Of a stretch of DNA of 47,747 nt, positions 1-47,747 are shown piece by piece (positions within the stretch are counted from its first letter, which is position 1; every line of letters begins with the position of its first letter). The DNA is taken from assembly GCF_007860185.1 (NCBI RefSeq), contig NZ_SJPY01000014.1, forward strand, positions 1 through 47,747, read 5' to 3'. This DNA is from Novipirellula aureliae. GTDB lineage: Bacteria > Planctomycetota > Planctomycetia > Pirellulales > Pirellulaceae. The translations under genes and the position numbers were made by a program. The notes below the pieces were generated by a model. It did no database searches. It was not told the DNA's origin and saw nothing but the letters and a program-made list of their open reading frames with translations.

Positions 1-659
1 CATGACGCCACCCACTCGGTCGAATCCCAATGGAAGGCGTTGGTTTCCATCGGATCGACGATCGAATCATCCGCTTCATAGTCGAAGATGCGGCGTGGCG
101 AGAATGGATCGTGAACAACAACGTTAGCGTCGTACGCATCAAGCCAAGATTCGGGATCGGACGCCGGGAAGTCGTGCGTATAGTCAACCTCGGCATCGAG
201 TCGCACGGGGACGGTCGGGCCGACGTTGTACCGCAGTCGTCCATAGGTCGCTCCGTTTTGGGCCAAGATAAACATAACGGCCCAATCCGGGGCCGAGAAC
301 GAGCGGTCGAAGGTGTCTTCATCCGTCCCACTTGGCAGCGCAGAGCAACCAGGATGGGTGTGAATCCAGATCCGGGCAAACTGGTCCGGCGACCGTCCTT
401 CGTCGACCTGTCGATCGAAGAAGTCGGCAACCGATTCGTCATCGAACTCGACGGTCACCGCGGTGCAGCGTTGTCGTACGAGTTCGACGTCGATGATCAA
501 CAGTGGGTCGTCGGCATCGCTGATACCGAATCCACCGACTTCGCTTGGCCCCGCATCACGCAAGCAGAGCAGCTTTGACCAGGCATACGGGCTAAACCGT
601 AACCTCGGGCGTACTCGCCTCTGCCGACGTTTCGGCTTCTTGTTTTTCAATGCAATCAT
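1..659 (-). CDS. JAB/JAMM-domain metalloprotease (Mov34/MPN/PAD-1 family), 3' end at window edge
   Basis: Predicted zinc isopeptidase that would remove or process a ubiquitin-like protein. The JAMM signature is complete: Glu40 in a PSEVGGFG context, then H100-T-H102, seven residues, Ser110, two residues, Asp113 (E...HxH(x7)SxxD). I chose ATG 659 because the frame is open from there; it overlaps the E2-like gene by 68 bases, so the two are probably translationally coupled. About 219 codons are visible, and the stop must lie at or just beyond base 1. The first 25 residues are very basic (KNKKPKRRQRRVRPRLR). The gene is last in the visible minus-strand operon, where an E1/ThiF-type enzyme would be expected next, outside the window. 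The motif call is strong; the substrate is inferred from neighbours. The long plus-strand frame at 30-578 is a shadow of this gene. Confidence 0.85.
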   Translation of the reverse strand, partial: MIALKNKKPKRRQRRVRPRLRFSPYAWSKLLCLRDAGPSEVGGFGISDADDPLLIIDVELVRQRCTAVTVEFDDESVADFFDRQVDEGRSPDQFARIWIHTHPGCSALPSGTDEDTFDRSFSAPDWAVMFILAQNGATYGRLRYNVGPTVPVRLDAEVDYTHDFPASDPESWLDAYDANVVVHDPFSPRRIFDYEADDSIVDPMETNAFHWDSTEWVAS

Positions 660-1602
660 CGCAAAGGTTCTCCGAGTTAAGACAATTTTCACAAAAAGAA
701 TCGCCACAAGCCGAGCACTCGCCCAGGCAGTAGGCACAAAGGGTTTCGTCGCAGCTGCTACAAGATTTCGAGCAGTCGTCGCACAACGTTTCGCTGCATT
801 GGCTACAACTGCTGGCACAGTCGTTACACAGTTCGCATTCACAGCGGTCGCATTGGCGCCGCGAATCACCAGAGATGACATCGCCACATTCGCTGCACTC
901 CACGCCGTCCCAGGCGTCCAATGAGATATAGGCACTGTCGGCGTTGTAGGTTTGCAGAATTTGGCAAACGATCGCAAAGAAGTCGTACAAACGACCTTGT
1001 GCCAAGGCCATTTTGATTGCCGCCTGCCCCTCGCCCTCACACAAACGTTCGTCCATGACATGTGGATGAGTGTTACCGTCACACATTTGCGCCGGGTTTG
1101 GATCACGTGCAATGATTCGGTAGGGACAGCTTTCCGTTAAGCGCTTCAATTCAAGTCGAATCTCAAAGGCTCCCAGGTAGGTGTCTTCGAGTTCGATCGC
1201 CTGGGTTTCCACGGAAATGGTTTTCGTTTTGCGTTCGATTCGAAGTGTGTCGTATTCCACCGCCATAGCATTCAAATCAGCGATGATGTCGTGGATTGAG
1301 CTAATCGGTCCACACGTCGACGTCGTATCCAAGTCGATCGCGAACGACTCGGCCTGAAAAGCCAGAGCACGATACGCCTGAGCCAAACGCTGCTGGATCG
1401 TTCGCCGTGCCGATGGCCAACCTCGTTGATCGGCGATCCGATATAGACGCCGTAGCCGCTCAATACGCGACAAAAGTGTCGAGTCGATTGCCGCCGGTTC
1501 GGCGGGCTTTGGCGTGCGATGTAGTCGGCGGTGGACCGCCATGGCTGCACGGCATCGCTCCTGCAACTCTTTACGGGTTGGCTTTACCTTAGTTCGGCAC
1601 AT
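592..1602 (-). CDS. E2 (UBC)-like protein fused to a Cys-rich RING/zinc-ribbon-like tail
   Basis: 336 residues, starting at ATG 1602, two bases after the stop of the ubiquitin-like gene; the frame upstream of this ATG is inside that gene and is not used. Three parts are visible. Residues 1-90 are basic and helical. Residues about 125-235 resemble a UBC fold: a strand-rich stretch ending in DPNP, then THPH (178-181) and ERLCEG with Cys188 where E2 enzymes have HPN...CL, then a helical segment GRLYDFFAIVCQILQTYN. Residues 236-317 carry about 20 cysteines in CxxC pairs (CSECG, CDRC, CNDC, CSQC, CDDC and so on), a binuclear zinc pattern like RING or treble-clef domains. Expected role: carrying and ligating the ubiquitin-like protein. 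The E2 assignment is inference from the HPH...C pattern and context; the zinc tail is plain to see. Confidence 0.6.
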   Translation of the reverse strand: MCRTKVKPTRKELQERCRAAMAVHRRLHRTPKPAEPAAIDSTLLSRIERLRRLYRIADQRGWPSARRTIQQRLAQAYRALAFQAESFAIDLDTTSTCGPISSIHDIIADLNAMAVEYDTLRIERKTKTISVETQAIELEDTYLGAFEIRLELKRLTESCPYRIIARDPNPAQMCDGNTHPHVMDERLCEGEGQAAIKMALAQGRLYDFFAIVCQILQTYNADSAYISLDAWDGVECSECGDVISGDSRRQCDRCECELCNDCASSCSQCSETLCDDCSKSCSSCDETLCAYCLGECSACGDSFCENCLNSENLCDDCIEKQEAETSAEASTPEVTV

Positions 1603-1604
1603 CG

Positions 1605-1826
1605 TTATGCCGCTCCTTCGATCTTGATTGGCGTGATCGAGATGCGGTCGCCCTCGCAAAGCTGCTGGTCCGCTGCCGAGGGTAATCGGTTAACTCGGAT
1701 CAAATAGTTGTGTTCTTTGCCAGAGCCGACACGCTCGTTAAACAGTTCACTGACGGTCGTGTTGTCAGCGACTTCGACATAGTTGGCGAAACCGGCACCG
1801 TCGTTGTTGATAAGAAGAATCTTCAT
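1605..1826 (-). CDS. ThiS/MoaD-type ubiquitin-like beta-grasp protein
   Basis: 73 residues. ATG 1826 is preceded by AAGGA at about 8 bases; the GTG further upstream (1904) lacks such a site. The C-terminal half, [20 protein letters not shown] followed by [13 protein letters not shown], is the typical end of ThiS/MoaD-like proteins (VN..p....L.dGD.I.i.P...gG). It lies directly before the E2-like and JAB genes, so it is the likely protein modifier of the pathway. The protein ends in Gly-Ala-Ala instead of the usual Gly-Gly, with nothing after it to be trimmed, so adenylation by a classical E1 would act on Ala. The 149 bases between it and the next gene upstream hold no convincing gene. Confidence 0.75.
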
Positions 1827-1975
1827 GCTATTTATCCTTAGAGTGAATGGTCGTGTGAGGGTTTGTTTGGCGACGACCACGAAAGCGAAGTCGTCGTCGG
1901 CCACGACGCGGTTGATGGTGCTGGGACCACCCGCCGCGTCGTGGAAGTTGTTTACCGATGTGGTGATGTGGCGGC

Positions 1976-2182
1976 TTAACCAAGCACGAATTCCGCATCG
2001 GTGTTTTCATTGCGATTTGCATCGAGTTCGTCCCAATCGATGACGTGGGGTCCGAGGTCTTCAGCTTCCGAATCGCTGATCGGCTGCGAGGGATCGGCGA
2101 TTAGAAAGCCGAGTCGTTTGATGGTGGCAACCGATTCGCCGGTCGCACGGGAAACGCTACGGTAGAGGTCTGCTTGAAGCAT
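1976..2182 (-). CDS. Small conserved-type hypothetical protein (68 aa)
   Basis: I do not recognise a named family. ATG 2182 has GGAG nine bases upstream; a TTG at 2197 is an alternative. The N-terminus [20 protein letters not shown] could form a short helix-turn-helix-like pair ([22 protein letters not shown]), and the rest is acidic with an [12 protein letters not shown] segment. Its position between a terminator and the ubiquitin-like gene, on the same strand, suggests that it belongs to that transcript. Small proteins of this look accompany the JAB/E2/ubiquitin-like cluster in planctomycetes as far as I recall. Function unknown. Confidence 0.65.
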
Positions 2183-2216
2183 CGATTGAATCTCCAAAGT
2201 GAAGGGAACAGAAACG

Positions 2217-2260
2217 AAAAAATCCCTCGTCGGATCGGCACTGTGCCGGTCCCCCGAGGG
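2217..2260 (-). terminator. Intrinsic terminator or attenuator inside the operon
   Basis: Read on the minus strand, a nested hairpin (outer stem CCCTCG/CGAGGG, inner stem CGGCA/TGCCG) is followed by ATTTTTT. It lies between the 82-residue gene and the 68-residue gene, both minus strand, so it would end or attenuate transcription coming from the AAA ATPase side and lower expression of the ubiquitin-like/E2/JAB genes. Confidence 0.75.
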
Positions 2261-2291
2261 CTTAGGTGATTGGTAAAACCGAAAGCTTGGC

Positions 2292-2540
2292 TTAGCTGCT
2301 ATCAGCAGTCAGCCAATGCGCGCCAAGCCAGTCAAGTTCGGCAGCGAGTGCCTCACTACGGTTGCCGAACGGTCCCAACTTGGGACCGTCAACGGGTGAA
2401 AGATCGGCCGTCCATTGGCCGTGATCGGTGGGTTCAACATGTGAGCCACGGCGGATCGACAGCGAGCCAAGCTGGTTCAAGTCGATCGCTTCGCTGTATA
2501 CACAGCGACCCGTGCCACTGGGCAAGAAAATGATTTCCAT
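2292..2540 (-). CDS. Small hypothetical protein (82 aa)
   Basis: Not recognised. It starts at ATG 2540, eight bases after the stop of the upstream coiled-coil gene, so it is clearly in the same operon. The protein (MEIIFLPSGTGRCVYSEAID at the N-terminus) looks beta-rich at first, with a C-terminal amphipathic stretch (RSEALAAELDWLGAHWL). No signal peptide, membrane segment or metal site is visible. It is followed by the intrinsic terminator at 2217-2260, which makes it the last gene of the first transcription block. Similar small proteins seem to travel with Ycf46-like ATPase/DUF1257 clusters, but I cannot confirm this here. Confidence 0.6.
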   Translation of the reverse strand: MEIIFLPSGTGRCVYSEAIDLNQLGSLSIRRGSHVEPTDHGQWTADLSPVDGPKLGPFGNRSEALAAELDWLGAHWLTADSS

Positions 2541-2548
2541 TGCTGAGC

Positions 2549-3493
2549 CTACTTCGCGCGCCGGATCAGGCTGCGGCGAGGCCGATCCACCAGCAGTCCG
2601 TCGAGAGACGATTGCACACCTGACAGCTTACCGGCGATCTCTTGGCGAAATGCTGCGTCCCCGCGAAGCTGATCCGGTTTCACGCCCCTCATCACCGCAC
2701 GGGCACGGTCCACCAATTGATCGAGCTCGCCACTCGAAGAAATGTTTAATCGTTGGAACCGTTCAAAGAACATGGTCAAGTTCTCGATTGCCGAATCGCG
2801 AAACACTTTTGGCTTGCCGTCGTCGCTACCGGCAATCCGCTCGGACAAGTGGTCGACCAGTTTGGACAATTCATCGAGGAATGCCCCCTCGGCCAACTGA
2901 ACCGCCTCGTCGAACCGATTGCGCATTCGATCGCACTCTTGTTGATAAAGCTGCGGGTTGAGCCGACGCAGGTACTCGGGCGGCTCGACACTCGGGAAAT
3001 CCCAGGCAATCTCGAATAAGCCGGACATGGTGTCGGGGTAATCCGCATCGCAATATAAGTCGCCAAGTCGCTCGCGGGCTTCATACTTCAGTTGCGAGAA
3101 CTGCTGATCGAGTTCGGTGACCGCTTGCTGCAGTTCGTTATGAAACGACTGCATCGTGATCGAAATATCATCAAGTGATCCCTGCGGAACCAAACGGATT
3201 CCAGACTCGGGATACGGTAAACTGACGCCCTTAAAATAGGCGACCGCACGGCTGCGGATACTGGTCACGGCACGAAACGCTGGAGCGCCCGTGTCGATCA
3301 GTTTCTTGCCTGCGGAAATGAATTTGCCTTCTGCATGAAATGTATCAGCTGCTTGACTTTTCTGCTGAGGCGATAGCGTCTTGCGGGTGCCGAACCAAGT
3401 AAAGCTAAGCCGCATCGCGGCCATGCTGGTCCGTAGCCTTTCGGATGCGGTTTCGCTGGCTTGATCCAGCGATTCATCCAGAATACTGCTCAT
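2549..3493 (-). CDS. Coiled-coil/helical protein next to the AAA ATPase, possibly DUF3150-like
   Basis: 314 residues from ATG 3493, which has a strong AAGGAG seven bases upstream; the longer open frame to 3691 overlaps the ATPase gene and has no such site. The protein is almost all helix: residues about 120-165 (SFHNELQQAVTELDQQFSQL region) and 190-235 (YQQECDRMRNRFDEAVQLAE region) look like coiled coils, and the C-terminus is basic (RPRRSLIRRAK). Its size, helical make-up and place next to an AAA ATPase fit the DUF3150 type, which accompanies MoxR-like ATPases, but I hold this loosely. It may be a substrate adaptor or structural partner of the ATPase. It follows the ATPase gene by 70 bases, same strand. 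Confidence 0.65.
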   Translation of the reverse strand: MSSILDESLDQASETASERLRTSMAAMRLSFTWFGTRKTLSPQQKSQAADTFHAEGKFISAGKKLIDTGAPAFRAVTSIRSRAVAYFKGVSLPYPESGIRLVPQGSLDDISITMQSFHNELQQAVTELDQQFSQLKYEARERLGDLYCDADYPDTMSGLFEIAWDFPSVEPPEYLRRLNPQLYQQECDRMRNRFDEAVQLAEGAFLDELSKLVDHLSERIAGSDDGKPKVFRDSAIENLTMFFERFQRLNISSSGELDQLVDRARAVMRGVKPDQLRGDAAFRQEIAGKLSGVQSSLDGLLVDRPRRSLIRRAK

Positions 3494-3563
3494 GGAATTT
3501 CTCCTTTGTGAGAGAGTGAGATAGGGTTTGTGAACTGAAACGCCGCGATTTGGCAGACGCGGT

Positions 3564-5060
3564 TTAATTGTTGGAAGGCCGTGACCGAGCAAGCCGTCGT
3601 TTGCCGTTGCTGGTCTTAGGCGAACTGGCTGTGTACACGCCTGGCCGATCTGCATCGAGACAGCGCCCCGATGCCCACTGACGCAGTGCATCGACTGATT
3701 CGGACGACGTCACCGCTACTGGCACGACGTTCTGGGCGGACTGAACAACCGGCATGTCCAACAGGGCAGCCAAGCGGCAGCAGGCCCGGATTTCAGCACC
3801 GGACCAATCGTTGTCGTCGGGTAGCCGCTGAGTCGCATCCAACTCGAACAGGGCCAAATACATTGCCCAGATGGAGTCTTTGGCTTCACGCGATGGCAAG
3901 TCGACAAAAAACACACCATCGAAGCGTTCCGAACGAGAGAATTCCGGCGGCAGTTGCCGGATATTGTTCGATGTGCAAACCACGAAAACGTCGGTTTCGT
4001 GGTCATTAAGCCAGCCAAGGAACGAGCCGAGCATCCGAGACGAAACACCGCCGTCGTTTTGGCCGCCATTACTGCTGCCCGCAAACGCTTTTTCGACTTC
4101 ATCCACCATCAAAATCGCCGGAGCCATCGCGTCCGCAATCGCTAGCGCCAGGCGAGTCCGTTCTTCGGTCGATCCAACGAGCGAACCCATCAAGCAACCA
4201 ACGTCAAGCTGCAAGACCGGGCGGCCGGTCTCTTTGCCAAGAGCCTTACAAAACGCACTCTTTCCGCAGCCAGGGGGCGACAACAGCATCACGCCGCGAG
4301 GCCGCCTGAGTGGATTGCTACGGCATGGCTGTAGCAGTGCCCGTTTGGTAAACCGTTTAAGCGAATCGAGTCCACCGAGCTGTGAAAAATCGTCAGTACC
4401 CCGATAGAGTTTCAGCAAACCCGATTTGGTGAGCATTTGCGATTTCTGCTGCCAAAGCGTTTCGGGTGCAAGGCAAGACTCACGGATCAGCGACAAGCTA
4501 AAAGCATTTTCGGCCTCGATACGAGTCAACCCCACGGCGGCATCAAGTACACGCTCAAGCTCCGCTGCGTCCGGTAGTTCTCCCGGTTCGACAGCGATTT
4601 CTTCAGCGATCTTTTTTAGCTGTTGGCGATCGGGCAATTCGTGATCAACCACCACCATCAATTTTTCAAGTTCGACCGGGATCTGGACGACCGGAGCCAA
4701 GACAATCAGAATCGTCCGGGACTGTTTCCCAGCGAGTACCTGCTTAGCCATCGCCTGCACGATTTCGGCCGATTGCAAGAACCGATGAAAGTTTTCCAAG
4801 ATCAAGATTTTGGTCTGATCTTCGCTTCCGATCGCGTCAGCAGCACGCAGCGCCGCCAGTGGATCGGTAGCATCTTGCGGCACATCTTGACCACCGACAG
4901 CCAGTCCGCTTGCCACATTCCAACTAGCACACTGCCACTGCTCTTGTCGGCAGAGGTTCGCGATTTCGGTAATCGCCTCGTGAGGTTCGTGCGTCGTGAC
5001 CCAGATACCCGTGAAGCACGCGCGCACGAGTTCATCCAATCGCTTGGTAAGCGACATCAT
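3564..5060 (-). CDS. Ycf46-like AAA ATPase
   Basis: 498 residues. The N-terminal 200 residues resemble the non-catalytic half of Ycf46 proteins (LVRACFTGIWVTTHEPHEAI; a P-loop-like fold without Walker A). The C-terminal half is a classical AAA module: Walker A SPPGCGKS at 261-268, Walker B ILMVDEVEKAF at 316-326, sensor 1 VVCTSNN at 360-366, and arginine-finger candidates in SRSERFDG (375-382). Two ATGs are adjacent (5060 and 5057); AAAGGA upstream is better spaced for 5057. Ycf46 and the DUF1257 (Ycf35) protein encoded just upstream are both also found in cyanobacteria and plastids. It may remodel a target or act as chaperone for the conjugation machinery encoded downstream. The ATPase call is firm; the role is inferred. 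Confidence 0.88.
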   Translation of the reverse strand: MMSLTKRLDELVRACFTGIWVTTHEPHEAITEIANLCRQEQWQCASWNVASGLAVGGQDVPQDATDPLAALRAADAIGSEDQTKILILENFHRFLQSAEIVQAMAKQVLAGKQSRTILIVLAPVVQIPVELEKLMVVVDHELPDRQQLKKIAEEIAVEPGELPDAAELERVLDAAVGLTRIEAENAFSLSLIRESCLAPETLWQQKSQMLTKSGLLKLYRGTDDFSQLGGLDSLKRFTKRALLQPCRSNPLRRPRGVMLLSPPGCGKSAFCKALGKETGRPVLQLDVGCLMGSLVGSTEERTRLALAIADAMAPAILMVDEVEKAFAGSSNGGQNDGGVSSRMLGSFLGWLNDHETDVFVVCTSNNIRQLPPEFSRSERFDGVFFVDLPSREAKDSIWAMYLALFELDATQRLPDDNDWSGAEIRACCRLAALLDMPVVQSAQNVVPVAVTSSESVDALRQWASGRCLDADRPGVYTASSPKTSNGKRRLARSRPSNN

Positions 5061-5132
5061 TCTATCCTTTCATCTTGCGGTAAATAAAGACCACGCAGAC
5101 CAAGCCACGTGGTATTGAAAAGAAAATCGCCG

Positions 5133-5321
5133 CTACTGACGCGTCGATTGTTGTTGCGAACTAGTCGCTTGATGAAACTCAGGCTTTAACGTTTCGCTTG
5201 TTGCCTTGCCCAAAGCCGATTCGACAAACCGGCTAGCCTCCCGGCATGTTTGGCCAGAAAACCCAAACGTCTCGGCACGAGTTTTTCCATCCGGTGCAAC
5301 GATGATTTCGATCGTTTTCAT
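5133..5321 (-). CDS. DUF2997 family small protein
   Basis: 62 residues. The N-terminus MKTIEIIVAPDGKTRAETFG, followed by FSGQTCREASRFVESALG, matches the DUF2997 pattern (short beta hairpin, then a GxxCxxAsrfie..lG helix with a conserved Cys). Its ATG overlaps the stop of the DUF1257 gene (ATGA), so the two are translationally coupled. DUF2997 and DUF1257 proteins are regularly paired, and no biochemical role is known to me. The Gln-rich C-terminal tail (SSQQQSTRQ) is typical low-complexity end sequence. Confidence 0.85.
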   Translation of the reverse strand: MKTIEIIVAPDGKTRAETFGFSGQTCREASRFVESALGKATSETLKPEFHQATSSQQQSTRQ

Positions 5322-5689
5322 GATGCACCTCCTGCGACGTTGACGGTCAGCTTCACGCTCCCATCGGCAAGGGGCTGCTCAACTACCGAGTGCCCTTGCC
5401 TACGAGCTTCGATCAAGGTTTTTTCAACAGCGTAGCGCTGCAAGAATGCATCAAGTCGCGATCGTTCGCCCCAGTGGCCTTCGTAATTATCGAAATCGAC
5501 TTGGCCGCTGTTGCAATCACAAACCACCGGATACCGCCAACCCGAAAGTTGGACGATCCAGCCTTCTCGAAGCCCACTAAAAAGCTTAGCCGAGCCAAAG
5601 AGTGGCTCCGGTAATTGCAGTCGCGAGCAAGCAGCCCGTATCGCAACCGGATCACGCACCTGAGCTTCGATTTGCACAATATGTGACAT
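5318..5689 (-). CDS. DUF1257 (Ycf35-like) protein
   Basis: 123 residues from ATG 5689, preceded by GGGAGG at about 8 bases; the frame is open further upstream but with no ribosome-binding site. It begins MSHIVQIEAQVRDPVAIRAA and contains GWRYPVVCDCNSGQVDFDNY and HWGERSRLDAFLQRYAVEK, as in the DUF1257/Ycf35 family, with the C-terminal domain reading a direct repeat of strand-helix (GSVKLTVNVAG). It is the first gene of the minus-strand operon; the 256-base gap to the divergent DUF1580 gene (5690-5945) must hold both promoters but shows no element I would name. Function is unknown even in plastids. It probably acts with DUF2997 and the ATPase. Confidence 0.85.
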   Translation of the reverse strand: MSHIVQIEAQVRDPVAIRAACSRLQLPEPLFGSAKLFSGLREGWIVQLSGWRYPVVCDCNSGQVDFDNYEGHWGERSRLDAFLQRYAVEKTLIEARRQGHSVVEQPLADGSVKLTVNVAGGAS

Positions 5690-5945
5690 GTGAAACCCTC
5701 CCAAAAGAGAGAAATCGGGCGGCCAAACAAGAGATTTGGCCACGGTCGATAGCAGCACGCTTCCGACCAAGTTATATGCCACGTTTTTGGGCTAGGTTAA
5801 GCACTTGGAGACGTCGTCCGGAAAACTAAAAACAAGAAATTTTCGATACCGCGATACTACAACCTTACTACCGCCTTAATCCCGCGATCAGTCATTAGAA
5901 TTCGCTGCAACAACGAACATTCCATCACAAAACGGAGCAAACAAA

Positions 5946-6233
5946 ATGGCGATCGACCTGCAGAACAGTCTTACTTTTCGGCAGCTTGCAACCCGACTGT
6001 CAAGTTGTTCAGACGCCACGCCTGTGCACCCGAGCACGGTCCATCGCTGGCGGCTGCGCGGCATCGATGGAACGCGACTGGAAGCTGTGAAGATCGGCGG
6101 CCGCTGGTACACAAGCTGGCCGGCACTCGAGTCTTTTGCTGCCACGCTAACGGCGAAAAAGAATGATCCGACGCGAGTTTCATCACAAGCGGCGGCGGAT
6201 GCACAGGTGCAATTGGAAAATAGCAAATGGTAA
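5946..6233 (+). CDS. DUF1580 family small DNA-binding-like protein
   Basis: 95 residues, with GGAG nine bases before ATG 5946. The pattern MAIDLQNSLTFRQLATRLSS, then HPSTVHRWRLRGIDGTRLEA and KIGGRWYTSWPALESFAATL is that of DUF1580, a planctomycete-typical excisionase/MerR-like helix-turn-helix protein. As the first gene before a primase gene it probably regulates or excises the element. Its stop codon overlaps the likely start of the primase (ATGGTAA). It is the best taxonomic marker in the window. Confidence 0.85.
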   Translation: MAIDLQNSLTFRQLATRLSSCSDATPVHPSTVHRWRLRGIDGTRLEAVKIGGRWYTSWPALESFAATLTAKKNDPTRVSSQAAADAQVQLENSKW

Positions 6234-6997
6234 TTACAGAACGAAGCAAAATGAAAACCGAATCTGCGACTAACGATAATCGATGCCTCCATCTAGGGAA
6301 GGTTGGCTGGCGAGAATGCCTCTTAAACGATCGAAGGGTCGGACCAACCGAGCATGTGAGCGTGGCGGCCGAGCAGGCTGGAATGCTACATGGAATTATG
6401 ATCGATTTGGACCTGAATATTTTTGACCCTGGTGCGTTCAACGCGAAAGCTCCGCAGTCTCCGACGGAGTTCTTCGACGATCACGTCGCTCGGTGGCTCG
6501 ATAGATCCACCCTGTTGCGAAAGGCGGAAGCGAGGTGCTCAGGCAACGGGATTCACGTACTGCTCTGGCTCGATCCACCCATCCCGCTAATATCGGCGTC
6601 AGATCGAAAACTATGGGATGCGTGTATCCGTATCGTCCAGACTAGTCTGCCATCAGATCCCGACGCTCCTGGCCTAACCTCGCTCACGAGACCGATCGGC
6701 AGCATAAACGAAAAATCCAATCTCGAGGTCAAATTATTGAGAGAAGGTCAACCGGTGACGCAAGACGAGATCATTACGTTTCGCAACGAAATGATCTCCG
6801 CGCCATTCAAGACCGTTCACCGAATCTTGGCAGGAGATGAACATCAATCCCCATGCCCGATCTGCCGAAAGGATGGTACGACGCTCACAGCGATGGATCG
6901 AACAGGGATGTGTTACGGATCGTGTGGCAAGGTCAAACCAGAACGTCTGCTCGACGTATTCCTTCGGCCGAGACGCTCTGAAGGGAGGACAAAATAA
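6227..6997 (+). CDS. Archaeo-eukaryotic-type primase (PrimPol-like) with zinc tail
   Basis: 256 residues if ATG 6227 is used (coupled to the DUF1580 stop); ATG 6251 is a possible later start. It shows the AEP core in order: the DxD metal motif in MIDLDLN (Asp60, Asp62), GNGIHVLLWL with His110, and a later RPIGSINEKSNLEVKLL segment matching the basic/hDh region. The C-terminus has a zinc site CPIC (Cys210, Cys213) and CYGSC (Cys229, Cys233). It would make primers for the element's own replication. It overlaps the helicase gene by TAATG, so primase and helicase are co-translated. It is shorter than most plasmid primase-helicases because the helicase is a separate protein here. Confidence 0.75.
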   Translation: MVITERSKMKTESATNDNRCLHLGKVGWRECLLNDRRVGPTEHVSVAAEQAGMLHGIMIDLDLNIFDPGAFNAKAPQSPTEFFDDHVARWLDRSTLLRKAEARCSGNGIHVLLWLDPPIPLISASDRKLWDACIRIVQTSLPSDPDAPGLTSLTRPIGSINEKSNLEVKLLREGQPVTQDEIITFRNEMISAPFKTVHRILAGDEHQSPCPICRKDGTTLTAMDRTGMCYGSCGKVKPERLLDVFLRPRRSEGRTK

Positions 6998-8796
6998 TGC
7001 GAAACAATACCTCGTCCCGAGGCCAGGCTCTTATGAGCCGGTTCTCTAGGGCCGTTCGAGCCGTCCAACACGCCTTGCCCACCGACACACCGATGATTCC
7101 ACGGTTACAAGGTGTAACGACACAGGGGCATTTCCTGCTTCCGATCGAGAGCGTGCTCGAATCAGCCTCACAGCTGATAGTTGCAAGCGAGCGAGTCTTT
7201 TGCTTCGGCAAGGATTTGGTCTTTGAGTCGCGAGGTGGGGAGAATTTTGCTTTGGCAACCCTCGCGTGTGACGGTAGGGCCGAAGCTACGGCAGGGGGAC
7301 ATCTCGGAAATTTGTTTATTTGCGAAAAGAGTTCTGGTGACCCGGAAGCTCCTCCACTCGAGTTCACGCCTCCACTCACGCTAGTTACGACGATCGCGAC
7401 TAACGAGCACGTTCGAAGCCAAATCCCGAGGATCGTTGTCTACGCTCGGCGACCGGTCTTCGATCCTGCCTTCGACTACTGCGGTGCAGGCTGGCATCCG
7501 GATATCCAATATCTCATCCATTCCCAACCCGTCATTCCTGATCCACTCACCATCCGAGGCGAGTCTCACCCGGAGCAGCTACCAAACTACCTCGGCCAAC
7601 TCCTGCAGACTTTCTTATTTCGATCCGATGCTGATCGTATCAACGCAGTAGCCGTTCTTTTGACGGGGATTCTCGCCAACCACCTCGTGGATTGCGGGAA
7701 ACCGATGGTGGCTATAGACGGGAGCCGCCCGGGTTTAGGCAAAACATACCTTGCGAGATGTATTGGTTTGATTTTAGACGGTAGCGAAAGCGGCCTCCTC
7801 GATTTCACCCGAGACGATGAGGAACTGCGCAAAAGACTATGTGCTTCGTTTCGCGATGAATATGGATCCGTCGTTACGATGGACAATGCAAAATCGGGTT
7901 CTGGAGCACCAATCAGCAGCCCGGTGTTGGAATCAATCATCACATCCCCCACGATTTCGTTCCGGATACTAAAGACGAGCACAAACTTCACACGTCGAAA
8001 CGACGTCGTCTTTATCATCACCATGAATCAAACGCTGCTGAGCAGCGATCTCGTTGATCGCGCGATCCCCATTCGCTTTGATTGTGAGGGTGACCCACGA
8101 CAAATCCTCCACGGACGGATGGACCCGATTCAGTTCGTGAGGGAGCATCGGACCGAAATCCTCGCGGAGCTGTTCGGCATGGTCGAGGTGTGGACATCCC
8201 ATAGCCGCCCTCGGAGCAACCATGTCCATCGATTCGCAGAGTGGGCCGGCTTGATCGGTGGCATACTGCATGCAAACGGGATAAGCGGCTTTTTAGAGAA
8301 CCTTTCCGAAGCAGCATCGGATTTCGACTTTGAACTCAATGATGTAGCCAGTCTGGCAGAGGCCGCCGTGAAACTCGAGTGTCACGATATGCTAGATACC
8401 GAGCTTCGGCCCTCGGGGAATGGGTTACCTGCTGGCAACGAGCTTGTTCAACGGGTATTTTTCGAGGCTCGCGTCATCACCGAAAAACTTGGACCTGACA
8501 AAAGCCCAAGGAGCAAATCGTCGTCGATCGGCGCCTTCTTGCGAAAACATATTGATCGCGAAGTCGTCATCGAGGGGGCAAACGGCCAACAAGCTAGGGC
8601 AATACTCGAGTCGATTCCGGCGCGGGCAGGGCAAACCCTATATCGGTTTCGCATCCGTGCGATTGCCCCCGAGGATAACGCCGAAGTGAGCATGCTCCAC
8701 AGCGGAGGTGGAGTTATCCAATCGCAGTCCATTGCCGGTCAAGCCGCACTGCCCCCAGCTGCATCACAAAACGGGGGCAACGGTGAACTGTGGTGA
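6997..8796 (+). CDS. P-loop ATPase/helicase of the replication module
   Basis: 599 residues. Walker A is DGSRPGLGKTY (Gly242-Thr250), and a DEYGSVVTMDNAKSG stretch (about 290-305) takes the Walker B place. Further on, VVFIITMNQTLLSSDLVDRA looks like sensor 1 plus an arginine region (LVDRAIPIRF), as in phage/plasmid superfamily 3 or primase-associated helicases. The N-terminal 200 residues are not recognised. It starts inside the primase stop codon (TAATG) and precedes a DNA polymerase gene, so it is most likely the replicative helicase of the element. The last codons overlap the first iteron-like repeats (GGTGAAC from 8782). The ATPase call is safe; helicase activity is inferred. Confidence 0.75.
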   Translation: MRNNTSSRGQALMSRFSRAVRAVQHALPTDTPMIPRLQGVTTQGHFLLPIESVLESASQLIVASERVFCFGKDLVFESRGGENFALATLACDGRAEATAGGHLGNLFICEKSSGDPEAPPLEFTPPLTLVTTIATNEHVRSQIPRIVVYARRPVFDPAFDYCGAGWHPDIQYLIHSQPVIPDPLTIRGESHPEQLPNYLGQLLQTFLFRSDADRINAVAVLLTGILANHLVDCGKPMVAIDGSRPGLGKTYLARCIGLILDGSESGLLDFTRDDEELRKRLCASFRDEYGSVVTMDNAKSGSGAPISSPVLESIITSPTISFRILKTSTNFTRRNDVVFIITMNQTLLSSDLVDRAIPIRFDCEGDPRQILHGRMDPIQFVREHRTEILAELFGMVEVWTSHSRPRSNHVHRFAEWAGLIGGILHANGISGFLENLSEAASDFDFELNDVASLAEAAVKLECHDMLDTELRPSGNGLPAGNELVQRVFFEARVITEKLGPDKSPRSKSSSIGAFLRKHIDREVVIEGANGQQARAILESIPARAGQTLYRFRIRAIAPEDNAEVSMLHSGGGVIQSQSIAGQAALPPAASQNGGNGELW

Positions 8797-8975
8797 ACGT
8801 CGGGTGAACCGTGTTTTTCTCAAGGTTCACCATCGTAAAGCTATACCGACCAGACAGTTGTATCAACGAGGTTAACTTAATGAACCTCACCTACTTATTG
8901 TGTCTCACGTGTGCGCGTATACGTGAACTAGTCGTTCCAAAAGAAATCAGGTTAACCAAGTTAACCAGGTTAATC
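8782..8975 (+). repeat. Iteron-like repeats before the DNA polymerase gene
   Basis: GGTGAAC occurs at 8782, 8792 and 8803 (10-11 base spacing, about one helical turn), with an inverted copy GTTCACC at 8825-8831. A second set, GTTAACC/T/GTTAATC, occurs at 8871, 8951, 8960 and 8969 (the last three at 9-base spacing). The array fills the 199-base gap between helicase and polymerase and looks like a replication origin or a repressor operator. Assignment as origin is inference. Confidence 0.6.
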
Positions 8976-8995
8976 ATTCGATACAGGATAGACAA

Positions 8996-11227
8996 ATGAA
9001 CATAGAATTTAAAAATAAAAGCTTTGCTTTTCGCCCATGGCGATCGGAGGACGGTTGCGTGCTACGCAGTCCCTTTGCGTTCGATTCTGAGACGACCTTG
9101 CTTGACGAAACTCGGCCACAGCACGTGCCGACTTTCGTCGTGGGCGCCGCGTTTGATGGAAACGCCGGCTACTTTGTGCATCATAGCCAACTCGAATCGT
9201 TTTGGAATCACCATTCCACACAAGACGTTATTTTTCACCATGCCTGCTTCGACTTGGGCGTTATCAAAAAAGCGTGCGCTAGGTTCGATCCCTACGCCGC
9301 AGTCGATGAGGATCGCGTCTGGGATACTCGCATTTTGTTTCGCCTATGGCAACTTGCAACCCTCGGCGAGACCGCCCGCGGCCGCTCGTCACTGATCAAA
9401 TGTGCTGCCGCACTTCTAGGTTTGGAAATGGACAAGGAAGTCGAAGATTCCCATGGACGGCGCGTACGCACTAGCTTTGGAAAGTACCTGGGATGTCTAC
9501 CGAACGAGCTCCCACCGGAGTACCTGCAGTATCTTGCCACTGATACGATCGCGACATTTCAGCTTCACGACGCTCTTCTAACTCAGATTTCTGCGTCGTT
9601 ACGGGCTGCTGGCGATGCGTTTGGGTATCGGGAAAATATAGTGGCAAATACTGCATCGCGTTTTGGGCCGTTAAGCCACCACATTCAACTTCGCGGTTCC
9701 ATTGTGCTCGACGCGGTTCGACGCAACGGAATGGCGATCGATCAGGCACGCGTGGAGTCACTACTAGAACAGCTCTCTGTAAGGCAGAATGAACTGCGGC
9801 TGCAACTTTTGTCCCGCGGATATTCGCCTGGCCAGCCTGGCTGCAACAAGTCGTTGCAGCGGATTTTTCGCGACATCGATACTACGAGTACGAACTTGAC
9901 GCTGCCTCGGAAGGCGTCCGGGCAGTACAGCACGCGGAGCGATGACCTTTCCGGACTTGCGCACGAGGATGGTTTTCTATCGGCGCTGTTTGAGTTTCGG
10001 GAAAACGAGACGCTGATGTCAACGTTCCTCGCAAAACTCAATGCGGGCCGTGTCCATCCGTCGTTTGATGTCTTGGTCCGTAGTGGTAGGACGAGTTCTT
10101 TTGGTGCTTTGAGTGCGCAAAACCTGCCATGTGATGATGCTGTTCGCGGTTGTATTATACCTTCCGAGGGGTATGTTTTTATCGACGCGGATTATGCTGC
10201 GATCGAATTGGCCACGCTAGCGCAAGTTTGTTTGTCGCAGTTCGGTGTTTGTTCTGGGATGGCTGAGGCGATCAATGCGGGAATCGATCTTCATCGGCAT
10301 GTTGCAGCAAACATGCTAACCAAAGCTCCAGAGCTTGTCACAAAAGAGGAGCGGCAGGCTGCAAAAGCGGTCAACTTTGGTCGGCCAGGTGGCTTAAGCG
10401 ATAGAGGACTGCAGCGGTACGCAAAAGCAGCGTTTGGGGTTGAACTCTCCGATGCCCAGGTTGCTACCTTAACTGCGGCTTGGTTCACGGCGTTTCCGGA
10501 AATGAGGGTTTATCTCGACGATAATAAAAATGTTGGCGTAGCGATCTCGCGATTCCTTGATTTGACGCCACTGTCGTTTGCTGCCGAGACTGGTGAGGAT
10601 TGGGTGTTACGAACGCATCAACATGAAATAGTTGGAATGCTAGGTTGGATGGCTCGAAAGGTATTCGCAGCGGTGGAGCCCACGAATAGCAACGGTCGGC
10701 TTTATCCGCAATCGTGGATCGACTATTTCTGGCGGACACTTGACCAGAAGAGTGACAGTTTCACGGACGCATTTGCGGCTGACATTCGGGCAAGAAATCC
10801 TTCTCGGGAATTGGCTGCCGTTGTTTGTAATTTAGCCTGCCGGAGTTCATGTGTAACCCTGACCGGTCGTTTGCGAGCCAATACCATTTATTGCCAGTCA
10901 CGAAATACTTTGTTCCAAGGCCTTGCAGCGGATGGTGCCAAGCTTGCTCTTTGGACTTTGTGGAGGGCTGGTTATCGAATCGTAAACTTCATCCACGACG
11001 AGTTATTAATCGAAGTATCGGAGGATTCTGACCTGCTGGCCAATGCCGAGGCAATCCGATCGCATATGGTTGCGGGCATGCGGCAGGTTGTTCCTGACGT
11101 GAGAATAGACGTCCAATATACCTGCATGAGGCGCTGGCTAAAAACAGCCGAGCTGGTAATCCAAGATGGTCGACTGATCCCCTGGGAGGACTCCGTGCCT
11201 AGTGAGGATCCGCTCGCCCATGTGTAA
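8996..11227 (+). CDS. Family A DNA polymerase with 3'-5' exonuclease domain
   Basis: 743 residues. The N-terminal DEDD exonuclease is intact by motif: FDSET (ExoI-like), FHHACFDLG, and YLATDTIATF. The polymerase part has motif A IDADYAAIE (Asp397, Asp399), a motif B variant KAVNFGRPGGLSDRGL, and motif C FIHDELLIEV (His667-Asp668-Glu669). No 5' nuclease domain is present, as in many phage and plasmid PolA enzymes. It lies behind iteron-like repeats and downstream of primase and helicase, so it is the element's own replicase and not the housekeeping PolA. The insertion between motifs B and C is long. Confidence 0.92.
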   Translation: MNIEFKNKSFAFRPWRSEDGCVLRSPFAFDSETTLLDETRPQHVPTFVVGAAFDGNAGYFVHHSQLESFWNHHSTQDVIFHHACFDLGVIKKACARFDPYAAVDEDRVWDTRILFRLWQLATLGETARGRSSLIKCAAALLGLEMDKEVEDSHGRRVRTSFGKYLGCLPNELPPEYLQYLATDTIATFQLHDALLTQISASLRAAGDAFGYRENIVANTASRFGPLSHHIQLRGSIVLDAVRRNGMAIDQARVESLLEQLSVRQNELRLQLLSRGYSPGQPGCNKSLQRIFRDIDTTSTNLTLPRKASGQYSTRSDDLSGLAHEDGFLSALFEFRENETLMSTFLAKLNAGRVHPSFDVLVRSGRTSSFGALSAQNLPCDDAVRGCIIPSEGYVFIDADYAAIELATLAQVCLSQFGVCSGMAEAINAGIDLHRHVAANMLTKAPELVTKEERQAAKAVNFGRPGGLSDRGLQRYAKAAFGVELSDAQVATLTAAWFTAFPEMRVYLDDNKNVGVAISRFLDLTPLSFAAETGEDWVLRTHQHEIVGMLGWMARKVFAAVEPTNSNGRLYPQSWIDYFWRTLDQKSDSFTDAFAADIRARNPSRELAAVVCNLACRSSCVTLTGRLRANTIYCQSRNTLFQGLAADGAKLALWTLWRAGYRIVNFIHDELLIEVSEDSDLLANAEAIRSHMVAGMRQVVPDVRIDVQYTCMRRWLKTAELVIQDGRLIPWEDSVPSEDPLAHV

Positions 11228-11396
11228 TCTGCTTTTGTATCGGCTTTGGTAAGTTTTGGTTTTTATTCTCCTTGCGAGGGGTTAAAAAAAAAAAACGCCT
11301 CATCAGCCGATACTTCGCCTCCAGAGCAGTGTTTAGTTCGCGTTTGGTTCTTTAGTACCGTTTTGGTTTGTAGTCGTTAACCGTGAAGGATGTGAT

Positions 11397-11792
11397 ATGA
11401 AAGCTGTGGACCTCAAAGTGCTGCGTAATAGACTGTTGCTGGCCAATCCAATTGAGCCAAGCTCTCGCTCGGTGCCGGCGTGGGTTTGCTGGTTGAGCAA
11501 AGCAGCAAACTTAAAAGGGAAGTCATCGGTTCGAGTGACGCTGATGCTACTCAAGCTTGCCCTGCGAGTTGGCCGGCACCAGAATCTTTTGATTTCAAGG
11601 TCGCTGCTTGAGTGTGAATCGATCAATCGAGTCACAGCCTATCAAGCTCTAGAAGACTTGCAGCAGGCAGGGTTGGTCGAAGTACAACGGCGACCATCGC
11701 GAGCACCGTTGGTTGCTATTGTCGGCGTTTTCGATCCGGTTGTACCAGAATCTCAAACAAGAGTTCGTGACGCTTGTAGCGACACAAAATAG
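11397..11792 (+). CDS. Winged-helix DNA-binding protein
   Basis: 131 residues, with AAGGA seven bases before ATG 11397. Residues about 40-115 read as a winged helix: VRVTLMLLKLALRVGRHQNL, then SRSLLECESINRVTAYQALE followed by DLQQAGLVEVQRRPSRAPLV. The wing follows the recognition helix in the usual way. It could be a replication regulator or control protein of the mobile element. It stands alone, 170 bases after the polymerase gene and 100 bases before the next. A short palindrome (CATCAA-TTGATG, 11823-11841) lies just downstream and could be its operator. The fold is fairly clear; the role is inferred. Confidence 0.65.
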   Translation: MKAVDLKVLRNRLLLANPIEPSSRSVPAWVCWLSKAANLKGKSSVRVTLMLLKLALRVGRHQNLLISRSLLECESINRVTAYQALEDLQQAGLVEVQRRPSRAPLVAIVGVFDPVVPESQTRVRDACSDTK

Positions 11793-11891
11793 TGCTTTTG
11801 CGTTTGTATTCCTGATTGGACGCATCAATGTAAATTTGATGGGTCGGGTTGGGATTTTGATTGTTTCCTTTTCGTTTAGAGGTTGAAGATT

Positions 11892-12329
11892 ATGTGGTCT
11901 TGCAAATTTTGTAGAGATGGTTTCGTGCTTTCGAATGCTATGGTCAGGTTCCCACTTTCCGCATTAGAGATGCGGCAGTTTTACGCTTCTCTTGAGCTGA
12001 TGGTAGGTGCGATCAGTCTGGGGGAATATCAGGAGGTCCTTTGCGGGAAAGGGCCTGATTCCGCTCCTCCTCAGCAGGCTAATCCCGATATTATTCTTGA
12101 GGATCCGGAAAAGCCGGGGGGATATGTCCTGCGGTTGTGGCGCAGCGATCCCATATCAAATACTTGGCAGCGATTCGAGCTCACGCTTTCCGAGGAAGAT
12201 GTAAACGGTTTGCTGGCGACCAGAGGCATGCTCGAGGATCAGTTTAACGATCCGGACGACAGCGACGACGATGAAGACAACGCGAATTGGGTCGATGGTA
12301 GTGGCCGTTTCAAGGCGATGACTTTTTAA
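11892..12329 (+). CDS. Hypothetical protein with acidic C-terminus
   Basis: 145 residues from ATG 11892, with GAGG about nine bases upstream; an in-frame TTG at 11883 is less likely. Not recognised. It begins MWSCKFCRDGFV, with a CxxC that could be half of a metal site. A mixed alpha/beta middle (LRLWRSDPISNTWQRFELTL) is followed by a strongly acidic stretch (DPDDSDDDEDN). It is encoded in the same direction as the replication genes. No membrane segment or signal peptide. It may be an accessory replication or anti-restriction-like acidic protein; the latter is only a guess from charge. Confidence 0.55.
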   Translation: MWSCKFCRDGFVLSNAMVRFPLSALEMRQFYASLELMVGAISLGEYQEVLCGKGPDSAPPQQANPDIILEDPEKPGGYVLRLWRSDPISNTWQRFELTLSEEDVNGLLATRGMLEDQFNDPDDSDDDEDNANWVDGSGRFKAMTF

Positions 12330-12630
12330 ACCTTGGCCTGGTAACGATCCTACCTGACGCTTGTCAACGAGCTTCGGGCAATGTCTCCAAAACATCATCT
12401 CTTTGGTCGTTTTTGGCGGTGTTGCCCTGGGTGGACTTGCAGCTCGATGGTATAATTTGAATGTTATGATTGAACACGCTCTTGCGATGTATTCGCATGA
12501 AGAGGGTCGGGTTGGGTTGCACGCTGCCCCGTTTCGTCACGCATCGATAGTTTAATAATTTCTGGTCGTAGAAAGTTGGGATAGCAGGCAGACTGATTCG
12601 TGTTTGTGGTCACAGCTACGGAGTTTCAAA
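12330..12630. other. 300-base stretch without a supported gene
   Basis: A short TTG-started frame (12361-12555) contains one hydrophobic segment, but its codon pattern and lack of a ribosome-binding site do not support a gene. I see no terminator or repeat. The last 40 bases would hold the promoter/leader of the RecT-like gene. Confidence 0.4.
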
Positions 12631-13170
12631 ATGCTGCCATCGGAAGGCTTACGGTTAACAGACTATCGGTTGCTTGGAGAGATCTGTTATCTCAGCGACG
12701 CTTTTTCAGACTGCCCCAGTCCTGCGTACGCGGCAGCTAAGTTGCTTGCCGGACGGGATCTTGGCTTAAAGCCTATCGAGGCGATGCTTGGTTTGTCTTT
12801 TGTCGCCGGGCGTTTGGTAATCAACGTCTCGTCGCTGTCAGCGGTCGTTGCTCGGAGCAGGCACTATGCGTTTTGTATCACCCAACAAGCCGACAACGAA
12901 ATCGGTCTCGAATTTACAAAAAATGGTGAGGTCGTTGGAATTTCCACGGCATCAAACGCAGACCTGATCGGTGTCTCGACACCATGCCAAAATATTAGTG
13001 GCCCTGACTCGAGGGCGTTGCTTTCGCTTGCCTTGGCTCGAGGTGTCCGAGCTTGTTGCCCGGATCTCATCGGCGTTGACTTTTGTGTCGAGGGGGAGCT
13101 GGCTCATTCCGACCGCGATGCTTGGGACGAGGATATCATTGATGTTGATTTCGAGATTTGTCGTGATTAG
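12631..13170 (+). CDS. RecT-like single-strand annealing protein (short)
   Basis: 179 residues from ATG 12631, with GGAG eight bases upstream; TTG 12604 is an alternative. The pattern AAAKLLAGRDLGLKPIEAML with VAGRLVINVSSLSAVVARSR and, later, ALLSLALARGVRACCPDLIG is the hallmark of phage RecT/Bet-like recombinases (GrelGl.pm.al......Gk...sa..m.al........; m...RA.srg.r..fPd...G). At under 200 residues it is shorter than typical RecT (250-300). It would promote strand annealing or recombination of the element's DNA and fits beside the primase, helicase and polymerase. The family call rests on pattern only. Confidence 0.6.
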   Translation: MLPSEGLRLTDYRLLGEICYLSDAFSDCPSPAYAAAKLLAGRDLGLKPIEAMLGLSFVAGRLVINVSSLSAVVARSRHYAFCITQQADNEIGLEFTKNGEVVGISTASNADLIGVSTPCQNISGPDSRALLSLALARGVRACCPDLIGVDFCVEGELAHSDRDAWDEDIIDVDFEICRD

Positions 13171-13188
13171 AAATACGGAGATAAGCTA

Positions 13189-13854
13189 ATGCGAAATGAA
13201 GCGGATTTAGCAGATCAATCGGCCGACGAGGGAGAACCCTGGCGAGATCGACCACCCACGGAAGCAGAGACCAATCGCTTTCTTGCCGAAAGTGTTCGGG
13301 ATCGAAGTGCGGCGAGCTATCTATTTGCGGTGACCCGCAGAGTTCTCGGCGAGCCGTTTTCAGCCGAGGTAATGAGAGTTTACGTCGACAGCACATTGGC
13401 CGATGCAAAAGTAAGCGATGATCCGCTTGAGCGGATGCTTTTGGAGCAAGCCGTTCTTGCAAATCATCAGCTTGGAAGGCTGTACGCCGAAGCGGCGACG
13501 GCTACGAAAGTTGAAGAAATCGAATTATACAACGCCGCAGCAACACGGCTGTTGGCTGAATTTCGGCGGCTTGCATTAGCAATCAAGCAATATCGGGAGC
13601 CTAGCCTCGCGAGAAACTTCCAATTCGTTAAGCAACAAAACGTTGCGCAAAACCAACAGATTGCGTACGTCGACGGCCAACCGTATTCTGCGGAAAAGAA
13701 CAATACGACCGGCCCCAAAAAAAAGAGGGCTGACAGCGAACAAGGCAGTAACCCACTCGGGATTGAGAATGTACGAGAAAAATCAGCCTTCGCCGAATCC
13801 AAGGCGAGTCGCAGCAGGGAAGGTAAACCGGAGGAAGCGAGGGCCTTTGTCTGA
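13189..13854 (+). CDS. Hypothetical helical protein of the mobile element
   Basis: 221 residues, beginning 18 bases after the RecT-like gene, so co-transcribed. Not recognised. It is mostly helical: residues 80-130 (LERMLLEQAVLANHQLGRLY; ELYNAAATRLLAEFRRLALA) form long amphipathic helices. The last 60 residues are polar, basic and probably disordered (GPKKKRADSEQGSNPLG). The layout resembles small structural or terminase-associated proteins of planctomycete prophages, but I cannot name one. Its 3' end overlaps the next gene by 86 bases in another frame. Confidence 0.6.
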   Translation: MRNEADLADQSADEGEPWRDRPPTEAETNRFLAESVRDRSAASYLFAVTRRVLGEPFSAEVMRVYVDSTLADAKVSDDPLERMLLEQAVLANHQLGRLYAEAATATKVEEIELYNAAATRLLAEFRRLALAIKQYREPSLARNFQFVKQQNVAQNQQIAYVDGQPYSAEKNNTTGPKKKRADSEQGSNPLGIENVREKSAFAESKASRSREGKPEEARAFV

Positions 13855-14107
13855 GGAAGGGCGTGAGCGACTTCGCCAAGCTGCGTTAGCAAACAAACCT
13901 TGGCTCCGTGCGACAGGTCCTCGTACACCCGAAGGTAAAGAACGGTCGGCTGCAAACAGCCAGCGGCAAAAGAAAGGTGCAAAGTCGGTGCGCGAGCGAC
14001 GTGCAGCAATTGCGGATATCAACGCATTACTGATGACACTGAGAGAGTGCCGAATCGCCGCAGTAGAGAAACAGCCAGGCGATATTACACGTAGCGGGTT
14101 CGGTTGA
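13769..14107 (+). CDS. Small basic protein with GPRTPEGK motif
   Basis: 112 residues from ATG 13769; the longer upstream frame is inside the preceding gene. It is very basic (NRRKRGPLSEEGRERLRQAA) and contains GPRTPEGKERSAANSQRQKK, a motif seen in small proteins of phages and mobile elements in which GPxTPEGKxRS is conserved. No catalytic motif is visible. It may bind nucleic acid. Its last codons run into the ADP-ribosylglycohydrolase remnant, so the C-terminus may be altered by the junction at about 14,090. Overlap with the preceding gene suggests translational coupling. Confidence 0.55.
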   Translation: MYEKNQPSPNPRRVAAGKVNRRKRGPLSEEGRERLRQAALANKPWLRATGPRTPEGKERSAANSQRQKKGAKSVRERRAAIADINALLMTLRECRIAAVEKQPGDITRSGFG

Positions 14108-14537
14108 GCAAACCAAGGCGTTCGCAAACTCGCTGGGACTAAGTAAGGGCGTGACCGGCTACACCTTCCACACCGTTCCCGTCGCGATCCACGCTTGGCT
14201 ATCCCCTCCGAAGGATTTTCGGCAGACAGTCACTACCATAATCCGGTGTGGAAGCGACGCGGACACAACGGCCGCGATCGTCGGGGGGATTGCTGTAGCG
14301 GGCGTCGGCAGCGAAGGGATCCCTGACGAATGGATTGTCGGAATCTGCGAATAGCCGCGGAGCAATGCGTGGATGCGAACACTCGGTGAAGCACTTGCAG
14401 ACTCCATCGGAGACGACCAAACGATCAAAGCCCCGACCATCAATCCGCTAGCCGTTCTCGCTCGCAATTTGCTGTTCCTATTCGTCGTCCTCTTTCACGG
14501 TTTTCGCCGACTTGCCCCCCCCCCCCCGTACTCATGA
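14094..14537 (+). pseudogene. C-terminal remnant of an ADP-ribosylglycohydrolase (DraG-like), with amber codon
   Basis: The frame beginning near 14094 reads GYTFHTVPVAIHAWL, then IIRCGSDADTTAAIVGGIAV and GIPDEWIVGICE, the conserved C-terminal part of ADP-ribosylglycohydrolases, including the metal-binding GxDxDT motif. At 14352-14354 a TAG replaces the Trp of the usual eWPRS motif. The same frame then continues PRSNAWMRTLGEALADSI and RNLLFLFVVLFHGFRRLAPP to a TGA at 14535-14537. Only about the last 145 residues exist, and the first two thirds are missing. A run of 13 C (14515-14527) lies near the end. Removal of ADP-ribose from proteins was its ancestral function; this copy cannot be active. 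The fragment probably marks older chromosomal sequence at the edge of the inserted replication module. Confidence 0.75.
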
Positions 14538-14906
14538 ACCCCGACCGCGAACTAATCGAAGCGAACCTTCGCCTGCACGTCGATCGACGTGCCGGGTTAA
14601 TTGGTCCTCGCACTCCCAAAAATATCAAAGACCATCGAGGCAACGATCGGTTACATCGAAGGCCAGTGGTCCGAGATGGGCTATTCCGATGCCCGTGAAT
14701 GCTACGACGCACTCGGTGACGAAGCTACGAATCTGATTGTCGAGCAACCGGGAACCATCCAACCCTACGGAGCCAGCCAGGCAACAGAGCAAGATGACAT
14801 TCTAAACATCGGCGGATTCAGTGACGCCGTGTTCAATGTCGTCAACTCGTTTCTTTCAGACGACAAGAGCCGATTCATCCGCGAAGTCGAGTCCGTCGAA
14901 CTGTAA
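14534..14906 (+). pseudogene. Unknown small gene with probable frameshift
   Basis: ATG 14534 overlaps the stop of the glycohydrolase remnant (ATGA). It opens MNPDRELIEANLRLHVDRRA with [10 protein letters not shown], but that frame stops after 50-odd codons. From about 14,620, after CCCAAAAATATC, the coding look moves to another frame: [20 protein letters not shown] and [20 protein letters not shown], ending at 14906. Joining both gives a protein of about 120 residues. I read this as a frameshift in a decaying gene that was once in an operon with the glycohydrolase; slippage on the A run is possible but unproven. The family is not recognised. Confidence 0.4.
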
Positions 14907-15507
14907 GCCAAAACGCGAACTAAAACTAACATGCCTCTCGCAGAGCATTTGGCAGGGGGGCAGTTCTTCTTGCTTCGGATGTGTTTGGCTTACGTGATCG
15001 TTCGGGTTGGTTCAGTGGCAGAACGCCCAGCCGTTGCCGACATACTGGTTGATCCAGTGAGCCTCAGGCAGGACGGGGTCTTAGACTACAGCAGTCGTAA
15101 TCTCTTGGTTGTGGTCGGTGGCGTTGTGCAAACGAATCTCAAATCATGAAGAAGGCGCGATCGTCGGAGCTTCATTTCAGCGATGGCGACTGAGAGCAAC
15201 ATTGAATTGCAGTAGATTAGCCATATTTCCAACACCGTGCCTGTTGTATTAGAGAAGATTCGTCCACTTCTTTTGGTGTCGACGGTTAATGAATCAGCTG
15301 TGCTTACTTTTCGCTCGACATGATCTCGGACCACGCGGAATGCCCACCACGCTAACTTGACCAGTTGGGGATAAGTCGCACGACGTAGCGATAATCGTTA
15401 AGGCACCCTCGTGAGCCGACTTTTAACGCGATATACTGTTTGCGTTCGCGGCGGTTGCTGATTTCTCGCTGCCGCATTCCAGACAATCCAATGAAAACGT
15501 GGTCTCG
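14907..15507. other. 600-base stretch without a supported gene
   Basis: Short frames on both strands (for example 14931-15149 plus and 15352-15630 minus) have no recognisable motif and no ribosome-binding sites. A tRNA-like D-arm sequence at 15010-15027 does not extend to a full tRNA. The promoter of the DISARM-like operon should lie in the last 150 bases, but no clear -35/-10 pair stands out. Confidence 0.4.
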
Positions 15508-18500
15508 ATGGCATCGCTTGTTCAAAATCCAACGGAAAACCCCCGTGTCGGGATGATGGCGATCGTGCGGAAACGCCGTGCCGTGATCAGCGAAGTGCGT
15601 CCGTTCGATGGCGATGATGGCGTCTTGCACCTAGTCCGATTGGAATACAAGGACAGTGAGTCGCCCGAGACCGAACAACTGCTTTGGGAACGTGAACCGC
15701 ATCGCGAATTGCTCAGCCCCGCTGCGGTCCCGCTTGCCACTGATCCGCCGATGCCGCCGGACGATTTTGATGCAGTGGTGCGTGCCAGTCGCTGGTCGGC
15801 GCTGTCGCCCTATCTTGACCCTGACGGCGATGGTCCACTGGATCGGATGCCGATCTGCTCGCCTTTTCACGGTGCCGTGCAGGTCGAAGACTACCAATTG
15901 GTGCCGCTGCTGAAAGCACTTCGCATGCCACGCATCAATATGATGATCGCCGATGATGTTGGTCTGGGAAAAACGATCGAAGCTGGGCTGGTCCTCCGCG
16001 AATTGCTGATCCGTCGGCGGATTCGTCGTGTGCTTGTGCTGACGCCGGCGTCGCTGCGGGTGCAATGGCGAGATGAAATGTGGGACAAGTTCTCACTACC
16101 GATGGATGTCATCGACCGAGACGCGACGCAAAAGCTGAAACGAACCATTGGAATCGACGCGAACCCTTGGCGATCGAGTGCCCGCGCAATCACGTCTTAT
16201 CATTATCTCAAACAACCCGACGTTCTTGAGCAGTTTCATAGTGCCTGCCGAGTTGGCGAAGATTCACCTCACTTGCCTTGGGATTTGTTGATCGTTGACG
16301 AGGTTCACAACCTAATGCCCTCAGCGTTGGGCGAAGACAGCGATCTTTGCAAGATGCTGCGTCTCGTTGCTCCTTACTTTGAGCATCGCTTATTCCTTAC
16401 CGCGACGCCGCATAACGGACGAACGAGATCATTTTCCGGTTTGCTGGAAATGCTTGATCCCGTTCGCTTCAGCCAAACCGACGAGTTGAAGCCCGCCGAG
16501 CGAAAGCGAATCGAACAGGTTGTCGTCCGACGATTGAAACGTGATATCAACAAACGCACCGATCCACCGAAATTTTCTGACAGAGAAGAACCGCAAGCGA
16601 TTCCTTTGACGTTCGCCAAGAAAGAACTTCACCTGATCACCGCGGTCGACGCCTTCCGAAATGAAGTACGTCGGATCGTATCGGAGTCACGTGGTCGTCG
16701 ACGGATGTCGGGGACGTTTGCAATAGAGATTTTGGGCAAACGATTGCTCAGCGGTCCCGCAACGTTCGCGGAAAGCTGGTACCGCTGCAAACTCGGGTTG
16801 ATGGAGCAAGACGAAGCCGACGATGGCGAGATGGCAGCCGCCAGCCGAAGCGTTGCCGAAGATACAGCCGACGATACTGAATCGCAACAACGCGAAGCAT
16901 CGGCAACAACCGTCATCGGTGCATGGCTGAATAATTTTTCTGATGAACTCTCGGGCGAAATCGCCGCGATTGACGAAGCTGTCGAAGCTCTTGGCTTTCC
17001 TCTGCCAACATCGCCCGACGACTCGGCCGAGGCGATCGCCCGGCATCAAATCAACCCCAAGGCAGACGCTCGGTTCGATGTTCTAATCGAATTGATCGAA
17101 ACTCAGCTTCATGATGAAAACGGCTGGGATGACGAAGAACGTCTGGTCGTATTCACCGAGTACAAGACCACGCTCGACTATCTGTTGCGACGAGTCCGTG
17201 AAAAATTCCCTAACCAGCAAGACAACTTTCTGTCACTGTACGGTGGAATGGACGATAAGCAGCGTGAACAAATCAAAGAACAGTTCAATGACCCTGACTC
17301 TCACGTTCGCGTTCTAATTGCCACTGATGCGGCTTCCGAAGGTTTGAACCTGCAAGAGACCGCTCGGCACTTGTTGCACTTCGATTGTCCATGGAACCCG
17401 GCCCGGATCGAGCAACGTAATGGTCGACTCGACCGCCACGGCCAAGCACGCGACGTGTTTACCTATCATTTCATCAGTCAAGAGAACGCTGATCTGCGGT
17501 TCATGTCCAAACTGATCCACAAGGTCGATCAAATGCGAGAAGACCTCGGCTCCGTCGGCGAGATACTTGATGAAGCGATGCACCGTCAAATGATCAAAGG
17601 GGAGACCGTCGATCAACAGCAGCTCGAACTCAAGCTCGAGGCCGCAAAGGGGCAAGCGGAATTTGAAGGTGACGACCGAGCATCCACAGACGAGATGGAT
17701 GAAAAGCAAGCCGGCATCGACCGGCTCGAAGCCCTTGCGGCCGAACTCGATTTCGATGGTGATGCTCAATACGAATTACTGGATGTCGCGATGGGCATGG
17801 GGGCGTCACGTCCTCAGCTCGGACAACCCGACCCCAAGGGACGGTGCCGAATCCTGAATCCATCGTTGCCGATGTGGAGCGACACGATTGACCAATCCAT
17901 TCGTCGAGGCAGCACCGGAGGGGTCCTCGGGGCGCTACCGTACCTCGCGTTCACGGCCGAGCCATGCTTGCAACAAATCGGCAACAGGCTTGTCTTCCGC
18001 CCTCCTGGCAATCTGCAAATGATGCACATGGGGCATCCCTTGGTTGCCAAGGCCATCGGGGCGCTCAGCCGACGACGCTACCCTGGTCCGTCAGCCGTCA
18101 GCCGCTGGACCGTCCGCGTCGGTGACGTACCCGCCGGAGCGGATGCGTTGGTACTGCTTCACTTGGAAGAGCTCGCGGTCAATGGGCTTCGTGAAACATT
18201 TCATCACTGGATTCGCACAGTCACTTTCACTGCCACCGCTGGAGAACTCTCGGCGGCGCTACCCCATGTTCCCGCTCGCGAGCTTCGTGGAGCCGCTTCG
18301 ACAACGGACGAGACGCTTAAAGATAAAGCTGCTGAAATCTTTGCCGACATCGAACTCGATCTTCTTGACGCAATCGCTGAAATGAAAGCTAAACTCACCA
18401 AAGAGTTGACTGAGCAACTCGCCATCGACGGCAAGAACGCCATCGACGAAGAGAACAAGAGCTTTCAAAGTCGCCAGGGCGAGGTGTCGACGCTGATCGC

Positions 18501-18789
18501 CGACAACACCCTCGCAAAGATCGAGAAGGAAATCAAAGCACTCAAATTACAACGCCAGGAAGGACGCCTGTTCGACAGCGAAGACACGCTCGACGAGATC
18601 GAGCGTGATATCGCTAAAAAGAACGAAGAAGTCCAGCGTCGAACGCGGCACTACGAAGAAGTTCGCCGCCAACTTGCCAACGAGCGAGAACGCGTCGTCG
18701 GTCGACTTCTACCAAAACGCTATAGCATCGACGGCGATGCATCGGTCTTTCCGCTTGCCGTCGAGATACGGGTGGGGGCTGGGGGCTAG
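15508..18789 (+). CDS. drmD: SNF2-like helicase, DISARM DrmD-type
   Basis: 1093 residues. ATG 15508 is chosen over an in-frame GTG at 15499. Superfamily 2 SNF2/HepA motifs are present: GLGKT (152-156), DEVH (264-267), FLTATPHNG, and the C-terminal RecA domain with GLNLQETARHLLHFDCPWNP and EQRNGRLDRHGQA. A long C-terminal coiled coil (about residues 960-1080) follows, as in DISARM DrmD. It is followed, after repeats and a small gene, by a DrmMI-type methylase, the same order as class 1 DISARM. The enzyme would translocate on DNA and help discriminate or block incoming unmodified DNA. Its last residues (RVGAGG) and stop codon lie within a heptamer repeat, so the original C-terminus may have been changed. 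Confidence is high for the helicase, moderate for the DISARM assignment. Confidence 0.8.
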   Translation: MASLVQNPTENPRVGMMAIVRKRRAVISEVRPFDGDDGVLHLVRLEYKDSESPETEQLLWEREPHRELLSPAAVPLATDPPMPPDDFDAVVRASRWSALSPYLDPDGDGPLDRMPICSPFHGAVQVEDYQLVPLLKALRMPRINMMIADDVGLGKTIEAGLVLRELLIRRRIRRVLVLTPASLRVQWRDEMWDKFSLPMDVIDRDATQKLKRTIGIDANPWRSSARAITSYHYLKQPDVLEQFHSACRVGEDSPHLPWDLLIVDEVHNLMPSALGEDSDLCKMLRLVAPYFEHRLFLTATPHNGRTRSFSGLLEMLDPVRFSQTDELKPAERKRIEQVVVRRLKRDINKRTDPPKFSDREEPQAIPLTFAKKELHLITAVDAFRNEVRRIVSESRGRRRMSGTFAIEILGKRLLSGPATFAESWYRCKLGLMEQDEADDGEMAAASRSVAEDTADDTESQQREASATTVIGAWLNNFSDELSGEIAAIDEAVEALGFPLPTSPDDSAEAIARHQINPKADARFDVLIELIETQLHDENGWDDEERLVVFTEYKTTLDYLLRRVREKFPNQQDNFLSLYGGMDDKQREQIKEQFNDPDSHVRVLIATDAASEGLNLQETARHLLHFDCPWNPARIEQRNGRLDRHGQARDVFTYHFISQENADLRFMSKLIHKVDQMREDLGSVGEILDEAMHRQMIKGETVDQQQLELKLEAAKGQAEFEGDDRASTDEMDEKQAGIDRLEALAAELDFDGDAQYELLDVAMGMGASRPQLGQPDPKGRCRILNPSLPMWSDTIDQSIRRGSTGGVLGALPYLAFTAEPCLQQIGNRLVFRPPGNLQMMHMGHPLVAKAIGALSRRRYPGPSAVSRWTVRVGDVPAGADALVLLHLEELAVNGLRETFHHWIRTVTFTATAGELSAALPHVPARELRGAASTTDETLKDKAAEIFADIELDLLDAIAEMKAKLTKELTEQLAIDGKNAIDEENKSFQSRQGEVSTLIADNTLAKIEKEIKALKLQRQEGRLFDSEDTLDEIERDIAKKNEEVQRRTRHYEEVRRQLANERERVVGRLLPKRYSIDGDASVFPLAVEIRVGAGG

Positions 18790-18852
18790 TGGTTGGTGGT
18801 TAGTGGTTGGTGGTTGGTAGTTGGTAGTTGGTAGTTGGTAGTTGGTTTGGGA
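18769..18852 (+). repeat. G/T-rich heptamer repeat cluster 1
   Basis: Tandem variants of GTGGTTG/GTGGTTA/GTAGTTG with a period of seven bases, beginning inside the end of the drmD-like gene and running to just before the four-helix-bundle gene. GTAGTTG is repeated four times in a row at the right end. The G-rich strand has several GG/GGGGG tracts that could form a G-quadruplex. Confidence 0.85.
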
Positions 18853-18861
18853 GAAAGTTTG

Positions 18862-19236
18862 ATGGTTCGTAGTTATCGAGAATTGGAAGTTTGGCAGAAA
18901 GGAATGGATTTGGTTGTTGCGATTTACGCCGCTACGAAAGAATTCCCGGCTGATGAACGTTTCGGACTGTGTTCGCAGGTGCAACGTGCCGCTGTCTCAG
19001 TTCCCTCAAATATTGCTGAAGGTCAATCCAGAACCTCCACGAAAGAATTTCTGCACCACTTGTCGATTGCGCGTGGTTCACTAGCTGAGATTGAAACGCA
19101 AATCGAAATCGCCGCAAGGTTAGGTTACGTCCCAACTCCTACAGACAGGCAATTAGCAACCGACGCAGCGACCGTTGGCCGATTGCTTTCAGGTTTGATC
19201 AGATCGCTGCGACGCAAATTGGAGGCTGGTGGTTAG
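18862..19236 (+). CDS. Four-helix-bundle protein (S23/IVP, Avd-like family)
   Basis: 124 residues from ATG 18862, with GGGAG nine bases upstream. MVRSYRELEVWQKGMDLVVA, RAAVSVPSNIAEGQSR and the helix FLHHLSIARGSLAEIETQIE are the diagnostic signature of the S23 four-helix-bundle family, first seen in 23S rRNA intervening sequences and related to the Avd accessory protein of diversity-generating retroelements. The gene lies between heptamer repeat clusters, and its stop codon (GGT GGT TAG) is itself formed by a repeat. It has no obvious part in a DISARM system and was probably carried in with the repeats. Function in this setting is unknown. Confidence 0.9.
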   Translation: MVRSYRELEVWQKGMDLVVAIYAATKEFPADERFGLCSQVQRAAVSVPSNIAEGQSRTSTKEFLHHLSIARGSLAEIETQIEIAARLGYVPTPTDRQLATDAATVGRLLSGLIRSLRRKLEAGG

Positions 19237-19455
19237 TGATTTGGGGTTAGTGATTGGGGGTTGAAAAAAACACCCCGCACTAGCAGCCAGCCACCATTCA
19301 TGCCACTGACCAACCACACGCCACCAACCACACGCCACCAACCACACGCCACCAACCACACGCCACCAACCACACGCCACCAATCACTAATCACCAATAT
19401 GCCCGCCACCAATCACCAACCACCAATCACCAGCCCCCAATCACCAATCACCACC
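19221..19455 (+). repeat. Heptamer repeat cluster 2 with opposed arms and 14-mer tandem array
   Basis: A G/T-rich arm (19221-19263) is followed, after AAAAAAA, by a C/A-rich arm (19278-19455) of opposite sense, so the region can fold into a large imperfect hairpin. The C/A arm holds five perfect tandem copies of the 14-mer ACCAACCACACGCC (19309-19378). It spans the stop of the four-helix-bundle gene and the 5' end of the methylase gene. Confidence 0.85.
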
Positions 19456-22400
19456 CTCGACTGGTGGAACGCACTTCGCCACGGCGGCATGCTCGTCGAT
19501 CCCACTCGGCTCACCGAGCTGATCTCCGATCCACCGCCACCGCTCAGCTCGTTTGAAACCGATCGACTTCGGCGGCGCATCGTCTCGTTCGAGCAAGACG
19601 AAAACGCCGGTCGCGGGAAGTTCGTCAGCTATGTGTTCGATTCGATATGTGGTTTTGCCAGTGCAGGCACTTGGGATCGTGGCACTTCGGTCGATCCATC
19701 GCGCTGGACTCGCCGCACCATTGCCGGCGACGATGTCAAGCCAAACCACCTATGGCGTGGGCCGCACGACGCCATCCTGCCCGTCTTCGTTGATTCCGAA
19801 AAGCGAGTCGGTGTCGGGCGAGGAAAGCGTGCCGTCACCGCGGCGATCCAGTGGCTTCGAGGCGGCGATGAAAAGCTGGCCGTCGTCACCAACGGGCGTC
19901 AATGGCGACTCGTCATGGCTGGCCTCGATTACGAAGCGTTTTGCGAGTGGGAGATCGACCGCTGGCTTGAAGGCGGCCAGACTTCGGCTGAGCTGTTTGG
20001 ACTTCGTTCGCTTCTAAATCCACCGATCTGGACGCCACCGGCGAGCGATGACGCTACTCCGCCAAGCAGTCCGCTGGTCGAAGCAATCGCCGACAGTCGC
20101 AAGGGACAAGCCGATTTGTCGGCCGTCCTGGGTGAACGTGTTCGACAAGCTGTCGAAATATTGATCCAGGCGCACGGGCCGGTGCTTGGTGATTGGGGGT
20201 TGGTGGCTAGGAAAGGGGTGAATGGTGATTGGGGGTTGGAGGCTGGAAAAGACCAATCACCAAACACCAGCCCCCGACCACCATCCACCACCAGCCACCA
20301 ACCACCAGCCCCCAGCAACCAAGAAATCTATCGAGCAGGGGTTCGGCTGATCATGCGTCTCGTCGTGGGTCTATTCGCGGAATCTCGCGAAGGCTTGCTG
20401 CCCAAAGACAACCCGATCTTCCACGAGTGTTACTCCCTGTCGGGTTTACGTGACCAACTTGAACGGGTGTCCCCATCGCGCCGCGCTGGCAGCTACTCAG
20501 CCTACCCTCGCGTGATCTCGCTGTTTCGCTTGATTCACGACGGCAGTTCCCACGAAGCGCTCACCGTTCCCAGCTACGGCGGCAGCCTGTTCGCGCCCGG
20601 TGATGCAGACAGCAGTGACGGTGTCAGCCGAGCACTTCACGTGCTTGAACAAGGATGCTATCAGCAAGAAGTCATCAGCGATGCCAAAATCTATGCCATC
20701 CTGGATTTGCTCTCTCGAACAAAGGTCAAGATTCGCCAAGGCCGCGGCGGCACATGGGTTCCTTCGCCCGTCGACTTCTCGTCGCTCGACAGCGAATACA
20801 TTGGCATTCTTTACGAAGGCTTGCTGGACTTTGAATTGCGAGTCGCCAGCGATGATGGTCCCGTCATTTTCTTGGCCGTCGGCAATCAGCCTGCGTTGCC
20901 GCTTTCGACCCTGGAAGCAATGGACGACAAGGCGCTCAAGAACCTGCTGGAGAAAATGAAAGACACGTCGTCCGGTGACGAGGAGGAAGAAGAGAGCGAC
21001 GACGAATCATCCGACGAAGATTCAAACGAAACGGAGTCGGAGGGCGACGAAAACGAAAATGGAGACGAGGACTCGGACGACGACGCAGATGAAGAATCCG
21101 CTGACGACATCCGCCATACCGCCCGCACCGCCGCTGAAGCCTGGGCAAAACGAGCCATCAGCGTTGGCAAGCTTGTTCGTCCACCGCGTGCTCCCCTGAC
21201 TCCTGAAAAGCAACTCGCTCACCAAGCAGCCGTCGACCGAAAAGCCAAGCAAATCATTACCAAGGTCGTCTTGCCTGGCGAACGCTATCTCGTCCGTTGG
21301 GGTGGAACGCGAAAAGGCAGTGGCACGTTCTACACACGTCCGCAACTCGCCATCCCCACCGTCCACCGAACGCTCCGGCCGTTGGCCTATGTGGTGGATG
21401 GTGGCTCGGGTGTGGTGGCTGGTGAGGTGATGGCTGGTGAAGTCCAATCACCAACCACTAACCACCAGCAACCAACAACCATCCCCAAACCACCAGAAGA
21501 AATCCTTGCCCTCAAAGTCTGCGATCCTGCTTGCGGCAGCGGTTCTTTCCCGCTCGCAGCATTGCGATTTCTCACCGATGCGCTCTACCACTCCCTCGTG
21601 CATCACGATCGTTTCACCGGCTACGACGACCGCACCGTCATCGACCTGATCCGCGATACCGACAACGAAACCACGCTGGCCGACGAAACGTTGCCGTGCC
21701 GGCCCGATGACGCCGAGTTTGAAGCTCGCACCAAGGCCGTGCTCAGGCGTTATATCGTCGAACGCTGCATCTACGGCGTTGACCTCGATCCGCTCGCCGT
21801 TGAGTTGTGTCGACTTAGCTTGTGGATCGAAACGCTCGACCGTAGGCTGCCGTTCACGTTCCTCGATCACAAGATCAAGTGCGGCAACTCGCTCGTCGGA
21901 ACGTGGTTCGACCAATTCATGCACTACCCAGCGATGGCGTGGATGCGCGAGGGCGGCGACAAAAACCACTCCGGAGGTGTTCACTTCAAGAAAGAAGGCT
22001 GGACGAAGGCGATCAGCGGCAAAGTCAAAAACATCAAGAACGAATTGATCGACTACATCGACGGTGCGCTCTACATGTTCACCGACGAAGACCTCGATAC
22101 CATTAAGACCGTCCATGATGAAGCTGAACAGGCATTGAACGCGATACACCGGCTAGGCATCCATGAAGCCCAGCAGCGCGCCCAGATGTACAACGAACTG
22201 CAAACTCGCCAATCCGTCATCGACGCACGATTCTCTCTCGACCTGTGGTGCTCGATGTGGTTTTGGCCGCCGGACCAGATCGACGACTGTCCCTTGCCAT
22301 CCGAATTCTATGAAGGCAAATTGTCCGACGATGCCAAGCAGATCGTTCGACAGGTTGCCGACGCCCAGCGATTCTTTCACTGGGAACTTGAATTCCCCGA

Positions 22401-24930
22401 TGCTTTCAATACACACAGTGAAGGCTTCGATGCTGTCATCGGCAACCCGCCCTGGGACATCGCCAAACCGAACAGCAAAGAGTTTTTCTCGGCGCTCGAT
22501 CCGCTTTATCGGAGCTACGGAAAACAAGAAGCACTCAAAGTTCAAAAGACCCTCTTTGACGCGACTGAAACGGTCGAGCATGATTGGTTGCAATACAACG
22601 CCAGCTTTCGCGCCCAGTCGAATTGGCTCAAGAGTTCCGGCTACCCCTACGGCGATCGAGTCACAACCACCTCAGCCGGTAAACAGTCCCACGACATTCC
22701 ACTCGGTGGTGGAGGCAAGGGATCGTGGGATCGGTCCGTGCATCGCTACGAAAAATGGCGTGACAACCGCGAAGCTCAGACGGGATACTCACAAGAGTTG
22801 GAAGCGACGCGAGGATTCCGACATCAAGGCGGTGGCGACATCAATCTTTACAAGATGTTTCTGGAACAAGCTCACAAGATCGCCCGCGGATCGGGCCGGT
22901 TAGGATTGATCGTACCGTCAGGCATCTATTCCGATCACGGCACACGCAACTTGCGAGAACTGTTCCTGGACCAATGCCAATGGGAATGGCTATTCGGGTT
23001 TGAGAATCGAGAAGGCATTTTTGACATTCACCGTTCGTTCAAATTCAACCCGTTAATTATCACCAAGGGTGGCCGCACCGAGTCAATCAAGACAGCGTTC
23101 ATGCGTCGCGACATCGAGGATTGGGAATCAGGCGAGCGACACGCGACCGAGTATCCGCGAGAGCGAGTGATTCAGTTCTCACCACGCAGCAAAGCGATTT
23201 TGGAAATCCAATCGCGACGTGACTTGGATGTTCTCGAAAAGATTTACTCGGGCAGCGTGCTGCTGGGTGACGACGGCCCCGATGGCTGGGGAATCAAGTA
23301 CGCTACTGAATTCCACATGACCAACGACAGCAAGTTGTTTCCACCGCGAACGTGGTGGGAGGAACGCGGCTACATTCCAGACGAATACAGCCGCTGGATC
23401 AAAGGCAAGTGGCAACCCCGCACCGCCAGCAGCCCCGCCCCACCAGACTGCCGGCGAACCCAAATCCCAGCTGGCATCTTCCTCAGCCGCGACGGTGAGC
23501 AATATATTTACGAAGAAGACATCGACGAAGATAAATTCACGGGGTTTGTTCGCGAAGGTACGAAGAAGAAAAATGTCGTGTTGGCTGGACCTGCAGTAAC
23601 ACTTCCTCTTTGCGAGGGACGAACGATAGGTCAATTCGATTTTTCAACGAAGGGCTGGGTATCTGGGAAAGGGCGATCAGCAGTATGGGACGATGTGGGC
23701 TGGAGCGACAAAAAAGTTGATCCTCAATTCTTAATGGGCCGAGCGGTATTTGAAGCAAACCTAGCCAATGACCATGCGAACGAGCTTAGAAAACACGTGG
23801 GCGATGAAGCGGCGGCAAATTTTCTTCAGCGAGTTGCTGAACCAAAAGTTTTTGATGCATGGAATGTTCCAAATCATTTTCGTCTTGCGTTCATGGACGT
23901 GTCTTCGGCAACGAATACACGAACAATGATCTCTTCCTTAATCGGTTTCACTCCAAGCGGAAATAAGACTCCGCTGTTGACAACCTCACCGCAGTACACA
24001 CCTGCTCTGGCTGCTTCGCTCAATAGTTTGGCGTTCGACTACCAATTTAGGAATCGCTTAGTAGGAACAACGCTCAATTTCTTTATTGTTGCTGAAGCGG
24101 CTATACCGCGTGCCTGTCTACACAGCTCAGAGATTCATGCATTAGACACAATCACTCGACGCCTCAACTGCGCGAGCGAACTGCACGCTCATTGGTGGAT
24201 TACCGGAGGATTTAGCTCTGAGGTCGCATGGCGACATCAATGGGGCGTTTCGATACACGAGCGAATGCGATTGCGATGCTTAGTTGAGGCATTGTCCGCT
24301 TCCGCGTACGAATTGAACTTGGAGGATATGAAAATCGCCTTGTTAGAAGCCGACTATCCCGAAGATCGTCTTATGCGAGACGGTTTTTCATCCTCTCTAT
24401 TCCCCAAGGGACTTTGGCGAGTGGACAAAACCGTTCCACCCGAGCGTCGGCTGACAGTTCTTGGTTTCGTAGCGTTCGCTGATCTCTGCAAATGTATTGC
24501 GAAAGCAGATGGAAATCGTGTCACTGGAGTTGCCGCCTTTCTGGCCCAGAACGACGGTGAAGGTTGGCAGCTACCTGAGACGCTGCGATTATCGGATTAT
24601 GGATTGGGTCATGACGATCGGGCGAAGCAGGCTCAACCGGTGCGGGAGTGTTTCGGGCCTCGGTTTTACGATTGGCAGCTCGCTCAAACCCCCGAAGAAT
24701 CCTGGGCCGAATGCCACCTCCACGCCCGAAACCTCCTCGGCGAAGCGGCGTACGAACGACTGGTGGCTGGTGATTCGGGGTTGGTGGTTGGGGGTGCGGT
24801 GGATGGTGGCTCGGGGTTGGTGGTTGGGGAAGAAGCATCGGCATACCAATCACCAAGCACTAGCAAAAAGCCACCAGAAGAACCCTTCCAGCTAACGGGC
24901 GAACCTAAGAAGTCAAAGAAACGAAAATAG
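19300..24930 (+). CDS. drmMI: Eco57I-type N6-adenine DNA methyltransferase, DISARM DrmMI-type
   Basis: About 1876 residues if ATG 19300 is used; ATG 19399 and TTG 19261 are alternatives, and none has a ribosome-binding site because the 5' end is made of heptamer repeat. Recognisable protein begins at LDWWNALRHGGMLVDP. Methylase motif I is CDPACGSGSFPL (about residue 740) and motif IV is GNPPWD (about 1047), both intact, so it should methylate adenine. The C-terminal part probably carries target recognition. An acidic Asp/Glu/Ser linker lies at about 556-604. Repeat hairpins are inserted in frame at residues about 294-341, 697-734 and 1821-1861, all apparently in linkers. It would mark host DNA as self for the DrmD-type helicase. 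Length exceeds usual DrmMI sizes partly because of the inserts. Confidence 0.82.
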   Translation: MPLTNHTPPTTRHQPHATNHTPPTTRHQSLITNMPATNHQPPITSPQSPITTLDWWNALRHGGMLVDPTRLTELISDPPPPLSSFETDRLRRRIVSFEQDENAGRGKFVSYVFDSICGFASAGTWDRGTSVDPSRWTRRTIAGDDVKPNHLWRGPHDAILPVFVDSEKRVGVGRGKRAVTAAIQWLRGGDEKLAVVTNGRQWRLVMAGLDYEAFCEWEIDRWLEGGQTSAELFGLRSLLNPPIWTPPASDDATPPSSPLVEAIADSRKGQADLSAVLGERVRQAVEILIQAHGPVLGDWGLVARKGVNGDWGLEAGKDQSPNTSPRPPSTTSHQPPAPSNQEIYRAGVRLIMRLVVGLFAESREGLLPKDNPIFHECYSLSGLRDQLERVSPSRRAGSYSAYPRVISLFRLIHDGSSHEALTVPSYGGSLFAPGDADSSDGVSRALHVLEQGCYQQEVISDAKIYAILDLLSRTKVKIRQGRGGTWVPSPVDFSSLDSEYIGILYEGLLDFELRVASDDGPVIFLAVGNQPALPLSTLEAMDDKALKNLLEKMKDTSSGDEEEEESDDESSDEDSNETESEGDENENGDEDSDDDADEESADDIRHTARTAAEAWAKRAISVGKLVRPPRAPLTPEKQLAHQAAVDRKAKQIITKVVLPGERYLVRWGGTRKGSGTFYTRPQLAIPTVHRTLRPLAYVVDGGSGVVAGEVMAGEVQSPTTNHQQPTTIPKPPEEILALKVCDPACGSGSFPLAALRFLTDALYHSLVHHDRFTGYDDRTVIDLIRDTDNETTLADETLPCRPDDAEFEARTKAVLRRYIVERCIYGVDLDPLAVELCRLSLWIETLDRRLPFTFLDHKIKCGNSLVGTWFDQFMHYPAMAWMREGGDKNHSGGVHFKKEGWTKAISGKVKNIKNELIDYIDGALYMFTDEDLDTIKTVHDEAEQALNAIHRLGIHEAQQRAQMYNELQTRQSVIDARFSLDLWCSMWFWPPDQIDDCPLPSEFYEGKLSDDAKQIVRQVADAQRFFHWELEFPDAFNTHSEGFDAVIGNPPWDIAKPNSKEFFSALDPLYRSYGKQEALKVQKTLFDATETVEHDWLQYNASFRAQSNWLKSSGYPYGDRVTTTSAGKQSHDIPLGGGGKGSWDRSVHRYEKWRDNREAQTGYSQELEATRGFRHQGGGDINLYKMFLEQAHKIARGSGRLGLIVPSGIYSDHGTRNLRELFLDQCQWEWLFGFENREGIFDIHRSFKFNPLIITKGGRTESIKTAFMRRDIEDWESGERHATEYPRERVIQFSPRSKAILEIQSRRDLDVLEKIYSGSVLLGDDGPDGWGIKYATEFHMTNDSKLFPPRTWWEERGYIPDEYSRWIKGKWQPRTASSPAPPDCRRTQIPAGIFLSRDGEQYIYEEDIDEDKFTGFVREGTKKKNVVLAGPAVTLPLCEGRTIGQFDFSTKGWVSGKGRSAVWDDVGWSDKKVDPQFLMGRAVFEANLANDHANELRKHVGDEAAANFLQRVAEPKVFDAWNVPNHFRLAFMDVSSATNTRTMISSLIGFTPSGNKTPLLTTSPQYTPALAASLNSLAFDYQFRNRLVGTTLNFFIVAEAAIPRACLHSSEIHALDTITRRLNCASELHAHWWITGGFSSEVAWRHQWGVSIHERMRLRCLVEALSASAYELNLEDMKIALLEADYPEDRLMRDGFSSSLFPKGLWRVDKTVPPERRLTVLGFVAFADLCKCIAKADGNRVTGVAAFLAQNDGEGWQLPETLRLSDYGLGHDDRAKQAQPVRECFGPRFYDWQLAQTPEESWAECHLHARNLLGEAAYERLVAGDSGLVVGGAVDGGSGLVVGEEASAYQSPSTSKKPPEEPFQLTGEPKKSKKRK
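20180..20321 (+). repeat. In-frame repeat hairpin A inside the methylase gene
   Basis: A G/T-rich arm (about 20180-20246, with GGTGATTGGGGGTTGG twice) and a C/A-rich arm (about 20251-20321) of opposite sense. It encodes a Gly/Trp/Val stretch followed by Pro/Ser/Thr/His-rich sequence without breaking the frame. Confidence 0.8.
21390..21501 (+). repeat. In-frame repeat hairpin B inside the methylase gene
   Basis: The G/T arm contains GGTGGATGGTGGCTCGGG (21391-21409) and the C/A arm ends CCACCAGAAGAA (21490-21501). Both landmarks recur in hairpin C. It lies just before methylase motif I and keeps the reading frame. Confidence 0.8.
24761..24882 (+). repeat. In-frame repeat hairpin C near the methylase C-terminus
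   Basis: The G/T arm (24761-24830) contains GGTGGATGGTGGCTCGGG as in hairpin B; the C/A arm (24845-24882) ends with the same CCACCAGAAGAA. It encodes a DGGSG...QSP...KPPEE peptide pattern shared with hairpin B. Confidence 0.8.
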
Positions 24931-24962
24931 ACCTTTTTTTGTAAGAGTAACAAAGACAATCG

Positions 24963-27242
24963 ATGAAAATGACGCACGATCAAATCGTCTTCCGATTCTT
25001 GTTGGAATCGGTAGTTGGGGCATGTCCTGATGCGAAGGTCTATATCGCGGGCTCGGTGAATGACGATGCTGTCTGGAGCGAAGTTGCAGCTTACCTCGCC
25101 GAGACACTTGATTGCATCACCTTGTCCGATGGAGAGCCATTCCTCGATGAATTGCTTGGCTCGATCAAGCAGGATTCGGTTTCTCACTGCGTTATTATCC
25201 CACCCTTTGCTCCATGGAAGAGCCTCTCGGATAGCTTGCGGCATCAACACCACCGTCTGAACTTGGAACAGATTGTTCTCCAAGAAGCTGCGAACGGATT
25301 ACCAGCGGGTGGAATGTTGACGTGTTGTCTGCCTGCGTCTTTTCTTTCAATGGAAAGTGCTAGGAAGTACCGTGATCGCTTGACGGAAATGCACGCGCCA
25401 TCGCTGGTCGTATCCCTGGAAGAAAGACGCGGTGGAATTACAAGTCGCGTTCACGAAGCCTTCCGCTTTGCGTTACTGACGATCACGGCACACAAAGGTG
25501 CCCCTCAGCCGCTGAAGTTTTTTAAGCCGCCGCATGTAAGCACTGACGAGCAGCTTGAACGTGTGAAGGCAGACTTTCTTCGGCTACAACAAATCCAAGG
25601 CGGCAGCACGGAAATGGGTTACGTGGTTCGCGATGGAATCGCGGGCGGTTCCCCGTTGCTTCACAAATTGTACGATCCGAAGTTCTTGCATGACCAGAAA
25701 TCGATGGAAGCGATCGGCGAGTTGAAACGGATGGACGAACTATTCGATTTCCTGCCGATCCTGCATCCATTGGTCGATAAAAAGCATTTGTTTTCTGAAC
25801 GTGCTGCCGGACTCGCCGCGGTCATTGAAGGTAGACAGATCACACGTGATGGAGATGTAAAGCATGATGAGATTCGTCATTGGACAGATAAAACAGAGGG
25901 ACGACTGTTGCAAGCGGGCGATATTTGTCTGCGCAAGATTGGGAATTTCGAGAGGGGTGATTTGGTGCTTTGCCAAATTTGGGAAAAGGATCTTCCCGCT
26001 GTCGCAGCCGAATCGGTCATCGCATTGAGACCAAAGGAAACGCTTGATTCTGCGGGTTGCGAGATGTTGTACTCGTTGATGCGGTCCGAGCGATTTGCCG
26101 ACTTCTTGGCAGCTCGATGCGGTGGCTCTATGCATATCCATCGCTCTTGGTTCGGAGAAATGCAATTGCCGGTTCCCGATGAGGCATTGCGGTTAGCAGT
26201 TCGTGATATCAACGCGGCAATAGGCCATTTTGAGCATTGGAAGCAGCAAGCGATCCGGTCGCGGAATGTTCTATTCGAATTGTCATCGCCAAAAGAAATG
26301 CGAAACGAGATGCTGGCGGCTGGACGCGTGAGCCGATTACGAAGTGCAGCGGCGAGTGCCATCGACGATATCAGTCATCGCATTCGATCTCTATATCCCC
26401 ACCCAGTTGCCATCCGATGGCGTGCGGCGGAGGTGAGCAGGCACGACTTGGAAGGCTACGTCGAGCTGTTAGAGGCTGCCGAGGTGCTGACGTTCTATTT
26501 GGCGTGCATGGCCATTGTTCAAGCCGATGTGGTCGACGGAATGAAGGTTTCTTGGGTGGGGCAGATTTCTAAACGACTCGCAAAGGGAGGTGAAAAGTCA
26601 GTGGGTACCAGCATGGGCGATTGGTTGGCGATCATACGCGAGGTGACTGAATCGAAGCAGTGGAAGAAGCGGATTGACGAAGCCCCATTTCCCGAGGCAT
26701 TGACATTTATCAAAGATGATCCCGAGGCGAACGAGGCACTTCAACGTGTTAGCGACGCACGCAACGACCAAGCTCACGGACGTGGGCCCAAGGGCGCGGC
26801 GATCGGCGAAAAGTTTGATGAGGTCTATCCTGATGTGGAGTACTTATTTTCAGCGACCGAGTTCTTATCAGACTACCCGCTGCGAGTGATCGAGCAGACC
26901 AATCGCGATTCGATGCGGAAAATTACCCGATACACCTACCGCGATCTGATGGGCGATCATCCATTAACGCCGTTGCAAACCGAAGAGAGCGAAGATTCCG
27001 AATTAGAAGCTGGCAGTCTGTACTTTGTTGGCCGCAGCGGAACGCTCCATCGTATCCGCCCCTACATCACGCGGCGGGAATGCCCGGAATGCGGATGCCT
27101 ATCGCTGATGTACCTCGATCGCTTCAACGCCAATACTAACGAATGCATCCTAAAAGGCCTGGACCACGCCCACACCGCCACCGACGCCAACATCACCAAC
27201 GATTTCCGCTATGTTGGTTTTTTGCCGGTAGTTGAAAGCTGA
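24963..27242 (+). CDS. Composite protein: degenerate methylase-like, TRD-like, HEPN-like and zinc domains
   Basis: 759 residues, starting 32 bases after the methylase gene, so the third gene of that operon. Residues 1-180 look like the catalytic half of an N6-methylase (GGMLTCCLPASFLSMESARK, LVVSLEERRGGITSRVHEAF), but motif I is absent and NPPF is replaced by IPPF (Ile79-Pro80-Pro81-Phe82), so catalysis is unlikely. Residues about 300-440 resemble a type I S-subunit recognition domain (GDICLRKIGNFERGDLVL; RSWFGEMQLPVPDEALRLAV). Residues about 450-640 are helical and contain RNDQAH (Arg600-His605), an RX4H motif as in HEPN ribonucleases. The end has CPECGC and later Cys/His that may bind zinc. 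It is not a standard DISARM protein. It may sense DNA methylation and trigger an RNase, but this is inference from motifs. Confidence 0.6.
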   Translation: MKMTHDQIVFRFLLESVVGACPDAKVYIAGSVNDDAVWSEVAAYLAETLDCITLSDGEPFLDELLGSIKQDSVSHCVIIPPFAPWKSLSDSLRHQHHRLNLEQIVLQEAANGLPAGGMLTCCLPASFLSMESARKYRDRLTEMHAPSLVVSLEERRGGITSRVHEAFRFALLTITAHKGAPQPLKFFKPPHVSTDEQLERVKADFLRLQQIQGGSTEMGYVVRDGIAGGSPLLHKLYDPKFLHDQKSMEAIGELKRMDELFDFLPILHPLVDKKHLFSERAAGLAAVIEGRQITRDGDVKHDEIRHWTDKTEGRLLQAGDICLRKIGNFERGDLVLCQIWEKDLPAVAAESVIALRPKETLDSAGCEMLYSLMRSERFADFLAARCGGSMHIHRSWFGEMQLPVPDEALRLAVRDINAAIGHFEHWKQQAIRSRNVLFELSSPKEMRNEMLAAGRVSRLRSAAASAIDDISHRIRSLYPHPVAIRWRAAEVSRHDLEGYVELLEAAEVLTFYLACMAIVQADVVDGMKVSWVGQISKRLAKGGEKSVGTSMGDWLAIIREVTESKQWKKRIDEAPFPEALTFIKDDPEANEALQRVSDARNDQAHGRGPKGAAIGEKFDEVYPDVEYLFSATEFLSDYPLRVIEQTNRDSMRKITRYTYRDLMGDHPLTPLQTEESEDSELEAGSLYFVGRSGTLHRIRPYITRRECPECGCLSLMYLDRFNANTNECILKGLDHAHTATDANITNDFRYVGFLPVVES

Positions 27243-27340
27243 GTTGGATGCGGAAGTTAACTGGCGGTTTGGCCTGCTTGCCGCGTCAGATTTAGTTAGA
27301 TTTCGCAGATTCCTATTATAAACCGCAGCATCGCATAGTC

Positions 27341-28024
27341 ATGAATGACACATTCATCGAATTTATCACGTCACAACTGACCGAATCCGTACCGAAACTG
27401 GCCAGTCTGTATGGCACTTGGGCGACGGCTCAACGGTTGAAACGAGCCGAAGACCTATTTGAAAGGCTGCGTCGTTATCGTGGTTTGACCTTTTCTGACT
27501 TTGCGACAAGCGACGCGGGGTTTCATTTGCTGGAAAAAGTTGTTGAACGAGTTAAGGCTGAACACTGCGAAGCAAAGCGAGAGCATTTTGCGAACTTGCT
27601 GGTGTCGACTTGGATCGACAACGGGCCGCACCAAGCGGTTTTTGATGAGGCCGATTTGTTTCTACGTGCGATCGATAGGTTCACCGATGTCCATCTTTAC
27701 TTGTTGGCGATTCTGCATGAAGCCGATGTGAAGGCATCCATTCCGTTTCGCAAGTTACAAGAATCGGTAGAGGACGCCACGGCGGATTGTGACCGTCGCG
27801 GGATTACTTTGGTCGCCCTTAATGATCTTTGCGCGGTTTTCGCAATGGTCAACCGATCGTGGGACTTGAATCGAAAGAAAGAGAGTCGGCCAATGTTTTC
27901 TGGTTCGCTCAGCCCCGAAAACATTTCTCGCAAGTGTTACCACGCGATCACACAACGAGGCATACGTTTTGTTGATCGCGTCGTTCGTGAACCGATAGTT
28001 GCTGCAGGAGGCCACCCGTCATGA
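27341..28024 (+). CDS. Unknown helical protein coupled to the reverse transcriptases
   Basis: 227 residues. Its stop overlaps the start of the first reverse transcriptase (ATGA at 28021), so it is translationally coupled. The protein is all-helical (ERLRRYRGLTFSDFATSDAG; EHCEAKREHFANLLVSTWID; FTDVHLYLLAILHEADVKAS) and somewhat resembles small abortive-infection-type helical proteins; I do not recognise a family. No nuclease motif is obvious. DRT3 loci described so far consist, to my knowledge, of two reverse transcriptases and an RNA, so this would be an extra component: an effector, a sensor, or an unrelated rider. Confidence 0.65.
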   Translation: MNDTFIEFITSQLTESVPKLASLYGTWATAQRLKRAEDLFERLRRYRGLTFSDFATSDAGFHLLEKVVERVKAEHCEAKREHFANLLVSTWIDNGPHQAVFDEADLFLRAIDRFTDVHLYLLAILHEADVKASIPFRKLQESVEDATADCDRRGITLVALNDLCAVFAMVNRSWDLNRKKESRPMFSGSLSPENISRKCYHAITQRGIRFVDRVVREPIVAAGGHPS

Positions 28025-29217
28025 CGAGTCGGCTCACCAACCCAGACTACCTGCGCAAATTAACACGCTCCGACGACCCACGCCGGTTTTCTGAGGTGAG
28101 CAACGGTACGAATTCACTGCTGCCCCAACTTGCCGAAGAATTCGAGCGGCGGATCTACCTACCATCGCCTCTGAAGATGGTTGATGGTGGTCGACGTATT
28201 CTTCATTCCGCGTCCACCTACGCGGACGTGCTCTTCTTGCGTCATAGTTGCAGGATGTTGAGGCGAAAACGCGGTGTCCGGTCATTGAACCGAAAACAAA
28301 TTGCAACCCAGATCGTAAAAATCCTGGAGGCCGATGTGTCTCATCACATTTTGCGGACCGACATCAGTGACTTCTTTGGGGCGATACCGGTCTACGATGC
28401 GGTGAGTCTGGAATCGGTTCAAGCCTGCTTTCCTGCTGTCGAGTACGGCTGGTGCATGAAGATTCTGTCCGCCGATCCGTACTCGGGCAACAAATTGCCA
28501 CGAGGATTGTCGATCAGCGGCGAATTGGCGGAACACTTCATGGTTGCGTTCGATCGTAGTGTGATCAGTCACGAAGGAGTCGTCTTCTACGGTCGTTTTG
28601 TCGATGACATCATCATCGTCACCGCGTCGGACGATTTGGATGAACTGAAAGAGGCTGTCAGCGGTTACTTGCCGGAATGCCTGTCCTTCAATCCGGAAAA
28701 AACGCAAACGTGCCGGTGGGGTGACAACGGTCAGGCCGCTAAAGGATTCGACTATCTCGGATTTTCATTCTGTCGCACGCAAAACATCGCGAGCAAGAAG
28801 CGTTCCGAGGTACACGTGGGAATCGCGACCAGCAAGATGCTCCGGTACAAAAAGAGAGTGAAATTGGCATTCAACGACTTCATTGAGAATAAAGATTTTC
28901 GCCTTCTACTGGATCGGATTCGATACCTAACGGGTGGCTGCTCGGTTTACAGCAGTTTCCAGCGACGACGGATCACCTTGGGACTATCTGCGTCTCATCG
29001 GGACATCACCGATGACGCGGCGTTGCAGGCATTGGATGCTTACCTTGGCAATTGGATCCGCAAAGCGCCGCTAGATGGTGCGCGGTCATGTCTGACGAAA
29101 AGCCAAAAGGCAAGTCTACGAAGGCTATCATTCACAGCGAGCTACGCCAACAACATTCGCCATCGCTTCACAGGCAAGCGTCTTTGGGAAATCCGAGGTC
29201 TTTTCAAGCATGTCTAA
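28021..29217 (+). CDS. drt3a: Reverse transcriptase, Drt3a-like
   Basis: 398 residues. Reverse transcriptase motif A is RTDISDFF (Asp114, Phe118), motif B is KLPRGLSISGELAEHFM, and the catalytic motif C is GRFVDDIIIV (Asp195-Asp196). The segment after it, KGFDYLGFSF, is the motif D/E region. RGLSIS with a following EL.E...FDR is typical of the UG-group defence reverse transcriptases. It overlaps the second reverse transcriptase gene by eight bases. In the DRT3 antiviral system two different reverse transcriptases act together with a structured RNA, Drt3a being the RNA-templated one as I recall. The active site is complete. The reverse transcriptase call is firm; the Drt3a assignment rests on pairing, size and the downstream RNA. 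Confidence 0.75.
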   Translation: MTSRLTNPDYLRKLTRSDDPRRFSEVSNGTNSLLPQLAEEFERRIYLPSPLKMVDGGRRILHSASTYADVLFLRHSCRMLRRKRGVRSLNRKQIATQIVKILEADVSHHILRTDISDFFGAIPVYDAVSLESVQACFPAVEYGWCMKILSADPYSGNKLPRGLSISGELAEHFMVAFDRSVISHEGVVFYGRFVDDIIIVTASDDLDELKEAVSGYLPECLSFNPEKTQTCRWGDNGQAAKGFDYLGFSFCRTQNIASKKRSEVHVGIATSKMLRYKKRVKLAFNDFIENKDFRLLLDRIRYLTGGCSVYSSFQRRRITLGLSASHRDITDDAALQALDAYLGNWIRKAPLDGARSCLTKSQKASLRRLSFTASYANNIRHRFTGKRLWEIRGLFKHV

Positions 29218-31099
29218 AATGCAATCCATCGACACTTCGGATCGGGATCGCGTGTTGCTAAGCGAGATCTTGCCTCACGAAGTTCCGCCACGATTTTCCC
29301 TCCGATCGGTTTACCGTCGGATGCGTGGACCGTCGTTGACCTCGCTCGATGACGCCCTGTTTCAACATCAAAACGACGCCAGCGGTCCGCCGGAGACGGT
29401 CCCCTACACATTCTCGCTTTCAAGGGGACGGAAAACGCCTCGCGACATTCATGTGATGCATCCGTTTCACTATCGCGAAGTGGTGAACTTTTACGAAACG
29501 TACGCAACCCAAATTCTGTCAAACTGTTTGAAGAGCCAATGGACGTTGAGATCGCCATCGGGAATTGCCCGTCGAGCGAAGGATATCGGCTACCAGAACC
29601 AGCAGCCCGGCATTCAAAGCGAATCCGAATCCGACGAAAGCCCTGTCTGCTACTTCGCCTACGGCCCGTTCAATTTGCTATACGCCTTTTACGGATCACG
29701 TGATTACGAGCGACTGGAATCGAAGTTTCGCTTTGTTCGGGCAATCGACGTGCAGTCTTGCTTTGGCAACATCTACACGCATTCGATCGCATGGGCTATT
29801 CGCGGCAAGGCAAACGCGAAACGAAGGGGCGACCGGTCCGCTTACTTCACATTTGATGCCAGATTTGACTCCTTGATGCGATCTATGAATCACGGTGAAA
29901 CGCACGGTATTCTGGTCGGCCCGGAGATGTCGCGTATCTTTGCAGAGCTGATTTTGCAAACCGTTGATACTGCGGTTTTGGGTACCCTGGCGGATCGAAT
30001 CGAATTCGGAAAACAATGCGAGGTTCGCCGATATTTGGATGATTTCTTTATCTTCTTCAATGAAGCCAGCATCGCCGACCAAGTTGAGCAAACCATCCGT
30101 GGGGAGTTGAAAAATTGCAAGCTCTACATCAATGACGCAAAAACGCTGGAGACCGAATCGCCTTTCATGTCGAACTTGAGTGCCCTGAAGCATGAACTAA
30201 GCCATTTGGTTGACGACCTGCACGAGTCGTTTCTTCGTGCCCGCCAGGAAAAGCGTCCGATTCCCAAGAGCGTGTGCCGAGTTGCGTTTCGGAAAATCAA
30301 AACCAAGGTGGCACAGTCAGGTTGCCACTATGAATCCTGCATCAGCTACGTGCTCTCGATCTTGCAGCGAAAAGTGACTGAAGCGAACAGCAGTCTCTGC
30401 TGCCAGTTTATCGAAGGCGGGATGGTGTCTCTTCTGAGCAAACTGCTGGAACTTGACTTTCGTTATCAGGTCGCCATCAAGGTTGCCACGATTTATCAGT
30501 TGATATCCGACAAGGTTCACGCTGATTTCGACTTGGAGCCGTCAGTGGTTGAAGATCTGAATGAACGAATTGCCGATGAAGTCACTCACTTAGCGATGAA
30601 TGCGATGTCACGAGAGGCTCCGCCTTGTTTGCCCTTGTTGGTTGTACTGATCCCGATTGCAAAGTTGGATCTAGTTCATAACGTCAATCCAAGCTTGGCT
30701 GAAACCATCTGGAAACACTCACAGGTTCAGTCGCGGCCCGCCGAAGTCGACTATTTTACGGTCGTCAGTTTGCTCTATTTCTGTGGTGATCGTCGCGCCT
30801 ATGTGCGGCTTGTTCGAGAGATTGTGAAAGCGGCAAAACGATTCCTTCGGGAGTCGAAGGACAAGGGATTGCGAGCTGACTGTCTCATGCTGGCCGCAGA
30901 TCTTGCCTGTTGCCCACTTCTTAAAGAGGACGTGAGAAAAGTAATGCTACGTCAGGTTTTTGGTTGGGTGAATATGCCGAAAGATGTGGCCGGGGCACTA
31001 CAGGAGCTCGCTGGCAAAAGCATGTTTTTCGATTGGGACACGACCGTTTCCACGACGACCTACCTACTTGAGAAGCAGATTCCTCGATGTTACGCTTAA
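29210..31099 (+). CDS. drt3b: Reverse transcriptase, Drt3b-like
   Basis: 629 residues. Motif A is RAIDVQSCFGNIYTHSIAWA (Asp180), followed by GETHGILVGPEMSRIFAELI (motif B, with GP) and RRYLDDFFIFF (Asp277-Asp278). The IYTHSIAWA and HGILVGPE..RIFAE phrases recall the Abi/UG reverse transcriptases and especially the second enzyme of DRT3. A 300-residue helical C-terminal domain with no recognised fold follows (RAYVRLVREIVKAAKRFLRE and similar). ATG 29210 lies within the end of the first reverse transcriptase gene. As I recall, Drt3b makes its strand without a nucleic acid template; whether the needed residues are kept here must be checked by alignment. The untranslated region after the stop holds the candidate RNA. 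Confidence 0.75.
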   Translation: MSKMQSIDTSDRDRVLLSEILPHEVPPRFSLRSVYRRMRGPSLTSLDDALFQHQNDASGPPETVPYTFSLSRGRKTPRDIHVMHPFHYREVVNFYETYATQILSNCLKSQWTLRSPSGIARRAKDIGYQNQQPGIQSESESDESPVCYFAYGPFNLLYAFYGSRDYERLESKFRFVRAIDVQSCFGNIYTHSIAWAIRGKANAKRRGDRSAYFTFDARFDSLMRSMNHGETHGILVGPEMSRIFAELILQTVDTAVLGTLADRIEFGKQCEVRRYLDDFFIFFNEASIADQVEQTIRGELKNCKLYINDAKTLETESPFMSNLSALKHELSHLVDDLHESFLRARQEKRPIPKSVCRVAFRKIKTKVAQSGCHYESCISYVLSILQRKVTEANSSLCCQFIEGGMVSLLSKLLELDFRYQVAIKVATIYQLISDKVHADFDLEPSVVEDLNERIADEVTHLAMNAMSREAPPCLPLLVVLIPIAKLDLVHNVNPSLAETIWKHSQVQSRPAEVDYFTVVSLLYFCGDRRAYVRLVREIVKAAKRFLRESKDKGLRADCLMLAADLACCPLLKEDVRKVMLRQVFGWVNMPKDVAGALQELAGKSMFFDWDTTVSTTTYLLEKQIPRCYA

Positions 31100-31275
31100 A
31101 GCACACAGGTGGAACTCCGCTCGTGACTGGATCAAAGTTTACTCTGGTCCGACATCGAGTGCGGCCGAATGGCGAAGAGGTGAGGTCACTTGCACGTGAC
31201 CGATCCTCAGCCCCTCGGGGCACACACACTTTCCACTTGGGCTCATCAGGGACTATGTGCCTGATGAGTTTTTTT
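31100..31275 (+). ncRNA. Candidate DRT3 non-coding RNA
   Basis: This stretch directly after the second reverse transcriptase has no supported gene but is rich in structure. GGTCAC/GTGACC forms a perfect stem with a six-base loop (31184-31201). GCCC-CTCG-GGGC is a tetraloop hairpin (31210-31221). Single-stranded CACACACAC (31221-31229) follows at once, and a long terminator closes the unit. DRT3 systems have been reported, as I recall, to use an ACACAC stretch in their RNA as template for poly(GT). The match of tract, position and flanking hairpins makes this a strong candidate. Boundaries are estimates; the 5' end may lie inside the reverse transcriptase gene. Confidence 0.6.
31242..31275 (+). 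terminator. Strong intrinsic terminator of the DRT3-like locus
   Basis: CTCATCAGG and CCTGATGAG form a perfect nine-base-pair stem with a nine-base loop (31242-31268), followed by seven T. It ends the plus-strand transcript before the convergent ImmA/IrrE gene. Confidence 0.9.
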
Positions 31276-31308
31276 ATTCAGTGATCCGTAGTTCGGGCAT
31301 ACTGCTGG

Positions 31309-32250
31309 CTACAGCAATTGCCCGATTCGGATTTCAATGTAGTCGCGTCCTTCATCGGTGTTGATACAAGTCGACCGCAACCTAGCTTCGTTTTTTTCCC
31401 AGAACAGTTCGACGGCCTCTTCTTGTGAGAGACCGACACACTTCGATTTGAACGCACCAATGATGCCAGACAGTCTATTGCGAAATGCGTCGTCGCTGCT
31501 GAGGTACTCTCGTTCAAAAGCTGCTCTCAGCTCGTTGACCGAAAGTTGGTTTCCATGTTCTTTCGGCAATAGTTGAACGAACAAAGTTGACGAGCCAAAG
31601 AAGGGGTTCTCAAGTACCGACGCGACGACGGTTTGGTTCTCATTGTGATCCGCCCGAAACGCATTTGGACTGACGTTCTGCGCTTCCTGCCGCAGTTCAA
31701 ACGCGGTCTCCTCGGACATTCGGAGAGTCCTCGACCATTGCCAACGAATATCGGCGCCAGAAAACGCGACAACTGAGGCATTGAGTAACCCCAGTTCCTC
31801 AGTGAGGTTGCAGACTCTCACGGCAGCGGCCAATTCAGAGACCCTGGCACGCTTTGCCAGTCGCTTCAACGCGCCAGCGACGACGGGAAGTTGCCCTGCG
31901 TCCTTACGGACTTCCGCCAATGGCAACAACAAACAGGAGGCGACATCGTTGACGCGTCTCTCTTCGTCGCTGTCCGATGACAACATGTCCTCGAACGATT
32001 CGCCAAACATAGAGGGAATGCCAAGGATCAAATGCCCGAGTTCGTGTGCGAGCGTAAACCTTCTCTGCGCTTTGGTCAGTTCGCCGTTGAGTCGGATAAT
32101 GGTTCGATCATCGTAATGAAGGCACCATCCATCGCAGCCTGGGGTATCTGATGTGCGGACTTCGATGCCAAAGTCGTTGACGAGCTTTTCCGGCGCTGCT
32201 GGAAAATGTTCCGCAGCATACGACTCAACTTCATCGAGAGAAATCATCAA
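31309..32250 (-). CDS. ImmA/IrrE-family metallopeptidase
   Basis: 313 residues. The zinc-protease motif HELGH (His69-Glu70-His73) sits in RRFTLAHELGHLILGIPSMF, with a downstream Glu-rich helix (DSDEERRVNDVASCLLLP) supplying the usual third ligand in the ExxANxFA-like position. Two adjacent start codons (32250 and 32247). Such proteases cleave repressors or antitoxins after a signal. The C-terminal 170 residues, including NALRADHNEN-like and RNRLSGIIGAFKSK segments, are extra and not recognised. It is the last gene of a three-gene minus-strand unit with a small protein and a GNAT protein, convergent with the DRT3-like locus. It probably controls one of these partners by proteolysis. Confidence 0.85.
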   Translation of the reverse strand: MMISLDEVESYAAEHFPAAPEKLVNDFGIEVRTSDTPGCDGWCLHYDDRTIIRLNGELTKAQRRFTLAHELGHLILGIPSMFGESFEDMLSSDSDEERRVNDVASCLLLPLAEVRKDAGQLPVVAGALKRLAKRARVSELAAAVRVCNLTEELGLLNASVVAFSGADIRWQWSRTLRMSEETAFELRQEAQNVSPNAFRADHNENQTVVASVLENPFFGSSTLFVQLLPKEHGNQLSVNELRAAFEREYLSSDDAFRNRLSGIIGAFKSKCVGLSQEEAVELFWEKNEARLRSTCINTDEGRDYIEIRIGQLL

Positions 32251-32256
32251 ACGGTC

Positions 32257-32529
32257 TCAGCCCTTGATGCCGAGAAGGTCATTCATGTCGGCCAGCAGAA
32301 CACGTTTGGCATCATCGCTGAATTGACTTAGGTCTTGATTCTTGAACTTCACTCGCAGCTTCTTGTGCAGAGCGAGCAGCCGAACAATGTGACGATCAAG
32401 TTGCGAGTCGGCTTTTACGTCTCTTAAGTTATCGACATCGTCACGTCGATACGAATCCGCCTGTCTTCGGCCACCTGATACAGGTGCGAAGTCATCGTTA
32501 GTCTGCTGTTTTCTCGGTGAATGTCTCAT
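32257..32529 (-). CDS. Small charged protein between GNAT and ImmA/IrrE
   Basis: 90 residues, not recognised. The start overlaps the stop of the GNAT gene (ATGA), and the stop lies six bases before the protease start, so all three are one operon. The first 35 residues are polar and basic (MRHSPRKQQTNDDFAPVSGG), probably flexible; the rest is a helical stretch (SQLDRHIVRLLALHKKLRVK). Size and place fit an antitoxin or a protease substrate, but nothing in the sequence proves it. Confidence 0.55.
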   Translation of the reverse strand: MRHSPRKQQTNDDFAPVSGGRRQADSYRRDDVDNLRDVKADSQLDRHIVRLLALHKKLRVKFKNQDLSQFSDDAKRVLLADMNDLLGIKG

Positions 32530-33128
32530 ATTGGATAGCCCTCAGAATCGAGCCAGGAACGGGCTGCGGAGGTTGGGATTTCAAAGTCAAGGATCCCGTC
32601 TTCATCCTCCAGGATAACCTGAAATCCCCGGGCAAGATAGAAGTCATGCGTTTTTTGGTTAGGTAGAGATGTGAGCCAAACACGGCCGCCAAGGCCCAAG
32701 AGATAGCTATGCCGGACGACAGACAGCAACAAACAGTAGCCGACACCCCTAAAACAAGGAGGTTCGCAAAGCCACGGGCGATTCCGAGGAGCTGTAGCGA
32801 TCCGGTCGAGATTGACGGCCCCTTCCCCCTCCTCCAGTCTGCTCAGGGAATCAATGAAATAGGTTGCCGCGCCCTGCACCTCTTGATCTGGCGTCTGAAC
32901 GGCAATCGCCTGATACGCCAAGTTGGTCCTTTGCTCACCAATCACCTTAAGCCATTGCCAGTGATGGTCCTCTTCATGGGAACGTGTGGTTCGCCCGGCT
33001 TTGATCTTCCACCATTGGCCATCAATTTTACTTTTCGCTAATTTACGATTTAGCTCGACAATTTCTGCCTCAACCAGTTGTCCCGTGTTGGCATCAGTCA
33101 GGTTGACCGAGTAGGGTAGTTCGAACAT
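32526..33128 (-). CDS. GNAT-like N-acetyltransferase
   Basis: 200 residues. The core reads GAATYFIDS (strand 4), VNLDRIATAPRNRPW (strand 5), FRGVGYCLLLSVVRHSYLLG (acetyl-CoA loop and helix 3, a variant of the R/QxxGxG/A motif) and VWLTSLPNQKTHDFYLARGF (FY..rGF end motif), which together give the GNAT fold. The N-terminal 75 residues are extra. Possible targets are aminoacyl-tRNA (toxin type) or a protein; the small partner and protease favour a toxin-antitoxin-like or immunity unit. It is first in its operon; the 274-base gap to the divergent helicase gene (33129-33402) must hold both promoters. Confidence 0.65.
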   Translation of the reverse strand: MFELPYSVNLTDANTGQLVEAEIVELNRKLAKSKIDGQWWKIKAGRTTRSHEEDHHWQWLKVIGEQRTNLAYQAIAVQTPDQEVQGAATYFIDSLSRLEEGEGAVNLDRIATAPRNRPWLCEPPCFRGVGYCLLLSVVRHSYLLGLGGRVWLTSLPNQKTHDFYLARGFQVILEDEDGILDFEIPTSAARSWLDSEGYPI

Positions 33129-33402
33129 GGATTGGAAAACGTCCGTGAAGGAAACCCGACAACCACCTGATCCCGGGACAAAAAAGCTAGGCTAATACTT
33201 TAGCGATTTTTAGATCAATGAAAACCACGGTTGTTTAGACCATCGATGACATCGAAAAGAATGCACGCTTTGCAATATCATTCGTCCGAGGTCGGACCTC
33301 AATTATCCTGGGGTAAAGCCAGAGATCTCAAAATCCCTTATGATAGTGCCCATTTGACTTCCAGGCCACGTCACCATCAAAGCAGTTTGCTAAAGGGCAC
33401 CG

Positions 33403-36400
33403 ATGCCACTGAATCCGATTGTCTATACCGAAAAGGTCGTTCGTAGCTTTCTTCGCTACCAATTGACCAGTTATGCTCTGGCTGATCCTCGTTTGTACGA
33501 CCAAATGCGTGATCAATTGCGGCTCGAGACGGTGCGCAGGTCACCGCTGTTGCGAGGTCCCTATGTCAGTTTGTCGCGAGGATTTCGTCAGGGAGCTTCT
33601 GTCGAGCAACTGATTGAGGATGGCGTGTTTCACCCGCACATGAAACGGATCGTGCCAAAAGATTTTACCGCTGCATACGGGCACCAAGATAGAGCGTTTC
33701 GTTCCATCACTGATGGCAGTCCAACGTTGATCAGTACGGGGACAGGCTCGGGAAAGACGGAGTGTTTCTTGTATCCGATCATCAGCCGCTGTTTGCAACT
33801 GCGCGACGAGAACGCACCGGCTGGCATAGCAGCGGTGATCGTTTATCCGATGAATGCGTTGGCGGAAGACCAACTTGATCGGATGCGGGGCCTGCTTGCC
33901 GGCAGCGGCATCACATTCGGCATGTATGTCGGCAAGACGCCGGAGCATGAACGAGAGGTTCACGGCCACCGGATGGAGGTTGGAGAGAGCCGGGCGGATT
34001 ACGAGTTTCGTATTCGTGAGACTCGCGAGGCAGGACAGAGCGATTCAGTTCATCCAGCCGAGGAGATCTGCTCACGTGAAAGAATGAGGACCGATGGTTC
34101 TCAACCACGTATTCTGCTGACGAACATCAAGCAGCTTGAATTACTGTTGACTCGCCAGCGTGACGTCGAGCTTTTCGAGAGCGCCCTGCTTGAATTCTTG
34201 GTGTTCGATGAAGCTCACACGTTTACTGGAATCCAAGGTGCCGAGACGGCTTGCTTGATCCGGCGACTTCGAGCGTTCTGCGGCAAAGACGCTTCGTACA
34301 CGACTTGCATCGCTACCTCGGCGACAATCGTGGACGAAAGAGATCCTGATGCCGCCCGCAAGTTCGCTTCTCGCTTCTTTGGTGTCGATGCCCAGTCTGT
34401 TGCCACCGTGAACGAGGAGTATCAGAACGACGAGTGGGCTGCGCAAAGCTATCGGCCTGAGCGTCCCCGCGATTTGAACAAACTGTTGGCGGACACACTC
34501 CTAGCGGTCGAATCACTGAACCCCGAAGAACAAGTCACATCGGTCTATCGCCGACTGACGAAGCGAGAGATCAATGGTGAACATTGGCAGGAAGCATTGT
34601 TTGACGATTTGCGACAGAATGAGATCGCAAAACAGATCCGAACTTCGCTGCTAGGGCCACGCGAATTGTCGACGCTGTTGAGCGAGCTGAAGACGACGGT
34701 TGGCCGAACGGTTGGCGAGGAAGAACTGTTGTGCTATCTAACGCTCGGCGCAGCGTCTTTGAAGGATGGCCGGCCACTAATGCGTCCGGTCGTGCATGGA
34801 TTTTTGCGTGGCATCACGGGCGGCGTGGTTTCGTTTGAAACCGGCAATGAGCCGTCTCTGTCGCTCAGCAGTGCTGAGGAATTGGAACGAGGCGACAGTG
34901 CTGAGAAGTGGTGGCGTCCCCGATTGTTTTCTTGCAATACATGTGGTCAGCACTATTTGACGACCCACCTGAAGGATTTTTCTTACACCGGTGCGACCCC
35001 GGGCGGCGGCGAGATGGGCGAGGACGAAGACCACTTTTGGGCACCGCAGGAAGCAAAGCACGGTGGGACTCGCGTTGTGTTGTTGGATACGATTGTCAAC
35101 CAAGATGGCCAAGACCTCGCCAATCATGCTCGGGCAACGGCACTCTATTTCTGTCGCCAGTGCGGTGCTGCTCATCCGAATTCGAAGTCGCGGTGCCAAT
35201 CATGCGGTACGATGTCGGAGATGGTTCGGCTTTACGCGGTCAAGAGCAAGGATACTCATCCCGGATATCTAACGAGTTGTTTTTCTTGTAGGGCGTTGGG
35301 CAGCGCCAACGGACGGCGATACCGCGAACCGATTCGCGAGGTGCGGGCGACTTCGGTTGCCGATGTCCACGTGCTTGCTCAAGACATGGTTCAGCATGCG
35401 GAACGCAAACGTTTGTTGTTGTTTGCGGACAATCGACAAGATGCGGCTTTTCAAGCCGGATGGATGAAGGACCATGCGCGCCGGTTCCGACTTCGCGGTT
35501 TGATGGCCGAAGCCATCGCTGGTGGTGCGGTTTCAATCGGCGATATTGCGTTAAAGATGAGTGACCATCTGGATCAGGATGACTCATACTCGCGAGCTTT
35601 GATTCCCGAGGTATGGCGAGTCGCACCAAAAGAAGGCAGCGGGGGATCGCACGCGGATGAGCGGGCCTATTTTCTTCGCATTCAAATGTTGCGTGAAATC
35701 ACGATGGCATCGAACCAACGCAAAGGTCTTGAGCCGTGGGGCCGGATTACAGTGAACTACGATGGGCTGAATACGTCGGATGCCTTCATCCAGTCGTGGG
35801 CAAATCGGCTCGCCATGCCTGCGGAAGAACTGAAGGTCGGTGTCGAAACGTTGCTCGATTCGCTGCGGCGGCGACGTTTGCTACGAGATTCACAGCGAGA
35901 AATTTTCTCTCGGTATTGGCACGACGGTGATCGGGAAATCCAACGTGGATATCTTCCACTTCTGCCAGGTCCGAAAGGTATGAAGCTGGAGCTAGGAAAC
36001 GGTGATGAGCGTGAACGCGTCACGGCTTGGATGTCTGAGCGAAACAATTTGATCCGTTCAATCGTTCGTAAATGGGGCGTTCCAGCAGAGGATGTTGGTG
36101 ATTTTATTGAGGAGTTATGGGCGTATTGCACCGACCCAAGCAAGGCGTTACTGGTTCCGGTCACATTACGAAGCAACAAGGGACGTGCTTTGCCACGATG
36201 CAGTGGTGTCTACCAGATTGATTCGGACAAGATCCGCATTGCTGAAAACCACGGCTACTACTGCTGCAATCGTTGTCGCCGCCGAGTCACACGTAGGACT
36301 CCCAATAGTCTTTGCTTGGCGTGGCAGTGTGATGGCACGTTGGAATTTGTCGGCGAAGATCCTGACAACTATGATTTGCAGGTTCTAGATGAGCGTTATG

Positions 36401-39234
36401 CGATGCTTCGTCCGGAAGAGCATACGGCGATGGTTCCTCAAGACCATCGAGAGAAGATTGAAAACTGGTTCAAAGGAAGTGGCGATCACGTCAATACTCT
36501 GGTCTGTACGCCAACGCTTGAGTTAGGAGTGGACATCGGTGCTCTTGATTCGGTTTTGCTTCGCAATGTTCCGCCGTTGCCGTCGAACTATTGGCAACGA
36601 GCCGGGCGTGCCGGTCGTCGTCACCGCATGGCAGTGACCATCACATACTGTCGCCCAGCGTCGCATGATCGGTCGTACTTTAACGAGCCAATGCGGATGC
36701 TTGGCGGTCGAGTGGATCCGCCTGCGTTCAACTTGCGAAACGAGGTTTTGGTCGCCAAACAGGTAGCTGCAACGGTGATCACACGTCTAAACCAACTGAG
36801 CAGACCAGCGTCGGGTTTGGCAGAGCCTGAGCGTGAGCGAATCCTTGATACTCTGAAAGAGACGTTACCATCGCGAATAACGCACTACTTGTTTACTCCG
36901 TCAGGCCAGTTACGCAGCGAAGCTTTCAATGTCCAGCCACTAGCTGATTTGATTGCCCATCATCGAGTTGATTTGTTGCAGTACGTCGGCAGAGCTTTTC
37001 GTGATGGATGGCCGACCGAGGACTCTGATGTGACGACGGCCGAAGAAATTTCGCGGCACATCGACGAGGTAGGAAACAATCTTGAGAATGTCATCAGCAG
37101 ACTACGAAAGCGTTTGCAGTGGGCGATCCGTGAGATTCGCCGCTTGAATCGCGTTCGTGACGACGAAGGAACGCTTAGCTACGACGACGAGGCACACTTC
37201 AAGCGATGCGACCGGCTCGTCAAACAGCTCAAGGGAATGGGACGTCGCCGACGCGGCGATGCCGATGGTGTCGACGATACAGTTACGTTTAGTGTTCTTT
37301 CCCAAGAAGGCTTCCTCCCCGGATATGGCTTGGATGGCGGGTCGATCGTTGGAATGGCGGAAGTCCCGCGTTGGCAAATGGGCGCGATGGATTTCAATCT
37401 TCCACGTGCTGCGTCCATGGCTCTTCGAGAGTATGTGCCTGGCAACTTGATCTACGCTAACGGGCATCGTTTTGTGGCGAGGCGTTTTCACCGTGAAGCC
37501 GATATGGATGAAGTTGAAACGCCTGTATTCGCTGTGAACGTTGATCGTGAAGCGATTATCGAAAGCGACCGAAGCAGTGCTGCGGGCAGTCTCACCGACA
37601 TCGAGCTTGTGGCGATCCCAGTCTGTGATGTGGACCTGGTTCACATGTCACAGATATCTGATGAGGAAGAGAATCGTTTTCAGTTGTCGGTTGCCACGTA
37701 CGGTCGCGAACAAGGTCGGCACAACGGAGGCACTGCCTATGGATGGGGAGGCAGCCCACTGCATTTCCGTCGAGGTGTTCACTTCCGCATGGTAAACGTG
37801 GGGGCGTCTTCTCTGGTTGATCGAACGCCACCTGAAATGGGCTACCCAGTCTGTCAGATCTGTGGCCAGAGCGTATCTCCGCTTTCGTCGGTCCGGCAAA
37901 TCCAGAACTTCCGAGAAAAACACACCGAGTGGTGCGGCCAGGAACCAGTAAACGTTGGCTTCTACGCCGATGTTGTCGCGGACTCCATTACAATGGTGAA
38001 CGTCAAGGATCAGTCGACGGCTTACACAATCCTTGAGTCGATCCGTCAAGCCGCTGCGTCGGTTCTTGACATGCACTTGGACGATTTACAGGTGCTTGTC
38101 GTGGGGCATGTTGACCGGGATGAAGTGGACGCGAGTTTATGGGATCCAATGCCCGGCGGCTCGGGGCTTCTGGCTCAACTGCTTGAAAATTTCCCGCGGA
38201 TCATATCAACGGCCGCCGAATTGCTGGCTGGGTGCCCCTCGGATTGTGGCAGTTCATGCAACGATTGTCTTCAGACATTTCGCAATGCGTACTATCACCG
38301 CTATCTGGATCGACACGCGGGACTTGAGTTTTTTGAGCGAGCTGGAAACGGCCTTGCCGAAGAACACCTGATCCCCGCACTTCAGCCTTCGCCCGAAAAT
38401 GATCCGATATCACCAGCGGGCGAAGTGAATGACGCTGAAGCGAAGCTGAAGCATCTGCTGTCCATCGCAGGATTTGCAAGCGGATCATTCCAGCAACAAA
38501 TTCGTTTTAAGTACGAGTTTCGTCCAAGTCCCAATCTGAGCAGCACAACACCCGACGTGTTTTTTGATCCAGATCCCGATGATCCGGATGAAATGGGCAT
38601 CTGCATCTATCTCGATGGCATGAGTGATCACATCCATGGCAATGCAAAGACTGCGGCAAAGGATAGCGAGATACGCTCTTGGCTTCGCAGCAAGGGATAC
38701 AACGTTCTCGAAATCACGCGAGTTGATCTGGATGATAGCGGTGCTATGCGTCGCTATTTCAAAAAGCTGGGACGCTTGTTGGTCGGAAAAGAATTTGCTA
38801 AATCGCTGGATGAAAACGAGGCGTTCGTAGCGGCGTTGGCCCAATCCGGCACCGCACGGCCGTTGCCCACGACTCCAGTGCAACGGCAATCGCAGACTGC
38901 AACGGAATCTGAAGCTAGAGATTCTGGGGGGAAGCCGAAACTGTCTGCTGAATACGAAGAAGTGCTCGATCTTGTCGGCAGAGATATCGGAAAGCTGGTT
39001 CTCCGACTCGCAAAGGAAGGCATTGCTGCACCCGAGCCTGGTCATCCATTGGACGACGAAGACGGCGTTACGATTGCGGAGAGTGAGCTGGCTTGGCCTG
39101 AAAAATCGGTGGCCTACTTTCGCAAGGGTGAAAACGAATCTGCTGATCAATTTGTAGCGAGGTCGTGGGTGACAATCATGGAAGATGAGTTGGAGAGTGA
39201 TCTAGCTGCGATCAAGGGAGCCTTGTCTTCATGA
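33403..39234 (+). CDS. Giant DUF1998 superfamily 2 helicase with Vsr-like nuclease tail
   Basis: 1943 residues. The N-terminal helicase has TGTGSGKT (112-119), DEAH (269-272), CIATSAT and, in the second RecA domain, LVCTPTLELGVDIGALD and YWQRAGRAGRRH. Cys-pairs around residues 505-630 (CNTCG, CRQCG, CQSCG, CFSC) suggest zinc sites. The DUF1998 region near 1540-1645 has CQICG and CGSSCNDCLQTFRNAYYHRY with LDR. After it, residues about 1676-1800 (TPDVFFD, GICIYLDG, SEIRSWLRSKGYNVLEITRV) look like a Vsr/PD-(D/E)XK nuclease. Size and layout recall Druantia DruE, or a merged DISARM DrmA plus DrmB; I cannot separate these. It probably unwinds and cuts foreign DNA. The stop overlaps the next gene (ATGA), so the two act together. 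Confidence 0.85.
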   Translation: MPLNPIVYTEKVVRSFLRYQLTSYALADPRLYDQMRDQLRLETVRRSPLLRGPYVSLSRGFRQGASVEQLIEDGVFHPHMKRIVPKDFTAAYGHQDRAFRSITDGSPTLISTGTGSGKTECFLYPIISRCLQLRDENAPAGIAAVIVYPMNALAEDQLDRMRGLLAGSGITFGMYVGKTPEHEREVHGHRMEVGESRADYEFRIRETREAGQSDSVHPAEEICSRERMRTDGSQPRILLTNIKQLELLLTRQRDVELFESALLEFLVFDEAHTFTGIQGAETACLIRRLRAFCGKDASYTTCIATSATIVDERDPDAARKFASRFFGVDAQSVATVNEEYQNDEWAAQSYRPERPRDLNKLLADTLLAVESLNPEEQVTSVYRRLTKREINGEHWQEALFDDLRQNEIAKQIRTSLLGPRELSTLLSELKTTVGRTVGEEELLCYLTLGAASLKDGRPLMRPVVHGFLRGITGGVVSFETGNEPSLSLSSAEELERGDSAEKWWRPRLFSCNTCGQHYLTTHLKDFSYTGATPGGGEMGEDEDHFWAPQEAKHGGTRVVLLDTIVNQDGQDLANHARATALYFCRQCGAAHPNSKSRCQSCGTMSEMVRLYAVKSKDTHPGYLTSCFSCRALGSANGRRYREPIREVRATSVADVHVLAQDMVQHAERKRLLLFADNRQDAAFQAGWMKDHARRFRLRGLMAEAIAGGAVSIGDIALKMSDHLDQDDSYSRALIPEVWRVAPKEGSGGSHADERAYFLRIQMLREITMASNQRKGLEPWGRITVNYDGLNTSDAFIQSWANRLAMPAEELKVGVETLLDSLRRRRLLRDSQREIFSRYWHDGDREIQRGYLPLLPGPKGMKLELGNGDERERVTAWMSERNNLIRSIVRKWGVPAEDVGDFIEELWAYCTDPSKALLVPVTLRSNKGRALPRCSGVYQIDSDKIRIAENHGYYCCNRCRRRVTRRTPNSLCLAWQCDGTLEFVGEDPDNYDLQVLDERYAMLRPEEHTAMVPQDHREKIENWFKGSGDHVNTLVCTPTLELGVDIGALDSVLLRNVPPLPSNYWQRAGRAGRRHRMAVTITYCRPASHDRSYFNEPMRMLGGRVDPPAFNLRNEVLVAKQVAATVITRLNQLSRPASGLAEPERERILDTLKETLPSRITHYLFTPSGQLRSEAFNVQPLADLIAHHRVDLLQYVGRAFRDGWPTEDSDVTTAEEISRHIDEVGNNLENVISRLRKRLQWAIREIRRLNRVRDDEGTLSYDDEAHFKRCDRLVKQLKGMGRRRRGDADGVDDTVTFSVLSQEGFLPGYGLDGGSIVGMAEVPRWQMGAMDFNLPRAASMALREYVPGNLIYANGHRFVARRFHREADMDEVETPVFAVNVDREAIIESDRSSAAGSLTDIELVAIPVCDVDLVHMSQISDEEENRFQLSVATYGREQGRHNGGTAYGWGGSPLHFRRGVHFRMVNVGASSLVDRTPPEMGYPVCQICGQSVSPLSSVRQIQNFREKHTEWCGQEPVNVGFYADVVADSITMVNVKDQSTAYTILESIRQAAASVLDMHLDDLQVLVVGHVDRDEVDASLWDPMPGGSGLLAQLLENFPRIISTAAELLAGCPSDCGSSCNDCLQTFRNAYYHRYLDRHAGLEFFERAGNGLAEEHLIPALQPSPENDPISPAGEVNDAEAKLKHLLSIAGFASGSFQQQIRFKYEFRPSPNLSSTTPDVFFDPDPDDPDEMGICIYLDGMSDHIHGNAKTAAKDSEIRSWLRSKGYNVLEITRVDLDDSGAMRRYFKKLGRLLVGKEFAKSLDENEAFVAALAQSGTARPLPTTPVQRQSQTATESEARDSGGKPKLSAEYEEVLDLVGRDIGKLVLRLAKEGIAAPEPGHPLDDEDGVTIAESELAWPEKSVAYFRKGENESADQFVARSWVTIMEDELESDLAAIKGALSS

Positions 39235-41351
39235 GTGGCCCGCAGTTGGCGATCAGCAATGAATTCATGGAGGCCCTCGCACGCCTTCCGAAATCTCAGC
39301 GGAAGAAGGTCCAGGAGTTTGCGAAGAAGTTTCGCGCAGATCCAAAGTCGTCAGCGATCAACTACGAAAAGATCCACAACATGGATGATGATCGTGTTCG
39401 CACCGTGCGAATTGATCAAAAGTATCGAGCGGTTGTTCTCCACCCGGACCAAGGTAACACGTACGTGTTGGTCTGGGTCGACAATCATGACGAAGCCATG
39501 GACTGGGCGCGAAACCGGACATTCGAGGTTCATCCTGAAACGCAGTCTTTGCAGATCCTGAATGTCGAACAGGTTCAGAAAAGCCTTGCGGAGGCCGGAT
39601 CACGCGAGATCGGCAGTGAAAAGCTGTTTTCGCATGACGATGAAACGCTTCTTTCGTTTGGAGTTCCGCCGGTTTTAATTCCTGCCGTTCGGCACCTCGA
39701 ATCGAAGGAACAGCTATCCCAGCTTCAGACGGTATTGCCAGAGGAGTCGTACGAATCGCTAGTGTGGCTGGCAGAAGGGGAATCAGTCGAAGAGGTCAGA
39801 CGAGCTGTAGGAATGCCCATTTCGCTTCGTGATGAGGTTCCAGCTGGAACCGATCGAGGAGAATCATCGAGCGAAGACCAGGCGATCGCGAAGGGACAGT
39901 CGGGGCGACGTTTTCATCGAGTGAGCAGTGATGACGAACTTGATCGCGTGCTTGCGGCACCACTCGAACGCTGGCGTGTTTTTCTACACCCACATCAACG
40001 TCAACTGACAGAGCGATCCTTCGCGGGGCCTGCTCTTGTTCTCGGTGGCGCGGGTACCGGAAAGACGATTGTCGCAATGCACAGAGCTCGACAACTGGCG
40101 CTCAAGTTGCAGAATAACCACAAAGTGCTTTTCACCACATTTACTAAGAACCTAGCTGAAAACGTTAGGTATGTGCTTAAGACACTTTGCGGCGACGAGT
40201 TTAACCAAATTGACGTGCAGCATATTCACGACCACGCGATGTCTTGGTTAAGACCTTCAGGCCAGTTTTCGGTAGGGTCAGACGACGATCTGGCACTTGC
40301 TTGGGATATGGTTGCAGTCGACAACCCTACTAATTTTGAAACGGACGTATTGCGAGAAGAGTGGTTTTACTCGCACGCAATCAAGGGAGTCACTAGTCGA
40401 GAAGAGTACTTTCGGCTTTCGCGAATCGGTCGCACGCCACTATTGTCTCGTCGCGATCGCGCCGCAGTTTGGAAGTCTTTTGAACTGTTCGAGGAATCCC
40501 TTCGTCTCGCAGGAAAAACCCACTGGATTGGGATTGTGTCAAAAGCAGCCGAGTATGCCAGGAAGGTCCCCTCTCCGATCTATCGTCATGTTATTGTCGA
40601 TGAAGGACAGGACTTCACCGCGAGCGATTGGCGTTTTATCCGATCATTGGTTCGCCCCAGCCAAGATGACGTGTTCATCGTGGCGGACCCGCGACAGCGC
40701 ATCTATAACGAGCCAACCTTGCTGGCCGATGGTGGAATAGCAATTGACGATCGGATTCACCGCTTGCAAATCAACTACCGCACCACGGAGCAGATCCGCA
40801 ATTGGGCAACAGATCGAAGCGGTGGTGGCGACATGAGCGATCTTTGCGACTCATCGTGGTCCGAAATTGCAACACACTCACTGTTTAGCGGACCTGATCC
40901 TGAGCTCATCGAAAGCAAAGATCTGGAATCTGAATCTGTTGCGATTGCGCAATTGATTGAGTCGCTTAAAACCGATTTCCCTCTTGAAGAGATTGCGGTG
41001 GTCGTGCGTGCAAACTGGCAGCTAAAAAAACTTAAGGCAGCGTTAACTCGACAGCAGGTTGAGCATTCCGTGCTAGGGCAAAACACGAGCGACACTCAAG
41101 GTGTGCGATTGGCAACCATGCATCGGGTCAAGGGTCTAGAGTTTCGATGCGTCATAGTTGCTGGGCTCGCCGCTGACGTCTTCCCAACCAAGTATCGAGG
41201 TAGGGAAGACGATGAACGTGCTAAGAAACAACATGTGATCACAGAAAAAAACCTACTGTATGTTGCTTCATCAAGAGCAAGAGATCGACTCTACGTCTCT
41301 ACCGTAGCTGGTTTTGCAAAATCCACGTTTTTCAAAACCACCAAAACCTAA
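39231..41351 (+). CDS. RelE-like domain fused to UvrD/Rep-type helicase
   Basis: 706 residues. The first 105 residues match the RelE/ParE toxin fold used as a fused domain (FMEALARLPKSQRKKVQEFA; RTVRIDQKYRAVVLHPDQGN; WVDNHDEAMDWARNR). A 150-residue linker follows. The rest is a superfamily 1 helicase: Walker A GGAGTGKT (272-279), VLFTTFTKNLAEN, Walker B-like VIVDEGQDFTASDW, VADPRQRIYNEP, YRTTEQIRNWA and TMHRVKGLEFRCVIVAG with LYVASSRARDRLYV. The gene overlaps the giant helicase by four bases. Such RelE-UvrD proteins are common in defence islands. The first domain may bind RNA or regulate the helicase, or act as a toxin; its catalytic residues cannot be judged by eye. Confidence 0.85.
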   Translation: MSGPQLAISNEFMEALARLPKSQRKKVQEFAKKFRADPKSSAINYEKIHNMDDDRVRTVRIDQKYRAVVLHPDQGNTYVLVWVDNHDEAMDWARNRTFEVHPETQSLQILNVEQVQKSLAEAGSREIGSEKLFSHDDETLLSFGVPPVLIPAVRHLESKEQLSQLQTVLPEESYESLVWLAEGESVEEVRRAVGMPISLRDEVPAGTDRGESSSEDQAIAKGQSGRRFHRVSSDDELDRVLAAPLERWRVFLHPHQRQLTERSFAGPALVLGGAGTGKTIVAMHRARQLALKLQNNHKVLFTTFTKNLAENVRYVLKTLCGDEFNQIDVQHIHDHAMSWLRPSGQFSVGSDDDLALAWDMVAVDNPTNFETDVLREEWFYSHAIKGVTSREEYFRLSRIGRTPLLSRRDRAAVWKSFELFEESLRLAGKTHWIGIVSKAAEYARKVPSPIYRHVIVDEGQDFTASDWRFIRSLVRPSQDDVFIVADPRQRIYNEPTLLADGGIAIDDRIHRLQINYRTTEQIRNWATDRSGGGDMSDLCDSSWSEIATHSLFSGPDPELIESKDLESESVAIAQLIESLKTDFPLEEIAVVVRANWQLKKLKAALTRQQVEHSVLGQNTSDTQGVRLATMHRVKGLEFRCVIVAGLAADVFPTKYRGREDDERAKKQHVITEKNLLYVASSRARDRLYVSTVAGFAKSTFFKTTKT

Positions 41352-41606
41352 GCATTTATTGAACTCACATTATGCGAATTTAGAAAGCAAATACACTAAG
41401 AACGAGTGCGAGATACGAAACTATCTAGTCGTGGGCGGCAATTTAGGCCTGTTGACTGCGGAATATATGAACTGGAACGCCACAAGATGCTCGATGTGAA
41501 CGAGTTTTTTTCGAAATAACAACTCGCGACGCAACGAAACCGTCAGCCGCAGGGCGTTAGCAAACCTGGTTTTTCTAAACAAGTACATCTCACCTAGAGT
41601 AATTCA

Positions 41607-42455
41607 ATGTCAAATTCCCAAATCGAGTATTGGCTTTTCAATACAGACGAAACAGAACCCGAAGGCGAAGGAAAGCACGCGATCATGCTGCAGCAACAGG
41701 TCGTTGCCGCTTGGGGGCACTGCAAAGGCTTGGGGGCTGAAGTGACGCTAAACCGTCCCAATCCGGGTGACATCGTATTCTACTTCCGCGCTAGGTTCGG
41801 AATCATTGCAATGGCGGTCGCAACTGACCAATTCGCTGTTCCAGGCAAATCCGTGTTCGGGGAGCACGGCGAGTACAGTCGTCCCGTTGAAAACCTCCAG
41901 GTTTTATCAGAAGCCAAGCCCGTCAGCGTTGCCGAGATCAAGTCAAACACGAGTTACCAAATCCCCTTCCGCCAAATCATGGGGCGAATACTGAATGATT
42001 CTGCGGTTGAATATTTAAAAGGACGGTTTCAGCGGATCAGATCGAAACCCCCGCGACCTCACAAGAAGCCCGAAACAAAACCGGGTGCGTTCGTTCAGAT
42101 GGATTCGGAAGTACGCAAAGAAGTTGAAAGAACTGCCGTGCGAGTAGTTACAAAGATCTACAGGAAAGCGAAATGGCACGTGAAGTCGGTTGAACGTGAA
42201 AACGTTGGATACGATCTTCGATGTACAAAAGGGGATTTGTTGGATTGTGTCGAAGTGAAGGGTACGTCAGGCGTCGACGAGCGATTCATCATCACTGTAA
42301 ATGAATTGAATAAAGCGAAAACAGACCCGCAGTTCGTTTTGTACATCGTTACTAACGTCCTCAAGAAACCCGTGCCACACAAGTACTCAGGCAAACAACT
42401 TATCAACAAATTCGATATCCAACCCATTCAGTTCCGAGCGTCACGGAAACGATAG
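41607..42455 (+). CDS. EVE-like plus DUF3883 nuclease-like protein
   Basis: 282 residues. The N-terminal 150 residues (IEYWLFNTDETEPEGEGKHA; GDIVFYFRARFGIIAMAVAT) look like an EVE/PUA-type modified-base reader. The C-terminal part has VERTAVRVVTKIYRKAKWHV, GYDLRC and VEVKG (Val215-Glu216-Val217-Lys218), which is the DUF3883 version of a PD-(D/E)XK restriction nuclease fold. The join of a modified-base reader and a nuclease suggests a modification-dependent restriction enzyme. It stands 255 bases after the helicase pair on the same strand, between genes of other systems. No partner is clear. DUF3883 call good; EVE call moderate. Confidence 0.7.
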   Translation: MSNSQIEYWLFNTDETEPEGEGKHAIMLQQQVVAAWGHCKGLGAEVTLNRPNPGDIVFYFRARFGIIAMAVATDQFAVPGKSVFGEHGEYSRPVENLQVLSEAKPVSVAEIKSNTSYQIPFRQIMGRILNDSAVEYLKGRFQRIRSKPPRPHKKPETKPGAFVQMDSEVRKEVERTAVRVVTKIYRKAKWHVKSVERENVGYDLRCTKGDLLDCVEVKGTSGVDERFIITVNELNKAKTDPQFVLYIVTNVLKKPVPHKYSGKQLINKFDIQPIQFRASRKR

Positions 42456-42637
42456 CATAGAGACAGAAAGGCCTATACGTACGTCAGAGTAAGGGCAAAA
42501 GAACCCTTCCCCATGAAAACTCACCCACCTACAACGCCGCCGGTCATTAGCCAACGTTTTTCATACGCAACCAATGTAGTGAACACAGAACCTTGCGATA
42601 AAACGTTTCGGCTAGAAAACCAACAAGAGAACATCCA

Positions 42638-42970
42638 ATGAAAAAGCGTTACATCTTTGCTGATATTGACCACAAAATTGCAAAGGTTGGAATTTACCTC
42701 CTCACGAAAATATTTTACAGCGATCTTGTTTCTGGAAATCACAAGACAATCGTTGCGTCGTTGGGTTCGCTATTGTCTGAAATGCCCGAAAACGTACACG
42801 ACTACTTCAATGCATCGGTTACTTTGACCGGTCCACGTCGCAAATATGCAGACAATGAGCTCTACCATTTCTGGACCGTCAGTTCCCATGACGGCGAGAT
42901 AACCTTTGTCGCATCAGGGCATTTCTATTGCCAGTCTACTGGAGGTGACTCATTTACAAGTTTTTGTTAG
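42638..42970 (+). CDS. Hypothetical protein, first part of a frame split by an amber codon
   Basis: 110 residues, MKKRYIFADIDHKIAKVGIY at the start, ending SFTSFC before TAG at 42968-42970. Not recognised. The next ATG (42971) follows at once and in the same frame, and the following 60 residues could be the natural end of this protein, so a former gene of about 171 residues may have been cut by a nonsense mutation, or the two parts are made by stop-start reinitiation. The first part looks like a mixed alpha/beta domain (SVTLTGPRRKYADNELYHFW). It lies between DUF3883 and GmrSD genes, 182 bases after the former. Confidence 0.5.
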   Translation: MKKRYIFADIDHKIAKVGIYLLTKIFYSDLVSGNHKTIVASLGSLLSEMPENVHDYFNASVTLTGPRRKYADNELYHFWTVSSHDGEITFVASGHFYCQSTGGDSFTSFC

Positions 42971-43153
42971 ATGGCCAATCCCGGTCAAGTTACTCACTGC
43001 CGAGACTTCTCCAAACGTATCCGTGAAGTTTACGGTGCTGAGTCAGTTTGGGAAGAGATAATGTCAATCGATCTATCTCAGCCAGGCTACACGGTCAGCG
43101 TGGAGATGGAGAACGATCCCGTCTGTGATGATGAAGGAGATGATGATGACTAG
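42971..43153 (+). CDS. Hypothetical protein, second part after the amber codon
   Basis: 60 residues, immediately after TAG and in the same frame as the upstream gene. GGAGGTGA lies about 24 bases upstream, too far to be a normal ribosome-binding site, which favours either reinitiation or a broken single gene. It begins MANPGQVTHCRDFSKRIREV and ends in an acidic run (CDDEGDDDD). Not recognised. Confidence 0.4.
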   Translation: MANPGQVTHCRDFSKRIREVYGAESVWEEIMSIDLSQPGYTVSVEMENDPVCDDEGDDDD

Positions 43154-43363
43154 CAAGGTTGCCGAAACTGAGTACGCAAACGCTCGCGACGATTAGACGC
43201 GGCAAATGGACTCGGTGCGAGGGTACTGTGGGAGCTTCAACGTCGATTATAGTTGGATATCTATGGAGTCAATTTCAAGATATTCTGTCGATGTAGGAAC
43301 GTGGTAAGAACCTCGAGGATAGTTGCGGATTCACAATGCCACCGATTGAAAAGAGATGTAGTT

Positions 43364-45247
43364 ATGGAAGTTAGTCCGGAAAAGCAAAACATCAACACGC
43401 TTTTTTCCACAACCAGTTATCACATTGACTTTTACCAACGTGAGTACAAATGGAAAGGAGATGAGGTTGCACGTTTGATCGAAGACATTTTTTATCATTT
43501 TGGGCAATCGTATGAAAAGCATCCCGACCTCGATCCGAACCAAGGGAACGTTGTCGATAAGTTCTCTTGGTACTACCTGAACACTTACATCACCAACAAG
43601 ACGAATAACAGGATCTTCGTGGTCGATGGCCAGCAACGACTCACGACCCTAACGCTGATGCTGATCGCGTTGTATCGTTTGTGCGAAAATGAAACCATAG
43701 ACTCTCCTGACCTTCGCGAGTGGCTAAAGTCGAAGATTGCTGGCGTTGGCATTGGCGGAAAAAAAGAATTCTGGATGGCCAATAGCAAACGCGAACCGCT
43801 GATGCAGGCGCTCTTTGACGGAAAAAGTCCCAAAGAGAATCTGATCGAAGATGGAGTTACCGCCAGACACATCATCGAAAACTACGCACTCATTGATAAG
43901 GAGCTTACTGTTCGTCTCCCAACCAAGCACATATTCGAAACCTTCGTCTACTACTTTCTTTGCAATGTAGTGATCATCAACCTTGAGGTTGCTCAGACGG
44001 ACGTTCCTATGATCTTTGAGGTAATCAACGATCGAGGCGTTCGTCTCCAATCCTACGAGATCTTGAAGGGAAAGCTACTAGGACAAATCGACAAGGATGA
44101 GGTCGATCACTACGCCGACATCTGGGATAGTTCACTGTGCAACCTAGAATCTAACGCAGAAGATGAGGTCGATACGTTCTTTCGCACATTTCTTCGTGCC
44201 AAGTTTGCTGACACGCGAAAAAAGGGGCAAGTTTTTGACGGCCCGTATCACCGCGTCATTTTTGAAGAGCCGTGCGATGATGAACTGCATCTAAACCACG
44301 ACGCACAAGCGGTGAAACACTTTTTGAAGGGGCCTCTTAGCTATTACTCATCTCTTTTCCATAAGTTGCGGAAACTGGGTGTGGATCCAGATTCCGAGAT
44401 TCCCGAGTGTTATTTCATCTCGCAGTTGAACCGCATGGATGGTCATCTCATGCTCTGTCTCGCGGCCTGCGCTGTCGACGACCCGGACGAAGACGGGAAA
44501 ATCCTTGCAATCTCTCGCGCGTTTGATCGGGCATACGTGATGCTTCAGCTCAATCGGGCTTACGACAGCAACCAGCTCCAGGAGCTACTCTATACGCTCA
44601 ACCCAATGTTGAAGAACTGCCCCGTCGAAGAAATCGAGCAAAGAATCAATTCCCAAGTGCTTAAAGACATCCAGGAACGACGTGGCACGGACACCAAGAG
44701 TCTTCTGTCATACCAGCAGTTTCGCCAAGTCGGCTACGGCGATTTCAATACTCGTTTCATGAGGTATTTTCTAACTCGAATCGAGTTATGGATCGCCGAC
44801 AATCTAAACTGTCAGTTGCACGACACACTGTACAACTATGTCTGCGGAACAGGTAAAAGTAACGCATATCACGTCGAACACATTCTTTCCCGTAACGATG
44901 AGAGCCGAAGTCAGTTCATAGTAGACGGCGAGTTCGATGAGGCGATGTTCGAGAACGAACGAAACCGATTCGGAGGCTTGCTGCTTCTGAAGGGGCAGGA
45001 CAATATTTCTTCTGGTAACGAATTGTATATCGATAAATTGCGAACCTACACCGGCAGTGCTCCCTATCTTGCACAAACGCTTGTTGCGGATTTTTACAAG
45101 TCGAATTCGGCAATGGTGCAACTGAAACAGAACACTGCACTTGAATTCCTTGCAGCATCTATGTTTACACGAGAAGTGCTCGAGAATCGATCTACACTCC
45201 TATACAAGATTGCGACAATAACATGGCAGATCGACGACCAAAGTTGA
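43364..45247 (+). CDS. GmrSD-type (DUF262/DUF1524) modification-dependent endonuclease
   Basis: 627 residues from ATG 43364; a TTG at 43253 extends the frame but adds Cys-rich, unlikely sequence. The DUF262 part has YQREYKWKGDEVARLIEDIF and the DGQQR motif (Asp88-Arg92) in RIFVVDGQQRLTTLTL, a ParB/Srx-like nucleotide-binding site. The C-terminal DUF1524 part carries HVEHIL (His503, His506) with RNRFGGLLLLKGQDN, a His-Me/HNH nuclease. This single-chain layout matches type IV GmrSD enzymes, which cut glucosylated or otherwise modified phage DNA using NTP. Key motifs are intact, so activity is likely. It has its own leader of about 200 bases. Confidence 0.9.
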   Translation: MEVSPEKQNINTLFSTTSYHIDFYQREYKWKGDEVARLIEDIFYHFGQSYEKHPDLDPNQGNVVDKFSWYYLNTYITNKTNNRIFVVDGQQRLTTLTLMLIALYRLCENETIDSPDLREWLKSKIAGVGIGGKKEFWMANSKREPLMQALFDGKSPKENLIEDGVTARHIIENYALIDKELTVRLPTKHIFETFVYYFLCNVVIINLEVAQTDVPMIFEVINDRGVRLQSYEILKGKLLGQIDKDEVDHYADIWDSSLCNLESNAEDEVDTFFRTFLRAKFADTRKKGQVFDGPYHRVIFEEPCDDELHLNHDAQAVKHFLKGPLSYYSSLFHKLRKLGVDPDSEIPECYFISQLNRMDGHLMLCLAACAVDDPDEDGKILAISRAFDRAYVMLQLNRAYDSNQLQELLYTLNPMLKNCPVEEIEQRINSQVLKDIQERRGTDTKSLLSYQQFRQVGYGDFNTRFMRYFLTRIELWIADNLNCQLHDTLYNYVCGTGKSNAYHVEHILSRNDESRSQFIVDGEFDEAMFENERNRFGGLLLLKGQDNISSGNELYIDKLRTYTGSAPYLAQTLVADFYKSNSAMVQLKQNTALEFLAASMFTREVLENRSTLLYKIATITWQIDDQS

Positions 45248-45324
45248 ACCGATTCCACCAGCATCCATGAAGACTAATCCATCGGCAACTTAGAGCTGTC
45301 GTCCGGTTGATTCAAAGGCATCTT

Positions 45325-45684
45325 ATGAATTCAGTACTCGAAGATCTTGCCCCATGCACTGAAAAGCGCTCGGCGCATCGCCCTGGACCATTTGGACCTG
45401 CCAAAGTGCTTCTGCCGACCGACCAGCAGCCAATATTGCTTCCCTCGCGAACGCTTGCCGGCGACGGAATCGAACGAATGCTCGACAATCGGTTCTCGCA
45501 AATTCCTGTCACCGACGACAACCAACGAATCATCGGTGTCTTTACCTGGAAGTCATTCAGCACACGCGTCGCTGATCTCGCATCAACGAAAATTAAGCCG
45601 ACGGAGTTGCCTATACGCGACCTTTACCAACGAGAACAGTTAGGAAATGGCCAGTCGCCCTTGGCAATGGAGACCATCAAATGA
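45325..45684 (+). CDS. Single CBS-domain protein
   Basis: 119 residues from ATG 45325, with AAAGG about 6 bases upstream (a TTG at 45307 is possible). Residues about 45-105 read as CBS-repeat sequence: GIERMLDNRFSQIPVTDDNQ followed by RIIGVFTWKSFSTRVADLAS. Only one full CBS motif is visible, so it should pair with another copy to make an adenosine-nucleotide-binding dimer. Its stop overlaps the start of the PLD-like gene (ATGA), so both proteins are made together, and the CBS protein may be a nucleotide-sensing regulator of it. It would be a modest novelty among defence pairs. Confidence 0.7.
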   Translation: MNSVLEDLAPCTEKRSAHRPGPFGPAKVLLPTDQQPILLPSRTLAGDGIERMLDNRFSQIPVTDDNQRIIGVFTWKSFSTRVADLASTKIKPTELPIRDLYQREQLGNGQSPLAMETIK

Positions 45685-46898
45685 CTTTTCTAAGCGATTC
45701 GCTTGTCGATGGCGAGTACTGTCGACGTTTGAAAACTGATTTGCAGAACGCAGTGATTTGCCGATTTCTGGTTGCATACGTCTCCGACGCAGGTCTGAAT
45801 TCGATTGGTCGAAACGATCTCATGAAGGCATTGGACAACCAATTGTCTTTTGGTATTAGTTCGATGAGTTGCTCTTGCGGGTACAGTCCACTGTTGAAGT
45901 TGCAATCTGAGTTGGGTGACGAAAACATTCGACTTAAGTACTTCATGGACCCTTCAGTTTGTGGTACCGATGAACCTTCGGGTTTGGTTTTGATGCATTC
46001 CAAGCTTGTTTACCTGAAAACAACGATCGATGGCGAGCCAAGATCCGTTGTTTATCTTGGTTCACATAATTGGACGCGCAGAGCTTTGGGATCCGGTGGG
46101 CCAAGAAATGCAGAAGCGTCGTATCGATTCGAGATGGCGTTCGATGCGGATCATCTGGAGGGACGCGGGCAAGATGTTGCAAGTCAGGCAAACCGGCATT
46201 TGCGCGCGGCCGACGATAACGAATGTTGTCTCCCGGCAACGGCGTCCAACGAAAGAACATTCAAAGAGTGGGACCAAGCGGTTTGCAAGAACCGCCCGTC
46301 ATCATCGCTGGACGAAGTGCTGTTGATTCTTGCAGTTCGGCCGCCGAGTTCAGGACGGTTGCGATCGCTCGATGAGTTGCAGGGCCAAGGGCTCTATATG
46401 CAATGTTTGGAGGAAGTGGAAGGTACACAAGTTTGGGATGCACCCGATCAAACGATTGTGATGGTTTGGGATTCAGCCGAGGCGCTTTCCCAGGGCCGTC
46501 AGCCAACTTTGCTGCTATGTAGCAAGAACACTCGCAACGCCGGCCCAAATTCAGACCGACATGGAACCAATCAGTCGGCGAATCCCATCGCGGGATTCGC
46601 TGGGGTGTTATTCGACCAACAGCAGGGAACTCGACATCTAAATTCAGTCAATTCGACTCGCTCAGTCTCAACGCTATGGTCAGGTTCCGAGGCAGAAGTC
46701 TTTGATTTGCAGTTCCCGACAACGAGCAACAATTGCAAGGACTTCGATGGAAACTTGAACCCGAAGTACCAGTTTCTACTTGAGGTCGAGACAGTAGTGC
46801 ATTCTGCAGAAGAGGCAACTCCCGATGCAGCATTCGTTTGGGAGTGTCACTGGGCGCTTGAAAAGGGACCACCTATGGGCGCCTGTGGTCCCTTTTGA
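45681..46898 (+). CDS. Phospholipase D-like protein, 3' end replaced by IS21
   Basis: 405 codons. MHSKLVYLKTTID and VYLGSHNWTRRALGS are the HxK and following GSxN parts of a PLD (HKD) domain (about residues 110-150); the Asp of HKD is not at its usual place, so activity is unsure. The rest is not recognised. From codon 389 (TGT at 46845) the frame runs into IS21-family terminal sequence, so the last 17 residues (CHWALEKGPPMGACGPF) are IS-derived and the natural C-terminus has been lost or displaced. It is coupled to the CBS protein. PLD proteins occur in DISARM (DrmC) and other defence systems, but the order here does not prove a link to the DrmD/DrmMI genes. Confidence 0.65.
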   Translation: MTFLSDSLVDGEYCRRLKTDLQNAVICRFLVAYVSDAGLNSIGRNDLMKALDNQLSFGISSMSCSCGYSPLLKLQSELGDENIRLKYFMDPSVCGTDEPSGLVLMHSKLVYLKTTIDGEPRSVVYLGSHNWTRRALGSGGPRNAEASYRFEMAFDADHLEGRGQDVASQANRHLRAADDNECCLPATASNERTFKEWDQAVCKNRPSSSLDEVLLILAVRPPSSGRLRSLDELQGQGLYMQCLEEVEGTQVWDAPDQTIVMVWDSAEALSQGRQPTLLLCSKNTRNAGPNSDRHGTNQSANPIAGFAGVLFDQQQGTRHLNSVNSTRSVSTLWSGSEAEVFDLQFPTTSNNCKDFDGNLNPKYQFLLEVETVVHSAEEATPDAAFVWECHWALEKGPPMGACGPF

Positions 46899-46932
46899 AA
46901 TTGGTGGTTTGGATTTGGTTAGTTTACCTGAT

Positions 46933-47715
46933 CTATTCTTTTTCTTCGGCTGCGGAGCCGGGGGGCGCTTTGGTCCCTTTTGATTTTTTTTCACTGTTTT
47001 TCAGACGATAGCTCCGCCCTGTAATCTTCATGATCTCGGCCGATTGCAAGAAGCGATCTAAGATCGCACTGGCACTCGGAACATCGCCAATCAACTTGCC
47101 CCAGTCCTCTAGTGGACGATTCGTTGTCATGATCGTGCTGCGAACTTCATGACGACGCATGATGATTTCAAATAGATATTCACCGCTGCGTTTGGGCAGC
47201 TGCTTCATCCCCATGTCATCGATGATCAACAGATCCGGCTTCAAGTAACGAGCCAGTACCTTTTCTTCACCACCCATCGCCTCGTCATGCAAGAAGTCTC
47301 GAACAACGTCGAAGATGCTGCGATAGTAAACGATTGCACCTGAGCGAATGACGGCATGACCAACGGCCTGCGCAAGGTGGCTCTTTCCGGTCCCCGGTGG
47401 GCCACACAACAGAACGTCTTTCGCACTTCGCAAGAAGTGTCCACTGGCCAACTCAAACACCTTTGCACGATCGATACTGCGATTAAACGAAAAGTCAAAA
47501 TCCTCGAGTCGACGCACATCCCGAAAGCTTGCACGTCGCACCCCGCGATCGATCTTTCGGTCATTGCGAACCAACGTCTCATCGGCCAACACCAACTCCA
47601 AGAACTCCTGGTGTGTTAGTCCGCTTGCTCTCGCTTCTTGTAACCGAACTTCAAGCGTTTCGGCCATGCCGCCGAGACGAAGTTCTCTTAACATTCGTGA
47701 TAATGATTCATTCAT
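46933..47715 (-). CDS. istB: IS21-family helper ATPase IstB
   Basis: 260 residues from ATG 47715, with AAGGAGG upstream. Walker A is CGPPGTGKSHLAQAVGHAV, Walker B is LLIIDDMGMKQL, sensor 1 is STIMTTNRPLEDWG, and the N-terminal helix-rich MNESLSRMLRELRLGGMAET matches IstB. It is an AAA+ DnaA-like ATPase that loads the IstA transposase on target DNA. The start overlaps the istA stop (TAATG). The C-terminus (KKSKGTKAPPGSAAEEKE) is encoded partly within IS terminal repeats. Confidence 0.95.
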   Translation of the reverse strand: MNESLSRMLRELRLGGMAETLEVRLQEARASGLTHQEFLELVLADETLVRNDRKIDRGVRRASFRDVRRLEDFDFSFNRSIDRAKVFELASGHFLRSAKDVLLCGPPGTGKSHLAQAVGHAVIRSGAIVYYRSIFDVVRDFLHDEAMGGEEKVLARYLKPDLLIIDDMGMKQLPKRSGEYLFEIIMRRHEVRSTIMTTNRPLEDWGKLIGDVPSASAILDRFLQSAEIMKITGRSYRLKNSEKKSKGTKAPPGSAAEEKE

Positions 47716-47747
47716 TAGTCCATTTCCTCCTTGAAAGGTTCAATTGA
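47714..47747 (-). CDS. istA: IstA transposase, last codons only
   Basis: The frame ending TAA at 47714-47716 reads SIEPFKEEMD and overlaps the istB ATG as TAATG, the usual istA-istB junction. The body of the gene lies beyond the window. Inferred from the IS21 layout. Confidence 0.5.

Follow-up and report, generated by a model that had tools for sequence, protein, structure and literature searches.

Does the stretch directly behind two tandem reverse transcriptase genes of a planctomycete, Novipirellula aureliae, encode the non-coding RNA (ncRNA) of a DRT3 system? The whole stretch of DNA analysed (the window) comprises 47,747 nt, and an earlier prediction from its letters alone had pointed to a structured RNA at 31100-31275. 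In our view, the locus very probably encodes an anti-phage system of the DRT3 type, in which 31106-31239 would be the ncRNA, ACACACAC its template, and Drt3b the protein-primed partner. Evidence at the sequence level comes from the families to which the proteins belong, their residues, how well the RNA is conserved and how it is predicted to fold, and where the tract lies. Every biochemical step and the defence outcome are carried over from the work on E. coli, as far as described in the available text of PMC13174585.

Both reverse transcriptases were recognized by family models. The first matched Drt3a in PADLOC (PDLC03768, 3.1e-82) and NCBIfam (NF041747, 240 bits with an equivalog cut-off of 200), and the second matched Drt3b in PADLOC (PDLC03784, 3.9e-143) and NCBIfam (NF041748, 427 bits, cut-off 350). 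The drt3b gene lies directly downstream of drt3a, with an overlap of 8 bases. In a single-sequence search of the PDB, the sole solved relative of Drt3a at E 0.001 was the DRT3 entry 9z6y/9z6z (9z6y_A, E 8.5e-17); for Drt3b, the best two of 11 solved relatives at this level were DRT3 entries as well (9z6y/9z6z and 26cz).

Residues of Drt3b were mapped by alignment to PDB chain 26cz and to seven named plasmid homologues. Chain 26cz served as residue reference because the E. coli Drt3b proteins of loci L151-L153 deviate from the residue numbers in PMC13174585. It was taken as E. coli Drt3b with a 108-residue tag (deduced as 775 minus 667), and every named residue checked fits its letter. Positions E24, R78, D180, F185, R242, Y275, and D277 of the window protein correspond to E22, R71, D182, F187, R241, Y276, and D278 of E. 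coli Drt3b, with V181 in place of I183 and L276 in place of V277. The penultimate Y628 corresponds to the priming Y666; the alignment to 26cz stops one residue before it. Both reading frames are whole, and catalytic and priming residues are intact. Across the Drt3b proteins compared, the R241-motif pattern was matched in 78 of 88 frames, and the E22 position is occupied by D in L037, L087, and L110. With both proteins above the NCBIfam cut-offs and the selecting and priming residues of Drt3b in place, the tandem pair of DRT3 type that had been predicted is supported.

Seven ORFs of at least 20 aa touch 31100-31276, the longest of which (102 aa) is on the minus strand. A plus-strand ORF of 65 aa (31087-31284) is covered by the comparison with Neorhodopirellula pilleata Pla100, another member of the Pirellulaceae; the 16 base differences split 4, 6, and 6 by codon position (hand count) and therefore show no coding pattern. 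With short ORFs alone present, it was fair to state that no gene follows the second reverse transcriptase. The fold of 31100-31276 had a z of -5.5 and none of 200 dinucleotide shuffles was as stable. The predicted fold consists of a 9-bp closing stem (P1) around four hairpins, with the last one ending at the tract (Table 1). Thus, as judged by predicted fold and conservation, drt3b is followed by a putative structured RNA of the DRT3 kind, in which a stem-loop adjoins a loop that contains ACACAC.

Table 1. Predicted features of the DRT3 locus, in window coordinates
Feature	Position	Strand	Description or basis
drt3a	28021..29217	+	Class 2 (UG3) reverse transcriptase, 398 aa, catalytic motif FVDD
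drt3b	29210..31099	+	Class 1 (UG8) reverse transcriptase, 629 aa, catalytic motif YLDD
Putative DRT3 ncRNA core, P1 5' strand to P1 3' strand	about 31106..31239	+	Fold z, conservation, like layout in L147/L148
P1 closing stem, 5' strand CAGGTGGAA	31106..31114	+	Predicted fold, complementarity
Long hairpin inside P1	31117..31163	+	Predicted fold; one compensatory change vs L040
Small hairpin GCC-GAAT-GGC	31164..31173	+	Predicted fold
Two-part hairpin, outer GAGG/CCTC, inner GGTCAC/GTGACC	31177..31208	+	Predicted fold, complementarity
Hairpin GCCC-CTCG-GGGC, ends at tract; putative 5' template boundary	31210..31221	+	Predicted fold
Tract ACACACAC, predicted single-stranded; putative poly(dTdG) template	31222..31229	+	Fold; tract kept across homologues
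P1 closing stem, 3' strand TTCCACTTG	31231..31239	+	Predicted fold, complementarity
Terminator-like hairpin and seven T	31242..31275	+	Predicted fold, complementarity

Several details of the original prediction had to be adjusted. The stretch CACACACAC is located exactly at 31221-31229, as described, but its first base, C31221, pairs in the last hairpin, leaving 31222-31229 as the single-stranded AC part. The two small hairpins said to flank it both exist (31184-31189/31196-31201 and 31210-31213/31218-31221), but both are 5' of the tract; on its 3' side lies the other strand of the long-range stem P1, which had been overlooked. The terminator, described as perfect, has a perfect 9-bp core followed by seven T, but its arms (31242-31253/31257-31268) are only 92% complementary, and the hairpin was left unscored by a consensus terminator scan. 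The tract ACACACAC is present once in the 47.7-kb window, counting both strands, where 1.23 occurrences are expected by shuffling. It is not rare by itself; its position is what counts.

Among 241 genomes of the family, the Drt3b profile gave any match in 27 and matched nearly end to end in four. These are (i) the window's genome; (ii) N. pilleata (genome G789, locus L040); (iii) G583 (locus L147); and (iv) G798 (locus L148). In G803 the profile matched in two pieces, and the remaining family matches are parts around the reverse transcriptase core. A draw of 294 genomes from the phylum contained 31 in which the PADLOC Drt3b model matched at all, nearly full length in the window alone; in the class (397 genomes) 21 match this model, with full-length matches in the window and G583. 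The two Drt3b pieces of G803 (L149/L150 on G803:C222) are about 22.5 kb apart on one contig, and the 300 nt downstream of the tail piece contain no AC run of at least 6.

Between the window and N. pilleata, 119 of 135 RNA bases (31105-31239) are kept, compared with third-codon-position identities of 60.1% for drt3b and 62.6% for drt3a, which argues for an RNA under constraint. Past the terminator, identity between the two falls to 22-50% in 40-column windows. The RNAs of G583 and G798 are 79-100% alike in such windows, and their drt3b third codon positions 78.6%; this pair says less about constraint, given these values and the similarity that resumes downstream after a gap. The fold was of like layout in all four family genomes (z of -6.0 in N. 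pilleata and -3.95 in both G583 and G798). By energy alone, P1 was not significant (p of 0.58 in the window, 0.96 in L040, 0.85 in G583, and 0.56 in G798), so that the case for this stem in the window and its three relatives is built on pairing-preserving base changes and on the family-wide pattern. As read by eye from the folds of the window, N. pilleata, and G583, and counted from inside, the fifth pair of P1 changes from U-A to C-G, the seventh occurs as G-U, G-C, or A-U, and the eighth as A-U, G-U, or G-C, all with pairing kept. In G583, the 5' strand of P1 contains two bulged bases. The hairpin adjoining the tract is formed by GCTC/GAGC in L147 and by GCTCCG/CGGAGC in L148. One of its pairs changes from C-G to U-A on both sides according to alignment pair counts, which were trusted for this last helix only because the alignment from model R1 (see below) misjudges P1. 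The four family genomes do not differ in the tract ACACACAC or in the TTTCC that comes after it. On the next branch of the Drt3b tree, although placed there with a long-branch warning, L044 (Verrucomicrobiaceae) has a fold with a similar closing stem and a terminator-like hairpin.

These data bear on the possibility that the system is decayed or silent in the window's genome. Decay might be read from the family distribution, as only 5 of the 27 genomes with a Drt3b-profile match (among 241) are covered along most of the profile, and in one of these 5 the match is split. Given whole frames, intact catalytic and priming residues, and an RNA that appears to be under constraint, we consider decay in the window very unlikely.

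To place the predicted template of the DRT3 RNA in a wider frame, we compared 8 plasmid loci (7 of them used), the 80 best of 473 genome loci, 3 loci of E. coli, the window, G583, and G798. Counts refer to the 88 loci with an intact Drt3b frame. L038 (Drt3b in two pieces) and L089 (running off its contig) were left out of the counts, and the broken Drt3b frames of L072, L080, L085, and L100 were left out of the final counts. An AC run of at least 6 was found within 400 nt of the drt3b stop in 83 of 88 loci, compared with 14 of 226 control pieces further along; the sequence behind drt3b was shorter in L078 (234 nt) and L086 (264 nt). An earlier count, which retained the broken frames and did not contain G583, G798, and E. 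coli, gave 78/87 versus 16/225. L068, L070, and L094 have a run of 5 (CACAC), and a tract of at least 5 is thus present in 86 of 88 intact loci. As expected, homologous loci thus carry the AC tract in all but two cases. Moreover, every one of the eight phyla in the Drt3b tree includes tract-bearing members. The anticipated extension of DRT3 to a distant phylum holds, but the system was already spread over at least eight phyla.

The closing stem was assessed by matching the 22 bases after the tract with the RNA start, against shuffles. With a threshold of p < 0.01, the stem was significant in 42/83 loci compared with 1 of 223 controls, and with p < 0.05 in 49/83 compared with 12/223 control places, all controls being drawn from loci other than L040; the window and its three relatives are outside the loci with a significant stem. 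Enrichment was milder in a separate helix count, in which a flush hairpin with a score of at least 5 was present in 48 of 86 loci and 86 of 447 controls, and P1 with a score of at least 8 by helix length in 39/86 versus 70/447. Single-sequence folds, a weak test, gave flush hairpins in 51 of 83 loci where 35.5 were expected. As many loci are close kin, none of these counts for tract, stem, and hairpin represent independent events. Conserved structure in the homologues, which had been expected along with the tract, was hence found in part: the closing stem is significant in about half of the loci and not significant in the remainder.

The RNA might alternatively fold and bind the complex as a scaffold, with the template being another stretch, or none in this lineage. 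The long, distant branch that the four full-length family proteins form in the Drt3b tree would leave room for such a change of role. We consider it even less likely than decay, given the identity of ACACACAC and TTTCC in these four genomes and the tract behind drt3b in nearly all intact loci. Least probable, and already disfavoured, is a mere 3' untranslated end of drt3b with a strong terminator and a chance AC run, a reading compatible with the expected frequency of ACACACAC, the non-significant P1 energy in the window, and a scan that found no promoter-like site in 30900-31400, but at odds with conservation that exceeds third codon positions and ends at the terminator in the comparison with L040, and with a tract in the expected place in 83/88 loci versus 14/226 controls.

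A covariance-model search seeded on the window region, as originally suggested, failed to find the RNAs of other phyla. Searched against 90 sources, model R2, which carries the correct structure, matched the window and L040 and gave one further weak match in antisense. Model R1, in which P1 and the next stem are shifted by one base, additionally recovered L148 (E 0.033) and L147 (E 0.05), both weakly. No further loci were matched by either model, and the RNAs of the E. coli loci L151-L153 were not found. When 240 family genomes were searched, R1 recovered the RNA from just two, the window's genome and G789. At gathering thresholds, Rfam 15 matched neither the window nor the RNA of L151, L152, L153, L040, L147, or L148. 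The published covariance model for DRT3 ncRNA is described as built from the E. coli-like subgroup 9 (PMC13174585). No relative of Drt3b was found in the viral contigs scanned.

The two intact loci in which no AC run of at least 5 was found in the 400 nt behind drt3b, L066 and L076, both belong to Snodgrassella. Here, a minus-strand AC tract is located about 1.4 kb upstream of drt3a (2250-2258 in L066 and 2273-2279 in L076), with a hairpin beside it and closing-stem p-values of 0.003 and 0.014, respectively. Five other GT runs of at least 6 in these loci gave closing-stem p-values from 0.12 to 0.91. Possibly, Snodgrassella encodes its DRT3 RNA ahead of the operon and in reverse orientation; this candidate is a lead only, because the upstream region was examined after the loci had proved exceptional.

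A supported Drt3b clade of 19 members (L035, L039, L067, L081-L083, L090, L092, L093, L097, L099, L101, L102, L106, L107, L111, L112, L114, and L118) is distinguished by the short distance (31-77 nt) from the stop to the AC tract and by a C-terminus mostly like SQEVY. The RNA of this clade may thus be compact, comprising a single hairpin and a short closing stem.

The DRT3 genes of the window are situated inside a restriction/helicase island (15499-41351). Its order, i.e. DrmD, DrmMI/type IIG, a specificity-like protein, Drt3a, Drt3b, a DruE-like helicase, and a UvrD-like helicase, is kept in N. pilleata at 57-90% identity. G583 and G798 have DRT3 without matches to other island genes in 19 kb; beside their DRT3 loci, there are five Acido-Lenti-1 RNA matches (L147 10788-11048, L148 4805-8311). 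The operon starts with a gene of 227 aa (27341-28024), which overlaps drt3a by 4 bases and which Pfam, PADLOC, and NCBIfam assign to no family at E 0.001. It was considered as a part of DRT3 and dropped, as no match at E 0.001 was obtained in the other DRT3 loci searched. This gene occurs in 2 of 397 class genomes; the second, G655 of the same family, has a 48% homologue and is absent from the Drt3b-profile matches listed. Convergent to the RNA, an ImmA/IrrE-type (M78) peptidase similar to PADLOC capP is encoded on the minus strand (31309-32250). The 227-aa gene, the M78 peptidase, and a 200-aa gene had no match in the N. pilleata locus at E 1e-5. An IstB (IS21) ATPase is found at the window edge (46933-47715, minus strand).

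The nearest described counterpart is DRT3 of E. coli (UG3, UG8, and ncRNA; PMC13174585; PDB 9z6y, 9z6z, 26cz). In that system, ACACAC of an RNA encoded behind drt3b is reported to template poly(dTdG) synthesis by Drt3a. Synthesis of poly(dCdA) by Drt3b needs no nucleic-acid template; it involves E22, R241, and R71, with Y666 as the primer. Ends of the DRT3a product are reported to show an excess of bases from the stem-loop next to the template. The other main DRT3 paper is that of Deng et al. 2026, as cited by the review PMC13314766. E. coli and the window share the order drt3a-drt3b-ncRNA with a short gene overlap, the selecting and priming residues of Drt3b, and a loop with ACACAC that adjoins a stem-loop, a layout that is predicted in the window. 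They differ in the surrounding island and in the two substitutions for I183 and V277, and the window proteins are only 25-26% (Drt3b) and 27% (Drt3a) identical to those of L152/L151.

Two further systems offer partial parallels. In DRT10 (UG17 reverse transcriptase, ncRNA, and SLATT; PMC12632851), the template is directly behind a stable stem-loop, a proposed 5' template boundary like the telomerase boundary element; its A-B-A' repeats are longer and variable, whereas the window has two reverse transcriptases and an AC dinucleotide tract. Drt3a of the window matched RT_UG17 (PDLC03754) at 3.1e-23 compared with 3.1e-82 for Drt3a, and no SLATT was found among the window ORFs scanned. DRT9 likewise combines a Class 2 reverse transcriptase with an RNA template for simple repeat DNA (PMC12489045, PMC12483538); its product is the homopolymer poly-dA (according to PMC13174585), and the available text of these sources names no second reverse transcriptase, in contrast to the two of the window.

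By analogy with E. coli DRT3, ACACACAC is very probably the template for GT-repeat DNA. Drt3a would copy the tract (31222-31229) 3' to 5' into GTGTGT until halted by hairpin 31210-31221, then slip back one repeat and restart, thereby generating poly(dTdG). We infer this repeated copying with slippage from the hairpin, as it sits where the boundary stem-loop of DRT10 and DRT3 sits. Drt3b would use its own Y628 as primer and no nucleic-acid template to make poly(dCdA), and E24 and R242 would dictate the alternation of A and C. Both strands would anneal to double-stranded (GT/AC)n, which may accumulate when a phage blocks host nucleases, so that the cell is stopped.

The occurrence of a DRT3-like layout, two reverse transcriptases and an AC-tract RNA, in a planctomycete is supported by family models, residues, and the tract in homologues. 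The locus represents a divergent version of DRT3, a system already known, whose proteins are named automatically by current libraries. A published account of a planctomycete DRT3 RNA, or of a moved RNA, was absent from the matches listed, which covered few subscription papers, and the string 'planctomyc' does not occur in the main text of PMC13174585.

A joint reading of these observations, which we put forward tentatively as possible rather than probable, has three parts: a shared minimal RNA layout, a separable trans-acting RNA, and island helicases as guards. All DRT3 RNAs, from at least eight phyla, may share a telomerase- or DRT10-like layout of boundary hairpin, (AC)n, and 3' strand of the closing stem, and this layout may reach down to the compact RNAs of one clade, with the tract 31-77 nt after drt3b. 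The RNA may be a separable module acting in trans, moved upstream and to the other strand in Snodgrassella. The helicases of the island in the window and N. pilleata might act as guards, as RecBCD does in E. coli.

DRT3 is a recent example of DNA guided by protein instead of nucleic acid. A distant and well-kept member such as the planctomycete locus helps to show which parts are near-constant, namely the AC tract and the selecting and priming residues. The flush hairpin and the closing stem are also near-constant, though less uniformly, while most other sequence of the RNA varies.
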